64,000 nt of DNA from a virus, in the IMG/VR virus record IMGVR_UViG_3300028840_008160, positions 265,801 to 329,800 of that record, one strand, 5' to 3'. A model generated the notes under the pieces. It saw only the letters and a program-made list of their open reading frames with translations, did no database searches and was not told the DNA's origin. Positions 1 through 64,000 of the stretch are shown one piece after another (position 1 is the stretch's first letter; each line of letters starts with the position of its first letter). Position numbers and translations under genes: made by a program.

Positions 1-14
1 AGTAAGGGAGGCGT

Positions 15-266
15 ATGTCAAAACTATCATCATTACTTAAAGATGGTCAATCTGACAATTGGTCATCGACTAGATTTGCAATGTTATTTACAGTATTATT
101 GTCTAATATTGTTATTTTTGGTACATGGGCAGCAGTTTGTATTTTGAAGCAAGACATAATAATGATTCCCTCTAGTTTAATTACGTTGTATGGTCTTGCT
201 AATGGCATAATAGTAACTGGGAAAGTGACGCAAAAACATTTTGAAGGACAGCATACTAAAGTATGA
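15..266 (+). CDS. Small two-TM membrane protein, holin-like
   Basis: 83 aa with two hydrophobic stretches, at about residues 20-42 and 50-68, and a polar tail. A GGGAGG ribosome site sits just before the ATG. Its stop overlaps the next start (ATGA), so it is coupled to the module gene that follows. Size and two-span topology fit small phage holins or inner-membrane proteins, but no family motif is visible and holin is only a guess. Confidence 0.7.
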   Translation: MSKLSSLLKDGQSDNWSSTRFAMLFTVLLSNIVIFGTWAAVCILKQDIIMIPSSLITLYGLANGIIVTGKVTQKHFEGQHTKV

Positions 267-736
267 AGCATGTAGCTCAGATACAAACAGAATTTGCGAA
301 AGAAGCTATTAGTCGTTGGGAAAATCTGTCTTATGAGTCGCAAAAAGCATATTTGAGACGCCATCCTAAGACAAAGCGGCGCGTAACTATGCAACCTATT
401 AAAGGCACAAAACGACTTGTACGTAGAGCGCTTGACAAGTTTAACAGCTTGAAACGTTTTATGAACAGGTCTAGTAATAAGAAATATGGTTTGAATGAAG
501 TTAATACGCGAGAAAGAATGTATTCAATATTGACAAAGGCAATTAAAGGAAAAGATGTTAAGTTACTAGATGCTGCTGGTTGGGGCTTATGGTATGAAAA
601 TGAAAAAGATGTTGAGAATGTAACAACTCAACTTAACAATAAAGTACGTTCACTTATCAGATCTATTAAGAGTATACGCAACCAATTACATAGAGAAAAC
701 ATGAAAAAAATTAAAGAACAGGTGGAGGCTGTATGA
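263..736 (+). CDS. Module protein 1 (N-terminal targeting-like module plus helical domain)
   Basis: 157 aa. Residues 1-42 carry the recurrent N-terminal module: MKHVAQIQTEF, then W-E-N-L, then YLRRHPKTKRRVT. The remaining ~115 residues are basic, apparently mostly helical, and match no family I recognise. Overlaps the preceding stop by ATGA and the next gene likewise, so it is in an operon with two neighbours. By analogy with T4 internal proteins the module may be a capsid-targeting propeptide; this is inference. Confidence 0.8.
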   Translation: MKHVAQIQTEFAKEAISRWENLSYESQKAYLRRHPKTKRRVTMQPIKGTKRLVRRALDKFNSLKRFMNRSSNKKYGLNEVNTRERMYSILTKAIKGKDVKLLDAAGWGLWYENEKDVENVTTQLNNKVRSLIRSIKSIRNQLHRENMKKIKEQVEAV

Positions 737-2829
737 ATCACACTGCTCAAATTCAGAAAGAATTTGTAAAAGAGGCACGCAAGTGGGACGATCTTACGTA
801 TGAGGAACAAAAAGGATATCTTTCAAGGCATCCTGCTTCAAAAAGAAAGATAACTGCAAAGCAGGGTATGCCGTCAAAGAAAAAACTGAAAGAAAAACTT
901 GAGAAACGAATTCCTGGCAGTAAGAAAGAAAAAGTTGATGCAGCAACTACTGAAAGACAACAGAAATTAAAAGAGAGAGCTGAAGAACGAAAAAAAGAGA
1001 AAGACATTAGTAAGCGTCAACAAGAACGAGCTGTAAAAAAATCATATCCACCATCACCAGTTTTAGATAAAGCACTTGGTAAATTATATACAAAGTATGT
1101 TGCATTGTTTGAAGCTCATGGACCAATATCAAAATATAATGAATCTTCCCCAGTGACTGCAAAAATTAATCAAATGTGGAAAGCTGCTTTTCCAAGTGAA
1201 AAGATTGAAGGTGAATATGTTTTTGATGCAGTTGAACGTGAATTAGGGCTGGCATCAAAAAGTCATGGTCCTGGAAGAAAAAAGGGTAAACCTACACGTA
1301 AAACGTTACCGACTAAAGAAGAATTTATTGACGCGATGAAAGAAACGTTTATTAATACTGATCGCGAATATCCAAAAGTTGAGGGCGAAAAAGATCCTCT
1401 GATAGCTGAAAACAAAAAATATGGATTTAGTGAACCGATATCTGGTAGTGAAAGAACAAGACTTACAGCAATAGAAGAATCATTGCCAGATGACCAAAAG
1501 AAATTTGCTAAACATTTAGTTGTTAAAGATAGAACATATGGTGTAGATGATAGAGGTCATGATTGGAATGGTCAACGTGAACTAGTTGATACTAGTGATG
1601 ATAGACCTATTATCAAATCAACATATAACAGTCCAAATTATACTGACAAACGAGAAATTACACATTTTCTTGTGCCTATAACTAGTCGATTTGCTGTGAA
1701 AAACTGGGCTCGTGGAATAGGTGGATTAGAGTACGCGCAATTCGATACGCTTGAAAAAGCAAAAGCTGGTATGAGTCAATTGCCAGAACAAGAAACAAAA
1801 GCAAAACTTCGTAATGAAATAGAAGAACTAACAAAGAAGATTAACAAAACTTCTGAAACTATTATTAAAGAAGGATATGGTGAAAATGATCCACCATCTG
1901 GCAGTACTGTAAGAATGATTGCCAGATCAATTTTGGAAGCACCTCGAGAAGATGTGTATTCAACAAATTACAATTCGCAAGGAAAAGTTATTGGTAAATC
2001 GCTTTACAGAAAAGGTCGCGAATTTTTGTTGACTCCTGAACAACAAAAACAGGTTGTAAAAGTAATATCTAATCCGTCTTCTGCTAGTGCTGAAGATATT
2101 GTTGTAGCAAAAGAACACTTCGATTACTTTGTTGACGATTTAGAAAGTAATAAAGATTTACAATCTGAATATGATAAAAAGTATTTGAATAGATTTTTAC
2201 AGCACAAAGACAAATATAAGAAAGCAATTGATAAGATTGAACCAATTGTTATTTTAAGACAGAAGCTGTCAGACCAGCATGGTCATCAAACAAAAGAAGA
2301 TGTCAAACTTCCAGAAGGTTTTGAATTTGCTGATAAGCCGACAATGTCTCATGAATTTAGTGGAGCTGATTTCTTTGTGAAAAGTAAAGATGGTGATATT
2401 GAAATGGCAATAAGCACAAGTGAACCAGCTGTGGGTGGTTATTCGCCAGTTTATGGTGAAGTTTTCTATAAAGTACCAGGGCAAGACGGACTTTATACGC
2501 TTGGTCGAAGAGGAGTTGATTCTGGACTAGATGGCGACTGGAATGATGATGTCAATGATGTAATTAATGAAGCAATCGGACGAGTTAGAGAAAAACAGGA
2601 TAGAATATCAAGATCAGTAACTGTATCAGTGGGTAAGAGCTCTTGGCATGTTACACCAGAAAATTTAGAAAAAATGAAAGAAAAGCTTCGTAATGGTAAA
2701 ACTGTGACTTTCATGCCGCATGGTTTTGGCACAGGATATTATGTGAAAGCTAGACTGGGTCAACCAACAACTGAAACTGAACAAATATTTGGTTTGCCTA
2801 TATCTGTTAGTTCGTTTGACGCTGATTAA
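733..2829 (+). CDS. Module protein 2, large (698 aa)
   Basis: Begins with a canonical module copy, residues 1-43: MNHTAQIQKEF, W-D-D-L-T-Y-E-E-Q, YLSRHPASKRKITAK. Next comes a strongly charged Lys/Glu-rich linker (about residues 45-105) that looks like coiled coil. A long unrecognised region of ~590 residues follows. The last gene of its operon: an intrinsic terminator lies 27 bases after the stop. If the module is cleaved, the mature product would be a large internal virion protein (inference). Confidence 0.85.
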   Translation: MNHTAQIQKEFVKEARKWDDLTYEEQKGYLSRHPASKRKITAKQGMPSKKKLKEKLEKRIPGSKKEKVDAATTERQQKLKERAEERKKEKDISKRQQERAVKKSYPPSPVLDKALGKLYTKYVALFEAHGPISKYNESSPVTAKINQMWKAAFPSEKIEGEYVFDAVERELGLASKSHGPGRKKGKPTRKTLPTKEEFIDAMKETFINTDREYPKVEGEKDPLIAENKKYGFSEPISGSERTRLTAIEESLPDDQKKFAKHLVVKDRTYGVDDRGHDWNGQRELVDTSDDRPIIKSTYNSPNYTDKREITHFLVPITSRFAVKNWARGIGGLEYAQFDTLEKAKAGMSQLPEQETKAKLRNEIEELTKKINKTSETIIKEGYGENDPPSGSTVRMIARSILEAPREDVYSTNYNSQGKVIGKSLYRKGREFLLTPEQQKQVVKVISNPSSASAEDIVVAKEHFDYFVDDLESNKDLQSEYDKKYLNRFLQHKDKYKKAIDKIEPIVILRQKLSDQHGHQTKEDVKLPEGFEFADKPTMSHEFSGADFFVKSKDGDIEMAISTSEPAVGGYSPVYGEVFYKVPGQDGLYTLGRRGVDSGLDGDWNDDVNDVINEAIGRVREKQDRISRSVTVSVGKSSWHVTPENLEKMKEKLRNGKTVTFMPHGFGTGYYVKARLGQPTTETEQIFGLPISVSSFDAD

Positions 2830-2855
2830 CTATCTTGTAAACTGGTTTGTAAATT

Positions 2856-2885
2856 GAGCTGCTATTTTTTAGCAGCTCTTTTTTT
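2856..2885 (+). terminator. Intrinsic terminator
   Basis: 8-bp stem GAGCTGCT/AGCAGCTC with an ATTTTTT loop, followed by a run of seven T. Ends the operon that starts with the gene at 15. Confidence 0.9.
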
Positions 2886-3205
2886 GTCATCTAATATTTA
2901 TTAGTTATGCTAAACTATTAGCAAAAAGTTGCAGTTTTTCATATTCAATGTAATGTAACTTACTGTCAAAAAGGAGGTTTTGGTTCATTATAGACATGTT
3001 GGATTATACTTTGATAAAAGCACTAATTGTATAGGATTCAAATATTGAAAATTGAAGACAAGAACTGTAAACAATTCACTAAGAGCAATAATAGCTTTAG
3101 TAAGTTTTTTAATTACTATAGATTACGATACTATTGAAAACAACAAGGTTCAAATTACAAGAAAATGATGAGCAAATTATATTTATCAGATACAAGGAGT
3201 GTTGA
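2886..3205. other. Intergenic region without a convincing gene
   Basis: 320 AT-rich bases between a terminator and the next gene. There is a strong AAGGAGG at 2971-2977, but the only reading after it is a 22-codon frame from TTG 2980 with poor spacing. A small hairpin TGCTA/TAGCA lies near 2910. It probably holds the promoter for the operon beginning at 3206; no clear -35/-10 pair can be picked. Confidence 0.4.
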
Positions 3206-3400
3206 ATGCATATTAAAATAGATGGAGATAAACGATTAGTGTCAATGAATGGTGAAGAGCTGGCTGATACATTATTAACTCGATATAAAGCGTCACAAGG
3301 CATTGTGAATTTTAGATTGTTAGTTGATCCGTCTAATATTAAAGTTGAGACAAAAGACGGTAAAATCTCTGACGTGCGATTTGTTGTTACTAGTGAATAA
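3206..3400 (+). CDS. Small conserved-looking protein, unknown
   Basis: 64 aa, with AAGGAG 7 bases before the ATG. Predicted alpha/beta composition; no motif recognised. Its last codons overlap the GTG start of the ParB-like gene by 8 bases, suggesting coupled translation. Confidence 0.6.
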   Translation: MHIKIDGDKRLVSMNGEELADTLLTRYKASQGIVNFRLLVDPSNIKVETKDGKISDVRFVVTSE

Positions 3401-3626
3401 TAAAGCAATATATCTCATTCAAATTGAACAGATTAGAAATGTCTCTAAAGATGTGACTCAAGATGGTATTGAGAAATATGTTGAGATGCTAAAGAATGAT
3501 AAACTAATCCAGCCGATTGTTGTCAAGAAAATTACAGAAGATTTGTATATGCTAAAAGATGGTTCCCACAGAATTTGTGCGCATTTACAATGCGGAAAAG
3601 ATTCAGTTTTAGCACATATCATATAA
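3393..3626 (+). CDS. ParB/sulfiredoxin-like domain protein
   Basis: 77 aa from a GTG that overlaps the previous stop. Contains the ParB-N (ParB/Srx fold) signature: an opening strand YLIQIEQIR, a helix K-Y-V-E-M-L-K, QPIVV, then KDGSHRICAHLQCG, where D-G-S-H-R matches the DGxHR nucleotide-binding core of the family. Single-domain ParB-like proteins are common in phages and can be nucleases or regulators; no DNA-binding domain follows here. Start inferred from the frame and overlap. Confidence 0.7.
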   Translation: MNNKAIYLIQIEQIRNVSKDVTQDGIEKYVEMLKNDKLIQPIVVKKITEDLYMLKDGSHRICAHLQCGKDSVLAHII

Positions 3627-3635
3627 GGAGATGAC

Positions 3636-3995
3636 ATGAGTGACCTATTACAATTTAAAGCAGCAAGCGGCCATGTTTTCTTTTTAGATAATTTGATTGC
3701 GTTTGTCATTGGAACTGCATCTATGATGTATTTGTGTTGGATGACAGTAAAGAAGCAGTATGACAAAATATTTCATTGTGTATTGAGTGCGCTTATTACA
3801 TTTGTAATAGGTTATGTTCTTCAGATTATTGGTTGGCCGTGGTGGATAGCACCGATAGTGGCTTTAACTATCGGCTTCAGTAAAGAAATGGCTGACAAGC
3901 TCAATAAGAAAAAACAATTATTTGATTGGTTTGACATTGTGGCTGATGTTATTGGCATCACTTCAGTGACAATACCATATTTAGTATTGAAATGA
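3636..3995 (+). CDS. Multi-pass membrane protein
   Basis: 119 aa with about four hydrophobic segments (residues 18-37, 46-62, 67-80, 100-117). Clear AAGGAG site. The stretch GFSKEMADK followed by FDWFDIVADVIG resembles the G-x-x-K-E-x-x-D / F-x-W-x-D-x-x-A-D pattern of small YfiM/DUF2279-like phage and bacterial membrane proteins. That family link is from memory and tentative. Overlaps the next gene by ATGA. Confidence 0.65.
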   Translation: MSDLLQFKAASGHVFFLDNLIAFVIGTASMMYLCWMTVKKQYDKIFHCVLSALITFVIGYVLQIIGWPWWIAPIVALTIGFSKEMADKLNKKKQLFDWFDIVADVIGITSVTIPYLVLK

Positions 3996-4423
3996 ATTAT
4001 AGTTATTCTGACTGGTGTATGCATTATTATGGATATGAACTGAACGAGGAATGTTTGTTAGAACAAGAAGAATCTAGTTTAAGACGAGATGCATTCTTTT
4101 CTGGAATACGAAGTCAAGTATATAAAAACGTTTGTAAAGGTGTAGATGGACGATATCAGTGGAATTTAGTTTCAGGTAAACGACATTACAGAAAAGATGG
4201 TAGTAAAATTCATTTAGCAAAAGAGACGACATCAGTCTTGTCACGAATTTTTGAACGTTTTAATGAGACAGAGGGTCGTGATTTACTGTTTGAATTGAAT
4301 ATCAGTGTGCCAGAAAATGAAGATGATGTTATTGAATGGATATCAAATGCTTTACCAAAAAGAGAAATTTCTGCTAGAGCGTTTAGATTTGTGTTAGCTA
4401 AATATAAAAAACAATTTTGTTGA
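3992..4423 (+). CDS. Unknown protein, 143 aa
   Basis: Coupled to the membrane protein by ATGA overlap. N-terminus is Tyr/Cys-rich (MNYSYSDWCMHYYGY), followed by a charged helical region. Not recognised. Confidence 0.6.
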   Translation: MNYSYSDWCMHYYGYELNEECLLEQEESSLRRDAFFSGIRSQVYKNVCKGVDGRYQWNLVSGKRHYRKDGSKIHLAKETTSVLSRIFERFNETEGRDLLFELNISVPENEDDVIEWISNALPKREISARAFRFVLAKYKKQFC

Positions 4424-4477
4424 AAAGAGTCAACAGTTCTAGCAGTTATGTGTTTGGTCTATTAATAGGAGGTGATT

Positions 4478-4735
4478 ATGTTAGACGTCGACATTAAACC
4501 TGGTACAACAAAAGCAAAACTTCATTTGCGTGATCGTAATAGTTTAATTAGTGTTACTAGTGAAATTATGCGAAATGGTCTATTGGGACCCATTGTTCAA
4601 GGTGCGCCATTTTTATCAATTACTTGCGACTGTGGCAAAATGTTTGAATACAAAACAGATCGTGATGTACCTTGCAGCAATGTCAAATGTGATTGTGGTG
4701 CGCAAATTATTCTTTATGATGCAGAGCTTATATGA
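4478..4735 (+). CDS. Small zinc-ribbon protein
   Basis: 85 aa; start chosen at the ATG 5 bases after AGGAGG. The C-terminal half has Cys pairs (CDCGKMF, then C-S-N-V-K-C-D-C-G) followed by I-I-L-Y-D, a probable zinc ribbon. The protein at 22143 has the same layout (Cys pairs about 20 residues apart, then N-I-V-I-L-Y), so the two look like paralogues. Role unknown. Confidence 0.7.
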   Translation: MLDVDIKPGTTKAKLHLRDRNSLISVTSEIMRNGLLGPIVQGAPFLSITCDCGKMFEYKTDRDVPCSNVKCDCGAQIILYDAELI

Positions 4736-4860
4736 GTGATATTGTGTTCGATAGACAAAATGGAAAATACACATGTCTTGACTTTACAAGACAAATGACA
4801 AATGATTGTTCTGAATGTAAAAATTGGAATCAGTTCGATTTATTTACAGATAATGATTGA
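4732..4860 (+). CDS. Tiny Cys-containing protein (42 aa)
   Basis: Starts by ATGA overlap with the zinc-ribbon gene. It has a CSEC pair near the C-terminus plus one earlier Cys. Supported only by the coupled start and its position; unknown function. Confidence 0.45.
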   Translation: MSDIVFDRQNGKYTCLDFTRQMTNDCSECKNWNQFDLFTDND

Positions 4861-4871
4861 AAGTATGAAAG

Positions 4872-5456
4872 ATGCAATGGGAAGTTCTTGATTTTGTAGA
4901 ATTCTGTAGATCTGTGCCAAAACATGGTTTAGTTGTTGCATCTAGCGGCAATGCTTCTTGTAGGTGTGGCGACGAATCTAATAGATTTATGATTACTAGA
5001 TCAGGCTTGTGGCTTGAAAATATGACAGAAGATGATGTCGCATTCATTCAAGATAATGAAACCTCTAATAATCCGTCAATGGAATTGCCTGTACATCTTG
5101 CTATCTATAATCGACGACCTGAAGCTAAAGTAATTCTTCATTTTCAATCACTTGCAGCTACAGCAATTGCGTGTATAAGGATAATGAATATCCCATTTTG
5201 TATCATTCCTGAAATCAAATACTATTTCAACAAAATCACTTCAATTGGTTATGCAAAACCCGGATCAATTAATCTCATTAATCTTATGACTGTGGCATTT
5301 AAAGAAGCTGATATTGTGCTTGCAGATAATCATGGACAGTTTGTTATTGGAGAATCATTTGAACATGTATTAAGACGAGCTATATTTTTTGAATTTGCTT
5401 GTAACTTGCTTCTTAAGATTGGAGTTGACAATTGGTCAAAAGTGAAAACAATATGA
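4872..5456 (+). CDS. Class II aldolase/adducin-like protein
   Basis: 194 aa, the usual size for class II (zinc) aldolases such as L-fuculose-phosphate aldolase. Visible family marks: S-S-G-N-A-S-C-R (GNxS phosphate loop), ITRSGLWLENM, S-M-E-L-P-V-H-L with the catalytic-type Glu, the metal-His strand KVILHFQS, and DNHGQFVIGESFEHVLRRA. In the family the metal strand reads H-x-H; here it is H-F-Q, so one zinc ligand is replaced by Gln while the third His (NHG) is kept. The enzyme may use altered metal binding or be non-catalytic. A second class II aldolase-like domain lies at 41219. Confidence 0.75.
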   Translation: MQWEVLDFVEFCRSVPKHGLVVASSGNASCRCGDESNRFMITRSGLWLENMTEDDVAFIQDNETSNNPSMELPVHLAIYNRRPEAKVILHFQSLAATAIACIRIMNIPFCIIPEIKYYFNKITSIGYAKPGSINLINLMTVAFKEADIVLADNHGQFVIGESFEHVLRRAIFFEFACNLLLKIGVDNWSKVKTI

Positions 5457-5465
5457 TGCTTTATC

Positions 5466-5540
5466 ATGCTTGATAGAATATGTAAATTTGAAGTGGCTGC
5501 TGAGATGCTAGACAACGCTGTAGAATTGGCCAAAGTTTAG
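5466..5540 (+). CDS. Possible micro-ORF (24 aa)
   Basis: An ATG frame encoding a short amphipathic helix between two larger genes. No ribosome site is evident; may be a remnant or chance. Confidence 0.2.
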   Translation: MLDRICKFEVAAEMLDNAVELAKV

Positions 5541-5619
5541 TTGCTTACAAATGGAACGATTGACATCAACAATCAAAGTGTGACTATTATGGCAATCATA
5601 TCGAGAGAAAAGGAGATAT

Positions 5620-6078
5620 ATGATTGAACAGACATATACGATTGAACAGATGCTAAAAGTAATTGATGCAGCTTGCAAAAATTTGATAGAATACAAAGAA
5701 AGATCAAGTGAAGAATTTGCAGAAGCAATGAAGCAAATAATTATAAATACTGCAAAACATTTATTTTCTGTTGAAGAAGATCAAATAAAATTCAAGCAAG
5801 ATCCTAATGATGATAAAATAGCGATTATACCGGCAAATCTTTATACGTTATTACTTATGAGAGGTATCGTTCTACCATTTTCATATGTAGAAAAACATAA
5901 ACGTATTAATGATAATGAAGAAGTTGAATTAGATATTCCTGCAAACATACCATATTATAGTGGTCATACGATGGTATTTAAACCAGATTCGGCAAATCAT
6001 TATTTGCGACTTAATAAAGCTCTACAATATATCAAGCTAGATGTCACATTAAATTCAACATCATTACGCGCAGATTGA
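5620..6078 (+). CDS. Unknown protein, 152 aa
   Basis: Strong AAAGGAG site 6 bases before the ATG. Acidic, with an early helical stretch and a later beta-rich part. No motif recognised. Followed by a short gap holding a TTACTAT-type promoter. Confidence 0.6.
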   Translation: MIEQTYTIEQMLKVIDAACKNLIEYKERSSEEFAEAMKQIIINTAKHLFSVEEDQIKFKQDPNDDKIAIIPANLYTLLLMRGIVLPFSYVEKHKRINDNEEVELDIPANIPYYSGHTMVFKPDSANHYLRLNKALQYIKLDVTLNSTSLRAD

Positions 6079-6140
6079 TAAGAAGCTACAATAAAATCTC
6101 TTCAAGACAGATTTATTCTACTTAAATCACTAGTTTCATT

Positions 6141-6167
6141 TCATTTGATAGATTACTATCTATCATG
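6141..6167 (+). promoter_or_regulatory. TTACTAT-CATG promoter-like motif
   Basis: GATAGATTACTATCTATCAT directly precedes the start codon at 6165, with 5 bases between TTACTAT and ATG. It is a variant of the TGACTAT motif seen before other genes, and no Shine-Dalgarno is present. Confidence 0.5.
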
Positions 6168-6509
6168 AAATATTTAGCTCAAATACAAGCTGAATTTCTT
6201 AAGTTGTCGCGGTCATTTGAAGAAATGACTATGGAACAACAACAAGAATATCTAAATATGCATCCTAGATCTAAAAAGTCACTTAGGGGTCAAGCGTTAA
6301 ACATTGCGCGTAAATTAGGATTGTATTACAACGGTTATCAACCAGAAATTCATGCGTTCATGTTTACAGAACCCGAAACTGAATCATCGTTTTATGCAAG
6401 AAATTTTGAAGAAGCTGAACATAAGATTCATGAAAAATGCGTGCTTTTTGGTCTTAAACATGCGTCTATCATCAAGCATGAGTATAAGTATCTCGCTACG
6501 CATTGTTAA
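6165..6509 (+). CDS. Module protein 3, divergent
   Basis: 114 aa. N-terminal module is present but divergent: MKYLAQIQAEFLKLSRSFEE, M-E-Q-Q-Q-E-Y-L, MHPRSKK. The tail of ~70 residues is unrecognised. No Shine-Dalgarno; the ATG lies in a promoter-like motif, suggesting a leaderless message. Confidence 0.7.
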   Translation: MKYLAQIQAEFLKLSRSFEEMTMEQQQEYLNMHPRSKKSLRGQALNIARKLGLYYNGYQPEIHAFMFTEPETESSFYARNFEEAEHKIHEKCVLFGLKHASIIKHEYKYLATHC

Positions 6510-6580
6510 ATATATGATCCAGGCAATCTTGAAATGATGCAAGATCTTAAAAGGAAAATAAAAGAGATGAGGAGTTAGTT

Positions 6581-7726
6581 GTGAATCATAAAGCACTTAT
6601 TCAACAAGAATTCGAGAAAGTAGCACGTAAGTGGAATGATCTTACGTTGGAAGAGCAAAAAGCGTATCTTAAGAGACATCCTGCATCTAAACGTCGGCTT
6701 ACTGCTAAACCAAGAAGTAAGATACTAACTAAAAGTGAAGAATTAAAAAGAAAAATGCCTAGTCAAAGGATTAAAGAACGTAGGACAAAAGTTAAGCTGG
6801 ATGAGATGCGAGGTGTCGCAAGATTTCATGATCATCTTAGTCGACTTGAAAAATTAGCTGACAAAAATAGTTTAAACCGGCAAAAACTCGTATGGGTTCT
6901 TAATAATGCTCTTAAAAGTAAACGGCCTAGTGGTGGTAAACCAAGAACATATGGTATGTATGATTGGGGTAAAAATAAAGAAGTAGCTAAGAAGCTAGAT
7001 GTTGTTGTCAATAAAATAGCAGATGCTGTTAATGACATGGATGATAGACATTATGGTGCTAATAAAGCTGCTAAAGAATGGATCAACAATCATTTTTATG
7101 TTGAACGTAATGTAAGTGGTAAGAAAACTCCAAAAAGTATTAAAGAAATACGAGAATCAAAACCAAAGAAGTCAAAAGTAGTGAAGAAAAGTAAGACACC
7201 TGAGCATGTGACTACTGGTGATCGTGTAAGTTTTAGTTCTCGCAAAGGTCATATTGAAGGAACAATTACTGACGTTAGACATGGTAATAAATACATTAAG
7301 TATTTAGTCGAAACAGATGATGGACAACATTGGTGGGTAAAACGTCGTGAATCTGGTTATGCTCATGCTGGAATGAAATATTTAGGTAAAACATCTGAAA
7401 AAGATGCTAAACGGCTTCAGACTAACAGACAAGAATTTGATCAAGCATTGCAACACGAAAAACATGAGCGAACTCTCGATGGTCGAGAAAAACTTGAGCA
7501 GTTAGGTGTTCAAAGAGGTGACACAGTAACAATTAAAGGCACTAGATATAATTGGACAGCAAAAGTTATGGATATAGATTATCACAAAGGTGGTGTACGG
7601 ATAGATCAAGAAAGAACTAGACGTCAACGAGGCAGTTGGTTTAGTGATGTTCCTGGAAAGGTGACAACGCATTATAGATTTATACCTGCAAGGTTTATAA
7701 TAAGTTCAAGGAGAGAGGAGATTTGA
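6581..7726 (+). CDS. Module protein 4 with SH3/KOW-like region
   Basis: 381 aa from a GTG preceded by GAGGAG. Residues 1-42 are a textbook module copy (W-N-D-L-T-L-E-E-Q-K-A-Y-L, KRHPASKRRLTAK). A Lys-rich middle follows. The C-terminal half has two beta-rich stretches, around TTGDRVSFSSRKGHIEG and RGDTVTIKGTRYNWTAKV, that look like small SH3/KOW-type barrels. A similar stretch occurs in the module gene at 35639-36671. Highly basic, so nucleic-acid contact is plausible (inference). Confidence 0.8.
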   Translation: MNHKALIQQEFEKVARKWNDLTLEEQKAYLKRHPASKRRLTAKPRSKILTKSEELKRKMPSQRIKERRTKVKLDEMRGVARFHDHLSRLEKLADKNSLNRQKLVWVLNNALKSKRPSGGKPRTYGMYDWGKNKEVAKKLDVVVNKIADAVNDMDDRHYGANKAAKEWINNHFYVERNVSGKKTPKSIKEIRESKPKKSKVVKKSKTPEHVTTGDRVSFSSRKGHIEGTITDVRHGNKYIKYLVETDDGQHWWVKRRESGYAHAGMKYLGKTSEKDAKRLQTNRQEFDQALQHEKHERTLDGREKLEQLGVQRGDTVTIKGTRYNWTAKVMDIDYHKGGVRIDQERTRRQRGSWFSDVPGKVTTHYRFIPARFIISSRREEI

Positions 7727-7811
7727 GCGTTGACATTAGTGATGAGCCCAAGAGTTGACTGAATTCTTTTTAATTTGCAGAACAGTTTCTCAAAAGAAAT
7801 GGAGCTAACGT

Positions 7812-9620
7812 ATGGCAACATTTTATGTAGATATTGATGACAGTTTTACGCAGGCAGTGGATGCGGATGGTACGCCGTCTAAGCCGTATGATTATAATTG
7901 GTTTACGGGCCCCGCGCCTGCAGGCACACATACTTTTTACTTTCGCGGCAGCAGGACGCTATCAACGAACTTTGCATATAATCCAGCTTTTCAGTTATCA
8001 AGCGTACTTCCTTGGGATATGTCACTATACGGGCCTTGGCGTATAAATGGTGGTTCAAGTTATGAGATGTACATAACAGCTACAATGAAAGGCGGGATAA
8101 TATATTGTCCACGTATACATAGCGCAAGTGGGCCGCCTATGTCTGTTCCAATAGTACTTGAAGATTTATTTATTAACGCTCGATTCGACTTCGACAATCA
8201 GCAGTCGACACCTAATTACCCTACATTTCGTCGTTGTACTGTCTATAACGCAGATATCGCCTCTCAAATTGCAGCTATTTCAGCAGACACATGTGGGGCT
8301 TTTGACAGCTCTCTCTTAAATTGTGGTCTTATTGATAACAACGGGAATATGTTTGGTTCTGTTGACATGTCTGGGACTGCGTCTACAAAAGCTGGATTTA
8401 ACTCTCAGTTTGTTTGGGACGGGGGTCTAGATCCCTACTTAACTCTCAACGATCTTGGCGGAAATGTTTGGGGCGCAACACTTGAGAAATCTCTACCAGC
8501 ATGGGATAGCACGAATCTAACAGATTTTAATTTATTAGATGGTTATGGTGTTGGGGCTACAGGAAGCTGGGCGACAACAACAGCACCAAATTGGGCTTCA
8601 ACATATCCAAAAACTGGTACTATTGGTGGAACGTCTGTAGAGATTTTGTCACAAACAGATATGGACGGAACTTCGTATGCAGTTGTAGCACCTGATGGTG
8701 CAAGCGCACCAACTGCTCAGCAAGTAAAAGATGGCGAAGATAGTACAGGAACGCCTGTTGCTGCTGGTTTTGCTAATTCAGTAGCTTTAATAGCTGATAC
8801 AGAAGCAAATATGTTTTTAACTAATTTGGTATCAGAGACTGCTTATGATATTTATGTTGTAGCTGAAGGTGCATTATTACAAGATAATCCTATTAAGCTA
8901 GATGTAACAACTAGCGATATTACTGATCCTATCAACGCAGCTGGTTATCCGAAAGTAAATACGCTTGGTGAGACGACAGCCTCGTTTTTGACTAAAACCA
9001 ATGAAAATGGTATGGCTTATGTGGTGATAATACCAAGAGGAGCTAATAGTCCTACATCGGTGCAAGTGAAAGCTGGACAAGATAGTACGGGAACGTCAGT
9101 AGCTGCTGGATTTTCTGGATCTGCTTCGTTAGTAGCAAATACAGAAGCTACGTTAAATGTATCAAATTTATCTATAGGTACTCGATATGATGCATATATC
9201 GTTGCTGAAGACGCGCCGTATAATTTGCAAGATTCACCGATTAAAGTTGAATTTTCAACGATACCAAAAATTGTAAGTCAAATGAACGTGCCAAAGTCAT
9301 ATATTGGATCGTATGTTGTGATTAATGTAAATGGGCTTATTGTTACAACAGATAAAACGTATCCTGGGTCATTTACTATTGATGTAGAAGTTGGTAATCA
9401 ATATGAGATCGTACCATATACAGGATTAGACGCGACTGATGTAAAAGTTAGAATAAAAGTGTTGTCGCAGACTAATGATGAATGTCTTGTTTTAATAAAA
9501 GTAAATGATGGTGAGAATGATAGTAATACATTCTATTATAAGATTGTTATTGTAGCTGGAACAGAGAAGCCAAAGACAAAACCCGTGGGTTATGGCATTG
9601 ATGTAACAACTAGACAATAA
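7812..9620 (+). CDS. Adhesin/fibre-like protein with two FN3-like repeats
   Basis: 602 aa with a GGAG site. The first ~265 residues are aromatic- and Gly-rich, like a receptor-binding or beta-helix structure. Residues about 266-375 and 378-480 are two copies of one domain (S-Y-A-V-V-A-P-D-G-A, QQVKDGEDSTGTPVA, Y-D-I-Y-V-V-A-E), the FN3-like type common in bacterial adhesins. The last ~120 residues form another beta domain. A third copy of the repeat exists as a separate minus-strand gene at 13687. Likely a virion surface or fibre protein; no signal peptide. Its first part is visibly richer in G/C than the neighbours. Confidence 0.7.
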   Translation: MATFYVDIDDSFTQAVDADGTPSKPYDYNWFTGPAPAGTHTFYFRGSRTLSTNFAYNPAFQLSSVLPWDMSLYGPWRINGGSSYEMYITATMKGGIIYCPRIHSASGPPMSVPIVLEDLFINARFDFDNQQSTPNYPTFRRCTVYNADIASQIAAISADTCGAFDSSLLNCGLIDNNGNMFGSVDMSGTASTKAGFNSQFVWDGGLDPYLTLNDLGGNVWGATLEKSLPAWDSTNLTDFNLLDGYGVGATGSWATTTAPNWASTYPKTGTIGGTSVEILSQTDMDGTSYAVVAPDGASAPTAQQVKDGEDSTGTPVAAGFANSVALIADTEANMFLTNLVSETAYDIYVVAEGALLQDNPIKLDVTTSDITDPINAAGYPKVNTLGETTASFLTKTNENGMAYVVIIPRGANSPTSVQVKAGQDSTGTSVAAGFSGSASLVANTEATLNVSNLSIGTRYDAYIVAEDAPYNLQDSPIKVEFSTIPKIVSQMNVPKSYIGSYVVINVNGLIVTTDKTYPGSFTIDVEVGNQYEIVPYTGLDATDVKVRIKVLSQTNDECLVLIKVNDGENDSNTFYYKIVIVAGTEKPKTKPVGYGIDVTTRQ

Positions 9621-9794
9621 AATATGATATTAATTATTACAGCGATATTGTAATCAAGATATTTGTTATACATCTATATTCTTGATACAATGTTCTTGCA
9701 TCACCTACAATTCATTGCAATGGCTTAAGAATAATAGACTTAATGATAATAAGTTGTTAGCACAAATTGAACGAAGTGTTATGACGGGCATAAC

Positions 9795-10259
9795 ATGAAA
9801 CATTTTGCCAAGATACAACAAGAGTTCATTGAATAGATCTTCGCTAAAGATGGTTCAATAGAGAAGATTATTAATGGTGATTTAGAATTGGTTTGTGTGC
9901 CTGAAGATGAGACAAAAGATCATGTTAGTGGATCAGAAGCTAACAAGAATATGGTAAATCGTGTTATCTATATTAACAAACCAATTAAAGAAGTTGCTGA
10001 AAAATTTGATATCAAACTTTGTTTATGCCGTTGTAAAATGCAACAAGCAAGTGATACAGGAAATAAAGTTGCATTATATCACGGAAATGGCACTTTACCA
10101 GGTGGGTTTAGATATTGGATAGCTAATGAGCGATCTGATCTAGAAAATCAAGGATTTCTTGAGAACTCAACTCAATTTTGTTGGTTAAAACCTCATAAAG
10201 TTGCATCTACAAATAAGAATGACAAGAAATTACTAATTCAATTGAGTGGAAAGTTATAG
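9795..10259 (+). pseudogene. Module gene interrupted by an in-frame TAG
   Basis: An ATG at 9795 begins MKHFAKIQQEFIE, the first half of the module, then meets TAG at 9834-9836. The same frame is then open for 140 codons to 10259 (IFAKDGSIEKI, later CLCRCKMQ, G-G-F-R-Y-W). Expression of the rest could restart at TTG 9888. TAG is a normal stop in this genome, so this looks like a nonsense-damaged module gene. The second half of the module (HPxSK) is missing. Confidence 0.6.
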
Positions 10260-10350
10260 CAGGCATAATGTGAGATCATTAATTTTGGGTTATGGCAGAT
10301 TATTAGAAGTCATTTGATAGATAGATTACTATTATATGAAAAATACATAA

Positions 10351-10710
10351 TTAAACAAAATATTTAACTTCTTGCAAGTCAGAATCTTTATTAAGTTGTT
10401 GTTTTATTTCAGATCGCAATTTATTTAGAATTATAATTCGTTTACTTACATCTGCGAATACGACGTCAGGCATTCTATCAGATAGTTTGTGATATTGAAC
10501 TGCTATTAATCTCCACAATTCTCTGTTGATTTCAAACAGTTTCCAAAATTCTTCATGGTATTTATCAATTATTGTAGGATGAAGTTTGTACAACTCATTG
10601 AGTTCTTTGAAGACACTTTCTGGGACGTCTGTAATATTTCTACTTTTAATTTCTAAAATAGTTACTTTATCAATAAATTCGCCAATTGAGATTGGACACA
10701 TGAGCTTCAT
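10351..10710 (-). CDS. DUF6165-like protein
   Basis: 119 aa on the minus strand. The N-terminus CPISIGEFIDKVTILEIKS matches the pattern of the DUF6165 family (I-S-x-G-E-x-x-D-K-x-T-I-L-E-I-K), whose members sit beside glycosyltransferases. Here it overlaps the end of the GT9-like gene by ATGA, consistent with that context. Biochemical role unknown. Confidence 0.7.
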   Translation of the reverse strand: MKLMCPISIGEFIDKVTILEIKSRNITDVPESVFKELNELYKLHPTIIDKYHEEFWKLFEINRELWRLIAVQYHKLSDRMPDVVFADVSKRIIILNKLRSEIKQQLNKDSDLQEVKYFV

Positions 10711-11630
10711 AATATAGCTTCTATTGCAGATTGTATGTAATTTAATTGAATATGATTACAATCTTCAGTAGGATGCTCTAGTGAAAAAAATGGTGCTTCA
10801 ATATCAAGCGGTTTTGTAAAGTTTGATCCGTATGAATATAGTACAACTGCAGGCTTACCTAAAGCAAATGCTAGATGAGAAAAATAACTATCTACTGTAA
10901 TTACAGCATCAGCCATATCAACAATAGCACTAACATTTCTTAATGTACCACATGCATGAGTACAAGGTAAATTAAATGGATCTGATTGATTAAGATAAAT
11001 GACATTATGATGTTTAATAAGTTCATAAATACTTCTAACTATTTTTTCGTTTAGAGACCGAATAGATACTGATGCTAATGGTGCAAAACAAATATTTTTC
11101 TTTTCATCTGATAAAAATGGTACTACACTAAAACATTCTTCGTCTACTACTTTGTATAAATATTTCCAGCTTGATGGATTAATGCCCATCATTGCAGCAA
11201 AGATTTTTGATGTAGGGCCGTCAATTAGTTTGCTGTATTTTTTACATAATGGTACAATTTCAGGATTGCTTTTACCGCCAGTTTTTTGTAATTGCGCGAA
11301 TTGATTCATAAATTCTACATAAGTGTTGCCAGGGTCGTGATGTGTACCGGTAAATCTATTTTTTGGGCCGATAATACCTCGCCAAATACATTCATCTTTT
11401 GTTGTTTCTGGTCGAATGTCTGTAAAATTGAGAACTACATCGTAGTGTTTGTGGAAGTTCATAGGTAGAACTTGAATAAAGCCAACATCAAACACGTTTT
11501 GCAATGGCTCTGGCGAACTAGTAAAGTCAAAGTGACAAGGGCCAATTTCTTCTTCTAATTTTTTAAAAATAGGAGAGAACCGAATACAATCACCAAGACC
11601 AAAATACGATAAAACGCAGACTTTTTTCAT
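10707..11630 (-). CDS. Heptosyltransferase-like (GT9) protein
   Basis: 307 aa from the ATG at 11630 (six more codons are possible upstream). GT9/ADP-heptose-transferase features: N-terminal VCVLSYFGLGDCIRFSPIF (G-x-G-D nucleotide-sugar start) and the C-terminal donor-site stretch ITVDSYFSHLAFALGKPAVV followed by LYSYG. GT9 enzymes add heptose to LPS core. In a phage it could modify host surface sugars or a virion glycan. The minus-strand pair with the DUF6165-like gene looks like a transferred cassette. Confidence 0.75.
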   Translation of the reverse strand: MKKVCVLSYFGLGDCIRFSPIFKKLEEEIGPCHFDFTSSPEPLQNVFDVGFIQVLPMNFHKHYDVVLNFTDIRPETTKDECIWRGIIGPKNRFTGTHHDPGNTYVEFMNQFAQLQKTGGKSNPEIVPLCKKYSKLIDGPTSKIFAAMMGINPSSWKYLYKVVDEECFSVVPFLSDEKKNICFAPLASVSIRSLNEKIVRSIYELIKHHNVIYLNQSDPFNLPCTHACGTLRNVSAIVDMADAVITVDSYFSHLAFALGKPAVVLYSYGSNFTKPLDIEAPFFSLEHPTEDCNHIQLNYIQSAIEAIL

Positions 11631-11663
11631 GACTATGCCTTTCGTCATGACTATTTTTGTATA
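11628..11663 (+). promoter_or_regulatory. Duplicated TGACTAT promoter motif
   Basis: Two direct copies of TCATGACTAT, with TGACTAT cores at 11630 and 11648, lie between the divergent GT9-like gene and the plus-strand gene at 11686. They probably drive the latter. Confidence 0.45.
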
Positions 11664-11685
11664 TTCTCAGCATAGGATTTACAAG

Positions 11686-11910
11686 ATGATCTCAATTGAT
11701 AATGGACAAATCTGGAAAAATAATGAACATTTTGCAAAAGTCGAGATGAAATTAGCACCTAACTCTAGACATTTTCTTTTTCGAGTTGTCGTGTTTACGC
11801 ATCGATTAGATTTTGTTAAAGTAACAACATGGGTGAAGAAACAGATGTTAGAGCGATATTTGAAAAACGAAGATTATGAAGAAACTAACTATAAATTTGA
11901 TATGCATTGA
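11686..11910 (+). CDS. Small unknown protein (74 aa)
   Basis: ATG downstream of the duplicated promoter motif; a longer frame begins at 11629 but would overlap that motif. Mixed alpha/beta composition and a charged C-terminus. Not recognised. Confidence 0.5.
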   Translation: MISIDNGQIWKNNEHFAKVEMKLAPNSRHFLFRVVVFTHRLDFVKVTTWVKKQMLERYLKNEDYEETNYKFDMH

Positions 11911-11942
11911 AAAGCAAATTGATTACTACATAAAGGTTCAAA

Positions 11943-12080
11943 ATGAGATTACTAAAGTTATCAAAGATATTTAGAGACAGATATAACTTAGCAAAAGTGT
12001 TCGGCATCTCTGTACAATTACATTATACTTTTGTTATGTTTTTACTGACAAACAATGGAAATGATGATGGCAATTCCTAA
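11943..12080 (+). CDS. Small hydrophobic protein (45 aa)
   Basis: Basic N-terminus then a hydrophobic stretch (VQLHYTFVMFLLT), possibly membrane-associated. No clear ribosome site. Overlaps the next small frame. Confidence 0.35.
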   Translation: MRLLKLSKIFRDRYNLAKVFGISVQLHYTFVMFLLTNNGNDDGNS

Positions 12081-12186
12081 ATTAGTTAAAAACATAAAAC
12101 CAAGAGAACGAGATGAAGCTATTATTTGGATTGATGGTCAACCTCAACGATGCAAGGTGCAAAAATGCCAGCAGTCAAATGTTTAA
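12061..12186 (+). CDS. Small protein (41 aa)
   Basis: Starts ATG ATG ATG; contains EAIIWIDGQPQRCKVQKC, with a Cys pair. Overlaps both neighbours. Supported only by context. Confidence 0.35.
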   Translation: MMMAIPKLVKNIKPRERDEAIIWIDGQPQRCKVQKCQQSNV

Positions 12187-12374
12187 GTTGTGGACGGATA
12201 ACAAATACGGCTGTTGCTGATTGGTTAGATTGCAAACAAAATTATCAAGATAATAAAACATCTCCAGAATTTGCAGACCGATGTTTTGCTGCTGTTGATA
12301 GCAAAAATAATGTATGGGTAAAAGGTTGTGCTTATGATGACGACGATAATTATAAAATGTCATTTGTGAATTAG
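12165..12374 (+). CDS. Small Cys-rich protein
   Basis: 69 aa from the ATG after AAGGTG; a start at 12150 is also possible. C-L-S-C-G near the N-terminus and two further Cys suggest a zinc-binding fold. The C-terminus is Asp-rich. Unknown role. Confidence 0.5.
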   Translation: MPAVKCLSCGRITNTAVADWLDCKQNYQDNKTSPEFADRCFAAVDSKNNVWVKGCAYDDDDNYKMSFVN

Positions 12375-12444
12375 ATTTTAGGTAGTTCGACGTTGCCAAA
12401 AACGCGGGAACAAATGCTGCAAGAATTGGAAGAGTTAACAAAAA

Positions 12445-12828
12445 ATGAGAAAAAAGTTAAGTAGCTTTGTTGAGACATGCCGTCTAACTAAAGAAAATTG
12501 TAAAATTCCAGATTACAAGTTCATCAGCTCGAAAGATGATGGCAACAATGGTTTATTTATGTTTTCTTTGACTGATAAGAAGTCGGGTCAAAAACGATAT
12601 TTAAGATGTTTGGTTTGTGACGAGGGTGATTGGGATCATGTATCAATATCAGAAGAAACTAGTATGCCAACATGGGAAGAAATATTATTAGTTAAAAGAA
12701 TGTTTTTTGATGAGTCTGAAATTGTATTTCAGTTATATTCATCAGATTTTAAATATGACAACAATGTAATTCATTTGTGGAGGTCTCATAAACTCGATAT
12801 TCCTGTACCACCGAAGGATTATATATGA
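12445..12828 (+). CDS. Unknown protein, 127 aa
   Basis: First of a coupled group of four (12445, 12825, 13106, 13298). Contains several Cys and a beta-rich middle (FMFSLTDKKSG, RYLRCLVCDEG). No family recognised. Confidence 0.6.
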   Translation: MRKKLSSFVETCRLTKENCKIPDYKFISSKDDGNNGLFMFSLTDKKSGQKRYLRCLVCDEGDWDHVSISEETSMPTWEEILLVKRMFFDESEIVFQLYSSDFKYDNNVIHLWRSHKLDIPVPPKDYI

Positions 12829-13106
12829 ATGGGTTCAAAGTTAAATTAGTCGACGATCAACTTATTGTGGAACCAATGAATGAGCCAAATGATATTAATT
12901 GGGATAAGATCATTTGTTACGACGATATTGTACTGATTTATATTGAAGCTATAAATGTTAGTACTGCAAAACGTAAAGCTATGGAAAAAATCAGTAAATT
13001 TCTTCCATTGTTGGATAGATGTCAAGTTATGTTAGAAACAAAACCATTGGTTGGTGTAAAGATTGACGAATGTAAGAAACAACTTTTAAGAAAGGAAAAA
13101 CAGTAA
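12825..13106 (+). CDS. Unknown protein, 93 aa
   Basis: ATGA overlap with the gene before, one-base overlap with the gene after. Acidic first half, helical basic second half. Not recognised. Confidence 0.6.
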   Translation: MNGFKVKLVDDQLIVEPMNEPNDINWDKIICYDDIVLIYIEAINVSTAKRKAMEKISKFLPLLDRCQVMLETKPLVGVKIDECKKQLLRKEKQ

Positions 13107-13297
13107 TGGATGCTTATCGGCGTGAACTTACGAAACATCGCACGCATGTAGCCGAAGACAAAAAGAAGAAGCAGGAAAAGATTGCACGAATTCGTGAGAC
13201 TTTACTCACGCACAAAGAAAAAAATGGAGATGTTCCATGTACACATGTTCATGGATATGCTCTCGATGAAGTTAACAATATCGTAAAGGTTGTTTAA
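13106..13297 (+). CDS. Small basic helical protein (63 aa)
   Basis: AAGGAAAAA precedes the ATG. Very Lys/Arg-rich helix, then CTHVHGYALDEVNNI. Unknown. Confidence 0.55.
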   Translation: MDAYRRELTKHRTHVAEDKKKKQEKIARIRETLLTHKEKNGDVPCTHVHGYALDEVNNIVKVV

Positions 13298-13690
13298 ATG
13301 AGTTTGCCAGAAGTTATCAAAGGCAAAATGGTAATGGAAGTTAGTCCTCAGATACAAATTATTCTATTTCCAGATTATGAGGGTCAGCCGAAAATCGACG
13401 TTGTTCAGGTTGATTTTACTCAGCTTGAAGGTAAAAAGACATCGTTGTTTATGACACCATGCGAAGCATTAGAATTGTTATCGGCTCTTGCCACAGCTGT
13501 ACAATTTTATCTTTACAATCAAGAACAATACCGTAAAGAAATTCTTGAACCAAGAGAAGCGATAGTTGATTCAAGAATTATGTGTCGACGTATCAAATCA
13601 GAATGTCATCACAAAGATTTAAGTGCAAAGTATGAGTGCGAGAAAGAAGATCGCGAATGTGCTTTACGAAATAGTGTTGTAGAAGATTAA
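13298..13690 (+). CDS. Unknown protein, 130 aa
   Basis: Starts directly after the previous stop. Beta-rich first half, helical second half with four Cys at the end. Converges with, and overlaps by 4 bases, the minus-strand FN3-like gene. Confidence 0.6.
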   Translation: MSLPEVIKGKMVMEVSPQIQIILFPDYEGQPKIDVVQVDFTQLEGKKTSLFMTPCEALELLSALATAVQFYLYNQEQYRKEILEPREAIVDSRIMCRRIKSECHHKDLSAKYECEKEDRECALRNSVVED

Positions 13691-14031
13691 GTAGAAAATT
13701 CAACTTTAGTAGGATTATCTTGCAAATTTGATACAGAATCTTCTGATACAACGTATGCATCGTAATTAGTACTTTCTGCTAAATTGATTGCTGCACTATA
13801 AGCTTCAAAATTAGCCACTTGAATTGCTGCACCAGATAAACCAAATGCAACCGGTGTTCCGGTACTATCTTGACCATTTTTTACTTGCTGTGAAGTTGGA
13901 GCTGTGGCACTTCTGTCAACAATAACAAAAAATGTACAGCCGTTTTCGTTCGTTTGCGATGTAATGTCGACAGTTGTCGGTGTTCTATTTACAATTGACG
14001 GATATCCTGATTCATTTATTGGTTTTGTCAT
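13687..14031 (-). CDS. Single FN3-like domain protein
   Basis: 114 aa on the minus strand with AAGGAG before the ATG. The whole protein is one copy of the repeat in the 7812 adhesin: F-F-V-I-V-D-R-S-A-T-A-P, QQVKNGQDSTGTPVA, Y-D-A-Y-V-V-S-E, then LQDNPTKVEFST. It has no signal peptide and nothing else attached. Lies downstream of the STAS gene in a two-gene minus-strand operon. It could be a soluble decoration protein, or a domain split off by duplication and inversion. Confidence 0.75.
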   Translation of the reverse strand: MTKPINESGYPSIVNRTPTTVDITSQTNENGCTFFVIVDRSATAPTSQQVKNGQDSTGTPVAFGLSGAAIQVANFEAYSAAINLAESTNYDAYVVSEDSVSNLQDNPTKVEFST

Positions 14032-14041
14032 CGATTACTCC

Positions 14042-14371
14042 TTAAAAAGCATTGTCTATATTTTCTAAAAAGTCTTGTTCGTGTGGATATATATTTAAAA
14101 TGTGTTGCATTCCTGTTAGATGAAAAGTGTCCATTATATCTTTATTTAACCCATATATGCATAAATTTACTTTTGTACTGTATTCTACTAACAATCCTAA
14201 TGCAGAACTGTCAATTGTATTTACACCAGTTAGATCTAGTACGATATTTGATCTGCCTTGTTTTATAATGGCTTGTAGTCTATCAGCAATGTTGTTAACT
14301 TCGCCATTAGTTATTGAACCTTGAATTGTCAGAACTAGATACATCTCATTTGACGATTCTTGAATCTGCAT
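14042..14371 (-). CDS. STAS-domain protein (anti-sigma antagonist-like)
   Basis: 109 aa from the ATG 8 bases after AGGAGG (a longer frame starts at 14419). SpoIIAA/STAS features: YLVLTIQGSI, helix, then NIVLDLTGVNTIDSSALGLL, where D-S-S-A is the switch segment whose Ser is phosphorylated in antagonists, then a strand and closing helix. In bacteria such proteins bind anti-sigma kinases. In a phage it could interfere with host stress or sigma control (inference). Minus-strand pair with the FN3-like gene. Confidence 0.8.
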   Translation of the reverse strand: MQIQESSNEMYLVLTIQGSITNGEVNNIADRLQAIIKQGRSNIVLDLTGVNTIDSSALGLLVEYSTKVNLCIYGLNKDIMDTFHLTGMQHILNIYPHEQDFLENIDNAF

Positions 14372-14503
14372 ATTAAGCCTCCTATGGCCTTTTCTATAAT
14401 TAGCATCTTTATAAAACAACTTATTACAAGTAAAAAGAACTTAACCCATTCATTTGACAGATGAACAAGGGTTCATGTAAAATCAATGAAAGGCATAGAT
14501 AAC

Positions 14504-14665
14504 ATGAGACATCTGGCTCAAATTCAAGAAGAGTTTCTGCGTATTGCTCAGGAAAATACTGTTGACGACACTGTTAGAGACCCACAGAGAGTCCACACCA
14601 TACAAACAGTTAATGACAAGACAACGGGTCATCCTATCGAACCTGCCCGAGCTGACCGAAAATAA
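14504..14665 (+). CDS. Short protein with half module (53 aa)
   Basis: MRHLAQIQEEFLRIAQ is the first half of the N-terminal module. The second half is absent and a short polar tail follows. Either a minimal member of the family or a truncated relic. Weak ribosome site (AAAGG upstream). Confidence 0.5.
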   Translation: MRHLAQIQEEFLRIAQENTVDDTVRDPQRVHTIQTVNDKTTGHPIEPARADRK

Positions 14666-14682
14666 CTACAGTTGACAGACTT

Positions 14683-14716
14683 TCTTTGTCTTCATGAGTG
14701 ACTATAAACTTATGAT
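14683..14716 (+). promoter_or_regulatory. TGACTAT promoter motif
   Basis: CTTTGTCTTC, then TGAGTGACTATAAAC. The upstream T-rich block and TGACTAT core (14699-14705) match the site before 41219. Followed 37 bases later by the gene at 14742, which has its own weak ribosome site. Confidence 0.55.
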
Positions 14717-14741
14717 GTGGTAGACTAGAGACGGAAGAGTA

Positions 14742-14900
14742 ATGAATATCAAAGACATGGATGCGCAGCATTTGCATAATGTAATTGCTATGTTAGAGCG
14801 AGAAAAACGTCAACCAGATGTTATTGAAGAATTACGCAAAGAATTAGATAGTAGGCAATCTCAAGTGAACAAATTTTCGTTTATTTTAGATCACAATTAA
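14742..14900 (+). CDS. Small helical protein (52 aa)
   Basis: GGAAGAG before the ATG. MDAQHLHNVIAMLERE followed by a charged helix; similar to the interrupted gene at 26954 (TQHLHTLTA), so probably a small paralogous pair. Unknown. Confidence 0.55.
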   Translation: MNIKDMDAQHLHNVIAMLEREKRQPDVIEELRKELDSRQSQVNKFSFILDHN

Positions 14901-14919
14901 CTTTTCATGGAGGTGTCGT

Positions 14920-15462
14920 ATGAAGTGGATAGTGCCAAGTGTCATTATGGGTGTTGTCGTTGTCGGAATTGTGATTGTCGTTTTTATGAAGATTGGTTAC
15001 ACGAATCAAGCAATTGACTATGAAACACAGTACGAAGCGCAGACAGATGCGAACAAAGCTATTTATGATGAAGTCTGGAAAGTACTTCAACAGAAAGCTG
15101 GAGTTGTAAGTCAGTACGCTGATGATTTTAAAAGCGTGTATCAACCTCTTATGGAAGCCAGATATGAGGGTGATGCTAAAGGTGCCCCAATGTTCAAATG
15201 GATTCAGGAACGAAATCCTACGTTTTCAATTGATTTATACAATTCGTTGTCTGATGCAATTTCTGCACAACGCGCTAAGTTTACTCGAGTTCAACTCAAA
15301 TTGAGAGATATCAAGCGTGAACACGATAAATTACGGCTGTCAATTCCGTCATCATGGTTTGTTGGTGGTCGTGATGAATTAGAGGTAGTGCTTGTAACAT
15401 CTGCTAAGACCGAACAGACATTCGAAACTGGCCAAGAAAATGATGTAGAACTTTTTAAATAA
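14920..15462 (+). CDS. LemA-like membrane-anchored protein
   Basis: 180 aa; GGAGG site. One N-terminal TM segment (about residues 3-23), then helices with NQAIDYETQYEAQTDANKA and a long helical bundle. This is the layout of LemA proteins (TM anchor, four-helix bundle, ~185 aa), though the sequence is diverged. LemA function is poorly known; it is often linked to envelope stress or vesicle traffic. Likely coexpressed with the membrane protein at 15472. Confidence 0.55.
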   Translation: MKWIVPSVIMGVVVVGIVIVVFMKIGYTNQAIDYETQYEAQTDANKAIYDEVWKVLQQKAGVVSQYADDFKSVYQPLMEARYEGDAKGAPMFKWIQERNPTFSIDLYNSLSDAISAQRAKFTRVQLKLRDIKREHDKLRLSIPSSWFVGGRDELEVVLVTSAKTEQTFETGQENDVELFK

Positions 15463-15471
15463 GGGGCAATT

Positions 15472-16671
15472 GTGAATGGGTTAATGTATGGTTGTTTATT
15501 AGTTCCATTAATAGCTATCATTTTTTTGGCTATCAAATTCAAGGCTAGAATGGCTATTTGGGAATATGTGATCCTTTTCGTAGTGCCGTTGATTACAATC
15601 ATCATTGGTAAGGTTATTTCTATTCATTCGCAGACAGTTGATACGGAATATTGGAACACATATGGCATTAAAGCAATCTATTATGAGGCATGGAATGAAT
15701 GGATAACAAAAACATGCGAAGATTGTACTGAGACATGTACTGGTTCAGGCGAAGATCGGACTTGTACGGAGACATGTGTAGAATATGACTGTTCATATTG
15801 CGACAATAATTCAGCATATTGGGAATTGATAGATAATACTGGTACATCTTTTGGTATTCCGTCATATGAATTTGAACGCATAACAGCACTTTGGGGAAAC
15901 GTAAAACGTGTTGATAGAGGCAAAAGATGTGAATGTGAATGTTTTGGTAATGGTGATCAATTAGACGGCGATCAATATATTACAGTAATGAGCAATGCAA
16001 ATGATATTGATATGACAGTGCCGATATGCAAACAACATACATATGAAAATAAAGTTCAATGTTCTAAATCTGTATTTAACTTTCAAGAGATTGATAGTAC
16101 GACAATAGCTGATTATAAACTATATTGTTATCCTCATTATGAGAGCATGGGCATTCTTCATTATAATCCTCTTATAGGTACAAAAGATGGAAAAGCCGCT
16201 GATAGATTAAACAAGCATAATGCTCGACTAGGCTCTTTTAAACAAGTTCATATGATGATTGTCGTATTTCATAATCAACCATATGATGCAGCACTTCTAC
16301 AAGAGGCATATTGGAAAAAAGGCAATAAGAATGAATTCATTTTATGTATTGGACTTTCTGGTAATAAAATTGTATGGACTTATGTTATATCATGGACTGA
16401 TGAAGAAGAGCTGAAGATTAGAGTAGCTAGAAAAGTAAAAGAAATGGATTATGATCTTATAGCTATAGCTGACTACATGGCTGATGAAGTAAAGAAAAAT
16501 TATGTAAGAAAGCAATTTGTTGATTTTAGTTATATTTCAGTTGAGCCAACATTGAAAGCTGTTTTAATAACTTTCTTTGTGACATTGATCGTTACTATTG
16601 CAATCTCAATTTTTGCAATAGCAAATGATTTCAATTTTGGTGATATGACTAAAGGCCGTCGTAGGTGGTGA
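15472..16671 (+). CDS. Membrane protein with extracytoplasmic Cys-rich domain
   Basis: 399 aa from GTG after GGGG. TM segments at about residues 5-22 and 27-46, a large soluble domain, and one TM near the C-terminus (about 361-385). The soluble domain has a dense Cys cluster at about residues 78-110 (CEDCTETCTG, CTETC, C-S-Y-C) and further Cys pairs, probably disulphides or metal sites. No enzyme family recognised. Its position directly after a LemA-like gene suggests a joint envelope function. Confidence 0.65.
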   Translation: MNGLMYGCLLVPLIAIIFLAIKFKARMAIWEYVILFVVPLITIIIGKVISIHSQTVDTEYWNTYGIKAIYYEAWNEWITKTCEDCTETCTGSGEDRTCTETCVEYDCSYCDNNSAYWELIDNTGTSFGIPSYEFERITALWGNVKRVDRGKRCECECFGNGDQLDGDQYITVMSNANDIDMTVPICKQHTYENKVQCSKSVFNFQEIDSTTIADYKLYCYPHYESMGILHYNPLIGTKDGKAADRLNKHNARLGSFKQVHMMIVVFHNQPYDAALLQEAYWKKGNKNEFILCIGLSGNKIVWTYVISWTDEEELKIRVARKVKEMDYDLIAIADYMADEVKKNYVRKQFVDFSYISVEPTLKAVLITFFVTLIVTIAISIFAIANDFNFGDMTKGRRRW

Positions 16672-16789
16672 TTCAGTGCGCATAGTTAAGCTATAGCACG
16701 AGTTATTAATCATCTTTTGACAAATCACTAAAAGACAGGAGGCTCAATATAATTGCATACTATATAAGGCTAAAACTAAGGAGTTAAAC

Positions 16790-17002
16790 GTGAGACTTGA
16801 AGTAGATTTTCCTGACGAATTACTGGCACAAGTACCAGATGAAACAGATGAGCGAATCGTCGCATTAGCTATAAGAGACACTGTGACTAGACTTGTTAAA
16901 GATAATAAAGAAACAGTGCCAGATTTGTTACGTCAAAATATCAGTGAAAACGAACAATGGTTGAAAGATATAGTTAATGAAGTAAAAAGCAAAAACGATT
17001 AA
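16790..17002 (+). CDS. Small acidic protein (70 aa)
   Basis: GTG start with AAGGAG 7 bases upstream. Acidic and helical, probably soluble; not recognised. Followed by an intrinsic terminator. Confidence 0.6.
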   Translation: MRLEVDFPDELLAQVPDETDERIVALAIRDTVTRLVKDNKETVPDLLRQNISENEQWLKDIVNEVKSKND

Positions 17003-17028
17003 CGTCTGACATAATTACTTATTTGATA

Positions 17029-17058
17029 AAGTAACTACTATTAAGTGGTTACTTTTCT
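17029..17058 (+). terminator. Intrinsic terminator
   Basis: 10-bp stem AAGTAACTAC/GTGGTTACTT with one wobble, TATTAA loop, then TTCTTTT. Confidence 0.75.
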
Positions 17059-17082
17059 TTTGTCTTCATTTTTAGGTCGAAT

Positions 17083-18063
17083 ATGATTGATTTTTTTAAA
17101 CGACTAATTCAATATTTGCGAAATTTATTTTTGGCAAAACAAGCATTTTGGCCAGAGAGTACGTTTGACATTCTTAACAAGGAGAGTACCGTGAGATGTC
17201 CAAAACTGGGTTGGATGCGTGATCTTCCAGATATTAGAGACTATAGTGTTGATACGCCAAAAGTACAAGAAACGTTAAAGATGTATCCTCAATATGGTTC
17301 AACAATACCAGACACTGTTGATTTAAGACAATGGTGCTCTCCTATAGAAGATCAACAAGCTTTAGGTTCTTGCACAGCCAATGCTGCAGTTGGCGCAGTC
17401 GAGTTGTTACAAAGGGCATATTATGGTAATCATATTGATATGTCTAGATTATTTGTTTACAAAACTACAAGAAATCTTATGCAAAGAACAGGTGATACTG
17501 GTGCTACTATTCGTGGAACAATGAAAGCTCTTGCAATGTTTGGTTCGCCACCGGAGCAATATTGGGATTATGATATTCAAGATTTTGATCTTGAACCATC
17601 ACAATTTGCTTATGCAATGGGTCAAAACTACAAGGCAATTAGTTATTACAGATTAGATCCACAAATAAAAACCACAGAAGCTATGAGTCAAACAGTTCAG
17701 CGTATTCAACAACAACTAGCTTGGGGTATTCCTTGTGTGTTTGGTTTCATAGTTTTTTACTCAGTTCCAAGACCTGGTGATGGGAAAATTGATATTCCAA
17801 TGCCAACGCCCGGTGATTATCCAATGGGAGGTCATGCTGTACTAGCTGTTGGTTATGATAATAACCGTATGATGCCAACGACTACTCCTGGCAAATCTGT
17901 GAAAGGTGCGTTTCTTATTCGTAATTCGTGGGGAACTTCATGGGGTGATGGTGGATATGGCTGGTTGCCCTATTCATTTGTAAGGTCTGGTCTTGCAGTT
18001 GATTGGTGGGCACTTGCATATACTGATCATATTGATCTTTCACAATTTGACACCAGGAGATAA
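17083..18063 (+). CDS. Papain-like (C1A) cysteine protease 1
   Basis: 326 aa. The C1A catalytic set is present: IEDQQALGSCTANA (oxyanion Gln and catalytic Cys), GGHAVLAVGYD (His), IRNSWGTSWGDGGYG (Asn). An N-terminal extension of ~75 residues precedes the core, including D-L-P-D-I-R-D-Y, typical of bacterial and phage C1A proteins. The first 20 residues are amphipathic, not a clear signal peptide. Paralogue of 33817. Could act on host envelope or regulatory proteins or in virion maturation; substrate unknown. Followed 3 bases later by the cupin gene. Confidence 0.9.
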   Translation: MIDFFKRLIQYLRNLFLAKQAFWPESTFDILNKESTVRCPKLGWMRDLPDIRDYSVDTPKVQETLKMYPQYGSTIPDTVDLRQWCSPIEDQQALGSCTANAAVGAVELLQRAYYGNHIDMSRLFVYKTTRNLMQRTGDTGATIRGTMKALAMFGSPPEQYWDYDIQDFDLEPSQFAYAMGQNYKAISYYRLDPQIKTTEAMSQTVQRIQQQLAWGIPCVFGFIVFYSVPRPGDGKIDIPMPTPGDYPMGGHAVLAVGYDNNRMMPTTTPGKSVKGAFLIRNSWGTSWGDGGYGWLPYSFVRSGLAVDWWALAYTDHIDLSQFDTRR

Positions 18064-18065
18064 TC

Positions 18066-18737
18066 ATGAAAAATGTTGATCAGATAGTTAATAGCATTTT
18101 ACAAAAGAGTGCAGCTGATATTGTTGATGATGTAGTGTCGTCGACACTTTTAAGTGAAGCTGTTGTTGATTTCTTGCGCGAAAATCCTAATCCCACAGAC
18201 GCTGATTTGCATAAGTGGGCAGAAGAAAACAATTATAATATACACGAAGTTGAAACAGAAATTTATAAACTAGCAACTAGTTTTGTTCAAGGGTTAAAAG
18301 AGATCAATAAAGAAGCAGAAACAGAACCAGAAGCAAATCCTGATTTGAAAGGATTTGTAACTAACATTGAAGAAGATACAGTTGATAACGATGATTTTAG
18401 ACGTGTTTTGTACACTGGCAAGAACTCTCAATTAGTACTTATGTCAATAGAACCAGGTGATGATATTGGCGTTGAAGTTCATACTGTCGATCAATTCTTT
18501 CGTGTTGATTCTGGTTCTGCACAAGTGATAATTAATGATGTGCCTCATGATGTAGAAGACGGTTTTGCATTCGTTGTGCCAGCAACAGCAAAACATAATG
18601 TTATTAACATAGGTGATGAACCGTTAAAGTTATATTCAATTTATTCACCGCCACAGCATAAAGATGGTACAGTTCATTCTACTAAAGATGAAGCAATGCA
18701 AGCGGAAGAACATTTTGATGGAGAAACTTCAGAATAA
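18066..18737 (+). CDS. Cupin-domain protein with N-terminal helical domain
   Basis: 223 aa with GGAGA before the ATG. Residues ~30-75 resemble the DUF5661 type helical domain (D-A-D-L-H-K-W-A-E-E-N, then H-E-V-E-T-E-I-Y-K-L-A). Residues ~100-215 are a cupin: EVHTVDQFFRVDSG, FAFVVPATAKHNVIN, LYSIYSPPQHKDGTVH, with candidate metal ligands His and Glu. Similar stand-alone cupins are annotated as sugar- or mannose-isomerase-like, but activity cannot be assigned. Coupled to the C1A protease. Confidence 0.8.
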   Translation: MKNVDQIVNSILQKSAADIVDDVVSSTLLSEAVVDFLRENPNPTDADLHKWAEENNYNIHEVETEIYKLATSFVQGLKEINKEAETEPEANPDLKGFVTNIEEDTVDNDDFRRVLYTGKNSQLVLMSIEPGDDIGVEVHTVDQFFRVDSGSAQVIINDVPHDVEDGFAFVVPATAKHNVINIGDEPLKLYSIYSPPQHKDGTVHSTKDEAMQAEEHFDGETSE

Positions 18738-18869
18738 CTGCTACAATAATCGTCTACGTTACTACAGTTGATTATATCTACAGCTGACTAATTTTGTCTT
18801 GATGTAAAACTCTTGAATGAGTTTTACAACAATATACGGAAAATTATGTATTGAAGACTGGATGTTGCG

Positions 18870-19313
18870 ATGAAAATTGTTAAGTTTTGGTTTTGGTTTC
18901 TCTTAATTTTAGCTTTGTACGCGTCAATTTTTTACAAAGAAATTTATAACGTCGATAATCGATATTTGAATAATCTACATGTAGTATTTTTTGTATATGT
19001 GATGGTAATTAATGTGCTTATGATATTTGCTGCCTTTGGCATATTTACAATGGTAAACGGACATGTGTCTATTGAACCGCAAGACAAACCAAAGATGTTC
19101 AAATTAGTTAAGTCTTCATTTGGTTTGAATTTTGTTTTGAATAGAATTTTTTGGACTGGCATAATAATAGGTCTAGCTATAATAGATGCTTGGTGGTTTT
19201 TTTCATTTTTACTTTTACAAGAATTTGAAGTATGGTACATACGAACAAAGACGAAAGCATTGAGAGAAATGTGTGGATATAAACAGACTAGAGATGAGTC
19301 AGAAGGCAAATGA
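18870..19313 (+). CDS. Multi-pass membrane protein (147 aa)
   Basis: Four hydrophobic segments at about residues 5-22, 35-58, 88-105 and 108-118, with a basic C-terminus. Overlaps the next gene by ATGA. Not recognised. Confidence 0.6.
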   Translation: MKIVKFWFWFLLILALYASIFYKEIYNVDNRYLNNLHVVFFVYVMVINVLMIFAAFGIFTMVNGHVSIEPQDKPKMFKLVKSSFGLNFVLNRIFWTGIIIGLAIIDAWWFFSFLLLQEFEVWYIRTKTKALREMCGYKQTRDESEGK

Positions 19314-19627
19314 TGGCAGAAAACAAAGTGCTTGAAAAGTTGATCGACGCATTTGCTACGATAGAAAAGTATGATATAAGAGTTGCTCGAATAAATATGC
19401 CCTATCGTGCATATGATGAAATTGTAAAAGATCAAATATGTCGATTTGATTCATCTAGTCTTATATCAACACAACAATCAATAGCGTTAGATAATACTAG
19501 GACTGAAGCACGTATTGGTAATTTGTATGGTGCTGAAGTGTTCTTTTCTGACAAATTTGAAGTCTTTGGCGAACAAAATTTTGCGCCAGCAAGGGCAACA
19601 GATGTTATTATAGAAGTAATCGAATAA
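19310..19627 (+). CDS. Unknown protein, 105 aa
   Basis: Coupled to the membrane protein; ATG ATG start. Mixed alpha/beta, with ARINMPYRAYDEI and a beta C-terminus. Not recognised. Confidence 0.6.
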   Translation: MMAENKVLEKLIDAFATIEKYDIRVARINMPYRAYDEIVKDQICRFDSSSLISTQQSIALDNTRTEARIGNLYGAEVFFSDKFEVFGEQNFAPARATDVIIEVIE

Positions 19628-19641
19628 AATGTCCAGTACCA

Positions 19642-20019
19642 TTGTACTCATTTATTGGCAATCTTACCATTTATGTTAAATCAAGAGCATTTCCAGTTTC
19701 AAATGTCAGTAAAGAAGAATCAATTGCAATAGAGATGTTACGAGAAATGATCACTGAAGCTGAATACCGTAAGTATATTAAAGATGGATTTATTTGTGTA
19801 AAAGGTGTAAGCGGCAAGATTTATCAAGTTTTTAGACATAACAACCATGTAAGAGTTTGGCATAATGGTAAATTAATTGAAGAAATTTGTTCATATATAT
19901 CTGATACAAGCGTGCCACCGACTGACAAAGTTGTCGCATTTAAAACTATTATTGAAACTGATGAAGAAGAATTTCGTTCACTTGGAAACGTTTACAAAAT
20001 GAGAAGCATGGCAGCATAA
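19642..20019 (+). CDS. REMITE-domain paralogue A
   Basis: 125 aa; TTG start without a good ribosome site, so the N-terminus is uncertain. One of three paralogues (with 25750 and 36770) sharing a ~95-residue domain: M-L-R-E-M-I-T-E, K-Y-I-K-D-G-F, Y-Q-V-F-R, V-W-H-N-G-K-L, E-E-I-C, P-P-T-D-K-V-V-A-F-K and E-F-R-S-L-G-N-V-Y at the end. I know similar domains from other phage proteins without a function. This copy has the shortest N-terminal part. Confidence 0.65.
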   Translation: MYSFIGNLTIYVKSRAFPVSNVSKEESIAIEMLREMITEAEYRKYIKDGFICVKGVSGKIYQVFRHNNHVRVWHNGKLIEEICSYISDTSVPPTDKVVAFKTIIETDEEEFRSLGNVYKMRSMAA

Positions 20020-20492
20020 TGGGACAAGAATTTTGGATTTTGCCAACAAAAAAAGATAGTAAGCATGTCAGGAAACTTGTAGCTCAAATCGGTTCAACGC
20101 CTAGTGATAAAGGTAATTATCGATACGTTGAAGGACCATCAATTGACAAGTATAAGCTTGATTGTTGGATTCATTGGCGAGGACCAAGACTTGAGATAGG
20201 ATATGCTGCGGGCGCATATTTAGGAGAATGGGCTAAAGCAATTGCGCTTGAAATTTGTAAACGATTTAGACCAAAAAGGGCAGGACATGATGCTATTGGT
20301 TATATAAAAGATCTTGATCAGTTTATAACGACGCGACCATTTGATGTGGAAATGAGATTACGCATGGACGCTATGAAACGATCTAGCGCAAGTGAAGAAT
20401 TGAAAAGAAAATGGGAAAAAGAAATTCAAGACATGAAACAATATCAGAAAATTGTAACAGAAGGTGCTGCTGTCGCATTTAAAGATTTATGA
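20019..20492 (+). CDS. Unknown protein, 157 aa
   Basis: One-base overlap with the gene before and ATGA overlap with the next. First half has WIHWRGPRLEIGY; second half is a long charged helix. No motif recognised. Confidence 0.6.
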   Translation: MGQEFWILPTKKDSKHVRKLVAQIGSTPSDKGNYRYVEGPSIDKYKLDCWIHWRGPRLEIGYAAGAYLGEWAKAIALEICKRFRPKRAGHDAIGYIKDLDQFITTRPFDVEMRLRMDAMKRSSASEELKRKWEKEIQDMKQYQKIVTEGAAVAFKDL

Positions 20493-20680
20493 AAAATTAT
20501 GATAAAGCAAAAGCTGCTGTTGCTGAAGACGAAGATTTACAAAAAGCTGTTGACGAATTAATGTGGCAATATGTTAGCGAAGACGGCATGTCAAAAAGAT
20601 TGGCTAAACGAAAAGCAATGCGAGTAATTGCTAGAACGTTATCAAAATTGCCAAAGGATAAAAATGATCAACCATCCTGA
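20489..20680 (+). CDS. Small helical protein (63 aa)
   Basis: ATGA-coupled. Charged helix pair (ELMWQYVSEDGMSKRLAKRK). Overlaps the start of the next gene by 17 bases. Unknown. Confidence 0.5.
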   Translation: MKNYDKAKAAVAEDEDLQKAVDELMWQYVSEDGMSKRLAKRKAMRVIARTLSKLPKDKNDQPS

Positions 20681-21794
20681 CATCAAGAAAAAGCGGCTGT
20701 CTTCGTATAGCTATATTGAAACTAGAACAGCAAATGATCAACTTTTAGAAGTTCGATGTCCAACTGAATATGTTGATAAAGTTAAAGAAGTTTTAGCTTT
20801 AACTGTATCAATCCAGCCTGCAATAAATCATACAACTAATGTGACTCACGGCGGTTATGGGCGGTATTCAAGATTCAAACTTGACCAGAAAAAATATGCT
20901 GGTGGTCATGGAGGTTATATTGAAGTACTGCGAATTCTAGATGCGCCTGACAACAGATGCCCTAATGTGCTTCATTCAATGTCAGTATATCATGGATCGT
21001 CGTTTACAGAATTCAAAACGATTAAAGACGCTGTTGACGCATGGAATAAGTATTATGGTAAATTATTTGAGAGAGAGTCATTAGAAGAAATACCTGGATT
21101 TATACGACATGTTAAGTGCGGTGTGCTAGATCCTTGGTTTTATGCATTAGGCGATCAGCATATTACAGGGGATTTTGTTTTTCCCGATGTATTTAATGAA
21201 CATCCTCAATATAGAGTAGGGACCAAGTTTATTGTTGATGATAAGGCTGACGGCTGTAGGAAAGTTAAAATGTGTATGGGTGCTGTAACGCGTGAGAAAG
21301 ACAGCGGTAATTATTGGGGCTGCACTGGAAATAAATATCGTGAGACAGAAATCTTCTGGGATGATGGCACGTCGTCATTAGCAACTAATAATGTTCGAAT
21401 ATTACAAGATAATAAATTATGGATTGATGAAGCAATTACGAAATTTAAACGACTCATCTCTGGTACTTGCACGCATTTTGAGATACCATTCGTTGATGGA
21501 AGTAAATTTCTTGGCAGACTTAAATTATGTGATGGAACGTCAAAATCAGAGCCCGGCATTTATGTAATTACTGTCGTCGTCAAGGACAAAAATGGAGAAC
21601 GCACTGTGACAGGGCGACAGTCATTTACGCCAACCGATGACTGCAAAACAATATATGACAGAGTCAAACTGGACGCTGAAATCAAAGGAATTGAATTAGT
21701 TCGATTTGAATCTTGCGTTAAAGAAAACAAACGTAATGAGTCAGCAAAATGGAAAGGCGTTTTCGAGCTTGAAAAAGTTGAAAAAAACATATAA
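20664..21794 (+). CDS. Unknown protein, 376 aa
   Basis: Start chosen at the ATG inside the end of the previous gene. Beta-rich, with short Gly/Tyr-rich stretches (THGGYGRYSRF, GGHGGYIEVL) and several Cys. A repeated D-D-K/D-D-G pattern in the middle suggests a multi-domain beta protein. I do not recognise a family. Confidence 0.65.
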   Translation: MINHPDIKKKRLSSYSYIETRTANDQLLEVRCPTEYVDKVKEVLALTVSIQPAINHTTNVTHGGYGRYSRFKLDQKKYAGGHGGYIEVLRILDAPDNRCPNVLHSMSVYHGSSFTEFKTIKDAVDAWNKYYGKLFERESLEEIPGFIRHVKCGVLDPWFYALGDQHITGDFVFPDVFNEHPQYRVGTKFIVDDKADGCRKVKMCMGAVTREKDSGNYWGCTGNKYRETEIFWDDGTSSLATNNVRILQDNKLWIDEAITKFKRLISGTCTHFEIPFVDGSKFLGRLKLCDGTSKSEPGIYVITVVVKDKNGERTVTGRQSFTPTDDCKTIYDRVKLDAEIKGIELVRFESCVKENKRNESAKWKGVFELEKVEKNI

Positions 21795-22161
21795 TAAAAT
21801 ACCAAAAATTGATTGCGAACCTGGTTGTACTGAATGTTGTGGTATTGTTCCAATTAGTCGTGATGAAGCTAGAAATATTGGTATTAATGATAGACGTCTT
21901 CTACCAGTTAAAGATGACGGAATAACTTGCGCATATGTTTGTAAGACAGGTTGTTCAATTTACAAGAAGAGACCAGTTTTGTGCAGACTAATGGGCGTTG
22001 TTGAAAAAATGCCTTGTCCAAAACGACAACCTGAACGTATGTTGACGCAAAAAGAAGAAGATGAACTTATGAATGAAATATTTCATGGTAAGATTAGTGG
22101 ACAAATGTCAAATGAACTTAGTAATTTGGTAGAAAAATTGAAATGCCAGACAGAGAAGTAA
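21736..22161 (+). CDS. YkgJ-like Cys-cluster protein
   Basis: 141 aa. Metal-cluster signature: C-E-P-G-C-T-E-C-C-G, then C-A-Y-V, C-S-I-Y-K-K-R-P-V-L-C-R-L-M-G, matching the YkgJ family (C-x4-C-x2-CC ... C-x-I-Y-x-x-R-P-x-x-C-R). Function of the family is unclear; a metal-binding oxidoreductase or modification role is suspected. Overlaps the previous gene by 59 bases, so the exact start is uncertain. Confidence 0.8.
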   Translation: MSQQNGKAFSSLKKLKKTYNKIPKIDCEPGCTECCGIVPISRDEARNIGINDRRLLPVKDDGITCAYVCKTGCSIYKKRPVLCRLMGVVEKMPCPKRQPERMLTQKEEDELMNEIFHGKISGQMSNELSNLVEKLKCQTEK

Positions 22162-22490
22162 TGCCGACAATCATAGTTCCAGATAGGTCGTTTCTCGTCG
22201 GCTCAATTCACGGATTGAATGCTGGTCGACGCCTTGAAAAAGGTAATGACATTCAGCCTATTGTTACTGAAACTCAAGGAAATAATGCAAATGAGATTAA
22301 GCATGTACCTTATATGGGTTATTTTTTACATTGCACATGCAGTAAGTGTGGATACATGTTTGCATGGGATGATCCGAATGATATTCCTGAAGAGTCGCTA
22401 GAATGTGGTAATGATGAATGCGATAACATTGTTATTTTGTATGGTGTTGGTAATTCAAATTTGTGGCGAATTGGAACAATAAAACTGTAA
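22143..22490 (+). CDS. Zinc-ribbon protein, paralogue of 4478
   Basis: 115 aa. C-T-C-S-K-C-G and C-G-N-D-E-C-D-N-I-V-I-L-Y give the same Cys layout as the protein at 4478. N-terminal half unrecognised. Overlaps the YkgJ-like gene by 19 bases. Confidence 0.65.
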   Translation: MPDREVMPTIIVPDRSFLVGSIHGLNAGRRLEKGNDIQPIVTETQGNNANEIKHVPYMGYFLHCTCSKCGYMFAWDDPNDIPEESLECGNDECDNIVILYGVGNSNLWRIGTIKL

Positions 22491-22530
22491 ACTTATCTTG
22501 ATTCGCATACAATAAATTAAGGAGCGTTCA

Positions 22531-22653
22531 ATGAGGAGCAACATTTGGTCGTCCGCAACAAAATTGAGAGTGATCGCATCATCCGTGATCTTGGGGTTAA
22601 CTACTCTCCTTTTTGCTTGGTCTATAATCAAAAAGAGGCTGAAAAAGCGATAG
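22531..22653 (+). CDS. Possible overlapping TM micro-protein (40 aa)
   Basis: ATG 7 bases after AAGGAG. The frame gives a basic N-terminus, a clear TM stretch (VIASSVILGLTTLLFAW) and a KKRLKKR tail. It overlaps the first 109 bases of the 22545 gene in another frame. Good ribosome site and membrane topology make it credible, but it could be coincidence. Confidence 0.35.
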   Translation: MRSNIWSSATKLRVIASSVILGLTTLLFAWSIIKKRLKKR

Positions 22654-23117
22654 CTAAGATTAAAGAGCTAATCGGAATTAGAGAAAAACGAGCTGGTGGA
22701 GGTCACTTGATTACAGGATTGACTGTTCCACAAGCTTTTTCTTTTGTAAATTCAAAAAATATGGTTGCTTATCCATGTAGTATTTATCATGATATGCGAG
22801 AAACAGAAGATCATCTTAGATATCAAGGTGAAATTCAATTACACCCTGATGGAACAATGTGCGGCATTTACAATACAACTCCTGGGATAAAAAATAGAGA
22901 GGCGTGCATTAGATCTGAAGCTGTTCGTTTTGGGACATATTACCAAAGTCCAGCTATACTTGATGAAGTTTCATGGGATTGGAGGCCAGTACGTGATATA
23001 GTTGATTATTGTTGCGACTACGATTTAATTGGACCTGTTATTGAATACTCATTATATGATGTGCCTGTTGGTTGGAAGAACGAATTTGTAGTGATTTGGG
23101 AGATAAGGAACTATTGA
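22545..23117 (+). CDS. Unknown protein, 190 aa
   Basis: TTG start preceded at 6 bases by AGGAG, lying inside the micro-ORF. N-terminal helix pair with R-A-G-G-G-H, later AYPCSIYHDMRE and DWRPVRDIVDYCCDYD. Not recognised. Followed by an overlapping start (TGATG). Confidence 0.6.
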   Translation: MVVRNKIESDRIIRDLGVNYSPFCLVYNQKEAEKAIAKIKELIGIREKRAGGGHLITGLTVPQAFSFVNSKNMVAYPCSIYHDMRETEDHLRYQGEIQLHPDGTMCGIYNTTPGIKNREACIRSEAVRFGTYYQSPAILDEVSWDWRPVRDIVDYCCDYDLIGPVIEYSLYDVPVGWKNEFVVIWEIRNY

Positions 23118-23302
23118 TGTCATTACTTATTAAACCAACGCCAGTTCTTACTGGTGAAGATGCGCAGCGTTTTGCAAAGGCTATAGAAAATCCAAAGCCT
23201 GTGTTAAAAGAAGAGTATCTTCGTGCCAAGAAGACGTATGAAGCTGTGGTACGAAAGCATAGTCAATTTTCTATAGAAAATGACTTGACTACTCTTCAAT
23301 GA
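23117..23302 (+). CDS. Small helical protein (61 aa)
   Basis: Start overlaps the preceding TGA by one base; its own stop overlaps the RNA ligase start (ATGA). Contains TGEDAQRFAKAIENPKPV, probably soluble. Unknown, but always translated with the ligase. Confidence 0.55.
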   Translation: MSLLIKPTPVLTGEDAQRFAKAIENPKPVLKEEYLRAKKTYEAVVRKHSQFSIENDLTTLQ

Positions 23303-23913
23303 AAGACTATCCAGCAATTTCACGAGACATTCAGTTCGGATTACCTGTTTATGCTTTTGATAAATTGGACGGGTCAAATATTCGAGCAGAGTGGACGCGT
23401 AAGCATGGGTTTAATAAATTCGGCAGTAGAAAACGATTACTTGGCACAGACCAAGAATTTTTGCCAGAAGCGATTAGGCTTGTCAAAGACAATTTTGAAG
23501 AGCAACTTGCGAAGATTTTTGTAAAACAACGATTTGACCGTGTTATGTGCTTCTTCGAATTTTATGGTGAAAACTCGTTTGCCGGAGTGCATGTCAAAGA
23601 ACCCCATCGTGTAGTCTTATTTGATGTTAATCCTTATAAGAAAGGGATAATGTTTCCTCGTGAATTTTTAAGTTTGTTTGGGCATCTCGACATTCCTCGA
23701 TTATTACATCAAGGTAATTGCACTCATCCATTCGTAGATAGTGTCAAAAATAATTCACTTGAAGGACTGACAAGTGAAGGTGTTGTTTGTAAAGCACCGG
23801 GTAAAGGAAAAATGTCATTGCCTATAATGTTCAAAGTTAAGACAGAACAGTGGATCACTAAACTCAAAACATATTGCGGTGATGATGAAAGATTGTTTAG
23901 AGAACTGTTATGA
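23299..23913 (+). CDS. RNA ligase, Rnl2-type nucleotidyltransferase
   Basis: 204 aa. Covalent nucleotidyltransferase motifs in order: motif I FDKLDGSN with the adenylated Lys at residue 22, motif III F-F-E-F-Y-G, motif IV SEGVVCKA, motif V MFKVK. Length covers the adenylation domain only (T4 Rnl2 is 334 aa), so the C-terminal RNA-binding domain is missing or highly diverged. Likely seals nicked RNA, for example tRNA cut by host anticodon nucleases. Coupled to both neighbours by ATGA. Confidence 0.88.
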   Translation: MKDYPAISRDIQFGLPVYAFDKLDGSNIRAEWTRKHGFNKFGSRKRLLGTDQEFLPEAIRLVKDNFEEQLAKIFVKQRFDRVMCFFEFYGENSFAGVHVKEPHRVVLFDVNPYKKGIMFPREFLSLFGHLDIPRLLHQGNCTHPFVDSVKNNSLEGLTSEGVVCKAPGKGKMSLPIMFKVKTEQWITKLKTYCGDDERLFRELL

Positions 23914-24407
23914 ACGTTGATCGAGAACTTATTGAGAAATATTTCAGACGCTTACATCGTTTTGAACGTTTAAGTAACTGTGATGCACCAATGTCAATAC
24001 TAGAGAGTGAATTAGAATTGATTGAGGCTGCGCAAGAAGAATTAACAAATGTTGGATTAGATGTCAATTTGTGGATGACAACACCACAGGGTCAAGTTGA
24101 ATTTCGGACGTTTTGTGCAACGACAGATCATCTTGAAAAATGTAGTGCAAGATGTGGTCAATGTTTTGAATTCAAGTATATTGAACATTTTGGTTGTGAA
24201 TTTTCGTCTGCAACACCATTTCGTTGTCCGTACTTCAAAGATTCCGGGTATTATATCGACGATCGAATTCATCGATTTATGATTAATCGTTGTTCAAAAT
24301 GCAAACATCACACTGAACATAAATTAGCAAATGATCTTGGCTTTGAAATTAATTGTTCAAAGAAGCTGGATCAATTAGCAGAAAAATGCGAGACATTTGA
24401 AGAATGA
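23910..24407 (+). CDS. Cys-rich protein (165 aa)
   Basis: Helical N-terminus with E-L-E-L-I-E-A-A-Q-E-E, then a Cys/His-rich second half: C-S-A-R-C-G-Q-C, C-P-Y-F, CSKCKHHTEHK, C-S-K-K, C-E-T-F. Likely binds two zinc ions. Coupled to the RNA ligase, so an RNA-related role is possible. Confidence 0.6.
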   Translation: MNVDRELIEKYFRRLHRFERLSNCDAPMSILESELELIEAAQEELTNVGLDVNLWMTTPQGQVEFRTFCATTDHLEKCSARCGQCFEFKYIEHFGCEFSSATPFRCPYFKDSGYYIDDRIHRFMINRCSKCKHHTEHKLANDLGFEINCSKKLDQLAEKCETFEE

Positions 24408-24431
24408 TAAAAGCAATTGAGTTTTTGTTGA

Positions 24432-24727
24432 ATGGTGAGACGCATCGAATTGATGCAAGACATTACTGACTCTATTAAACCACAACTTAAACTAGAATTG
24501 ATTTGTTTTAAATGTGGTGTAAGAGGCGAGATTGGTAAAGATCAGTTCATTGGAAAAGTAAATGTGAAAATCGACTAGATGAAGCTAGCAGAATAGAGAT
24601 AAATGATGGAACAGCCATTGCAATAATGTCAGAACCTCAAGGTGATAGAAAAATTTGCGCGTTTCATGAAACATACAATTATTTGAAATTAGCTCAAGGT
24701 CATTCCAAGGTTTTGAGAAATGGATAG
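24432..24727 (+). pseudogene. Zinc-ribbon gene split by a frameshift
   Basis: Frame one (24432-24578, 48 codons) has ELICFKCGVRGEIGKDQF. A different frame then continues with KCENRLDEASRIEINDGTAI to a TAG at 24725-24727. Adding one A in the GGAAAAGT stretch near 24553 would join them into a ~98-residue protein whose third Cys completes a zinc ribbon. Either a damaged gene, a sequence error, or two tiny genes. Confidence 0.4.
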
Positions 24728-24802
24728 ATGAAGCTAAATAAATCGTTGCTTTATAAACGAGATAATATGTTAAATTCGTTCACATTCACAAGGAGCAACG
24801 AT

Positions 24803-25036
24803 ATGAAAGTATTCGCTATTCTTTTGATTGCGGCAGTGTCAGTTCTTGCAAAAGCAGATACCGTTACTGTCATCAAGTGCGATACAATCATTGCATGCAA
24901 AGTATTAAATGTAGTCACTACAACAAAAGATACAACTGTCGTGTCAAAAATTGACACGATAGAAGTTAAAGATCCAGTAAAGCCTATTAAGAAAGAAGAG
25001 ACTGTTGCATCAAAGAAAGAGAAATCAAAGAAATAG
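24803..25036 (+). CDS. Small secreted protein with Lys-rich tail
   Basis: 77 aa; AAGGAG site before this ATG (a longer frame from 24728 lacks one). Signal peptide of about 18-20 residues (MKVFAILLIAAVSVLAKA), then Thr/Val-rich repeats of T-V-x-x-K-x-D-T and a Lys/Glu/Ser tail. Probably periplasmic. Terminator 26 bases after the stop makes it the last gene of a unit. Confidence 0.7.
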   Translation: MKVFAILLIAAVSVLAKADTVTVIKCDTIIACKVLNVVTTTKDTTVVSKIDTIEVKDPVKPIKKEETVASKKEKSKK

Positions 25037-25062
25037 TCGACTATATATTTATTGTGTATATA

Positions 25063-25093
25063 GGGCACGATGTTTTTCATCGTGCCCTTTTTT
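25063..25093 (+). terminator. Intrinsic terminator
   Basis: Perfect 10-bp stem GGGCACGATG/CATCGTGCCC with a TTTTT loop and a TTTTTT tail. Confidence 0.92.
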
Positions 25094-25107
25094 GTTTTGG
25101 AGGAATA

Positions 25108-25422
25108 ATGAGTGATGAAAAAGGTTGGTCATATATTTGTTATAGCGGAACAAAGGTATTTAGACGATCTAAATGCGATGAGTCGTTTCAAGATTGGCCG
25201 CTTGTAAAAAACGAATTAAAAGTTGGTGATGAAGTCATTACGTGCGTTTTTGGGACGTATCAACAAGGTATTGTTGTTTGTAAAGACGACTCAGGCTGTC
25301 TATTTGTTGATGCAGGGTCAAATATAACTAACTTGAAATTTGACGAAGATGATCGGCACTGTTGGACAACATCATGTGCTTTTAATAAAGCAGCAATGGT
25401 AAAGGTCAAACGTGAAAATTGA
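25108..25422 (+). CDS. Unknown protein, 104 aa
   Basis: GGAGGA before the ATG. Beta-rich, with Cys residues and V-G-D-E-V-I-T-C-V, possibly SH3-like. The end overlaps the GNAT gene. Confidence 0.6.
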   Translation: MSDEKGWSYICYSGTKVFRRSKCDESFQDWPLVKNELKVGDEVITCVFGTYQQGIVVCKDDSGCLFVDAGSNITNLKFDEDDRHCWTTSCAFNKAAMVKVKREN

Positions 25423-25753
25423 TGATGGCAAAATTGTTGTTATTTCGCAACCGACCCATGTGACAATTTCGTGGTACGTTGGTAGTGGTTTTGTTGAAAG
25501 AGCAACGGTAAGCGCAGATTTAGTGGATCAATGGTGGATTAATAGAGTGTTAGTTCAACCAGAAAGTAATCGTGGGCTTGGCATTGGAAGTCATTTACTT
25601 AAAATGTTGAAAGAAGAAGTCAAAAAACAAGGTGGAACAAAAATAGTTGTGGCACCTGGTGGATATGATCAAAATAAGGATCGTCAAGTTAGATTTTACA
25701 AAAAACATAATTTTATTGAATATGAGCAAGGGAGTTATATTTGTTTTCTGTGA
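25412..25753 (+). CDS. GNAT-family N-acetyltransferase
   Basis: 113 aa, GTG start overlapping the gene before. The acetyl-CoA motif is clear: INRVLVQPESNRGLGIGSHL (V-x-P-x-x-R-x-x-G-x-G), then helix, I-V-V-A-P-G and RQVRFYKKHNFIEYE. Short for the family (usually ~150 aa), lacking the first strands. Substrate unknown; phage GNATs can modify host proteins. Confidence 0.85.
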   Translation: MKIDDGKIVVISQPTHVTISWYVGSGFVERATVSADLVDQWWINRVLVQPESNRGLGIGSHLLKMLKEEVKKQGGTKIVVAPGGYDQNKDRQVRFYKKHNFIEYEQGSYICFL

Positions 25754-26403
25754 TTTCCGACCCAAAGAGTAAATTTATTGCTCAAAAGATTGTAAAAACA
25801 GTTAATGACTGCAGATTAAGAAATTTGCCGGCAGAAAAGATTGTATTGACAAAAAAAGTGTTCAATGATTTGAGTCATGATGAAGACTATTTTGCTGGCT
25901 TTGACATATCTGACAATCAAGAATATCTTTTTGGTGTGAATGTTTGCGTTGTTAGCGACGGTAGGTGTCAAGTAATTGCACCAACACAGTTTGGACGACA
26001 AACATTCGACATACAGTGTAGCAAAAAAGACTTTTTCGTTCATACTATACGGCAAAATCTTTATGTTCGTACTATATCTCGATCAGGGGCAGTAAGTAAT
26101 GTATCACCGGCTGAAGAACGAGCAATTGAGCTTCTTCGAGAGATGATTACAGAAGCAGAATTTCGAAGATACCTTAAATATGGTTTCATTCTTGTTCAGG
26201 CACAAAGTAGTCGAATATATCAAGTGTTTAGAGAAGCAAGACACATAAAAGTTTGGCTGAATGGTAAATGTATTGAAGAAATTTGCGTGCGATTGAACGA
26301 ACTGCCTCAAACTGATTACGTAGTGGCTTTCAAAGTTATGATTGAGACAGATGAAATTGAGTTCAGACAATTAGGAAATTTATATAGGTTGGCAGCTTCA
26401 TGA
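25750..26403 (+). CDS. REMITE-domain paralogue B
   Basis: 217 aa from a GTG that overlaps the previous stop (GTGA); a TTG at 25741 is the alternative. C-terminal ~100 residues are the shared domain: ELLREMITEAEFRRYLKYGF, Y-Q-V-F-R, V-W-L-N-G-K, E-E-I-C-V-R-L, Q-T-D-Y-V-V-A-F-K and QLGNLYRLA. The N-terminal ~110 residues resemble the start of paralogue C in layout only. Coupled to the alpha-CTD-like gene by ATGA. Confidence 0.7.
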   Translation: MISDPKSKFIAQKIVKTVNDCRLRNLPAEKIVLTKKVFNDLSHDEDYFAGFDISDNQEYLFGVNVCVVSDGRCQVIAPTQFGRQTFDIQCSKKDFFVHTIRQNLYVRTISRSGAVSNVSPAEERAIELLREMITEAEFRRYLKYGFILVQAQSSRIYQVFREARHIKVWLNGKCIEEICVRLNELPQTDYVVAFKVMIETDEIEFRQLGNLYRLAAS

Positions 26404-26870
26404 GATTAACACAAAAACGACTAGATTTTTTAACGACATTTGTTAGAGACAGATCGTACTCTGTACGATTAAGCAATTGTTTAGAGAACTTTTTGTTTAT
26501 GATTGATGTGTTATTGTATTCACAATCAGAGTTACGCAAATTACCGAATTTTGGTGTAGTAGCTGAAGAAGAATTGAAGCAAGATTTCAAAAATCACGGA
26601 TTGAGTTTACGAACAATATTTAGTAAAGCACAGATGTTAAGAATTCGACAGGTTAGATTTGAGAAAGTACTTCATACACCATGCATCAAATATTGGCGAT
26701 TTTTTGATAGAGTGCTTGAGCGTTTAATACCAAAAGATTGCAAAGATAGAGAAATATTCAAAAAACTACTTGTGAGAAAAATGTGTCATAAATGGGCGCA
26801 TGTAAAAGGTGAAAAAAAACGACAGCAAATTATAGAACTTATGAGGTTTGCAAAGTTGGAACACAATTAG
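26400..26870 (+). CDS. RNA polymerase alpha-CTD-like protein
   Basis: 156 aa. Residues ~20-71 read like the C-terminal domain of bacterial RNA polymerase alpha: YSVRLSNCLENFLFMI, S-E-L-R-K-L-P-N-F-G, E-E-E-L-K, NHGLSLR. Compare the family pattern S-V-R-x-x-N-C-L ... E-L-L-x-x-x-N-F-G-x-x-S-L-x-E-I ... G-L-x-L. The last ~85 residues are basic and helical. It could bind promoter DNA or sigma/activator surfaces and redirect transcription (inference). The alternative is a generic helix-hairpin-helix DNA-binding protein. Confidence 0.7.
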   Translation: MRLTQKRLDFLTTFVRDRSYSVRLSNCLENFLFMIDVLLYSQSELRKLPNFGVVAEEELKQDFKNHGLSLRTIFSKAQMLRIRQVRFEKVLHTPCIKYWRFFDRVLERLIPKDCKDREIFKKLLVRKMCHKWAHVKGEKKRQQIIELMRFAKLEHN

Positions 26871-26953
26871 TTCAAGAGATTGAAGAATTGAGATGGTCTT
26901 GTGAATAGATATTTTATATTTTCAGTAATCAATATACAGCATAAGGTTGCGTA

Positions 26954-27175
26954 ATGAGAATTGATTCAATAAGAACTCAACACTTGCATACACTTACTGC
27001 TTATAATCAAGCGAGAGGCTGAGCTATTGCCGCGTTAAGTCAACGCTTAGTTGAATTGCATAGAAAAGCGTCTGAGACAAATGATCCTATACTTATAAAA
27101 ATTATTAGCAAAATTGAGACAAGAAAGCCATTAACAAATAATCAAATTCAATTTGCTTTTGACCAATTAAAGTGA
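26954..27175 (+). pseudogene. Small helical gene with an in-frame TGA
   Basis: From ATG 26954 the frame reads 22 codons (T-Q-H-L-H-T-L-T-A-Y-N-Q), meets TGA at 27020-27022, and stays open for 50 further codons to 27175. The start resembles the 52-aa gene at 14742. TGA is the commonest stop here, so this is more likely a nonsense mutation than readthrough. Confidence 0.45.
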
Positions 27176-27480
27176 AGGTTTATATGTTTCACATTTTAGA
27201 ATGGTGGCAATTCAATTTAGCTTTACAAATTGAACTTGACCGTCAAAATGATTTTAAAGAACTTTGTATTGATAAAGCAGAAATTTTAGATTGTTTAAAA
27301 AGAGCAAATAAAAGTATTGATGAGATTAAAAGAATCAAATCAAGTTGTCCGTTATTGAGACAACAATCAAATAAGCGTATTCGCCAATTAAAATCTTTGT
27401 CTCGCAAATTCCGCGGCCAGCTCAGACAAGTACAACAGATGCTGAGCAATTACGATCGCTATGGTGAAATAAATCCATAG
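27172..27480 (+). CDS. Basic coiled-coil protein (102 aa)
   Basis: GTG overlaps the preceding TGA; an ATG at 27184 is the alternative. Short hydrophobic start (FHILEWWQFNLAL), then a long basic helix rich in Leu/Lys/Arg. Unknown. Confidence 0.5.
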   Translation: MKVYMFHILEWWQFNLALQIELDRQNDFKELCIDKAEILDCLKRANKSIDEIKRIKSSCPLLRQQSNKRIRQLKSLSRKFRGQLRQVQQMLSNYDRYGEINP

Positions 27481-27614
27481 TCCTGCCTGCTTATCTAAAT
27501 CGTAAATGTGTTGAAAAAATTTAAAAAAAATGTACTATAGAAGTGTATTTTTGACAAAGAGTTATTATTATGAAGAGTGATAAAAGAACAACAAAAGAAA
27601 AGTAGGAGGAAGTG

Positions 27615-28004
27615 ATGGCTATTTGTATATCATACAACAGCATTCCTTCATTAGATGAAACAGTTAAAAGAGTTCAAGTTAGTGAAGATGGTTATGTAAT
27701 GTGGGTTACATTATCAAGCGGAAAACAACTCGTTTCTCGTTTTTTTGACACTAATGAATGGCCTAAAGTTAGACGGCATCTTGCACCGCATGTGATTGTT
27801 GATGATGAAAATGTGCCTAATTTTGAACCTGACGCTGGCAAATATTACTGGGCTAAAAATAAACATGAATCAGTATGGCGAGTTTGGTATATCGGATTGG
27901 ATCCAGATGACAACAAATGGGTTCATCAAATAGATATTAAACCATTAAGATTAGATGATATGGATTTAAGTGAATATGATATTAAAGAAGCAAAGCCATG
28001 TTAA
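27615..28004 (+). CDS. Unknown protein, 129 aa
   Basis: AGGAGG before the ATG. Contains YNSIPSLDETVKRVQVSEDG, then W-V-T-L-S-S-G-K, and an acidic C-terminus; beta-rich. Precedes the AAA+ ATPase by 9 bases and may be its partner. Confidence 0.6.
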   Translation: MAICISYNSIPSLDETVKRVQVSEDGYVMWVTLSSGKQLVSRFFDTNEWPKVRRHLAPHVIVDDENVPNFEPDAGKYYWAKNKHESVWRVWYIGLDPDDNKWVHQIDIKPLRLDDMDLSEYDIKEAKPC

Positions 28005-28013
28005 GGAAAATAT

Positions 28014-29663
28014 ATGTATAATGAACCGAAAGCAGATTGCAGTTTAACAGCAGGATACAGATCTTTAGTAGTTAATCCTAAGAATCCTCTATATCATCTG
28101 TTTAATTTTATTGCAAAAGAATATGCAAATGATACAGAGAAATTATTGAAACATTTTACAGGTTTACTTGCGCTAAGTATAGATACGGGTGTGATTAAGA
28201 ATAAAAATTTGCGTGTTGCTGTTAAATTTTTGAAATTTGGAGTAACTGGTTCAATTTTTGGATCTGAATTTATAATGCACATTCGCAATTATATTCATGA
28301 TCAGAAAAGTATGAAAGCTGATCCATTCAAAAAACGTATGATAAAAGCTTCAAAACTGCTCGAAATAAAAGAAGAAGATGCAATGTATGCTAATTTACCT
28401 CACGCTGAAGTAAATATGAGTACAGAATTTGCTATGTGGTTCGTGAATAGACCTCAAACATACAAAGTCAGAATCAAGGGTTATTACAATATGCAATCTC
28501 TTGAAGAAATAACAAAAGAATTAGAATTTGAACCAGGTCGAACTACAGAAGTTGCAATCATATTTGAAATAAACAAAGAATTTTTTATATGGGACCTTGT
28601 TTTTAAGACTGGTATTTTAGGAATATCAGGAGTATCATCATCATATTTTGTAGGCAAGATGATAAATGAAGATAAAGTTAATGACATTCGAAAGGCTATG
28701 TTGTTTGATTTTGCTCAAAGCTTAAACTATAAAGAAAATACTATTTGGTTTGATGGTTGGGGAGGATTATATTCTAAACCGCGCCGCGTTGTTTTGGAAC
28801 AAATTAATCAGTTTGACACAACAAGACTTATTACTGAAATTGAAGCAGTACTCGAACATGGACGAAAACGAGCTTTTGCTTTTGTCGGCAAACAAGGCGT
28901 GGGAAAATCGTCAATTCTTAGATTAATTGAACAGAGATTAACAAAATATATGATTATACATCTTACGCCAGATGATTTTGAATATGCGTCTCGCATTCGA
29001 GATAGATTTGAAGTTACAAAACTTTTTCAACCATTAGTACTTATGATTGAAGATTTAGATGCTTGTGGTTTAAAAGAGAAAAAGAAAACTACTGGAGCGT
29101 TTCTTGATTGTATTGATGAAGTTAATAAAGATTTGAATATAGTTATTTTAGTATCAATTAATGACACTGCATTGGTTCACCGCACAATTATCAATCGACC
29201 TGGGCGGTTCGATCGTGTGTTTGAAATTTTTCCGCCTAAAACAATTGATGAAGCATTATATGTAGTCAAATCAAAAATAAATGCAATCCAATCAAATTAT
29301 TGTGAACAAATGCAACCGAAATTGTTTGCTGACGATCCGACAAACATAAATAAAGTACTAGACAGATGTATTAAACAAGGATTTACGCAAGCTGAATTAA
29401 CAAATGCAATTGCAGAACAAGCACTTATAGAAATTGGTATTGATTTAAAATGTGGTTTGTTAGCCAAAACGTGGAATGATATTACTCATATTGAATTTGA
29501 ATCATATCTTGATAAAGCTGTAGATAGTCATATAGCTACAAGGACTGCTATCAAAAACTGCAATTTTCATGATACTGACCCTGATGACGATGACGAAGCC
29601 AAATGCGTAGACAAGCAGGCGTCTCCTGGTTATGGGGCAGTAGAAGCTATGTCTTCTAGTTAA
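28014..29663 (+). CDS. AAA+ ATPase (BCS1/FtsH-type core)
   Basis: 549 aa. The ATPase core lies in the C-terminal half: Walker A GKQGVGKS at ~291-298, Walker B V-L-M-I-E-D-L-D at ~340-347, sensor-1 VSINDT near 379, and the arginine-finger segment NRPGRFDRVFE near 395, as in classic AAA proteins. The ~285-residue N-terminal part is unrecognised and would select substrates; it has one hydrophobic stretch but no clear TM. No protease domain follows, so it is likely an unfoldase or remodelling chaperone. Ends 30 bases before a promoter motif. Confidence 0.88.
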   Translation: MYNEPKADCSLTAGYRSLVVNPKNPLYHLFNFIAKEYANDTEKLLKHFTGLLALSIDTGVIKNKNLRVAVKFLKFGVTGSIFGSEFIMHIRNYIHDQKSMKADPFKKRMIKASKLLEIKEEDAMYANLPHAEVNMSTEFAMWFVNRPQTYKVRIKGYYNMQSLEEITKELEFEPGRTTEVAIIFEINKEFFIWDLVFKTGILGISGVSSSYFVGKMINEDKVNDIRKAMLFDFAQSLNYKENTIWFDGWGGLYSKPRRVVLEQINQFDTTRLITEIEAVLEHGRKRAFAFVGKQGVGKSSILRLIEQRLTKYMIIHLTPDDFEYASRIRDRFEVTKLFQPLVLMIEDLDACGLKEKKKTTGAFLDCIDEVNKDLNIVILVSINDTALVHRTIINRPGRFDRVFEIFPPKTIDEALYVVKSKINAIQSNYCEQMQPKLFADDPTNINKVLDRCIKQGFTQAELTNAIAEQALIEIGIDLKCGLLAKTWNDITHIEFESYLDKAVDSHIATRTAIKNCNFHDTDPDDDDEAKCVDKQASPGYGAVEAMSSS

Positions 29664-29695
29664 TCTACGTTTTTAGATATGACTACTCTAACATG
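29662..29695 (+). promoter_or_regulatory. TGACTAC-CATG promoter motif at a start codon
   Basis: Upstream block CTACGTTTTTAG, core TGACTAC at 29680-29686, then 6 bases and the ATG of the next gene. No Shine-Dalgarno, fitting a leaderless message. Confidence 0.6.
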
Positions 29696-29986
29696 TCTGT
29701 TGTACCTAATTACATTGAATTCACTAATGAAGAGCTTGTTGATTTAAGTTATCGACTTCAAAATTCAAATTCAATTCATGCTAAACAACTTGCCAAAAAG
29801 ATTGATCGTTCGATAGGTCAATTTACTACGACAAATCTCCTTGGTTCACTAAATTCTTCATTTGAAGATCGTATTTGTAAAGATTTGATTTTTTTCATGT
29901 CGATAAACGACGTGGCAAAAATTGATGATAAAGAACCGTTTAAAACAATAGCATTGTGGAGATTACATTTAGGGAGACAACGTTGA
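29693..29986 (+). CDS. Unknown protein, 97 aa
   Basis: Start codon lies inside the TGACTAC-CATG motif with no Shine-Dalgarno. Helical; F-T-N-E-E-L-V-D-L-S-Y-R-L near the start. First gene of a coupled group of four reaching 31237. Confidence 0.6.
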   Translation: MSVVPNYIEFTNEELVDLSYRLQNSNSIHAKQLAKKIDRSIGQFTTTNLLGSLNSSFEDRICKDLIFFMSINDVAKIDDKEPFKTIALWRLHLGRQR

Positions 29987-30213
29987 TTCAAACAGCAATT
30001 TTGATTTTAAGTGGTTTAGCTATTTGGCTAGCGACGACAAAACAACCCGTTTATCGTTTGATTGGTGGTTGCATTGGTTTAATTGGTCAGTCATTTTGGC
30101 TGTATGAAACATTTGTTAAGATTCAATGGGGAATGTTTTTATTGAGTATATGGTTTTTGATCATATATGTGAAAACAATTATTGTGGCATGTAAAGACAG
30201 GAGGCAATCATGA
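29983..30213 (+). CDS. Small membrane protein (76 aa)
   Basis: TTG start after AGGGAG, overlapping the preceding TGA. Three hydrophobic segments separated by short loops (ILILSGLAIWLATT, GGCIGLIGQSFWLYETF, FLLSIWFLIIYV). The G-Q-x-x-W-x-x-x-E pattern recalls small phage membrane proteins of PnuC-like shape, but no assignment is possible. Confidence 0.65.
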   Translation: MIQTAILILSGLAIWLATTKQPVYRLIGGCIGLIGQSFWLYETFVKIQWGMFLLSIWFLIIYVKTIIVACKDRRQS

Positions 30214-30626
30214 GTGTTCCAGGGACATTTTCAGTGACAGAACTAGCAAATGCTAGAGCTGCTGTTATTGCTAGCATTGGCAAAGCTCGTCTTACTAAAG
30301 ATGGAAAAATGATTGGTAGTCCATTTATTACGTACACTGAACTTGCTGACAAAATGGGCTGGACAATTGACGATGAATGGGACGGCGATAGAATGGGATC
30401 ACTAGCTGGTCAAATTTCTGAACAAGAAATAAATATGGGCGGACCATTCATTGGTGCAGTTATTGTTAAAAAAGGTGAAATGCGACCTGGTATTGGGTTT
30501 TATCGATATGGTGCACATCTTAAAAGAATGCAAAAAGATGTCGATAAAGTTGACCCAAATGGCATTGAAGAAAACATTTTTTGGACGAAAGAAGTTATTG
30601 CTTCTGTTGAAAAATATGGCAGGTAA
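30210..30626 (+). CDS. Unknown protein, 138 aa
   Basis: AGGAGG ribosome site and ATGA overlap. Probably alpha/beta: YTELADKMGWTIDDEWDGDR reads like a helix-turn-helix segment, then F-I-G-A-V-I-V-K-K and M-R-P-G-I-G-F-Y. This order (a wHTH-like start, then a G-x-G-F-Y element) occurs in some phage proteins; no function known. Confidence 0.6.
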   Translation: MSVPGTFSVTELANARAAVIASIGKARLTKDGKMIGSPFITYTELADKMGWTIDDEWDGDRMGSLAGQISEQEINMGGPFIGAVIVKKGEMRPGIGFYRYGAHLKRMQKDVDKVDPNGIEENIFWTKEVIASVEKYGR

Positions 30627-30628
30627 TT

Positions 30629-31237
30629 ATGCCAGTAGTAACAGTTGATAAAGTTCGTTTTGTCGTACACTGGAAGTCTGAATGGATCGAAATACTAAGA
30701 TATATTGATGAGAATTTTAAGACACTTTCGGGTAATATTGATTGGAAAGCTGCTGAAAAAGTTGGTTTACTTTCTGGCTTTCCAAATGTGTCACTTAAAT
30801 ATATAAGTAGATATTGGTCGACGAAGAAAAGAAAAAGAGATAGAGTTCAACAATCATGTCGATCTGATAACACGCAGCGATTAAGTGTTCTACATAAAAA
30901 TGGAATTCCTAAACGTATACGTTTTCTATGGACAAGACAACAGCAAATTGTTCTTGATCGACTTGTGCGTCGACATAAAAGAAAGTCTGTTGTAGATTGG
31001 AAAGGCGTTTGGAACGATCCTCAAAGAAAAAAACTACCGACTCATTACACATTAGTTTCTTTACGTAAGTATTGGAACAGCACAAATCACATCGATTCAG
31101 ATTTGAACATTAAATCTTCTTTGGCTTGGCGTAAAGCAAATCCAGAACGATATCGACAGCATCAATTGAAAATTGCTCGACGTAGAAAGAATGAGAAAAA
31201 TGCGTTTCTGTATTCTCGAATGGAATATCGTCGTTAG
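30629..31237 (+). CDS. Myb/SANT-like DNA-binding protein
   Basis: 202 aa, very basic. Two similar ~50-residue units have the Trp spacing of Myb/SANT repeats. The first runs W-I-E-I-L-R-Y-I-D ... I-D-W-K-A ... Y-I-S-R-Y-W. The second runs W-T-R-Q-Q-Q-I-V-L-D ... V-D-W-K-G ... L-R-K-Y-W. The C-terminus is Arg/Lys-rich. It sits directly upstream of the 31240-31378 direct-repeat array, a candidate binding site (inference). Confidence 0.65.
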   Translation: MPVVTVDKVRFVVHWKSEWIEILRYIDENFKTLSGNIDWKAAEKVGLLSGFPNVSLKYISRYWSTKKRKRDRVQQSCRSDNTQRLSVLHKNGIPKRIRFLWTRQQQIVLDRLVRRHKRKSVVDWKGVWNDPQRKKLPTHYTLVSLRKYWNSTNHIDSDLNIKSSLAWRKANPERYRQHQLKIARRRKNEKNAFLYSRMEYRR

Positions 31238-31239
31238 GC

Positions 31240-31378
31240 GATTTCGCCATTGAGAAGCTTTATTTTCGTGCACTGAGAAGGTATTACTTCTTTTCGCCAC
31301 TGAGAAGCCTTATTTTCGCCTCTGAGAAGGTATTACTTCTTTTCGCCACTGAGAAGCCTTATTTTCGCCTCTGAGAAG
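31240..31378. repeat. Direct-repeat array, six TTCGCCnCTGAGAAG units
   Basis: Three units of ~49-50 bp, each made of two half-units, give six copies of a CGCCnCTGAGAAG core at about 31245, 31267, 31295, 31317, 31344 and 31366. Every second copy is followed by GTATTACTTCTTTT, forming a small hairpin with its GAGAAG and a T run. No spacer variation, so not CRISPR. May be operators, iterons or stacked weak terminators. Confidence 0.8.
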
Positions 31379-31528
31379 TCAATTAAAATACTAACCCTTC
31401 ACAATTAATTTATAATACGTTTAATATCAATAAGTTAGAAGCATTAATAGGATCATTTTGATGGGTTTTGGGCATGACTACAATAATAGGAAGCGTAGGT
31501 AATGCCACTTAACCAAACGGAGGTTAGC

Positions 31529-33682
31529 ATGAAGCTAACGAGTGCAATATGGATGGTCATCATTTTGATGACGGCGAGCGTAAGCTGGGCAGTCGACACC
31601 CAGAAATCAAAGTCGACGAACTATCCTCTATCTACCACACTCGAAACTGCCGATTCGAGTTGGGTGCTTCAACTCATACAAAATGAGTTGTATTGGGGAG
31701 TTCAGGAACTTGAATCTGGTGATTTTGTTGTCACAGCTACTAACGCAACGGTTGGTGGTTCATGGACGAAAGAATCATCATGGAATGGCAACACAGCACC
31801 AGAAGATTTTTTCAATGAATTATCAGCCGGTGTAAAAGAGGTTCGGTTTCTTCCGGTGGGCACCGATTCTGTTGTACTTGTCATTTCAGGTCCAGACAGC
31901 ACATACCTTTATAGACGTTATGCGACATATCAATCGGCACCGTACATCTGGACAAGAACTGCACTGAATGCAGTTTTTGACTCGCTTCAATATACTACAA
32001 TTCAAGGCGATACTATCATCCGGAATTATCCTAATGCTATAAGCGTTGATGTTCCCGGAATGACAATTATCAGCCGAAGTTTTGGAGTTGATATTTTTGG
32101 CAACGAATATTTTGTCGGCGAAATTGCTGGCAAAAAAGTATTTGCTAAAAATGAAGTTAGCTCAGGCAAGGTAATTTATTGGGAGTACGGAATCGACGTG
32201 CTTCCGATTTTTGATCCAACAAACATCTCTTATTTGATCGCTGGCCGCGGCGGAGTCGATAGCATCTACATCAATCATCCTGTGTATGTTGTCGAAGATA
32301 CCATTTATGTATCAGCATTGGCTGATACTCTTTTAAATGGCGATGACATTGTCAGGATTTATCATCCCATTACGATCATAGACGACAATCAAACAATTCA
32401 TCAGTCAGTGCCTATTGTTCCTGTCTTTTCAGATTGGATACGTTATTCTGGCGACACTACATATTTAGAAATCTCAGCTTCACCGGTAACAATTGGTGCA
32501 ACTTATCCTCTTCGATATCGAATCATCGATCGTTCCTCAAGCAATGACACTAGCCCATGGTTAATGGAAGATACGGTTTGCATGATGATCAAAGTCGTTA
32601 ATGATTCAATGAAGGTCACAGATATTGTCGACCAACAGGCCACTGAAAGTCAATCATTTTCGGTAAATGTAGTAGTATCAAATGGAATGTGGCCAGCTGT
32701 CGAATCTTTCACTGGACCAAGCTGGTTGACGATCAACAACTTCACAATTTCTGGAACGCCGACACATTCAGATGTTGGAGGAGAAGTTGTAGTCGCGATC
32801 TTAGACACAATGATTCAATATCGAGGCATTACTCATACTCAAGTTACTCAACGAGATACAGTTCGTTTCAACATTACTGTTGAATACCTGCCCAATGCAA
32901 TTCCGACCATATCAGTTACACAATCAGCTGATACCATTTATATAGATGAATCGTTAGCTTGCACAACACATGTTGCTGATGCTGATGGCGATCAGCTTAT
33001 TACAACTTATGGAATTGTTGCAAATGCTTCATTTACACAAAATAATGATTCATTATATATAGTAACATTTGGAACAACGGGTTCATACGCACTTATATTC
33101 AAAGTGAATGATGGAGAAGATTCGGCATCTGCGCAGATTGATATTGAAGTTATTGACAGACCAACTGTTAATATACCACCAGTTGTTGCTAACGACACTG
33201 TTAGAACGAAACTTGGCGACGGTGATTGGATTCGTAAAGTGATTCAAGCAACTGACGATGACAATGATCAATTGATGTATGATTTTGGTAACGGTTTTAC
33301 ATTGGATTCGACGTACGTATATGAAGTCATTGAGGCTGATACTTTTGATGTCGAAGTCAAAGTTACAGACGGTACAGACACCGTTACATGCATTTTGACT
33401 GTGATGATAGAAGATGTTCCAACAACTACAATAACAAATCTCAATCGCGTGCCTGCAAATGATTTTGCTAAATTACAAGGCTCACGCATTGATTATGGAA
33501 TCAAGTCAGCTGGGCAAATCAAAATTGTAGCAATTACTTTAGATGGTCGCATTGTTGCCAAAGTGAATGCTTACAAATCTGCCGGTTCATACTTTCTTGA
33601 CATTAATTCTTCGACACCGGTAATTGTTCAAGTGATTGTCGGTTCCATTCGTCAAATGATGAAGATCACAACGATCAAATAA
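31529..33682 (+). CDS. Secreted multi-domain protein with T9SS-like C-terminal domain
   Basis: 717 aa; start chosen at the ATG with GGAGG. Signal peptide of ~24 residues (MKLTSAIWMVIILMTASVSW). Residues ~355-640 hold cadherin/Ig-like beta domains with the marks PSWLTINNFTISGTPTHSD, VADADGDQL, VNDGEDSASA, TDDDNDQLMYDFG. The last ~80 residues (GIKSAGQIKIVAITLDGRIV, S-A-G-S-Y-F-L-D-I, V-Q-V-I-V) resemble the Por/type IX secretion sorting domain of Bacteroidota and Fibrobacterota. C/G at third positions is higher than in neighbours, suggesting recent transfer. Single transcription unit between the repeat array and a terminator. Confidence 0.75.
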   Translation: MKLTSAIWMVIILMTASVSWAVDTQKSKSTNYPLSTTLETADSSWVLQLIQNELYWGVQELESGDFVVTATNATVGGSWTKESSWNGNTAPEDFFNELSAGVKEVRFLPVGTDSVVLVISGPDSTYLYRRYATYQSAPYIWTRTALNAVFDSLQYTTIQGDTIIRNYPNAISVDVPGMTIISRSFGVDIFGNEYFVGEIAGKKVFAKNEVSSGKVIYWEYGIDVLPIFDPTNISYLIAGRGGVDSIYINHPVYVVEDTIYVSALADTLLNGDDIVRIYHPITIIDDNQTIHQSVPIVPVFSDWIRYSGDTTYLEISASPVTIGATYPLRYRIIDRSSSNDTSPWLMEDTVCMMIKVVNDSMKVTDIVDQQATESQSFSVNVVVSNGMWPAVESFTGPSWLTINNFTISGTPTHSDVGGEVVVAILDTMIQYRGITHTQVTQRDTVRFNITVEYLPNAIPTISVTQSADTIYIDESLACTTHVADADGDQLITTYGIVANASFTQNNDSLYIVTFGTTGSYALIFKVNDGEDSASAQIDIEVIDRPTVNIPPVVANDTVRTKLGDGDWIRKVIQATDDDNDQLMYDFGNGFTLDSTYVYEVIEADTFDVEVKVTDGTDTVTCILTVMIEDVPTTTITNLNRVPANDFAKLQGSRIDYGIKSAGQIKIVAITLDGRIVAKVNAYKSAGSYFLDINSSTPVIVQVIVGSIRQMMKITTIK

Positions 33683-33709
33683 AAATCCAGCAATCCATGC
33701 TGTGCTGGT

Positions 33710-33737
33710 GGGTGAGCTTTTTGCTCACCCTTTTTTT
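33710..33737 (+). terminator. Intrinsic terminator
   Basis: Perfect 8-bp stem GGGTGAGC/GCTCACCC, TTTTT loop and seven-T tail. Closes the secreted-protein unit. Confidence 0.92.
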
Positions 33738-33816
33738 GCGATTTGATACGGCCACATTTTGAGGTTCTCCTTGTTTGATAAGTTCACAAATATGATACTT
33801 TAAAAAGGGAGATATT

Positions 33817-34653
33817 ATGATGAGTTATAATTTGAATTTGATGAAGGATCCGGACGACAAACGCGACTTTCCTTTTTTAGCTAGTTTTACACCAGAAGAA
33901 CTAAAAGCAGGTCGTTTGTCAAACATTCCTGAAATAATTGATCATAGTGATTTGATGTCACCTGTAAAAGATCAAGGTCAACTCGGTAGTTGTGTAGGAT
34001 TTGCTGTTACGGCATTGAAAGAATGGCAAGAGCAGAGAGAACATAAAGAAGAAGTTGAATCGGGTAAGTTTGATCATCGCGATGAAAAGTATTACGACTT
34101 ATCTGAATCTTGGGTATATTGGATGTCAAAAAAGATTGACTGTTGGCCAGGGCTTGAAGGAACATCAATTCGTTATGCTATGAAAGTACTTAATACACTC
34201 GGCGTGCCTTGTGAAAAAGCTTGGCCTTATGACGACAAAGTTAAGGGCGAACCTAAAAGTTGGGCTAAACTCGTTGCTAGATGGTCACTTATTGGTTCAT
34301 ATTATAGAGTAAACACATTGAATGAACTTATCACTGCGTTAGCTCAACACCCAGTAGCAATCGGTATTGCTTGTTTTGAAGGCATTTTCTTTGTTGGTGA
34401 AGATGGCATTGTGCCGATGCCAAGAGATTCTGCTTATTGCTATGGTGGACATGCTGTTTGTGCTGTTGGCTATGATCAACATAAGAAGTTAATAAAGTTC
34501 AAGAATAGTTGGAGTACGAATTGGGGAGAAAAGGGTTACGGTTACTTACATTATGATTATGTAGGTACGAACAATTACATGTGGGATGCTTGGTATTGTA
34601 AAGACCTTTCTGTAACAAAAGACATGCTTGAAGGCACTAGGAATTTGATATGA
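33817..34653 (+). CDS. Papain-like (C1A) cysteine protease 2
   Basis: 278 aa with AGGGAG upstream. Catalytic elements: PVKDQGQLGSCVGFAV (Gln and Cys), YGGHAVCAVGYD (His), FKNSWSTNWGEKGYG (Asn). N-terminal D-P-D-D-K-R-D-F-P-F resembles the equivalent D-x-R-D-Y of protease 1. No signal peptide, so it acts in the cytoplasm or is packaged. First of a coupled operon with three module genes, so it could be their processing enzyme (speculative). Confidence 0.9.
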   Translation: MMSYNLNLMKDPDDKRDFPFLASFTPEELKAGRLSNIPEIIDHSDLMSPVKDQGQLGSCVGFAVTALKEWQEQREHKEEVESGKFDHRDEKYYDLSESWVYWMSKKIDCWPGLEGTSIRYAMKVLNTLGVPCEKAWPYDDKVKGEPKSWAKLVARWSLIGSYYRVNTLNELITALAQHPVAIGIACFEGIFFVGEDGIVPMPRDSAYCYGGHAVCAVGYDQHKKLIKFKNSWSTNWGEKGYGYLHYDYVGTNNYMWDAWYCKDLSVTKDMLEGTRNLI

Positions 34654-35261
34654 AACACTTGGCAAGAATTCAAACAGACTTTCTTAAACAAGCTGCTGGT
34701 TGGGAAGATTTTTCAAGACAACGGCAATTGGAATACTTAGGTCAGCATCCTAAATCAAAAAGGCACATTACTGCTGATCTTGTGAATGCAAGCAAAGATA
34801 CAAAAGATAGCTATTTAAGTGGGATGAATAGTTGGGTACAAAATGAAAAACATCATAAACCGTTAGCAATTGTATTGAAAAATTTCATGCACAAATATTT
34901 ACCTGAACGATTCTATAAAAAATTGTACGATGAAGATTTACACGGTGATTTACCGCCAGATTTGTTTGAACGTCTTGCTAACAAATATGATTTACCAATT
35001 TATTTGGATGAAACATCTGGAAAACTGCCTGAAAGCGCGTTAGCTCTTATTAATGAAAAGACAGAAACTGTCTTACCAGGACAAGCGAGCGGAGAGTATT
35101 TGAGGATTAAAGTTGCTACTGGTGTTGTTAATGGCAAGAGAATGATAATTTCGGGCAGTGAAAGAACGGGTTTGGCTGATATCAAAGACAAAGAGGGCAA
35201 AGTAATTGGGCATCATCCATATAAGAGTCATGCAGTTGAATTGATTTTGGGGGCAAAATGA
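34650..35261 (+). CDS. Module protein 5
   Basis: 203 aa. Module at residues 1-43: MKHLARIQTDFLKQA, W-E-D-F-S, Y-L-G-Q-H-P-K-S-K-R-H-I-T-A. The rest is acidic alpha/beta with a beta-rich end (YLRIKVATGVVNGKRMIISG) and is unrecognised. ATGA overlaps on both sides place it between the C1A protease and the next module gene. Confidence 0.8.
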   Translation: MKHLARIQTDFLKQAAGWEDFSRQRQLEYLGQHPKSKRHITADLVNASKDTKDSYLSGMNSWVQNEKHHKPLAIVLKNFMHKYLPERFYKKLYDEDLHGDLPPDLFERLANKYDLPIYLDETSGKLPESALALINEKTETVLPGQASGEYLRIKVATGVVNGKRMIISGSERTGLADIKDKEGKVIGHHPYKSHAVELILGAK

Positions 35262-35629
35262 AACATTTAGCTCAAATTCAAACTGAATTTTTACAGCAAC
35301 AGCCTGAATGTGGTCGTTTTCTTACTCCAAGGCAACGTCATCGCCGCAAAATGTTACGCCGAATGCAACAGCGACGTGATCCCGAATGTATTGAAGCTTC
35401 TCACCATAAAGAAGCTGCAGATAAAAAGATGAAAGTTATCACTGTAACATGTCGAGATTATGATGACAAATTAGAAAATTTGTTGAATCATATTAAAGAT
35501 ATAGGCAATGTTGGTCATTCATTTCCAATTGTTATTGATGAAGGCTCAGAAACTGAAGGGAAATTTGGTTGGGATGGTGATGGAGCAGATTACATAAAAG
35601 AAATCAAAATGACTTATGAAGACGAGTAG
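35258..35629 (+). CDS. Module protein 6, degenerate module
   Basis: 123 aa. MKHLAQIQTEFLQQQ is the module's first half; the second half is replaced by an Arg/Gln-rich stretch (RQRHRRKMLRRMQQRRD). The remaining ~75 residues form an alpha/beta domain (VITVTCRDYDDKLENLLNHI) with an acidic end. Coupled to module protein 5. Confidence 0.65.
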   Translation: MKHLAQIQTEFLQQQPECGRFLTPRQRHRRKMLRRMQQRRDPECIEASHHKEAADKKMKVITVTCRDYDDKLENLLNHIKDIGNVGHSFPIVIDEGSETEGKFGWDGDGADYIKEIKMTYEDE

Positions 35630-35638
35630 GAGAATGAA

Positions 35639-36671
35639 ATGCGGCATCTAGCGCAAATACAAATTGAATTCTTGAAAGAAGCTCGTAAGTGGGATGATCT
35701 TACGTATGAAGAACAAAAGGGATCTTAAGCGTCATCCTAAATCAAAACGAAAGTTGACAGCTAGACCTGGAAAAGGTACACAAAAGAAAGAAGCACCTGA
35801 CGAAGTACGAAAGAAGCTTAAAGATAAGAAAAAAGAAGTAAAGCCAAAAGTTGAATTTGAGCCTGAGTCATGGGACAATATTGCTTCAAAGCTATCTAAT
35901 AAATCAAGATCAGATATTCAATCCGAGATTGTTAAATTAGAAACAAAAATGGAGAAAAGAAATCAAGCTGCAATACGAAGAGAGCAACGTGCTCAAGGTA
36001 ATTTAGATGGAACAGCTATTGATGCTGCTTATGAAAGAAATAGACCTGATGAAATGAGAACAAAGTTACTCAAACATTATTTGCAAAATGGTTCAAAACC
36101 ATTGCCCAAAAATCTTAAAGAAGAGTTTGAGCAATATCAAAAAGATCAAGAATGGCGACAAGAACATAAAGAGAAGCGAAAAGAGCGACGTGAACAAGAA
36201 ATGAGTGAACATGGTCATTTGATGGATAAGATGGTTACATGGACTTCAAAGAAGAATTTTGGCCGTGAGATGATAGGCAGAGTCACAGCTGTTAAGTCCG
36301 GTAAGCGCGGTCCATATGTAAAGACAGACACAGGTTGGAAAGTACCAGTATCCATGATAACAAAATCAAAAACTGCTCCAATAGAGGAGCGCCACAAAAC
36401 TAGAGTACAACCGAAATCATTGGTAGGTAAAAAAATTACATGGCCGACTAAACATAGACCACAAATATTTAGGCGACCTCGTCGAATGAGACCAGGACGA
36501 TTGTATAGAGTTGGCCCAAAGCCTGCACCTCCAGGATACGACGCAACTTCAGGAACGGCATCTGGTGTCGTGACTGGAGTAAAAGGCAGTAAGTTGTTAG
36601 TTGATAATTGGACAGTGCCAATAACATTAGTTAAGAAAGTAGATGATAAAGATTTCACTGGGTGGGTATGA
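35639..36671 (+). pseudogene. Module protein 7, frameshifted inside the module
   Basis: ATG 35639 starts a perfect module (MRHLAQIQIEFLKEA, then W-D-D-L-T-Y-E-E-Q-K-G-S) but stops at TAA 35726-35728. The module continues in another frame (K-R-H-P-K-S-K-R-K-L-T-A-R-P) to 36671, ~320 codons. Relative copies have GGATATCTT where this one has GGATCTT, so two bases (AT) are missing. The long downstream frame is intact, with a coiled-coil middle and two SH3/KOW-like stretches (KMVTWTSKKNFGREMIGRV, VGKKITWPTKHRPQIFR), as in 6581. Either a recent lesion, an assembly error, or a +1 shift at TCT-TAA. Confidence 0.7.
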
Positions 36672-36738
36672 TTGGTATGTTGATATTTGAAATATATGGG
36701 TTAAATAATGATAATGATAAACTTAGTTTGAACTAATT

Positions 36739-36772
36739 TTCTATGTTCTGTCGCATGACTATATAAGTCATG
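36739..36772 (+). promoter_or_regulatory. TGACTAT-CATG promoter motif at a start codon
   Basis: TTTTCTATGTTCTGTCGCA, core TGACTAT at 36756-36762, 7 bases, then the ATG of the next gene. No Shine-Dalgarno. Confidence 0.6.
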
Positions 36773-37489
36773 AATATGACAGATCAAATCAGACACGTAG
36801 CAAGATTGCCGCAACGACTTCTTCGTGAACGAGCAATGATTGCAGAGCTTGCTGCAAAGACAGTCCATGTAACAATTCGTGACTTTAAAGCGAAGAATGC
36901 TCCTCCCCCACAAAGTCTAAGTATTTCTCCAGTACTTTCAAGACATCTTAGAAAAGACCCACAACTCGGTTTTCGTGAAAAACCGACGTTTATGGGCATA
37001 CTTATCAAAGTTGATGAAAATCTACGGGAAGGTGAAATTAGACTTAGCTCAGTTGATACATCACGACAACTTAGATACACAGCAAGTTCGATAATTTCAC
37101 CTTATCTTTTTTCAATATTTGGTAATGATTGTTACAATATTGTTATCAAAACTAGAGGCCATCCTGTTAATTTTCACAGCGCCGGACCGGAGCAAACAGC
37201 GCTTGAAATGTTACGAGAAATGATCACTGAAAAAGAGTTTTTTAAGTACCTTAAGTATGGCTTTCTTATTGTTGAAGGTAAAAGTGGTAAACAGTATCAA
37301 GTTTTCAGACTAAATGCACACACAAAAGTTTGGATGAGAGGTAAACTCGTCGAAGAAATTTGTGTAAGAATAAACAATAAAGCAGACGTACCACCAACTG
37401 ACAATGTGATTGCGTTCAAAGTCATGATTGAAAGTAATGAAGATGAATTCAGACGGATAGGAAACGTTTATAGAATGAAGGTTGCATGA
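36770..37489 (+). CDS. REMITE-domain paralogue C
   Basis: 239 aa, the longest of the three paralogues. ATG is inside a TGACTAT-CATG motif; an ATG at 36776 is possible. C-terminal ~105 residues: EMLREMITEKEFFKYLKYGF, G-K-Q-Y-Q-V-F-R, V-W-M-R-G-K-L, EEICVRIN, P-P-T-D-N-V-I-A-F-K, RIGNVYRM. N-terminal ~130 residues are basic, with no known domain. Coupled by ATGA to the deoxyribosyltransferase-like gene. Confidence 0.7.
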   Translation: MNMTDQIRHVARLPQRLLRERAMIAELAAKTVHVTIRDFKAKNAPPPQSLSISPVLSRHLRKDPQLGFREKPTFMGILIKVDENLREGEIRLSSVDTSRQLRYTASSIISPYLFSIFGNDCYNIVIKTRGHPVNFHSAGPEQTALEMLREMITEKEFFKYLKYGFLIVEGKSGKQYQVFRLNAHTKVWMRGKLVEEICVRINNKADVPPTDNVIAFKVMIESNEDEFRRIGNVYRMKVA

Positions 37490-37887
37490 TCATTACACCT
37501 CAAACAAAATCAATCTTTCTTGCCGGGCCAATTCCCAGAGTCACTGTTGATTTTCAAGAAACATGGCAGCATGCCGCCGCATTGATTTCAAGACTTGACG
37601 AGAATGTTGTCGTATATTGCCCAATGCCTTTTTCACTTGATGGTTATGAGTCGCAAATTGAATGGGAAGAAGACCATCTTGAAGAAGCATCTGTTATTTT
37701 GTTTTGGGTGCCTAGACATATAGCTGCGTCGGTACCTGAAGTTGACATGTCTGCTTTCACAACAAATGTTGAATTTGGTGACTATTATTTGATTGCTTTG
37801 TACTCTAAATATCGCATTTTTGGAGCATCTTTTGGAAAACCTAGAACTATTTTGCCTGATCTACAAACAGATCCAAGAACTAATTGA
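37486..37887 (+). CDS. Nucleoside 2-deoxyribosyltransferase-like protein
   Basis: 133 aa. Matches the phage/plant-type Nuc_deoxyrib_tr_2 pattern: SIFLAGPIPR, W-Q-H-A-A-A-L-I, QIEWEEDHLEEASVILFWVP, then FTTNVEFGDYY. The Glu of N-V-E-F-G is the likely nucleophile and E-W-E-E-D-H the base-binding part. Expected to transfer or hydrolyse deoxyribose on nucleosides for salvage or modified bases. C-terminus may be slightly trimmed; it overlaps the next gene by 56 bases. Confidence 0.8.
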   Translation: MIITPQTKSIFLAGPIPRVTVDFQETWQHAAALISRLDENVVVYCPMPFSLDGYESQIEWEEDHLEEASVILFWVPRHIAASVPEVDMSAFTTNVEFGDYYLIALYSKYRIFGASFGKPRTILPDLQTDPRTN

Positions 37888-38095
37888 AGCTGGCAAAGAG
37901 TTCTATTTGCGTGGGTTGCTTAATCTTATAGAACCTATTGATAAAACAAACGACTACGATCGCGCATTAGAAATGTTACAAATGAGCGTTGATGATGTGG
38001 TTGAAATTTCCGATACTGAATTCCAATGTTTTGTGCAAGATCAATGGGCTTGGACTCAACAAGCATTCATGTCAAATACGAAGTATCTAAAATGA
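37832..38095 (+). CDS. Unknown helical protein (87 aa)
   Basis: TTG start 6 bases after GGAG, inside the end of the previous gene. Helical and acidic (K-T-N-D-Y-D-R-A-L-E-M-L). Coupled to 38092 by ATGA. The start is uncertain. Confidence 0.5.
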   Translation: MENLELFCLIYKQIQELIEAGKEFYLRGLLNLIEPIDKTNDYDRALEMLQMSVDDVVEISDTEFQCFVQDQWAWTQQAFMSNTKYLK

Positions 38096-38628
38096 GTGGT
38101 GAACAATCATTAAATTTATGTGCGACTAAACGTTTTGGTCTTGATTTGTCGCCAGAAGAGCAAAAATACAAAGAACAATTAAAAGATTTTTTGCTTGCAT
38201 TAAATCATCGGACTGTCAGAATCATAAGGCGCAGTGATTTACCGCTCGAAATAGAACAAGCATTAAAGACATTCAAAGAAAAAGCTGCAAAAATAACGGA
38301 TGAAATTACAGCTAAAGCATGTCAAATTAAAGACGGACAATGCATTAGAACAAGAAAAAACCCAGAAAATAATACTGATTTTTGTTGTTGTAACGAATGT
38401 GGTTGGGGCGTAGGTTATATTAAACAAATTTCGACACAAGAAATTAACGAACGTGCTAAATTTTGGGATAATGAAAAGGGGTTTCACAGAGTTGACGGTT
38501 GTGCGCTTCCTAAAGAAGAACGATCTATAACTTGTCTTTATTACTTATGTGATGATGCGATTGAGAATATTTCAAAATTCGAGCTTGACGTGCTTTATCT
38601 GATAGGTTCGTTTAGAGAAATAATGTAG
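38092..38628 (+). CDS. Cys-containing protein (178 aa)
   Basis: ATGA start. Helical first half; second half has C-Q-I-K-D-G-Q-C, then NTDFCCCNECGWGVGYI, and later C-A-L-P and C-L-Y-Y-L-C, possibly an Fe-S or zinc cluster. Not recognised. Confidence 0.6.
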   Translation: MSGEQSLNLCATKRFGLDLSPEEQKYKEQLKDFLLALNHRTVRIIRRSDLPLEIEQALKTFKEKAAKITDEITAKACQIKDGQCIRTRKNPENNTDFCCCNECGWGVGYIKQISTQEINERAKFWDNEKGFHRVDGCALPKEERSITCLYYLCDDAIENISKFELDVLYLIGSFREIM

Positions 38629-38636
38629 GAGATAAA

Positions 38637-39035
38637 ATGAGCATATTAATTGTGACAGATGAGACATTTGATAAAGAAGTACTAAAAGCTGATAAGCTCG
38701 TGTTAATTGCTTTTTGTGCGCCATGGTGTTCTCATTGTAAGTATCTTGATCGAGTGTTTGAAAGAGTTGAGAAAAAGTTTGGTGAAGCTAAGTATTGCGT
38801 GATCAATATAGATGAAAATCCTCTAACGACTCAAACATTCGATATTGTTGCTATTCCTACTGTGTTTTTTATTAAAGATGGTGAATGTAAAAAGCAAACA
38901 ATAGGCTCGCGATCAGATACTGAATATTTGACAGATATTGCCAAGATACTCGGTAGAAATAAAGATGAAGTTTTGCATACTGACTATCAATGGTCAGTCA
39001 GTCGACATCTAAAACCAAAACCAATATTATTATAA
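38637..39035 (+). CDS. Thioredoxin-like protein
   Basis: 132 aa with GGAG site. Thioredoxin fold: VLIAFCAPWCSHCKYLDRVF with the redox pair C31-x-x-C34 (W-C-S-H-C), cis-proline segment VAIPTVFFIKDGE, and G-S-R-S-D-T-E-Y at the last helix. No signal peptide, so cytoplasmic. May reduce ribonucleotide reductase or phage enzymes. Extra ~25-residue C-terminal tail. Confidence 0.9.
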   Translation: MSILIVTDETFDKEVLKADKLVLIAFCAPWCSHCKYLDRVFERVEKKFGEAKYCVINIDENPLTTQTFDIVAIPTVFFIKDGECKKQTIGSRSDTEYLTDIAKILGRNKDEVLHTDYQWSVSRHLKPKPILL

Positions 39036-39109
39036 AACTGTATGAGAGATTTTTGATTTCACTTCATTTTATATCTCAGCTCCCTTATAGCTAACTATAA
39101 GGGAGCATT

Positions 39110-41041
39110 ATGAATCATTTCTCACAAATTAGCAAAGAATTTTCAAAGCATGCAATTGCAAAAGTTGCTAAAAGTTGGGATGAGTTGTCATTAAATAAGC
39201 AGTATGAGTATCTAAAGAAGCATGCATCAGTGACAAAAACTGCTAGAAAATGGGATGACTTGTCCTATGATGAACAACGAGCTTATTTAAAACGGCATCC
39301 AAAAAGCAAACGTAAAATAACTGCTAGGCCTTCTGCAAGAAAAGAAGCCCCGCAAGAAGATATCAAAAAACCAAAAGTAAAACCTTCTGGCACATCTGAT
39401 ATTAATGAAAACACTTTTCCATTTTTGAAATATTATACACGCGAGTCGGCAAGACAAAAAGTGTTGAGTGCTTTGTCAGCTGCTCAAGAAGCTGTCACTA
39501 GTGGTACAGCATATTTTGATGATTTGAATACATTGTCTAAATTAATTTCAAATGATCCTAATTTACATCTTGATAGAATTATTGGAAGACTTGATAAAAG
39601 AATGTCGAAGGAAGACGTTAAATCATTGTCAAGTAAATTAGGACTCGGATGGTCGACTGATTCACCTAAGGGTGTTAAACAGGTTTGGAGATTTCTTCGT
39701 TCTGGTGAAGATTTGCAAAAAGCGACTAAACAACTTGCTAGTAATATAGCTGCAGTAAAGTTCAATGATAATGAACGACCAATAGTTAATAAATTGCAGC
39801 AGGTTCTTAAAGATTATAAGCCTCTTCTTGAATTACATGACAAATTAAAACAGACAAGAATGGAAAAAGGCTATAGGCCCAAAGAAAAGAAGCCTATTGA
39901 AGTTAATATTGATCAGCCTTTAGAAAAACGTTATCCATTTGTTGGATCTGTCGAAACACATGTTCATAAATTGAGGCAATCTGGAGATGAAAAATCTGTA
40001 GAATCATGGCAACATCGACATGACAAACTAGTTCAAGCACTCGAAGTTGCAGATGAAAGTTTGCAAGAAGGACAAATCTTCAACATTGATTATAAAGAAT
40101 TGAAAGATCGCATTAGTTCTGCTATGCCAAAAGTTGAGATCTATAATTTAGTTGAAAAACATGGTGGTGATAGACAGGCATCACCTGATATTTATTTTTA
40201 TGGACTGAATGAGTTGCCAAAAGCTGTTAGAACTGCAGAAGGATATACTAATAGTAGAAACCCTGCAATTGCTGCTGCAGCAAAAGAATGGCTAGAAATT
40301 TATCAACCATTTTTGGCTGCTAGAGAATTGTTAAAGCAACTCAAGCCTATGATTGTGAAAGGTCGTAAGCCTGATCCAAATGCACCAGAAAAATATGTTC
40401 CACCTGCAGGAGCAATAAAAGATCTTAGAAAAGTAAATGAATTATTAACAGGCATGACTGATAATATTCGTAAGCGCGTAATTGATAGTTCAAAACGTTA
40501 CTATCGTGATGTTGTTGATACGTATATAAATGAAACAAATGGAATGATATCACCTCATGAATGGGCGAAAGAAAAACGAAATAACTTTTATCCACAAGTA
40601 TTAAATGTATTAGTACATCAAACTGGTGATTATGGTAAACAAATATATAAGCCGATTGATGCAATAGATAAGAGAATTGATTTAATGGCAGAACGAGACG
40701 GAGAAGCCGTATTACAAAGATTCATTGCTAAAAATGCTGATAAGTTAGCATCTATTATTGGAGAAAAAGGTGGATTGAAACAGGCATCTTCGCTTGGTAT
40801 TCAAATTGAAGGTCATGACATCAGTGGTAAAATGAGGTTTAAGTTTGATGATGGTAGTATGTTTGATGTTTGGAGCAGTGTAGTACTTCATTTTAGTAGT
40901 GGTGGGAGACTAACTTCTGGTCAGCCATTTTATAGGTATCCAACAACTTTTCATAATATTGTTACACCAAATGGTGAAACAATGAGGGCAGCAACGGAAG
41001 AATGGATGAATGAAACGTTTACTGAATTAAAAACTGCATGA
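39110..41041 (+). CDS. Module protein 8 with duplicated module (643 aa)
   Basis: GGGAG before the ATG. After MNHFSQISKEF come two module second halves in tandem: W-D-E-L-S-L-N-K-Q-Y-E-Y-L-K-K-H (~residues 23-38) and W-D-D-L-S-Y-D-E-Q-R-A-Y-L-K-R-H-P-K-S-K-R (~47-67), ending K-I-T-A-R-P. A long helical middle follows. Near the C-terminus is a beta domain: M-R-F-K-F-D-D-G-S-M-F-D-V, F-Y-R-Y-P-T-T-F-H-N. I have seen that pattern in other phage proteins without a function. Monocistronic, terminator 29 bases after the stop. Confidence 0.85.
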   Translation: MNHFSQISKEFSKHAIAKVAKSWDELSLNKQYEYLKKHASVTKTARKWDDLSYDEQRAYLKRHPKSKRKITARPSARKEAPQEDIKKPKVKPSGTSDINENTFPFLKYYTRESARQKVLSALSAAQEAVTSGTAYFDDLNTLSKLISNDPNLHLDRIIGRLDKRMSKEDVKSLSSKLGLGWSTDSPKGVKQVWRFLRSGEDLQKATKQLASNIAAVKFNDNERPIVNKLQQVLKDYKPLLELHDKLKQTRMEKGYRPKEKKPIEVNIDQPLEKRYPFVGSVETHVHKLRQSGDEKSVESWQHRHDKLVQALEVADESLQEGQIFNIDYKELKDRISSAMPKVEIYNLVEKHGGDRQASPDIYFYGLNELPKAVRTAEGYTNSRNPAIAAAAKEWLEIYQPFLAARELLKQLKPMIVKGRKPDPNAPEKYVPPAGAIKDLRKVNELLTGMTDNIRKRVIDSSKRYYRDVVDTYINETNGMISPHEWAKEKRNNFYPQVLNVLVHQTGDYGKQIYKPIDAIDKRIDLMAERDGEAVLQRFIAKNADKLASIIGEKGGLKQASSLGIQIEGHDISGKMRFKFDDGSMFDVWSSVVLHFSSGGRLTSGQPFYRYPTTFHNIVTPNGETMRAATEEWMNETFTELKTA

Positions 41042-41070
41042 GTTAATCTCTCCTTATGTTTGTGAAAGAA

Positions 41071-41109
41071 AAGCTACTCATCTTCCTTATTTGAGTAGCT
41101 TTTTCTTTT
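41071..41109 (+). terminator. Intrinsic terminator
   Basis: 10-bp stem AAGCTACTCA/TGAGTAGCTT, 11-base loop, then TTTCTTTT. Confidence 0.85.
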
Positions 41110-41158
41110 GTTTCGATGTTAGCTATGATAATTCACATAGTGAATTTGAATCTAAGAA

Positions 41159-41195
41159 TTTCTTTGTCTTCTTGAATGACTATTATTCAATAATA
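41159..41195 (+). promoter_or_regulatory. TGACTAT promoter motif
   Basis: TTTCTTTGTCTTC, then TGAATGACTATTATTC. Core at 41177-41183; nearly identical upstream block to the site at 14683. Drives the CoA-related operon starting at 41219. Confidence 0.55.
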
Positions 41196-41218
41196 AGAGT
41201 TTTATCAAGGACTAAGTT

Positions 41219-42289
41219 ATGAACATATTGTTTGTAGGTGGCACGTTTGATGATACTGGTGGAAAAGCATCTGGCTATATGACAAAACTTAGCAGCGCAG
41301 TTCATCGAATTTTTCAGTCACAAATGAAAGACGGTGATTCGTTTGTAATACAAAACGGCGGTAATTATAATGACTTGTCAGCTATAAGTTGCGCATGTGA
41401 TCTTTTATTTTGGTTTCCTAACATACCAAATGATAAACCCAAAATTGTTGACAACATTAAGATGAGCTATCCCAAAATGATTTTGGTCGAATCTAAAAAT
41501 AATAAGCAGGAAAAGTACACACATTTTCATCTTATTGCTAGAATGTTGAAGCACAAAACTAATTTAATGATCGAGTTTACTGGAACACGTGTAACATGCG
41601 CTTCAATTCTAGATCCTTTAGGTAACGCATTTACAATGCATGATGATAATATTGATTCAGTGGCAGTAAGATTAGCGTCACGTTGTATAGAATTATTATC
41701 ATTTACTCGAGTGAAAAGCGTTAGTATAGGTGGCGCGATACAATGTGATGATATTCCAGAATTTTTTAAAATTGTTAGAGAACGATCAGACACATTTCAT
41801 GAACTTATACATGCAGCTAATACGTCAAGATTTTTGGGTAACATATCATTTAGATGCGAATCAGGATTTCCTTCTCTTAGACGAGGTGATTTGATATTTG
41901 TATCGCAACGAAACGTTGACAAGCGACAAATTTCTGCTGAATCAATGGTAGCTGTATTAATGACTTCAACGCCAGATGTTCGATATTATGGACATACTAA
42001 GCCATCTGTTGACACGCCTATTCAACGTTTGTTGTATGATTATTATCCAAATGTCAACTACATGTTGCACTCGCATGTATATGTTGACGGTATGATGATG
42101 ACACAGAATGTCATTCCTTGTGGAGCGATAGAAGAGTTTCTAGAAGTTATATCATTGAATACCAATCATGAATCATCTGATTTTTGCGTTAATTTGAAAG
42201 GTCATGGATCACTTGTGTTAGCAAACAGTCTTGCCTATTTGAATCACGTGACATATATAGCAAGACCTTTTCCAGAAGCGCAAATATGA
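41219..42289 (+). CDS. Fusion: CoaB-like Rossmann domain + class II aldolase-like domain
   Basis: 356 aa. Residues 1-~165 look like a Rossmann-type domain beginning MNILFVGGTFDDTGGKASGY, reminiscent of the GGT-x-E...N-x-S-S-G start of phosphopantothenoyl-cysteine synthetase (CoaB). It continues F-H-L-I-A-R-M-L, LMIEFTG, I-L-D-P-L-G-N. Residues ~190-356 resemble class II aldolases: F-L-G-N-I-S-F-R (GNxS), MLHSHVYVDG (H-S-H metal pair), LKGHGSLVLAN (third His). Both identifications are from short motifs. Its place two genes before CoaD-CoaE favours a role in coenzyme A supply. Confidence 0.55.
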   Translation: MNILFVGGTFDDTGGKASGYMTKLSSAVHRIFQSQMKDGDSFVIQNGGNYNDLSAISCACDLLFWFPNIPNDKPKIVDNIKMSYPKMILVESKNNKQEKYTHFHLIARMLKHKTNLMIEFTGTRVTCASILDPLGNAFTMHDDNIDSVAVRLASRCIELLSFTRVKSVSIGGAIQCDDIPEFFKIVRERSDTFHELIHAANTSRFLGNISFRCESGFPSLRRGDLIFVSQRNVDKRQISAESMVAVLMTSTPDVRYYGHTKPSVDTPIQRLLYDYYPNVNYMLHSHVYVDGMMMTQNVIPCGAIEEFLEVISLNTNHESSDFCVNLKGHGSLVLANSLAYLNHVTYIARPFPEAQI

Positions 42290-42480
42290 AATTTGTTAAG
42301 GAAATCATAAGAAAACATAAATTGAGAAAGATGAATCAGCTAATTAGAGATACTGAAAACTTTATAGCATGTGCAGATAGTGATAATGCTCTGTCATTAG
42401 CTAGAAACTGTCGCAAACGAAGATCTGAATTAGTTGATTTGTTAGAAAAGCTCGAACAAAAGAAACGAGAACTAGAATGA
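42286..42480 (+). CDS. Small coiled-coil protein (64 aa)
   Basis: ATGA overlap on both sides, between the CoaB-like fusion and CoaD-CoaE. Basic start, then helices rich in Leu, Lys and Glu. Unknown. Confidence 0.6.
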   Translation: MKFVKEIIRKHKLRKMNQLIRDTENFIACADSDNALSLARNCRKRRSELVDLLEKLEQKKRELE

Positions 42481-43640
42481 AGACAGCAATTTACGCTTTG
42501 TCAGCTGATCCAATTACATATGGCCATATCAATATTGTTGATCGAGCATTAGCAGTATTCGATAAAGTTGTTGTAGCTATTGGAAATAATCAGACCAAAA
42601 AGTATACGTTTACATTGGATGAGAGAGAACAACTTGCAAAAGCTGTTTTTTCTGGTAAAAAGTATGAAAATCGTATTGAGGTTGCATCATTTAGAGGCTT
42701 ATTAGTTGATTTTGCGTTTGAACAAAGCATCACGACGATCATTCGCGGTGTGCGAAATACGACTGATTTTACTTTTGAACAGGTGTTAAATGATGTTAAT
42801 CAGTCACAACGTCTTGGTGTAGACATTTATATACTTATAGCAGATCAAACATTGTCACATGTGAGTTCGAGTGCTGTTAAAGAATTACAAGCTAATTCTG
42901 GTAAGAATATTTTAGACTATGTACCTTTAGCAATCAAAGAAGCTTTAGAGATAAGAATAAGTAAACAATTTAGAATCGGGATTACTGGCTCAATTGGTGC
43001 TGGCAAATCATTTGTGTCTAAAAAATTGCGAAAGTATAATAATGATATTAAACATATCAATATCGATGATATTGGCAGATACATTGTTACTGAGTCACAA
43101 CATCCAATAGATGTTCGAACTAGAGAGCAATTAGCTAAAATGTTAAATCTTAGTTTACCGATGTCATTAGATACATTAACTAATTGCATCTTTGGCAATG
43201 CTAATGCATTGCATACATTTAATGAACTTATGCAGGAACCTATTTTATTGAAATTAAGACAACAATTATTTGGTCTTAAAGGCATTATACTTATCGAGTC
43301 TGCAATTTTCGCAGAAACTCATACATCTCATGTTGTCAACAATAATATGATATTAGTAAGCGCATCTAATGATGTTTGTTACGAACGACTTAAATCTAGA
43401 TACAAATTTTTAGCTGATATAAGTGATTCAAAAATAGATGAAGACATTGTACGCAGAATGAGTAGTCAATTTTGTACTGATGACAAACGACGTAGTTTAG
43501 AAGCTGACATCGCAAAAGCAGGACACGGAACAATTATTGATTTTTGTAATGATAAACCATATCAAAGTGATTTTGAAGATTTACTTGTGCGAGTTGAAAA
43601 ATTATCTAAATTGAAAATAACAGGTGATGTAAATGAGTAG
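42477..43640 (+). CDS. coaDE: Bifunctional CoaD-CoaE: phosphopantetheine adenylyltransferase + dephospho-CoA kinase
   Basis: 387 aa. Residues 1-~160 are CoaD: ALSADPITYGHINIVDRALA with the T-x-G-H nucleotidyltransferase motif, IIRGVRNTTDFTFE, and HVSSSAVKELQ, as in the I-S-S-S-x-V signature. Residues ~163-380 are CoaE: P-loop IGITGSIGAGKSFV, HINIDDIGRYIVTE (D-x-D-x-I-like), then IILIESAIFAE. Together they catalyse the last two steps of CoA synthesis from 4'-phosphopantetheine. The prokaryotic enzymes are usually separate; the same order as in the animal CoA synthase fusion is seen here, probably independently. Coupled to 42286 by ATGA. Confidence 0.88.
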   Translation: MKTAIYALSADPITYGHINIVDRALAVFDKVVVAIGNNQTKKYTFTLDEREQLAKAVFSGKKYENRIEVASFRGLLVDFAFEQSITTIIRGVRNTTDFTFEQVLNDVNQSQRLGVDIYILIADQTLSHVSSSAVKELQANSGKNILDYVPLAIKEALEIRISKQFRIGITGSIGAGKSFVSKKLRKYNNDIKHINIDDIGRYIVTESQHPIDVRTREQLAKMLNLSLPMSLDTLTNCIFGNANALHTFNELMQEPILLKLRQQLFGLKGIILIESAIFAETHTSHVVNNNMILVSASNDVCYERLKSRYKFLADISDSKIDEDIVRRMSSQFCTDDKRRSLEADIAKAGHGTIIDFCNDKPYQSDFEDLLVRVEKLSKLKITGDVNE

Positions 43641-43765
43641 TAATATTTTTAAATGTAAAAAAACATGGTTGGTCTTTATTTGTTCAAAAAGATAATTCGC
43701 GCCCTTGTAACATATATGCGTGTTTAGCTTGTAAAGAAGAAAAAGAAAAAAGAAAGAAGACCTTC
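43633..43765 (+). pseudogene. Zinc-ribbon stretch frameshifted at an A7 run
   Basis: ATG 43633 reads MSSNIFKCKK then stops at 43695 in frame. Skipping one A of the A7 run at ~43654 gives KKHGWSLFVQKDNSRPC, then C-L-A-C-K-E-E-K, a Cys-rich zinc-ribbon-like stretch that stays in frame with the HAD gene at 43766. So 43633-44158 may be one fused gene with an extra A, or a slippage-controlled pair. Confidence 0.5.
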
Positions 43766-44158
43766 ATGAAATACGGTCTTGATTTTCATGGTGTTATAGA
43801 CACATTTCCACAGCAGTTTTGTGATTTTAGTCATACTATGGCTAAACAAGGTCATGAAATTCATGTCATTACTGGAAGCATGTTTAACGAGAAGTTCAAA
43901 GCTAAGTTAGATAGTTTTAATATTCATTATGACAAAATCTTTTCTGTGTCTAATTATTTGATTGCAGAACACAGAAAAGTCCATTTTTCTAGCCCTGACA
44001 ATCCATGGTTTGACGAAACCGAATGGCGACAACAAAAAGGGTTATATTGTAAACGTGAAAAGATTGATATGCATTTTGATGATGGAGAAGAGTATGCTCC
44101 ATATTTTGAACCACCAACAATATTTATGTTGGTAAAACCACCGATTGTAAGATCATGA
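43766..44158 (+). CDS. HAD-superfamily phosphatase-like protein
   Basis: 130 aa. N-terminal KYGLDFHGVIDTFPQ holds the nucleophile Asp (D-x-H-G-V), followed by E-I-H-V-I-T-G-S (motif II Thr/Ser) and MHFDDGEEYAPYF (motif IV Asp pair). Small cap-less HAD proteins of this type are often nucleotidase-like in phages. The substrate is unknown; a 5'-nucleotidase role near CoA and thymidylate genes is possible. In frame with the upstream zinc-ribbon stretch if one A is skipped. Coupled to SmpB by ATGA. Confidence 0.75.
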   Translation: MKYGLDFHGVIDTFPQQFCDFSHTMAKQGHEIHVITGSMFNEKFKAKLDSFNIHYDKIFSVSNYLIAEHRKVHFSSPDNPWFDETEWRQQKGLYCKREKIDMHFDDGEEYAPYFEPPTIFMLVKPPIVRS

Positions 44159-44589
44159 AAATTGTAGTTAATAACAGAAAGGCTTTTCATGACTACAGTG
44201 TGATTGACACGATCGAAGCCGGTATTGAATTGGTTGGCACAGAAGTCAAGTCAATTCGTGTAGGTAAAATCAACTTAATGGACAGTTATGCGCAATGCTT
44301 AAATGGTGAAGCTTACATCATACATTTGCATATCAGTCCATACAAACAAGGTTATGATAATCATGACCCATATCGAAAGCGCAAATTATTATTGCGCAAA
44401 CGTGAAATATCAAAATTGAAATCTGATATAGATCAGAAAGGTCTCACTCTAATTCCACTCAAAGTGTATTTTAAAGGACAACGTGTTAAGATTGAGTTGG
44501 GATTGTGTCGAGGCAAAAAGAAATATGACAAACGAGAATCGATCAGAGCAAAAGAAACAAAACGACAACTTTCTAGGTTAGGAGTTTGA
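44155..44589 (+). CDS. smpB: SmpB, tmRNA-binding protein
   Basis: 144 aa, slightly shorter than cellular SmpB (~155-160). Near-complete family signature: NNRKAFHDYSVIDTIEAGIE, LVGTEVKSIRVGKINLMDSY, H-I-S-P-Y, YRKRKLLLRKREISKL, GLTLIPLKVYFKGQRVKIEL, L-C-R-G-K-K-K-Y-D-K-R and a basic C-terminal tail. SmpB binds tmRNA and places it in stalled ribosomes for trans-translation. No tmRNA gene was found in the window, so it should act with the host's or a distant phage tmRNA. Reading frame intact and all core residues present, so likely functional. Confidence 0.92.
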   Translation: MKIVVNNRKAFHDYSVIDTIEAGIELVGTEVKSIRVGKINLMDSYAQCLNGEAYIIHLHISPYKQGYDNHDPYRKRKLLLRKREISKLKSDIDQKGLTLIPLKVYFKGQRVKIELGLCRGKKKYDKRESIRAKETKRQLSRLGV

Positions 44590-44590
44590 T

Positions 44591-44794
44591 ATGCTTGGTA
44601 GAGTAGTTGTTTGGACAGTACTCGGTGGAAAAGGTTTCGCATTAGGGCCTATTTTGTTAGTAGGAGCTGCTGTTGGAGCATTACTTACTGGTTTTGGATA
44701 TTTAATGGGAAAAAAATCAGCAATAAATGAGTGTGAAGATGAAAACGAAGTCGAAGTTGACGATGACGACAATACACCTCACGGTATTGGTTAA
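44591..44794 (+). CDS. Small glycine-zipper membrane protein
   Basis: 67 aa with AGGAG before the ATG. One or two TM stretches rich in Gly/Ala (GPILLVGAAVGALLTGFGYL), then an acidic tail (E-V-E-V-D-D-D-D). Possibly holin or anchor. Ends 20 bases before a terminator. Confidence 0.65.
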   Translation: MLGRVVVWTVLGGKGFALGPILLVGAAVGALLTGFGYLMGKKSAINECEDENEVEVDDDDNTPHGIG

Positions 44795-44813
44795 ACGTTC
44801 GTCTCTGTATAGT

Positions 44814-44841
44814 ATGGCCGGATTTTCCGGCCATTTTTTTT
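44814..44841 (+). terminator. Intrinsic terminator
   Basis: Perfect 8-bp stem ATGGCCGG/CCGGCCAT, ATTTT loop, T7 tail. Ends the CoA/SmpB operon. Confidence 0.92.
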
Positions 44842-44874
44842 GATAACTACGACAATTAGATTGATTACTCTTCT

Positions 44875-45066
44875 ATGACATCAAAAGATGAATATGTAAA
44901 AGCAGCTGAAACTCGAATTGTCCAAACTGCAAAGCAAATTGGCGCAGAAATTCCTGCGTTTGTAAGAACTGCAATTTTGGTCGAGCTTAAAACTTTATAT
45001 GACATTGGACAAAGATCTGTTTCTGAAAGGAACGATTCAGATGCTACAACCTCTTCGATTGAATGA
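44875..45066 (+). CDS. Small helical protein (63 aa)
   Basis: ATG lies 3 bases after TTACTCT in a weak version of the promoter motif; no Shine-Dalgarno. Helical (FVRTAILVELKTLYDIGQ). Overlaps the next gene by 26 bases. Unknown. Confidence 0.45.
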   Translation: MTSKDEYVKAAETRIVQTAKQIGAEIPAFVRTAILVELKTLYDIGQRSVSERNDSDATTSSIE

Positions 45067-45295
45067 TCGCGCACTCAAGAATCTTGGGTTTGCAGATGAC
45101 GATATTCGAAATTTCTCTGAAATTGCTCGATGGGTTGATTTTGTCGAGACGATTGGCACTGGCACGAGTTTATCGAATGCTTTTAGAATTGTAGCTAAAG
45201 GTCGAGAAATGGCCGACAGAATTAGATCATTAAATTCATTATTAGAAAGACTTGGGATACCGAAAGTAGATGAAGCGTCAACGAGCGAACAATGA
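45041..45295 (+). CDS. Unknown helical protein (84 aa)
   Basis: Start at the ATG after AAAGGA. Acidic and helical (GFADDDIRNFSEIARWVDF). Unknown. Confidence 0.5.
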   Translation: MLQPLRLNDRALKNLGFADDDIRNFSEIARWVDFVETIGTGTSLSNAFRIVAKGREMADRIRSLNSLLERLGIPKVDEASTSEQ

Positions 45296-45410
45296 GTGTT
45301 TATGTTAAATCCAGATATCAATATTGATAGTAACTCTACACGAAGAAACTGCTGAATAGATCAAATTTTGATAATATAACTATTTCTTTACGATTGAAGG
45401 TTAATGTTAA

Positions 45411-45686
45411 ATGAATGTGCCTCGCAAATGTAGTCTTTCAACAAATCACAGTCCAAAAGGTCGTAAAGCTCCTCACAAAGGTCATCCGAAAGGTCCGTGG
45501 CGATTTGAGAATGGGATGTCATTAAGTCAACGAATTACACAGATGAAAATTGATGAAGTTCTTAAAATACGTGCTTATGGATATAAATATAGAACTGTAT
45601 TCAAAATTGCTAAAGATCACGATTTTAAAATTGCTACTAGACTTGTTGGCGATGGTAAATATGTTAACATTTACAGACTTACTTGA
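45411..45686 (+). CDS. Small basic protein (91 aa)
   Basis: N-terminus rich in Pro, Lys, Gly and His (KGRKAPHKGHPKGPW), then an RITQMKIDEVLKIRAYGYK helix and a beta end. Nucleic-acid binding is plausible; not recognised. Confidence 0.55.
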   Translation: MNVPRKCSLSTNHSPKGRKAPHKGHPKGPWRFENGMSLSQRITQMKIDEVLKIRAYGYKYRTVFKIAKDHDFKIATRLVGDGKYVNIYRLT

Positions 45687-45696
45687 AAACAAAAAT

Positions 45697-45792
45697 ATGA
45701 GTAAATATTCTTTGATACACGTGATTAACGACGACAAAGAATTTACAAAGTATTTTAACTGGCTATTTACACATGCAGAAAACGCATTTTGA
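45697..45792 (+). CDS. Micro-protein (31 aa)
   Basis: ATG frame MSKYSLIHVINDDKEF overlapping the next gene start by 20 bases. Low support. Confidence 0.3.
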   Translation: MSKYSLIHVINDDKEFTKYFNWLFTHAENAF

Positions 45793-46783
45793 ACGATTTA
45801 AATCGTCACCATTTTGGTATTTGTTTGAAGATCAATTCAAACAATGCGAAATGTTTGACACTAATAAATATCCAATTTCTGAAGTTGCACTTTACAAAGT
45901 GTTTGCTCAAAATAGCACTAATTCATCACTTGATCTCTCATTAGCGATGCATTTATATCATGCATGGAAAGATGGTAATTTTTATGAGCTTACACCTGCT
46001 TTATGCGATGTTTTAACAAAAACTGAATATAGAGATGTTGACACACGATTTATTAGAGTGCCAGAAAGGTCAATGTATTTATCATTACCGAAAGGCAATG
46101 GTCTTGTTGTTCCTTGTAATCAAACAGGGCGATTACACAATGCTGAAGGTATTTATCTAACTTTTCTTGAATTTGAACAGCCATCAACAATTCTTCTAGG
46201 TAAACAACATCGCGAGATAAAAGATGTTATTAAACATATCTCAGTTATGGTTGTTGGTGAAGAAATTGGTTTGCATAATGATGCATTAATCTATTTTAAT
46301 TTATGTTTTTGGCAAGGCAAAGTTAGTGATTCGATTGAAAAGAATATCGAAATGACCATAGGTTTCAATAATGATATTTTAGTATACATACGACAAGCAT
46401 TTAATTTGATTGCTAAAGTTTTACTTTACATTGAATGTTCAAACACTGTGTTAAAGCAGATTGCTGGTGTTGATATAAATTCAATATTGGCGAAGAAAAA
46501 GAATAAATCAAAAATCAGGAAACAATTCAAAAAACTGGATAGACTATCTGTACTATTACACAAACAAATTGATGTAACAACAATAAATAAACATTCTTCT
46601 AGCTCGTCATCTGGGGTTGAGACTGGTAGAAAAGTATTATTAGAATCTGTAGCTCCGCATTTTAAAATGCAACATTTTGGTCCACAAAACACTTTAGTAA
46701 AAATTATTCATGTAGATGGTTATGAACGAGGTGAACTTGCAGGACAAATCAAATCAACAAAGAAAAAACATCTTATCAAATAA
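45773..46783 (+). CDS. Unknown protein with weak resemblance to AcrVA2-like proteins
   Basis: 336 aa. Marks that recall the AcrVA2-like family as I remember it: helical start with L-Y-H-A-W-K-D-G, then P-E-R-S-M-Y-L-S-L, EGIYLTFLEF, and a C-terminal block with ESVAPHFKMQHFGPQNTLVK and I-H-V-D-G-Y-E-R-G, similar to the R-P-H-x-x-x-x-x-x-G end of that family. A basic Ser-rich linker comes before the end. AcrVA2 blocks Cas12a expression in Moraxella. The link rests on short patterns, so treat function as open. Monocistronic, followed by the structured leader of the next gene. Confidence 0.45.
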   Translation: MQKTHFERFKSSPFWYLFEDQFKQCEMFDTNKYPISEVALYKVFAQNSTNSSLDLSLAMHLYHAWKDGNFYELTPALCDVLTKTEYRDVDTRFIRVPERSMYLSLPKGNGLVVPCNQTGRLHNAEGIYLTFLEFEQPSTILLGKQHREIKDVIKHISVMVVGEEIGLHNDALIYFNLCFWQGKVSDSIEKNIEMTIGFNNDILVYIRQAFNLIAKVLLYIECSNTVLKQIAGVDINSILAKKKNKSKIRKQFKKLDRLSVLLHKQIDVTTINKHSSSSSSGVETGRKVLLESVAPHFKMQHFGPQNTLVKIIHVDGYERGELAGQIKSTKKKHLIK

Positions 46784-46800
46784 TCTATGTAAATTCATTT

Positions 46801-46967
46801 GATTACTTTATCAGGTTGCTAAACTCGGACAGTATTGCTGTCCTCTTACATAGTAACCTTACACTTATCAACAGCTTTTGAACTTAAGCTGGTAAGCTGT
46901 GAGGAAAATTATGCAAGAGGGCAGCATTTCTTTTGCCCTCATTCAATTCATTTAAGAGGAGGGCATT
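46801..46967 (+). promoter_or_regulatory. Structured 5' leader with competing hairpins
   Basis: Stem 1: AGGTTGCTA 46813-46821 with TAGTAACCT 46851-46859, enclosing GGACAG/CTGTCC. Stem 2: ACAGCTT 46871-46877 with AAGCTGT 46894-46900. Stem 3: GAGGGCA 46917-46923 with TGCCCTC 46934-46940. The same TGCCCTC can instead pair with GAGGGCA at 46959-46965, which covers the AGGAGG site of the next gene. Looks like a translation on/off switch. No known riboswitch class recognised. Confidence 0.65.
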
Positions 46968-47294
46968 ATGTGTTCTGTCGTTGATCGTCCGCTTCATTCA
47001 CTCACGCTCAGAGATGTTGCTCTTGTTTTAGCTTGGGCAATTGATGAAATTCAAAGACCTCTAAAGTATAAGAATATATCAAAAAGGATAAAAAGAATTA
47101 GAAAAGGTACTTTGCGCTATAAAATCTATTATATTCTTAAAGCACATGGGCCTCTTAAACTTCAACAAATTTACAAATTTCTTGCTGCTAATACGCCAAA
47201 CAAGCAAGCTGCTATTAGATGCGAGCTTAATAAAGCAGAAAATAGAAAAGGTAGTACAAAAAGAATTGCTAGGGCAACATATAGTATAAGATGA
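46968..47294 (+). CDS. Basic winged-helix-like protein (108 aa)
   Basis: Downstream of the structured leader, AGGAGG 5 bases before ATG. Very basic. RYKIYYILKAHGPLKLQQIY and a later helix have the spacing of a winged helix-turn-helix. Possible RNA- or DNA-binding regulator, perhaps autoregulating through its leader (inference). ATGA overlap with the next gene. Confidence 0.6.
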   Translation: MCSVVDRPLHSLTLRDVALVLAWAIDEIQRPLKYKNISKRIKRIRKGTLRYKIYYILKAHGPLKLQQIYKFLAANTPNKQAAIRCELNKAENRKGSTKRIARATYSIR

Positions 47295-47836
47295 TTTGTC
47301 GACGTTGTAAAAAAAGAAAACGACTATCTAGTTTTAATGAGTCAGTCATTAAAAATAGAAAGTTTATTTGTAAAGATTGTCTTAAATTAGCGAGATATAA
47401 TTATAAGAAAAATGTGAATTATGTTATTATTGGCATATATAACCATCAACAACATTCTGGTATAAAAGTTTGTTATTCGTTGGAAGAACTAGGTGTTTGG
47501 CTAACACACAATCAAAAGTTTTTAGATTTATATTCTAAGTGGATTGCTTTTGATTGTACTAGGTCATTAAAACCAATTGTCGCCAGAATTGATACTAGCA
47601 AACCGTTTGCAATAAATAATTTGTATGTAACAACATTGAAAAATCATAAGTTAGAAATAAGTAAACAGCGTTCAAGACCAGTTGCGCAAATTGATAATCG
47701 TGGTCATATAGTTGCTAAATTTACAAATGCTAGAGTTGCTGCTAGAATGCTTGGTTCTAAATTTTATGCTAATATTCATGATTGTTGTAGAAAACGTAGA
47801 GCAAAAGCTTTGGGTTATCGTTGGCAATATATCTAA
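47291..47836 (+). CDS. Homing-endonuclease-like protein (zinc finger + NUMOD-like end)
   Basis: 181 aa. N-terminal ribbon C-R-R-C-K-K ... FICKDCLKLARYN, a middle domain with Y-S-K-W-I-A-F-D and PIVARIDTSKPFAINNLYVT similar to HNH/AP2-type phage endonucleases, and a C-terminal NUMOD1-like repeat: R-P-V-A-Q-I-D, VAKFTNARVAARMLGS, C-C-R-K-R-R-A-K-A-L-G-Y-R-W. Such proteins are often free-standing phage homing endonucleases. The classic HNH pair is not clear, so activity is uncertain. Lies just upstream of thyX, a frequent site for such elements. Confidence 0.6.
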   Translation: MICRRCKKRKRLSSFNESVIKNRKFICKDCLKLARYNYKKNVNYVIIGIYNHQQHSGIKVCYSLEELGVWLTHNQKFLDLYSKWIAFDCTRSLKPIVARIDTSKPFAINNLYVTTLKNHKLEISKQRSRPVAQIDNRGHIVAKFTNARVAARMLGSKFYANIHDCCRKRRAKALGYRWQYI

Positions 47837-47847
47837 GGAGGATAAAT

Positions 47848-48633
47848 TTGAAAACAACAAAAATTGGTACATTTAAAATATTGTCAAAAACAGATAATAT
47901 TATTGATAATATAGCAACAGCTGCAAGAGTATGTACACAAAAGCAGGACAAGGCATCGCCAGAAACAAATTACAAGTTAGTTAAAAATTTATTGGCTCGA
48001 GGTCATTACGCTATGATTGAATTTGCTGATATGACAGTCGAGTTTTCAAACGTAAGTCGAGGGTTTACTCATGAAATGGTTCGTCATAGGTTATGTTCAT
48101 TTGGTCAACAATCTACAAGATACGTGGATGAGAGTGATCTCCATGTAGTTTTGCCACCGCATAAGGATGAGCACCAACGGACCAAGAGAAGTTCAAAACC
48201 TATTGAGTATTTCCAACTCATAGAAGAGATGTATAAGTCGTTGAGAGAGTCAGGGTATAAGCTTGAAGATGCTCGGCAAGTATTGCCAATTGCTACACAA
48301 TCACAGATTGTGGTCAAGGCCAACCTGAGAGAATGGCGTCACATCTTTGAGATGCGATGTGATTTTTACGCTCACTGGGAAATTAGAAGTGTAATGTTAA
48401 GATTATTAAAATGGGCTAAGCAAGACATACCTCTTATTTTTGATGACTTCTCGTTTTTCCAATCAACAAAAACAAATCAAATATATGCAAAAAAAATTAT
48501 GTCGAAATCACAAATAGAAGATGCATTATCACATTATTTGAAATGTAATCCCGATGTTGATCTCAATCTTCTTTTGGTATCTTCTAAATCTAAACCAGTT
48601 AAAATAGAAATAGAGTCGCGATTGCTCCCGTGA
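47848..48633 (+). CDS. thyX: Flavin-dependent thymidylate synthase ThyX
   Basis: 261 aa from TTG 6 bases after AGGAGG. The ThyX signature RHRxxSxxxxSxR is exact: VRHRLCSFGQQSTRY. Also LLARGHYAMIEFADMTVEFS, E-D-A-R-Q-V-L-P and LREWRHIFEMRCD (substrate-binding Arg region). Converts dUMP to dTMP using FADH2 and methylene-THF. Usual length ~220-250, here slightly long at the C-terminus. Confidence 0.93.
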   Translation: MKTTKIGTFKILSKTDNIIDNIATAARVCTQKQDKASPETNYKLVKNLLARGHYAMIEFADMTVEFSNVSRGFTHEMVRHRLCSFGQQSTRYVDESDLHVVLPPHKDEHQRTKRSSKPIEYFQLIEEMYKSLRESGYKLEDARQVLPIATQSQIVVKANLREWRHIFEMRCDFYAHWEIRSVMLRLLKWAKQDIPLIFDDFSFFQSTKTNQIYAKKIMSKSQIEDALSHYLKCNPDVDLNLLLVSSKSKPVKIEIESRLLP

Positions 48634-48745
48634 CTAAAGTCGTGAGCTTTCTTGAGTCATTCTTTGCTTTCATTCAACGACTAAAGCTGTTGGTTTTCAC
48701 GCTCACTAAAAAGGCCGCAAAAGCGGCCTTGAATGAAAGCTTTGA
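48611..48745. other. Structured region after thyX, repeated hairpins
   Basis: Hairpin CGTGAC-TAAA-GTCGTG and then CAACGAC-TAAA-GCTGTTG share the same loop. An outer 12-bp stem GCTTTCATTCAA (48669-48680) / TTGAATGAAAGC (48729-48740) encloses the second hairpin and the AAGGCCGC/GCGGCCTT stem. The GACTAAAG hairpins recall ends of IS200/IS605-type elements. No transposase is present. Confidence 0.5.
48706..48730 (-). terminator. Intrinsic terminator of the acidic minus-strand gene
   Basis: Perfect 8-bp stem AAGGCCGC/GCGGCCTT with a TTTT loop read on the minus strand and then TTTTT. The inverted gene at 48769-48876 ends just before it. Confidence 0.75.
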
Positions 48746-48768
48746 CAGATACAGCATTTTTTTAACAT

Positions 48769-48876
48769 TTATTCATCGTCTTCATCATCTTCATCGTCGA
48801 ATTCTTCTTCGTCATCAGTTTCTTCAAATTCTTCTCCTTCAAGCTCATCGACAACATCTTCATCGTCATCTGTCAT
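48769..48876 (-). CDS. Highly acidic micro-protein (35 aa)
   Basis: On the minus strand, GGAG 7 bases before ATG. Nearly all residues after the first are Asp or Glu (about 26 of 35), beginning MTDDDEDVVDELEGEEFEE. Own ribosome site and own terminator support expression. DNA mimicry is a known use of such proteins (for example Ocr, Gam, some Acrs), but this one may be too short to fold. Confidence 0.55.
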   Translation of the reverse strand: MTDDDEDVVDELEGEEFEETDDEEEFDDEDDEDDE

Positions 48877-48956
48877 AAGACACTCCTTAGTTAAGGTTTA
48901 GTGAGAGATTTGTTGTTTGAAAAAATCACACAATTTACATGAATAGTAATATTATC

Positions 48957-48980
48957 AACAGCACTATCAAAGCTGTTTTT
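48957..48980 (+). terminator. Possible weak terminator
   Basis: 6-bp stem AACAGC/GCTGTT with a 9-base loop and TTTTT overlap. Lies in the 209-base gap before 49086, where a start region is also expected. Confidence 0.4.
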
Positions 48981-49085
48981 AAAATATTGTATAATAATGT
49001 TTTCTTAAGTAATATAAAAATATCTCAATATTTGATAACTCATCTATTTTAACTAATCATCTTAATAATTACAAAGGAATCGTAA

Positions 49086-49703
49086 ATGAATCATCTCGGC
49101 CAAATTCAAAAAGAGTTTGTGAAGGCTGCGTCAGATTGGAACGATTTATCATTTGAAGCTCAACGAGAATATCTTAAGCAGCATCCTGGGTCAAGGAAAA
49201 GATTGACTGCTCAGCCATTATCACCTAGTTCATTTTCGGCAGGTGACGTTGCGTTTGCTGTCGGCGAACTCAAATCAATGACGTCAGAAAAGTTAGAAAA
49301 GATTTTTGCTGAATCTGGTCTTCTTGATATGAGTATGCAAGAAGTCACACTTAAAGATATCAAATTCGGCAAAAATAAAATTACTGCATCATATGATGTT
49401 ATTTGGTATAATGAAAATGAAAATCGTGATGAACGGACTACAAATTTTGTGTCTTGGGATGGTAAGAAATTTATAGCTGATGTATCTGGAGTATCTGAGC
49501 CGCTAGAAGATGAAGATGAAGATGGCGGTTATGTTGAAAACATTACTGCTCATCCAAGATGGTCATTTGATGCTGACAATATGAGAGCAGTTTGGGAATT
49601 ATGGAAAGTAGCACCTGAAACTAAAGCAACAGATGTTCCTACAGCTGAAAAAGAATTGAAAGAATACTTGCACAGACAGATTGATTCAATTTTTAAAGGG
49701 TAG
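49086..49703 (+). CDS. Module protein 9 (205 aa)
   Basis: AAAGGAA before the ATG. Module residues 1-44: MNHLGQIQKEFVKAA, W-N-D-L-S-F-E-A-Q-R-E-Y-L, QHPGSRKRLTAQ. Acidic alpha/beta remainder with I-T-A-S-Y-D-V-I-W-Y and D-E-D-E-D near the middle. Starts the second module cluster. Confidence 0.8.
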   Translation: MNHLGQIQKEFVKAASDWNDLSFEAQREYLKQHPGSRKRLTAQPLSPSSFSAGDVAFAVGELKSMTSEKLEKIFAESGLLDMSMQEVTLKDIKFGKNKITASYDVIWYNENENRDERTTNFVSWDGKKFIADVSGVSEPLEDEDEDGGYVENITAHPRWSFDADNMRAVWELWKVAPETKATDVPTAEKELKEYLHRQIDSIFKG

Positions 49704-49706
49704 GCA

Positions 49707-50600
49707 ATGAAATACATAGCACAAATTCAGCAAGAGTTTGCTAAAATCGCAATTTTAGAAGGCGTACGTGAAAGATGGCGTCATTGGTTAGCAAAACAAC
49801 ATTTGCGCCCCGAAGAACTTAGCTGGTGGCGTTCATTATCACGACCAAAACAATTACAGTATATCAAAAAACATCCTCAAACTAGTCTTAGATTTGCTTC
49901 GCATTGGGATGATTTATCTTATGAAGGTCAAGTTCGTTATTTGAAAGTGCATCCAAAGTCAAAAAGAAGAATTACAAAACAAAAAGGCGAAAAAGGTCAG
50001 GACTTTTTCTTACTTGATAGAACATCATTTGGCTGGGATGTAGGGCAAAAAGCTGAATTTCAAGGTAATGCGTTCAACGAGAAAATTACCGATGGTCAAT
50101 TGGTCACTGATCAGCAAATTAGAAATGAAGCAGAACGTATTGTTCGTGAAGCAGAAAGTGAAGTATATCCTGAAGAAAAGAAATTATTTGATGAATATAG
50201 AGAGGATCTTATTCAACACGCTACAGGTAAGATTGAAGAAACTATGGAAAATCCTGAATTTGGTGATGTGTTATCTGACATAGATACAATGGGTGATAAA
50301 CCAGCTGTTGAATGGGATGGACCTTATGGACGACATTGGGAGACATTTAATACTGAAGAAGAAATGCAAGAGACACTTGATAAACATTATTTTGACTATT
50401 TACAACAAACAATTGATCATCTTAATAAGTTAATCGCTGTACGGCCTGATAAACAACAAAAATTACAACCTAAAATAAACGAAGCACAAGTTAAAATGAA
50501 AGAGATTGTTCAAAGACGTCCAGAACTAGGCGACGCGCCTGAGCAGGAACAGATGATGTCGCTTTATGAAAAAGGCAAGCTACAGCCAGAAGATATATAA
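49707..50600 (+). CDS. Module protein 10 with duplicated module (297 aa)
   Basis: First half MKYIAQIQQEFAKIA, then two second halves: W-W-R-S-L-S-R-P-K-Q-L-Q-Y-I-K-K-H-P (~residues 40-57) and W-D-D-L-S-Y-E-G-Q-V-R-Y-L-K-V-H-P-K-S-K-R (~70-90). Charged helical remainder. Three bases after the previous stop. Confidence 0.8.
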   Translation: MKYIAQIQQEFAKIAILEGVRERWRHWLAKQHLRPEELSWWRSLSRPKQLQYIKKHPQTSLRFASHWDDLSYEGQVRYLKVHPKSKRRITKQKGEKGQDFFLLDRTSFGWDVGQKAEFQGNAFNEKITDGQLVTDQQIRNEAERIVREAESEVYPEEKKLFDEYREDLIQHATGKIEETMENPEFGDVLSDIDTMGDKPAVEWDGPYGRHWETFNTEEEMQETLDKHYFDYLQQTIDHLNKLIAVRPDKQQKLQPKINEAQVKMKEIVQRRPELGDAPEQEQMMSLYEKGKLQPEDI

Positions 50601-50610
50601 AAATCTTCGT

Positions 50611-50635
50611 AATACTGCATGATCTATACTACATG
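50611..50635 (+). promoter_or_regulatory. Variant promoter-like motif at a start codon
   Basis: GCATGATCTATACTACATG: similar to GCATGACTATTAGTACATG before 52362 with one base inserted; the last ATG is the next start. No Shine-Dalgarno. Confidence 0.4.
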
Positions 50636-50827
50636 ACTACATGGGATGATTTTCGACAAGTTTGTGTACATGGAATTCGCGAAGAGCTTGATTCTCATGA
50701 CTGTCTACTATGTCAAGAAATAGCAAGGAAAGCTGGCCTAGATTGTTCAAACGGTAAGACTTACATTTTTACTTCGCAAAAACAAATCGACGAATATCTA
50801 GGAGCATCGAAACAGGTAGACAAATGA
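50633..50827 (+). CDS. Small Cys-containing protein (64 aa)
   Basis: ATG within a promoter-like motif. C-V-H-G-I-R, C-L-L-C and C-S-N-G-K are possible zinc ligands. The stop overlaps the next start (ATGA). Confidence 0.5.
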   Translation: MTTWDDFRQVCVHGIREELDSHDCLLCQEIARKAGLDCSNGKTYIFTSQKQIDEYLGASKQVDK

Positions 50828-51073
50828 ATTCTGTGCCAAAAAAACTGTATAAAATGTGATGATCATCAAACTATTGAAGACCCTGATCCTTATGATTGGT
50901 TTTGTGATGATGATGTAGCTGTTGTTTGTAAACTCGTTAAACAAAAAATAGATCAAACATCACGGCACGCAGCTGATCGACAAGAATTTAAACCTGTTAC
51001 AGTCGGTTGTAGACCACATCACGCTACTAGAGAAACTACTCCTCCTCCTAAATGGTGTCCCAAGAAAAATTGA
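50824..51073 (+). pseudogene. Cys-rich gene frameshifted at an A7 run
   Basis: ATG 50824 (ATGA-coupled) reads MNSVPKKLYKM then stops. Skipping one A of the A7 run near 50838 gives NCIKCDDHQTIEDPDPYDWF, C-D-D-D, later C-R-P-H-H and W-C-P-K-K-N, open to the TGA at 51071. Same type of event as at 43654. Alternatively the frame after the 50827 stop is a readthrough of 50633. Confidence 0.45.
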
Positions 51074-51135
51074 GTGAGTAATTATTTCTTAATAGTTCAT
51101 CAAATATAGGATGAACTATTTTCAAAGGAGTAATT

Positions 51136-51384
51136 ATGATGGCTCAAGCGCTTGACATCAACAAACTTAATAGTTTTTATCACGATGGTATTTTGGATGG
51201 CGACATTGTTATGCTTACTAGTGAATATCAAGGTCGCCCAGAAGGCACAACGGGCATCATTGAAATTAGATGGGACGAACAACTTAGATCGCCTGTTCGT
51301 TCTATCCGTTTTGATGAAGATGATTGTGTTTCTGGCATTCAACATGAAGGTCTTGAATATGAGAAATTAGGAGAAGATGCATGA
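51136..51384 (+). CDS. Unknown protein, 82 aa
   Basis: AAAGGAG before ATG ATG. Beta-rich (GDIVMLTSEYQGRPEGTTG), SH3-like possibility. ATGA overlap with the next module gene. Confidence 0.6.
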   Translation: MMAQALDINKLNSFYHDGILDGDIVMLTSEYQGRPEGTTGIIEIRWDEQLRSPVRSIRFDEDDCVSGIQHEGLEYEKLGEDA

Positions 51385-51767
51385 AACATATTACTCAAAT
51401 ACAATATGAGTTTGTAAAGCAAGCTGGCTGGCGTGATCGATCACCTCAATATCAGCGCCAATACTTGAGACGTCATCCCCGGTCTCATCTTAGACCCACG
51501 TTCCCAGGCATGGAAGTCAACATAGATATTGAACCGAGATTTTACGACAAAGCGACAAAGACTTTTTCGTTTGAATTGTCTGATGTTCCAGATGCAGTAC
51601 CGGCTCGTATTGTATTTTTGCGCAATCCAAAAACTGGCGGAAAAGTAATGTTTGCGCATACACATACAGATACTGATGCAACAGATGAAGACGTTTATGG
51701 ATGGAACTATGAAAGTGTGCAAACTAGTCCAAAAGGCAAATACAAACTACTCATGATAAATGACTAA
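51381..51767 (+). CDS. Module protein 11 (128 aa)
   Basis: Module diverged at the end: MKHITQIQYEFVKQAGW, QRQYLRRHPRSHLRPTFPG. Beta-rich second part (V-N-I-D-I-E-P-R-F-Y, VMFAHTHTDTDATDEDVYGW), not recognised. Confidence 0.75.
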   Translation: MKHITQIQYEFVKQAGWRDRSPQYQRQYLRRHPRSHLRPTFPGMEVNIDIEPRFYDKATKTFSFELSDVPDAVPARIVFLRNPKTGGKVMFAHTHTDTDATDEDVYGWNYESVQTSPKGKYKLLMIND

Positions 51768-51783
51768 GGTGATAGATGGTAAT

Positions 51784-52170
51784 ATGAACGATGAAAAAAT
51801 CATTAATAACGTTATCAAAATGGCTTTGACTTGGGATCAGTGGTCTAAACAAAGACAACTTGAATATCTACAACAGCATCCAGGGTCTAAGAAACATGTG
51901 ACATCTGAGCAACGTAAGATGCAACTGCAATTGCAAATAACAGAAGTTGTTGATAATTTGCGCAAATTACCTTTTATAGATACAGTTAAGATAGATAAGA
52001 ACTTCTATGATGAACCTACAATACATGCTACATCAACACCGGCACCTAAAGGTAAAAAAACGCTAGACACACAATTGGCAATATCATTTTCACCGAAAGA
52101 TCATTCAGTCAAGTTTGAGTCAATATCTGTTAGAAATGATGAGCTTGGCCGGGTTATTCAACGCAAATGA
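51784..52170 (+). CDS. Module protein 12, only second half kept (128 aa)
   Basis: MNDEKIINNVIKMAL replaces the first half; W-D-Q-W-S-K-Q-R-Q-L-E-Y-L and QQHPGSKKHVTSEQ follow. An ATG at 51760 overlapping the previous gene is an alternative start. Alpha/beta remainder with a beta end. Coupled to 52167 by ATGA. Confidence 0.7.
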   Translation: MNDEKIINNVIKMALTWDQWSKQRQLEYLQQHPGSKKHVTSEQRKMQLQLQITEVVDNLRKLPFIDTVKIDKNFYDEPTIHATSTPAPKGKKTLDTQLAISFSPKDHSVKFESISVRNDELGRVIQRK

Positions 52171-52316
52171 TTAAAGCATTATTGGACGAAGTTGACGAGA
52201 AAATGCCAATCTATTTGTCAGATCCGTACAACGAAGATTTTTGGAATCATATCGGAAATATATTTCCTCAATACAACTGGCGCTTCGGCAGGTTTGTTGC
52301 TCTTGATTTTTACTAA
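52167..52316 (+). CDS. Small protein (49 aa)
   Basis: ATGA start. Aromatic-rich (FWNHIGNIFPQYNWRFGRF). Unknown. Confidence 0.5.
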   Translation: MIKALLDEVDEKMPIYLSDPYNEDFWNHIGNIFPQYNWRFGRFVALDFY

Positions 52317-52332
52317 TCTCCACGCCTATAAT

Positions 52333-52364
52333 TCTACGCTCACCAGCATGACTATTAGTACATG
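52333..52364 (+). promoter_or_regulatory. TGACTAT-CATG promoter motif at a start codon
   Basis: CTACGCTCACCAGCA, core TGACTAT at 52349-52355, 6 bases, then ATG. No Shine-Dalgarno. Confidence 0.6.
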
Positions 52365-52595
52365 CTGAAATCCTTTGAATTATTGAAAAAGCATCGTGAT
52401 ATTGAGCCGTTCAAAGTTGAATTTTTGAACGGTTTGAACGTTGTAGTGGGCGATAATGGATTTGGCAAATCGACCATGCTGCAAATGATAACTGCTAATC
52501 ATATTGAATTCAAGAAAGGTCAAACGATCTTCAAATGCAAAAGCGACGGTAACAATCGTTATGTCTTCTTTATGGGAAGCTTTTGTTGCTATTGA
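52362..52595 (+). CDS. Truncated SMC/ABC-type ATPase N-terminus (77 aa)
   Basis: Starts in a TGACTAT-CATG motif. Residues ~17-44 (F-K-V-E-F-L-N-G-L-N-V-V-V, GDNGFGKSTMLQMI) are the Walker A region of RecF/SMC-like ATPases. The protein then ends after 77 residues with no signature or Walker B motif. Either a gene remnant or a dominant-negative piece; a remnant is more likely. Confidence 0.65.
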   Translation: MLKSFELLKKHRDIEPFKVEFLNGLNVVVGDNGFGKSTMLQMITANHIEFKKGQTIFKCKSDGNNRYVFFMGSFCCY

Positions 52596-52651
52596 GCCTT
52601 GTTGGGCAATGTTAGGAAAATAAACATTTAAATTTAAACTTAGGAGGTAAT

Positions 52652-53038
52652 ATGAAACCAAAAGTAGGATCTGTCGTTGTATTCAAGCATCAATTATTAC
52701 TTGGTGAACTTGGTCTCATCATCGACAAAGGTTTTATTATTCAGTTTGATAATCAGATCGCTACCGATTGTGAAGAAGTTTCATTTGAAGTAATTGATTA
52801 TGATGCAGATCTACTTTTGGATCCTACGCGACGATACAAACAAGGTGATATGGTCGGTATTTGCAGCGACTGTATGTGCGATTGTCGTATTGTCGCACAG
52901 TTGTCAAATAAACAATACATAATTGAACCTGTTAAGATATATCACTCAAATTCTAAACAGTCAGTGTTTTCAAGTCAAAAGTATTTCATAGTTAAAGAAA
53001 ATCAAATTGTTGTGAAATTATCAAAGGAGAAAAAATGA
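52652..53038 (+). CDS. Unknown beta-rich protein (128 aa)
   Basis: AGGAGG before ATG. Several beta stretches (GSVVVFKHQLLLGELG) and C-S-D-C-M-C-D-C. Possibly zinc-binding. Coupled to the lipoprotein gene by ATGA. Confidence 0.6.
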   Translation: MKPKVGSVVVFKHQLLLGELGLIIDKGFIIQFDNQIATDCEEVSFEVIDYDADLLLDPTRRYKQGDMVGICSDCMCDCRIVAQLSNKQYIIEPVKIYHSNSKQSVFSSQKYFIVKENQIVVKLSKEKK

Positions 53039-53397
53039 ACAGATTTTTATTACTTTGCGTCACTTTATGTATTGTTGCTGGATGCGCTAGATTTAGTGAC
53101 AACATTGCTTCAAAAGGCTCTCTTGTTGGATCCACGAAGGCTCCTTACATTGTTATCAATCAGAGTGGTAACCAAATCATGGATGTTTACAAACTAGAAA
53201 GTGCAATCGTTCAGAGCCCTACTTATAGTGATGGGTGGTTGTTTCTCGATCAAGAAGGTAATCCTATCTTTTTAGGTGGTGATGTTAAAACAATACGATT
53301 GAAGTCTATAAATAGTCCTTTATGGGACAAATATCATGAATATCACATGGAATTTGAATCCAAGACATATCGTGAACTCTATAACGTACCTAAATAA
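53035..53397 (+). CDS. Small lipoprotein (120 aa)
   Basis: Signal peptide with lipobox V-A-G-C17 (LLLCVTLCIVAGCARF), so a lipid-anchored envelope protein of a Gram-negative host. Mature part ~104 residues, no coiled coil, so it does not look like a typical o-spanin. Function unknown; superinfection exclusion is possible. Confidence 0.8.
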   Translation: MNRFLLLCVTLCIVAGCARFSDNIASKGSLVGSTKAPYIVINQSGNQIMDVYKLESAIVQSPTYSDGWLFLDQEGNPIFLGGDVKTIRLKSINSPLWDKYHEYHMEFESKTYRELYNVPK

Positions 53398-53786
53398 TGG
53401 ACAAAACTATACAGCGAGTAAAAACAATTGTCGAACTGTTTATTAATTTGCATCTTGAATGTGATGGATTAACGAGAGTAATTCATCACATTCTTGTTAA
53501 AAATGATGTTAGTCATACATGCTATTCAGGCACAGTAGTTTTTAACACAAAACGATTTCCAGTACACTATTGGATTAAATTCAAAAAATATGTGATTGAT
53601 TATCGATTGCGCATGTGGTTTGGTAAATTAGCGCCGCACGGTATTTTTAAACCTGCAAAAAATAACGTTGAGTATAATGGTCGAGAAATTGATTTAACAA
53701 TCAGCGACTCAACGTTTGACATATTAATAGGTAACTATGGTCAAAGAGAAAATCCTGAACAAACGGTGCTTATAGATGAACGGTGA
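53397..53786 (+). CDS. Transglutaminase/papain-fold-like protein (129 aa)
   Basis: Order C-Y-S-G-T, PVHYWIKFKKYVIDYRLRMW, then F-G-K-L-A-P-H-G-I-F. The Cys, H-Y-W and I-D-Y would make a Cys-His-Asp triad as in transglutaminase-like or arylamine-acetyltransferase-like folds. I recall similar phage proteins with H-x-W-x-x-x-x-x-x-x-I-D-x-R-x-R-M-W. Activity unproven. Overlaps the next gene by 11 bases. Confidence 0.5.
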   Translation: MDKTIQRVKTIVELFINLHLECDGLTRVIHHILVKNDVSHTCYSGTVVFNTKRFPVHYWIKFKKYVIDYRLRMWFGKLAPHGIFKPAKNNVEYNGREIDLTISDSTFDILIGNYGQRENPEQTVLIDER

Positions 53787-54909
53787 GTTACTTAAGACAC
53801 CCATAAAAGTTCCTGAAAATCCGTTTTGGGATGTGTTCAAACGGTTTGGGCGTGATGAGATGATTGCTATGGCTGCAAACGTAATAGGCACGGCTATTGT
53901 CGAACAAGTTACTGGCAACATTGGTCTTTCAACAAAAATCCGTGAGATTGTTCTTTCAACTGCAGGTCCTGTAATTGAGAAAATTGGCTTTTTTCCTGCA
54001 CATTTTAAAGACGCTTTAGAGCTTTGTTACTCTACTCCTGTTAAAGACCGGGATCGATTATCAAAATACTTCACAAGGGCTATCAAAGATGGATCGATTA
54101 GTCTGAGTGAAGACATCCTCGTTCATGATCCACTTTATATTATGTTTATGTTTGTGGGCATGAGATTGTATCCGAGCACGCCTGCGTGGTTGTTAGCTAC
54201 AGTAAGTTTCGTTGTTGCTATGTTCATAGTCGCAGTTGGCGAAGTAGGAGTAAATGAGCTTCGATATTTATTGAAGCAGCTGCAACTTAAGCGATTAGGG
54301 TTCGAGAGCGAGAAATATTACGAAACTCGATTTTTTATTGACGCAAAACAAGATCCTAACATTTTGCTTATGCATATGGCACAACAGTTTAACTTGCCAA
54401 TTAAAGAAGTAGGTAACTATCGCGATGTTTATTTTAGTCATAAATTTCCGAGATATTCAGGTAGAGACGCTAAACTCAGACTTAGACAACGAACAATAGA
54501 AGATAGAACCGTGCAAACGGTTCAAATAGTATATCGACGCACTGCAGAATCAAAATCAGAAACCTGTCAATTTAGATTTTTTCCGCAAGAGAAGCATAAG
54601 TACTATTTCGTACTTGATCAAAAGATGCCAAAGACTTTGGTCGAGATTGATAACGATTTTGTACGGCCATATCTTTTGAATGTGCAAGACTCACCAAGTA
54701 TGAAATTTGTTAATTTTAGTCGTACAATAGCTAGAAACACACCAAATGGTCTATTCGTGTCAGTTGATAATATTAGAGATGTTCGACCATTTTATTTAGT
54801 TGAAATCAAAGTATATAAAGACATAAAGTTACTTAAGGAAGCGATGAGATTTATAATGACTCAGTTTCCAGTGACGCAAATTACGTATGGCAAGGAAGAG
54901 ATTTTGTGA
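53776..54909 (+). CDS. Membrane protein with CYTH-like C-terminal domain
   Basis: 377 aa. Residues ~1-165 include hydrophobic helices, notably YIMFMFVGMRLY and AWLLATVSFVVAMFIVAVGE (~130-160). The C-terminal ~200 residues resemble the CYTH/triphosphate tunnel fold: Y-E-T-R-F-F-I (E-x-R/K start), Y-R-D-V-Y-F, AKLRLRQRT (L-R-x-R), V-Q-I-V-Y-R-R, and later charged strands. CYTH proteins hydrolyse triphosphates or make cAMP. A membrane-anchored one is unusual. Assignment is by pattern only. Confidence 0.5.
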   Translation: MNGELLKTPIKVPENPFWDVFKRFGRDEMIAMAANVIGTAIVEQVTGNIGLSTKIREIVLSTAGPVIEKIGFFPAHFKDALELCYSTPVKDRDRLSKYFTRAIKDGSISLSEDILVHDPLYIMFMFVGMRLYPSTPAWLLATVSFVVAMFIVAVGEVGVNELRYLLKQLQLKRLGFESEKYYETRFFIDAKQDPNILLMHMAQQFNLPIKEVGNYRDVYFSHKFPRYSGRDAKLRLRQRTIEDRTVQTVQIVYRRTAESKSETCQFRFFPQEKHKYYFVLDQKMPKTLVEIDNDFVRPYLLNVQDSPSMKFVNFSRTIARNTPNGLFVSVDNIRDVRPFYLVEIKVYKDIKLLKEAMRFIMTQFPVTQITYGKEEIL

Positions 54910-54944
54910 GTCGTGATAATCCAGAACGCGCGAAAGGAGATATC

Positions 54945-55238
54945 ATGAAAGAGCAACTGAAATGCGCGTGTCCTAAGTGTGGCTCATTAGAAAACAATGG
55001 AAAGACTTTTGAAGTTTCGTTAAAAAAAGGATTTTGTTCTAAATGTGGATTTACTCTAGAGCCAGTATTTAGTCAGCCATGGTGCATGTGCGAAACTGTT
55101 ACATATGTTGCTCGTGACGGATTTGCTACATGCTCGCAATGCGGTGGTAAAGACGCATACAAATCTAGTTCCAATCGACCACTTGAAAACAAAATGACAA
55201 AAATAGGAGACAATAAATGGGTAAAATCAAGTCAATAA
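54945..55238 (+). CDS. Double zinc-ribbon protein (97 aa)
   Basis: ATG after AAAGGAGA (a GTG at 54906 is possible). Three Cys-pair knuckles, C-P-K-C-G, C-S-K-C-G and C-S-Q-C-G, plus C-M-C, probably two zinc sites. The DnaG/primase N-terminal ribbon has similar knuckles, but no other domain is present. Confidence 0.65.
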   Translation: MKEQLKCACPKCGSLENNGKTFEVSLKKGFCSKCGFTLEPVFSQPWCMCETVTYVARDGFATCSQCGGKDAYKSSSNRPLENKMTKIGDNKWVKSSQ

Positions 55239-55414
55239 TAAAATATGTTGGCTGGATTTTTCGCGGAAAGCCGACAAAAACGTATATTGGTGGTTGGTGT
55301 GGACTTTGTGGTAAATGGCTTGCTGATGCAAAGTTTATTCGTCCAGATTATTATCGTTTTGAACATGCTATTTTGGGTGATGCTGTTACAATATGTGATG
55401 AGTGTTCAAAATGA
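55217..55414 (+). CDS. Small zinc-finger protein (65 aa)
   Basis: C-G-L-C-G-K-W and I-C-D-E-C-S-K, one zinc site. Basic start. Coupled to the next gene by ATGA. Confidence 0.6.
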   Translation: MGKIKSIIKYVGWIFRGKPTKTYIGGWCGLCGKWLADAKFIRPDYYRFEHAILGDAVTICDECSK

Positions 55415-55686
55415 CAAATCAAACAATAAAGCCAGGTGACATTTATGAAGATTGTAGTTATCATCCTGTTCTTTGTACTAACACAGATGACGATGAAATA
55501 GAAGGCATATCATTAATAGATGGTTCTAGTCCGCGATGTTGCAGTTTAAGTCATTGTAATGTAACGAAACTTTCACTTAAAGAAGCTATACATATAAAAG
55601 AACATGGACCAACGCAAGAAAAGAAAGACCATATTAAAGCATTAGAATTACAAGGTTGGTCGTTTACAAAATGGTGGAGTCAATGA
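55411..55686 (+). CDS. Unknown protein (91 aa)
   Basis: ATGA start. Beta-rich first half (KPGDIYEDCSYHPVLCTNTD), Cys-containing; helical end. Similar to small phage proteins with a G-D-x-Y-x-D-x-S/C-x-H-P start. Unknown role. Confidence 0.55.
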   Translation: MTNQTIKPGDIYEDCSYHPVLCTNTDDDEIEGISLIDGSSPRCCSLSHCNVTKLSLKEAIHIKEHGPTQEKKDHIKALELQGWSFTKWWSQ

Positions 55687-56417
55687 AATATTTTCATAAA
55701 AATAGTCAACAAACTGGCCCAACGAGCTCTTATGCTGTCGTGACTGCTTGTATTGGCGAAAAATTTGAACAACTTGCTGAATTAACAATGCCAACGCTTA
55801 AAGCATACGCCAATAGTATTGATGCTGACTTTGTCGTAATTGACGAAAAGAAAATTTCTGTCAAATATACAATGTACGAAAAATATCAGATTTATGATGT
55901 TTTGGGAGAGTATGACCGTATTATTTATGTAGATTTAGATATCATCATCAGGAATGACTGTCCAAATCTTTTTGATATCGTGCCCGATTCAAAACTCGGA
56001 CTTTTTGATGAAGGTCGGTTTATGCAGTGCGCTGACATAATATATGAAGCAATGAAAATTCATAATATTAATTGTCCTGAATGGCATGAACAATCGTATA
56101 ATGCAGGTCTTATTGTTGCGTCAAAACAACATCGTAATTTATTTGTTAAACCAAAAATTGAAGTCAAAATGTATGGACCGTATCCGCATTATGATCAACC
56201 TCATTTAACTTTGAAAATATTAACAGAAGGTTATGAAGTGTTTGAACTTGATTGTAGATTTAATAGAATGCAAGTAGTTGACAGTCATATTAAAGATTCG
56301 CCATTAAATGCATATATAGTTCATTTTGCAGGACTTTCTAATAATCTACATTTTTTTGATATTGTTAAATCTGCAATTGACATATGGAAAAGGAATGGGA
56401 TGATTTATGCAAGTTGA
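55683..56417 (+). CDS. GT8-like glycosyltransferase
   Basis: 244 aa, start overlapping the previous stop. GT-A fold features: Y-A-V-V-T-A-C-I-G, E-L-T-M-P-T-L-K-A-Y, YDRIIYVDLDIIIRNDCPNL with the D-x-D metal motif, then Y-N-A-G-L-I-V-A. Similar to GT8 and related glycogenin-like enzymes. Together with the minus-strand GT9 it suggests glycan modification by the phage. Confidence 0.8.
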   Translation: MKYFHKNSQQTGPTSSYAVVTACIGEKFEQLAELTMPTLKAYANSIDADFVVIDEKKISVKYTMYEKYQIYDVLGEYDRIIYVDLDIIIRNDCPNLFDIVPDSKLGLFDEGRFMQCADIIYEAMKIHNINCPEWHEQSYNAGLIVASKQHRNLFVKPKIEVKMYGPYPHYDQPHLTLKILTEGYEVFELDCRFNRMQVVDSHIKDSPLNAYIVHFAGLSNNLHFFDIVKSAIDIWKRNGMIYAS

Positions 56418-56682
56418 TCTTGAACTTAAACCTATTGAATGGTCATCAACTCAAGGTTGTACATATGTTAATGATGAATGGATTTTGCTTTATCAACTTA
56501 ATGATCAGAATTTTTCTGCAGAATGTGTGTTTATAAAATGTTCAAAGCTTGATGCAAAACATGGACTATGCAGAGATATACGATATGAAACAGGTGAGTT
56601 TCTTACTATGGAAGAAGCAAAACAAGCATGCGAAGCTCATTTTCGTGAACTTATGCTTAAAGCATTTCTTCAAGTTGTATAG
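56407..56682 (+). CDS. Unknown protein (91 aa)
   Basis: Overlaps the glycosyltransferase end by 11 bases. Mixed alpha/beta, with a C-terminal helix EEAKQACEAHFRELMLKA. Unknown. Confidence 0.55.
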   Translation: MQVDLELKPIEWSSTQGCTYVNDEWILLYQLNDQNFSAECVFIKCSKLDAKHGLCRDIRYETGEFLTMEEAKQACEAHFRELMLKAFLQVV

Positions 56683-56735
56683 GTTTTGAATGAAGAATTA
56701 CGGCGATTATCACCAACAACAAAAAGGTAGAAAAG

Positions 56736-57296
56736 ATGATTGAAAATACATCAAACCAATACAAAGAATTTATTGAAGCGCACAAGTTTGAACTTATGCT
56801 TGATATGTTTGAAGTTGTCAAACTCATAGGCTATAGTGAAGATCAAAACGATTGCTATTATGTCGTTTATAGTTTGAAACGCGGTGAAGTTCATTCAAGT
56901 TGTGTAGGCAAATTAATCCCACTTAAAGATGTTATTCCTGAAAATGATTACAAATACCTCATGAGAGTTTTTGACCTCAATACGCCTACGCCTCAAATCG
57001 TGCAAGATGATATTATCAGTGCTCTTAATGCGATGATCCAGGCTTGTGAACCTATCAAGTTTGATGATTTCAATAAAATTCTTAAAGAAAAAGAAAAAGA
57101 CGCACTTGGTTCTGTAGAACGTAAAGACAGTCGCATCGGTATTAGGACTGTAGAATACAACAACCCATCAAGTGGTTGGGCAACATCGACTGCTGCCATT
57201 ATTGCAACGATTACTGATATTTGTGTTGGTAAAAGACTTGCTTTTCAATTAGAACACGGATTTATTATTGGTGTTCAATGGTATAAGGGAGAATAA
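56736..57296 (+). CDS. Unknown protein, 186 aa
   Basis: AAGGTAG upstream. Acidic alpha/beta; no motif recognised. Followed closely by 57298. Confidence 0.6.
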   Translation: MIENTSNQYKEFIEAHKFELMLDMFEVVKLIGYSEDQNDCYYVVYSLKRGEVHSSCVGKLIPLKDVIPENDYKYLMRVFDLNTPTPQIVQDDIISALNAMIQACEPIKFDDFNKILKEKEKDALGSVERKDSRIGIRTVEYNNPSSGWATSTAAIIATITDICVGKRLAFQLEHGFIIGVQWYKGE

Positions 57297-57297
57297 A

Positions 57298-57531
57298 ATG
57301 TTTGCAAACATTGATGTAGAAGATAGAGACATCGCGATTGCTATTATAGACATAGATGAATGGCATCAAACTTCTATTCTTAAAGAGAATAGCCCTGTTC
57401 GTAAAATTAGCAATCGACTTCGAAACGAATATCAAGTAAATAGTCATTTGTCACTTTGTATGGCAGAAGATTTCATTATGCATCGAGCTGCTCATCGATT
57501 TCTTGATATGTTTGGAGCGACTTGCACATGA
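57298..57531 (+). CDS. Unknown protein (77 aa)
   Basis: GGGAG before the ATG. Contains ANIDVEDRDIAIAIIDIDEW, then a helical end. Unknown. Confidence 0.55.
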   Translation: MFANIDVEDRDIAIAIIDIDEWHQTSILKENSPVRKISNRLRNEYQVNSHLSLCMAEDFIMHRAAHRFLDMFGATCT

Positions 57532-57565
57532 GATTTGTATACATCACTTGCTTATTTCTTTTAAC

Positions 57566-57715
57566 ATGCACAAAAGAAGTTACAAAGTTCATGGTCTCAA
57601 TGAATATACTAGTTACAAACGAGTGATTGCTATTGACACAGGAGATGCTATTTATGAGCCAAACGTCAAAGTCATTAGGCATAAAGTCTGGAAATGGGAC
57701 AAAGCTTACAAATAA
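57566..57715 (+). CDS. Small protein (49 aa)
   Basis: ATG frame with YKRVIAIDTGDAIYEP. Another frame starts at 57529 by ATGA overlap (32 aa, hydrophobic start). Which one is used is unclear. Confidence 0.4.
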   Translation: MHKRSYKVHGLNEYTSYKRVIAIDTGDAIYEPNVKVIRHKVWKWDKAYK

Positions 57716-57962
57716 AGCACTTGTCATAATGGATTATGCTGGTCACAATCACGTATTTGATTTGTCTGACCCTAACAAAGCTAAACAAATTATTCAAAAG
57801 ATTTTGAAAGCATACGATGCTTTAGATGAAGACGATAATGATTTCATTGAAACTCTCGATTGGGACATGATAAATCAAATACTAATGGATATAATACCGT
57901 GTAATGCAAGAGAACTCATTGTTGATGTTGATAAAAATTTCAACAGGAGCATTTTTGAATGA
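57654..57962 (+). CDS. Unknown acidic protein (102 aa)
   Basis: ATG 9 bases after AGGAG. Acidic helical stretch with D-E-D-D-N-D. ATGA overlap with the next gene. Unknown. Confidence 0.55.
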   Translation: MSQTSKSLGIKSGNGTKLTNKALVIMDYAGHNHVFDLSDPNKAKQIIQKILKAYDALDEDDNDFIETLDWDMINQILMDIIPCNARELIVDVDKNFNRSIFE

Positions 57963-58342
57963 GATATACTAGAAAATTACTTATATCAATATGTGAACAA
58001 GCATTTGTGCCTATAGAAAAATGGGCACATACAGATAGCTATGATGTGCAAGGTAAAACGGGTAGATGTCTTGTGCTTTTAAAAGCCGGTTGCGATTTTA
58101 GAGTACTTACGATAAAAAACAACCCGCCTAAGAAAAAACCACGATCTTTATGTAACAGACTCAATTTGGCGCCTATTGCGACAAATGATCATACAATTTG
58201 GTTAGAAATACGACATAAACGACGTAAATATTCATTTTGTAAAGACTTAGAATTATTCAAAGAGATTTTTTATCTACCAACATTTAAACGCCTCGAAAAA
58301 GCAGCAGGCAATGATTGGTATCCAAATGAAAAAACAGCTTGA
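57959..58342 (+). CDS. Basic protein (127 aa)
   Basis: Coupled by ATGA. Basic, with N-N-P-P-K-K-K-P-R and IWLEIRHKRRKYSFCKDLEL. Unknown; nucleic-acid contact possible. The next 138 bases carry no supported gene. Confidence 0.55.
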   Translation: MRYTRKLLISICEQAFVPIEKWAHTDSYDVQGKTGRCLVLLKAGCDFRVLTIKNNPPKKKPRSLCNRLNLAPIATNDHTIWLEIRHKRRKYSFCKDLELFKEIFYLPTFKRLEKAAGNDWYPNEKTA

Positions 58343-58484
58343 TTCTCAAAAAATTGAAGAAACATTTGATATAGTATCGGCTATGAGAGTCAAAATGTAA
58401 CTTCCCATTTACGTAACTCATCCTACACCGCATCCTAAACGAAAATTTGATGGCAAACCTCGCAAATGGTGCTGTCTTGATTGA

Positions 58485-58519
58485 CTTTCTTTGTTTCTGC
58501 GCATGACTATTCTTACATG
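58485..58519 (+). promoter_or_regulatory. TGACTAT-CATG promoter motif at a start codon
   Basis: TTTCTTTGTTTCTGCGCA, core TGACTAT at 58504-58510, 6 bases, then ATG. The upstream T-rich block also appears before 14742 and 41219. No Shine-Dalgarno. Confidence 0.65.
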
Positions 58520-59383
58520 AAATATGGTTATGCGTGTATTAACACAGTTCTACGCGAACAGAAAATTTTTGCTAGCAGAGGAATGACGCAAAAGACTTTT
58601 CTTACAAAAGGCCTTCAATATGCGTCTATGTTAGCATTGCAAAATGCCAAAGATTTATTGACTATTCTTCAATGGAATCAAAATCATAGCATATTCTTTT
58701 ATCGCATGTCATCTGGCATATTTCCCTGGATGTCAGAATATGAATTGCAAGATCTTCCAAATTTTGACGATATTAAATCAATTCTCCAACAAATAGGTTC
58801 ATTTGCTAAAACTCATCACCACAGACTTACATTTCATCCCGGTCAATTTAATGCATTAGCATCGCCAAAAGACATCGTCGTTCGCAAAACAATAAAAGAA
58901 CTGGAACAACATGCTCAAATAATGGATTTGATAGGCCTACCTCGATCACCACAAGCAAAAATCAACATTCATGTAGGCGGCACATATGACAGCAAATTGT
59001 CAACTCTTAATCGTTGGTGTAATGTTTTTTATGATCTCAGTCAATCAGTTCGTTCTCGACTTACATTAGAAAATGATGACAAACCTAATGGCTACACAAC
59101 AAACGATTTATTATGGGCTCACGAGCTAACAAACATTCCTATCACATTCGACTCGCATCATCATACATGCAATGGTCAATCTTCTCACAAACAAGCTATG
59201 AAACTAGCATTCAAAACGTGGCCAAAACATGTAACGCCAGTAATTCATGTGTCGTCGCATCGACCCGGATCATCAATACAAGCACATGACGACTTTGTAC
59301 AATCATTCGATACATTCAATATGAATGTTGATGTCATGTTTGAAGCAAAACAAAAAGAACAGGCTGTTTTACGACATCTATGA
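58517..59383 (+). CDS. uvdE: UV-damage endonuclease UvdE
   Basis: 288 aa; start taken at the ATG in the promoter motif (MKYGYACINTVLRE). UvdE/Uve1 TIM-barrel marks: R-M-S-S-G-I-F-P-W-M-S-E-Y, RLTFHPGQFNALASP, KINIHVGGTYDSKL, LTLENDDK, ITFDSHHHTCNG, VTPVIHVSSH. The metal ligands His, Glu and Asp of the family are all visible. Cuts 5' of UV photoproducts, protecting phage DNA. Confidence 0.92.
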   Translation: MKYGYACINTVLREQKIFASRGMTQKTFLTKGLQYASMLALQNAKDLLTILQWNQNHSIFFYRMSSGIFPWMSEYELQDLPNFDDIKSILQQIGSFAKTHHHRLTFHPGQFNALASPKDIVVRKTIKELEQHAQIMDLIGLPRSPQAKINIHVGGTYDSKLSTLNRWCNVFYDLSQSVRSRLTLENDDKPNGYTTNDLLWAHELTNIPITFDSHHHTCNGQSSHKQAMKLAFKTWPKHVTPVIHVSSHRPGSSIQAHDDFVQSFDTFNMNVDVMFEAKQKEQAVLRHL

Positions 59384-59393
59384 AAGGTTAATC

Positions 59394-60098
59394 ATGGAAA
59401 CACTAACTTTAGGTCCAAGTGACTTACTACACACGTCAAGATTTGTGGCAGCCAGCTACCCAGAAAAACGCAAAAGGATTTCATTTAACGACTTCAACAA
59501 TGAAGCAAAGGCTGCTATAGAACGAGCATATCAATCAAACTGCGTAATTAGATATGTTGACAGGGACTTTGAAAAAATCATTCCAAATCCAAACTTCAAA
59601 CCACTAGCTGATGACCTCTGGGCGCTATTTGAATCTTTCATACCAATAAGACAAAAAATAGATGTTGCAACTAAAATGTGCAACATTCTTTCATCACATG
59701 ATGTCAATCTTCGACCATCAGAAATTGCTTTCGACTTATCAGACGCAATCTTACCTGAAAAAATTATAGACTCTGAAAAGTTTCGAGCTACTATAAAACG
59801 TAGACGATCAACTACCGATCAAGAAATTGACAACAGAGAACGCGAAGTTATAGAAGGCAGAAAACAGTTTTTTCATTTGAATGACCCAGATGAGCATGTT
59901 ACATGGGACATCAAAGAATTCAAAGAATTTGCTTTGGAGAATCCATTACCTTCTGACAATCCAACGTGCGCATTTGTTGGCTACCTAAACAAAACAGGCA
60001 ACAAACGACTTTATTTGCCTCTTGAAGAAATTAGTGATGAAGATTTTTATTCACTTCCTGCACGTTCCTGTTTAAGTAAAACTGGAGTTTCTAAATGA
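59394..60098 (+). CDS. Unknown protein, 234 aa
   Basis: Start at the ATG ten bases after UvdE. Charged helical protein (RISFNDFNNEAKAAIERAYQ, K-R-R-R-S-T-T-D). More C/G at third positions than the earlier genes. Unknown. Confidence 0.6.
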   Translation: METLTLGPSDLLHTSRFVAASYPEKRKRISFNDFNNEAKAAIERAYQSNCVIRYVDRDFEKIIPNPNFKPLADDLWALFESFIPIRQKIDVATKMCNILSSHDVNLRPSEIAFDLSDAILPEKIIDSEKFRATIKRRRSTTDQEIDNREREVIEGRKQFFHLNDPDEHVTWDIKEFKEFALENPLPSDNPTCAFVGYLNKTGNKRLYLPLEEISDEDFYSLPARSCLSKTGVSK

Positions 60099-60134
60099 CA
60101 ATAAGTTATAAAATTGCAAAACATAAAGGGATAA

Positions 60135-60647
60135 ATGATGAGAACTAGAATCATCTCAGCTTTTCCCGGCACTGGCAAATCTCACTATCATAATCTACAC
60201 TTTGACACAACTCTTGATTCTGATTCGTCACAATTTTCATGGCTGTCAACAAACGATAATGGTAAAACAAATGCTAGCCGACAAAACGGACAAAGAAATC
60301 CAAACTTTCCACAAAACTACATCGACCACATAAAAGAAAACATCGGCAAATATGAAATCATATTCGTATCAACTCATAAGGTCGTAAGAGATGCTCTTCT
60401 AGACAACTGCATCTTCTTCTATCTCATATATCCCAATCATCATATGAAAGACAAGTTCTTACGCCGTTACAGTGACAGAGGTGACGAAAGCATGTTCGTC
60501 AAACATCTTAGTGATAACTGGGATGCTTGGCTCAAAGAACTATCATTTTGCGACACTGGCTGCAAACAAATACAAATGATATTCCCATACATCGATAAAG
60601 AAATCCAGAATATCATTGCTTCTGAACACGGTGATATGCTTGATTAA
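60135..60647 (+). CDS. P-loop nucleotide kinase-like protein
   Basis: 170 aa, ATG ATG start. Walker A FPGTGKSHYH near residues 10-19, D-S-D-S-S-Q-F-S-W, KYEIIFVSTHKVVRDAL, then IYPNHHMKDKFLRRYSDRGD with lid-type Arg residues. Similar to small phage P-loop proteins of the adenylate-kinase group. Substrate unknown. Confidence 0.7.
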   Translation: MMRTRIISAFPGTGKSHYHNLHFDTTLDSDSSQFSWLSTNDNGKTNASRQNGQRNPNFPQNYIDHIKENIGKYEIIFVSTHKVVRDALLDNCIFFYLIYPNHHMKDKFLRRYSDRGDESMFVKHLSDNWDAWLKELSFCDTGCKQIQMIFPYIDKEIQNIIASEHGDMLD

Positions 60648-60680
60648 TCTACGACTATAACACACATAACTCTACCAGTG

Positions 60681-60770
60681 ACGAAGTTGCGAAGTCTGCA
60701 TCCGCGGCCCTGCGCGGCGACACTGCGTTTGTCACTTGGCCCCCTTCCTTTGTCACTTGGCCCCCTTCCT
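60681..60770. repeat. GC-rich insert with a 21-bp tandem repeat
   Basis: TTTGTCACTTGGCCCCCTTC plus one C, twice in tandem (60728-60748 and 60749-60769). Just before it a hairpin CCGCG-GCCCTG-CGCGG (60702-60717). The ~90 bases are far richer in G/C than anything nearby. No coding frame. Origin unknown. Confidence 0.75.
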
Positions 60771-60800
60771 CTACGTCTCCCGTCATGACTAATTACTCAT
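60771..60800 (+). promoter_or_regulatory. TGACTAA promoter-like motif
   Basis: CTACGTCTCCCGTCA, then TGACTAATTACTCATGA (core at 60786-60792). Same layout as the other sites, but the gene starts later, at 60831, with its own GGAG. Confidence 0.5.
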
Positions 60801-60830
60801 GATATTAAGCACACAAAGATTGGAGCACGA

Positions 60831-60953
60831 ATGAAATTCTGGTTTTGGTTTATGGTAGCTTTTTTGCTTTATCTTATGGCATATGGAAAACTTGGTAAAA
60901 TTGCCGAAGACGTTAAGGTAATTCGTGCAACGATCACACAACAGGCAAAGTAA
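60831..60953 (+). CDS. Single-TM micro-protein (40 aa)
   Basis: TGGAG before ATG. TM stretch KFWFWFMVAFLLYLMAYG then a short amphipathic tail. Credible small membrane protein. Confidence 0.6.
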   Translation: MKFWFWFMVAFLLYLMAYGKLGKIAEDVKVIRATITQQAK

Positions 60954-60984
60954 TGCCAAAACCAACACACAACACAATATCAGA

Positions 60985-61284
60985 ATGAGCACAGAAATTT
61001 CTATCTCCTCCTCACTCATTCCCTACACCTACACTGGTGAAACAGTAGTAATATTCCCCGTAAACCTTATACATGATCTATTTGATCTAGGTGAGGGCCA
61101 CACTAACTTCACTAGCCTATTACTACGCCTCATCATGAAAGCTGATAGCAACAACATCCAAAAACTAGCCCTAGCATTTCCTCTTGAAGTACTCTTAGTC
61201 TCACTCTGGAAATCGGGCGCTATCCCACTAGAACTCGTCCACTCATGGGATCAAAAACCCCTAACTCTAATCATACAATCATGA
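60985..61284 (+). CDS. Unknown protein (99 aa)
   Basis: ATG start inside a longer frame from 60925. Hydrophobic segments (FTSLLLRLIM, ALAFPLEVLLVSLW), C-rich codons as in 60135. Unknown. Confidence 0.5.
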   Translation: MSTEISISSSLIPYTYTGETVVIFPVNLIHDLFDLGEGHTNFTSLLLRLIMKADSNNIQKLALAFPLEVLLVSLWKSGAIPLELVHSWDQKPLTLIIQS

Positions 61285-61374
61285 AAACACTACAAGAAGC
61301 TAACCTATCAAGCGCACGTTATGTGCAATTTGTAAATCGCCTTTATATTATAGTTTGACTCACTGGAGGCAATT

Positions 61375-61578
61375 GTGAATAGACCATCATTAGCAGGTAA
61401 GTGTAATATAACGGGCGCAAGTATGTTTGATCTAAAGCATCGGAAAGTTTGCTTGGAGTGTGCTCATAGGTTTTGGGTTTATAAGCACCCAACCCTCAAT
61501 GCACTTAAATGGACCTTTTATGGTGTGTTGTTCTTTTTAGGTACTGTATCATGTTTTTATGCTTGTGTGTTCAATTAA
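61375..61578 (+). CDS. Zinc-knuckle plus TM protein (67 aa)
   Basis: GTG after GGAGG. C-N-I-T and C-L-E-C-A-H near the N-terminus and one TM segment (FYGVLFFLGTVSCFYACVF). Unknown. Confidence 0.6.
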   Translation: MNRPSLAGKCNITGASMFDLKHRKVCLECAHRFWVYKHPTLNALKWTFYGVLFFLGTVSCFYACVFN

Positions 61579-61685
61579 CCCGTTCGCTAAAAAAGAATAA
61601 TATGGAATGTGATTTATAAACAACACACAACACGGGCAATATACCACCACGTAACTGGAAAAAGTGGCCTTTTGGTTCAGAAATT

Positions 61686-61793
61686 ATGGATACCACTGTT
61701 AGATTACTAAATGGCCAACTCAAATTTTATCCGACTGTAGAAGAATTTAAAAAGGAGTATGTACACTTATGTCCAAGAATAGATATGGTGTAG
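61686..61793 (+). CDS. Possible micro-protein (35 aa)
   Basis: ATG frame MDTTVRLLNGQLKFYPTVEE, overlapping the next gene by 25 bases. The frame is open further upstream (IPPRNWKKWPFGSEI) but lacks a start. May be the tail of a damaged gene. Confidence 0.3.
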   Translation: MDTTVRLLNGQLKFYPTVEEFKKEYVHLCPRIDMV

Positions 61794-62227
61794 ACACAGC
61801 TTACTTTAAGAAAGAATTAGCAAGTTTATCACGCTCATTGCCAGATCGAACGCCTCAAGAGTTGCGAAGGTATTTAGTTCGTCTTGCAGATGTAGCTTGT
61901 GACTTTGACAGAAACTGGTCGAAGTCTGATGTTAAGCATGAAACTACGATGTTTGATAAGATTATGAAAGCACTTGGTTATGCTTATGTGAAAAGTCCAG
62001 GGTATGAGTTTTATGTTAATAGTAAATATCCGTTTAATCGTATTAAGATTGACAAGCAGTCAAAAGAGAAAGTTTTTTGTATTGAAGTGAATAGTACACG
62101 CTATAAATGTAGTTCAGAATCTGGATTGATATCGGCCATTTACTTTTTGGGATTGTATGATGGCGCGAAAGATAAAGTAAAGAAGATTAATGATGCAATA
62201 GGAAAACTACGAGGACTTTTGACATAA
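61769..62227 (+). CDS. Unknown protein, 152 aa
   Basis: AAGGAG 12 bases before ATG. Basic helical start, then LGYAYVKSPGYEFYVNSKY and IEVNSTRYKC. Not recognised. Confidence 0.6.
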   Translation: MSKNRYGVDTAYFKKELASLSRSLPDRTPQELRRYLVRLADVACDFDRNWSKSDVKHETTMFDKIMKALGYAYVKSPGYEFYVNSKYPFNRIKIDKQSKEKVFCIEVNSTRYKCSSESGLISAIYFLGLYDGAKDKVKKINDAIGKLRGLLT

Positions 62228-62258
62228 AAGAAGAATATACTTTAGCAAAGGAAATAGT

Positions 62259-62504
62259 ATGATTTTGTTTACGAAGCCGCATTGTCAGAAATGCGAAGAT
62301 ATTAAGCGTAAGTTACAAGTTGCCAATGTGGCGTTTGAAGCAAAGAGTATGGATGAGCCGGCTAATCTTACCGAGTTAGTAGATAGTTTGAATACAGCTG
62401 GTATTAAAAATCCGTTGATGCCTGTGATTAAGTTTGACGACGGGACTGTTGTGTCAAATGATATGGGACTTTATAAAGCACTTAAGGAACGAAAGATCTT
62501 GTGA
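62259..62504 (+). CDS. Glutaredoxin-like protein
   Basis: 81 aa. ILFTKPHCQKCEDIKRKL with redox pair C9-x-x-C12, cis-Pro element LMPVIKFDDGTVV, then SNDMGLYKAL. Cytoplasmic thiol-disulphide exchange, perhaps for ribonucleotide reductase. Coupled to 62501. Confidence 0.88.
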   Translation: MILFTKPHCQKCEDIKRKLQVANVAFEAKSMDEPANLTELVDSLNTAGIKNPLMPVIKFDDGTVVSNDMGLYKALKERKIL

Positions 62505-62701
62505 GTAGCACAGTTGACAAGCTCAAAAATTTTGGAAATGGAGCAAGCGCTCACACTGCCAACAAGTGTGCTTTCTACATTGAGATGTGTATTGAAAAGG
62601 GTAAAGATAAATTGCGTGTCGAATTAGAAGAGCTTGCCAATCGTGCTATGGAAAGTGGTGATTGGCGAGAGCTTGCCATGCGTATGAAGAGTTGGTGGTA
62701 G
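62501..62701 (+). CDS. Small helical protein (66 aa)
   Basis: GTG overlapping the glutaredoxin stop (GTGA). Helical, R-V-E-L-E-E-L-A-N-R-A-M. Unknown. Confidence 0.55.
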   Translation: MSSTVDKLKNFGNGASAHTANKCAFYIEMCIEKGKDKLRVELEELANRAMESGDWRELAMRMKSWW

Positions 62702-62704
62702 AGT

Positions 62705-63406
62705 GTGAACAAATATTTTTTGCATTGGCGGGATGGTAGAGTAGAAACTGTTATGGGTGATACAATAGCTAATGCTATTACAAGAGCAGGTTATGGTGAT
62801 GGCGCAATGATAGCTCTCGATTATTGGGAGAATGCAGATACTGTTTGTGAACGTCCCGATTGTAAGAGTCATGTGACATGTCCTTGTGAATGTGGTCGAA
62901 TGTGGGATTCGCAAGGTAAAGTATTGGAGCAAAATCCGTTTGATAGAGAGAGTTTGGTATTGCCTCTCAGATTTCGTGTGTGGAATCTTGAGCAAAAAGA
63001 GATGTATACTTGGGAGAATCGCGATCTTGATGGTCATATTGAATATGAGATGAGGGAGTGGATTCGAGATGCTGTTATGAGTCATATGAGTGGGCCGGCA
63101 TCTGACGAGTGGGCCGAACAGACTGTTGTTATGCAGTATACAGGTATGGATGATATGAATGGGAAGCCGATATATACTGGTGATATTGTGAAGTTTTATT
63201 TTGACGAGATGAATGGAAGTCGCCAGTGGGTTGTTGGTAGACGTTGTGGTCAATTAGATTTTATTAATGCAGGTGTTTGGCAATTATATACATCATGTTT
63301 GCCTGTTAGTGAGCGCAAAGTTGTTGTTGTTGGTAATGTATTTGAGAATCCAGAAGAGATTGCAAATTGTGGGTATATAAAGGGAACCGCAAAGTCAGGA
63401 GTGTAA
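62705..63406 (+). CDS. YopX-like protein (233 aa)
   Basis: GTG start. C-terminal half is a YopX domain: M-Q-Y-T-G-M-D-D-M-N-G-K-P, IYTGDIVKFYFDE, VVVVGNVFENPEE. N-terminal ~75 residues hold a Cys-rich part (C-E-R-P-D-C, C-P-C-E-C-G). YopX proteins are common in phages, role unknown. Confidence 0.85.
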   Translation: MNKYFLHWRDGRVETVMGDTIANAITRAGYGDGAMIALDYWENADTVCERPDCKSHVTCPCECGRMWDSQGKVLEQNPFDRESLVLPLRFRVWNLEQKEMYTWENRDLDGHIEYEMREWIRDAVMSHMSGPASDEWAEQTVVMQYTGMDDMNGKPIYTGDIVKFYFDEMNGSRQWVVGRRCGQLDFINAGVWQLYTSCLPVSERKVVVVGNVFENPEEIANCGYIKGTAKSGV

Positions 63407-63451
63407 AGTGATACAGTTTGTCGATTATCATATAATGAAAAAGAGTAGTTG

Positions 63452-64000
63452 ATGTTAGAACACTGGGTTTCAAAATATTCTTCCAGGCATGTTGTTGCTA
63501 ATATTAAGCGTGAAATTAGGCAACGAAGATATACAATCGTTAAGTCATGGATTTATTTTGGAGATTTGTATATCGCTGTTGAATATAATCCTGATTTGGG
63601 CCAACCCAGTTGTAAATTTAAACTTCAGACGTATGTTCATAGACGACAAAAATATCGTGTTACTTATGCAGAAGTTTATTGGACAGACGAGTCTATTGAT
63701 AAATATTTTCAAAGTAAGCTAAGTGGGCGTTTTTGTTTAGATCATAATCCGGGAATAGCATGTTATGGGCCTTGGGGAGAAAAGAAATGGTTTCCAGTGA
63801 CAGATATGCAAATGCAAACAAATAATAAATTTGTGATTATAACTTGTGATTTGACGCCGAAGCAGTTTGTTAGTAAAGTTGAGCAAGTTGTTGAAGAAAA
63901 TAAATTAGATGTCTGGTCAGTGTTTATTTGTCATGTGAAAGAAGGTATTGGTGGTTATATTGTTCCTAGAAAAGAGTGGTTATGTGCACATACGGCGTGA
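63452..64000 (+). CDS. Unknown protein, 182 aa
   Basis: Ends exactly at the window edge with TGA. Basic beta-rich first half (RRQKYRVTYAEVYWTDESI), Trp-rich middle. Not recognised. Confidence 0.6.
   Translation: MLEHWVSKYSSRHVVANIKREIRQRRYTIVKSWIYFGDLYIAVEYNPDLGQPSCKFKLQTYVHRRQKYRVTYAEVYWTDESIDKYFQSKLSGRFCLDHNPGIACYGPWGEKKWFPVTDMQMQTNNKFVIITCDLTPKQFVSKVEQVVEENKLDVWSVFICHVKEGIGGYIVPRKEWLCAHTA

Follow-up and report, generated by a model that had tools for sequence, protein, structure and literature searches.

An SmpB gene and an intron-split, long-tag tmRNA gene in a single huge-phage genome

The genome of the phage studied here (G000, a virus record of 329,800 bp) encodes the two partners of the principal system by which bacteria rescue ribosomes, namely SmpB and tmRNA, the latter from a gene interrupted by a group I intron. 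In this system, SmpB replaces the missing anticodon arm and probes the empty mRNA channel with its tail, and tmRNA provides alanine and the tag (PMC3985003, PMC8012679). All parts for trans-translation appear intact in the phage, and we consider it likely, judging from the two genes, that a working SmpB is paired with the phage's own tmRNA, making up a phage-owned trans-translation pair.

The smpB gene and its neighbourhood

The window, i.e. the whole stretch of DNA that was analysed, comprises 64,000 nucleotides (C1:265801-329800 of the record). Its features of relevance are as follows:

23299..23913, + strand: RNA ligase (PF09414, 3.7e-7, 30.9 bits against a cut-off of 27)
42477..43640, + strand: CoaD-CoaE fusion, two ORFs upstream of smpB (PF01467, 6.5e-15; PF01121, 1.9e-10)
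43766..44158, + strand: ORF of 130 aa (phrog_13623) without Pfam match, directly upstream of smpB, its stop overlapping the smpB start
44155..44589, + strand: smpB (PF01668, 192.9 bits; PDB SmpB matches), putative partner tmRNA outside the window
44814..44834, + strand: terminator-like hairpin with a run of T after it (pattern only; hairpin count not above shuffles)

The smpB gene is a complete open frame of 144 aa on the plus strand, running from the ATG at 44155 to the TGA at 44587-44589. Its product matched the PF01668 profile at 3.3e-57 (cut-off of 27 bits) over profile positions 1-139 of 143. Solved SmpB chains align with it over almost their full length, the best being 7ljp (1.2e-44), and the Thermus thermophilus SmpB structure 1j1h is likewise matched (2.3e-40). 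A chance ORF at 44155-44589 is ruled out by these profile and structure matches. By its sequence, the product is an SmpB, a newly seen example of an already known protein family, with bacterial identities of at most 58% (MAGs of Oscillospiraceae). The sequence-only reading of this window had described a complete SmpB with all family blocks, which is borne out by the open frame and the profile score. Mutated tmRNA-binding residues, which would have spoken against function, were not seen: the family-invariant columns are retained together with the tail start GKKKYDKR (pattern GKKxYDKR; Y124-D125-K126-R127). The tail after DKR counts 17 residues versus a bacterial median of 22 and is thus short but present. 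Tails in 15 phage records of >200 kb likewise have a median of 17 residues, the bacterial median coming from 76 relatives; these samples lack independence and are biased towards Bacillota.

The start of smpB is shared with the stop of the preceding ORF in an ATGA overlap, and the hairpin at 44814..44834 is the likely end of the smpB transcript. The 'CoA operon' in which the gene had been placed is only partly recovered, as the CoaD-CoaE fusion is present but the gene directly upstream of smpB has no Pfam match. Elsewhere in the window we noted genes for a UvdE UV-endonuclease (215.6 bits; 58481-59383) and ThyX (166.5 bits; 47821-48633), as well as two papain-family (C1) peptidase genes (17083-18063 and 33817-34653).

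A tmRNA gene split by a group I intron

Inside the window, ARAGORN and Rfam were both negative for tmRNA, in agreement with the sequence-only reading. Its suggestion that the phage SmpB could serve a phage tmRNA encoded elsewhere is supported by the Rfam search of the complete record (RF00023), which found a tmRNA gene with an intact-looking tRNA-like domain at C1:177233-177873, 131 kb from smpB, with 102.7 bits against a cut-off of 47 and over the full model (1-374). ARAGORN reported nothing at this locus, because a group I intron of 236 nt splits the T-loop (TTCGAT before the intron, T after it). This intron matched RF00028 with 94.1 bits immediately after the tmRNA match, beginning within the T-arm. 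The 5' exon (C1:177233-177623) has the terminal letters GGGGTTCGAT, and the 3' exon, TCCCCTCACCTCCA, ends at 177873; a U precedes the intron and a G is its last nucleotide. As we read the numbering of PMC11915505, the intron would sit at position 7, the main one of the known T-loop sites. The intron contains no ORF of note, and therefore a homing endonuclease was not seen in it.

In-silico removal of the intron yields an RNA of 405 nt with a 7-bp acceptor stem including G3·U70 and a T-arm made of a 5-bp stem and the loop TTCGATT; CCA is absent from the gene. The DNA itself shows that the genes are intact, that one genome has both partners, where the intron begins and ends, and that stem and loop re-form. 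With GCC as the resume codon, set by alignment with the Rfam consensus, the tag frame reads AKANNFAVAFARQFADNVRFGVMAGALQAA and is closed by a TAA stop. This tag has 30 aa and ends in LQAA, departing from the usual LAA degron. UUCG-looped hairpins are predicted within its coding part (z = -2.1), which lends modest support to an RNA structure in this region. A mobile repeat as the origin of the extra hairpins was rejected, the hairpin sequence not being recurrent in the genome above control. A DNA search with the tmRNA gene gave no match among 50,697 phage records, and its matches to plasmids were all short and weak.

The genome further encodes 56 tRNAs covering all 20 amino acids. Together with the RNA ligase, whose presence in the window proved real albeit with a modest match, they fit a programme that sustains translation. 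The RNA-damage theme into which the sequence-only reading had fitted the ligase is plausible from these genes, and a general translation-supply programme would fit them as well. Two of the tRNAs have the stop anticodons CUA and UUA (C1:151440-151511 and 158885-158959), and in both the anticodon is preceded by C in place of U; TAG and TAA nevertheless continue to serve as stops in this genome. Read-through by suppressor tRNAs is known to generate substrates for trans-translation (PMC3985003), and a link between these tRNAs and phage trans-translation is possible. A recoded genetic code as the motive for rescue was discarded (TAG stops in 53 of 381 ORFs; coding density of 0.91 with the standard code). 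Two further observations concern another group I intron (63.4 bits; C1:145744-145926, L040), which splits the anticodon loop of an apparent tRNA-Asn(GUU) between GGCT and GTTAACC, and a protein at C1:139658-140947 that by eye resembles trigger factor, a ribosome-bound chaperone.

Relatives and the co-occurrence of SmpB and tmRNA

The large terminase, which had no Pfam match and was recognised by eye through its Walker motifs, returned only three relatives in a profile search. Closest by this protein is G037, a contig of 416 kb (69% terminase identity); its tmRNA (80 bits) is interrupted at the same position by a related group I intron (91.0 bits). A pattern for the intron start led to a further contig of 62.8 kb (L289/G040) with a tmRNA of 86.7 bits and an intron of 103.7 bits. 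A second pattern scan yielded no additional members, and one candidate (L290), without tmRNA and without intron, was dismissed as a chance match to the pattern. In all three phages (G000, G037, L289/G040), removal of the intron re-forms 7 of 7 acceptor pairs with G3·U70, the T-stem and the T-loop, and in one of the three a compensatory change from G-C to A-U has occurred at acceptor pair 5. The tags are open frames of 30, 28 and 28 aa ending in LQAA, AMAA and AAVA, each a small hydrophobic C-terminus with a final Ala, the 28-aa tags of the two related IMG/VR contigs differing in sequence. Identity among the three phages amounts to 75-82% for the introns and 57-66% for the tmRNA exons. A NadD-like adenylyltransferase frame was observed 3' of the tmRNA at L001:2152-3174 and, by eye only, at L289:1240-1411 (minus strand); in the genome studied here, a MazG domain is fused to this frame.

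The 735-kb phage LR756501 carries SmpB, a weak tmRNA match of 21 bits, which is below the cut-off, and a strong group I intron match (96 bits) immediately behind it. Its tmRNA acceptor also reads with G3·U70, and the U/G rule did not place the exact ends of its intron.

SmpB was not detected in the 416-kb contig by tblastn or PF01668, with LR756501 as positive control, though this record may be incomplete; nor was it found on the 62.8-kb contig, which is a fragment. As the nearest relative holds an intron-split tmRNA without detectable SmpB, the pairing is not obligate in this lineage and SmpB is the more variable partner. Release-factor-type rescue as a replacement for SmpB was rejected, PF00472 being absent from G000, G037 and G040 and present in the control LR756501. 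Among viral contigs 394 SmpB relatives were found, several of the top ones being on short contigs or possible bacterial carry-over. A tmRNA exceeded the cut-off in 8 of the 34 SmpB records searched, and both genes were found over the cut-off in independent huge phages, namely Lak-B5, LR756504 and several IMG/VR contigs. In a tree of 117 SmpB sequences the huge-phage SmpBs fall in several places, which suggests separate acquisitions, an indication only given the 149 columns. The SmpB studied here forms a long and weakly placed branch by itself, outside the main group of huge phages, and its nearest bacterial source is not fixed by the tree despite the identity to Oscillospiraceae.

Proposed working and relation to known systems

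We infer splicing, charging, binding, tagging and a benefit during infection along the following lines. The group I intron would splice from the tmRNA precursor and restore the T-loop, whereupon host AlaRS could charge the tRNA-like domain with alanine via G3·U70. Phage SmpB would bind this charged domain, and the complex would enter ribosomes that have stalled on mRNA that is broken or lacks a stop codon, add the 30-residue tag ending in LQAA and release the ribosome at the TAA stop of the tag. We posit that the phage would gain ribosomes that stay usable while phage or host nucleases cut mRNA or tRNA. In Escherichia coli, tagging requires the DKR motif and the tail of SmpB, and truncations of the tail impair it (PMC8012679). 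The short phage SmpB tails and the LQAA end count against a working pair. It seems rather improbable that this huge-phage lineage keeps a private, intron-gated trans-translation, in which splicing of the intron, better conserved among the phages than the exons, would time the functional tmRNA and the long tag would act instead of, or on top of, routine degradation.

The occurrence of tmRNA without SmpB in the relatives shows the two to be separable and would also suit a phage SmpB that mainly boosts the tmRNA-SmpB system of the host, with the phage tmRNA being a separate or decaying element. SmpB-bearing phage records without detected tmRNA point the same way, although fragments and intron forms blur their count. 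Against decay, however, three phages retain an intact acceptor and T-arm, an open tag frame and intact intron ends despite the divergence of their exons, and we regard this explanation as unlikely, if the most serious of the alternatives. If the pair were instead turned against the host, it might compete with or redirect host trans-translation, for example by placing a long and different tag on host products. The phage tags are indeed long compared with the most frequent length of 10 in the tmRNA database (PMC11915505), and the same paper reports that the tag-less tmRNA of phage DS6A inhibits the endogenous tmRNA of E. coli. Yet the tags studied here end in Ala-Ala or Val-Ala, resembling proteolysis tags, their frame is kept, and loss-of-function features are absent from the SmpB and tmRNA sequences; we therefore think an attack on host rescue improbable. 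Even less credence is given to smpB as a recently gained neutral passenger. Its absence from the records of the closest relatives and its isolated position in the tree would agree with this, but the family blocks, the open frame and the ATGA overlap are all kept along a long branch, which points to selection on the gene after its acquisition. A phage SmpB working with the phage tmRNA is the reading that we prefer.

The sequence-only reading implied a greater novelty than remains, because SmpB and tmRNA were already reported in huge phages (Al-Shayeb et al., 2020; PMC7162821). Those phages likewise have genomes of >200 kb and many tRNAs; their tmRNAs were identified with ARAGORN, which missed the intron-split genes tested here, and the available text of that paper does not mention an intron. 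Since this standard tool overlooks intron-split phage tmRNAs, published counts of phage tmRNAs are probably low. Phage tmRNAs as such are well known (402 of 18,146 phages; PMC9004378), but among the open-licence papers searched none was found to describe a phage tmRNA with an intron. The genome offers a compact system in which to ask if phages rescue ribosomes with a machinery of their own, and also why the T-loop of tmRNA attracts self-splicing introns.

Among known systems, the complete tmRNA of the Methylophilales phage Melnitz is comparable in being phage-encoded, but it is a permuted two-piece molecule, whereas the tmRNA described here is in one piece, is split by an intron and occurs together with SmpB (PMC9004378). 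Group I introns in the tmRNA T-loop have been described from bacteria, in 883 sequences of 21 phyla (PMC11915505). They share with the phage form the location in the T-loop, which in the phage is at their main site (position 7), the U before the intron, the G at its end and the lack of a homing endonuclease ORF; they differ in residing in bacterial hosts with the usual 10-aa tag, in contrast to the phage-encoded tags of 28-30 aa. What is new here is the intron-split, long-tag form of tmRNA in a phage, within the known SmpB-tmRNA system.
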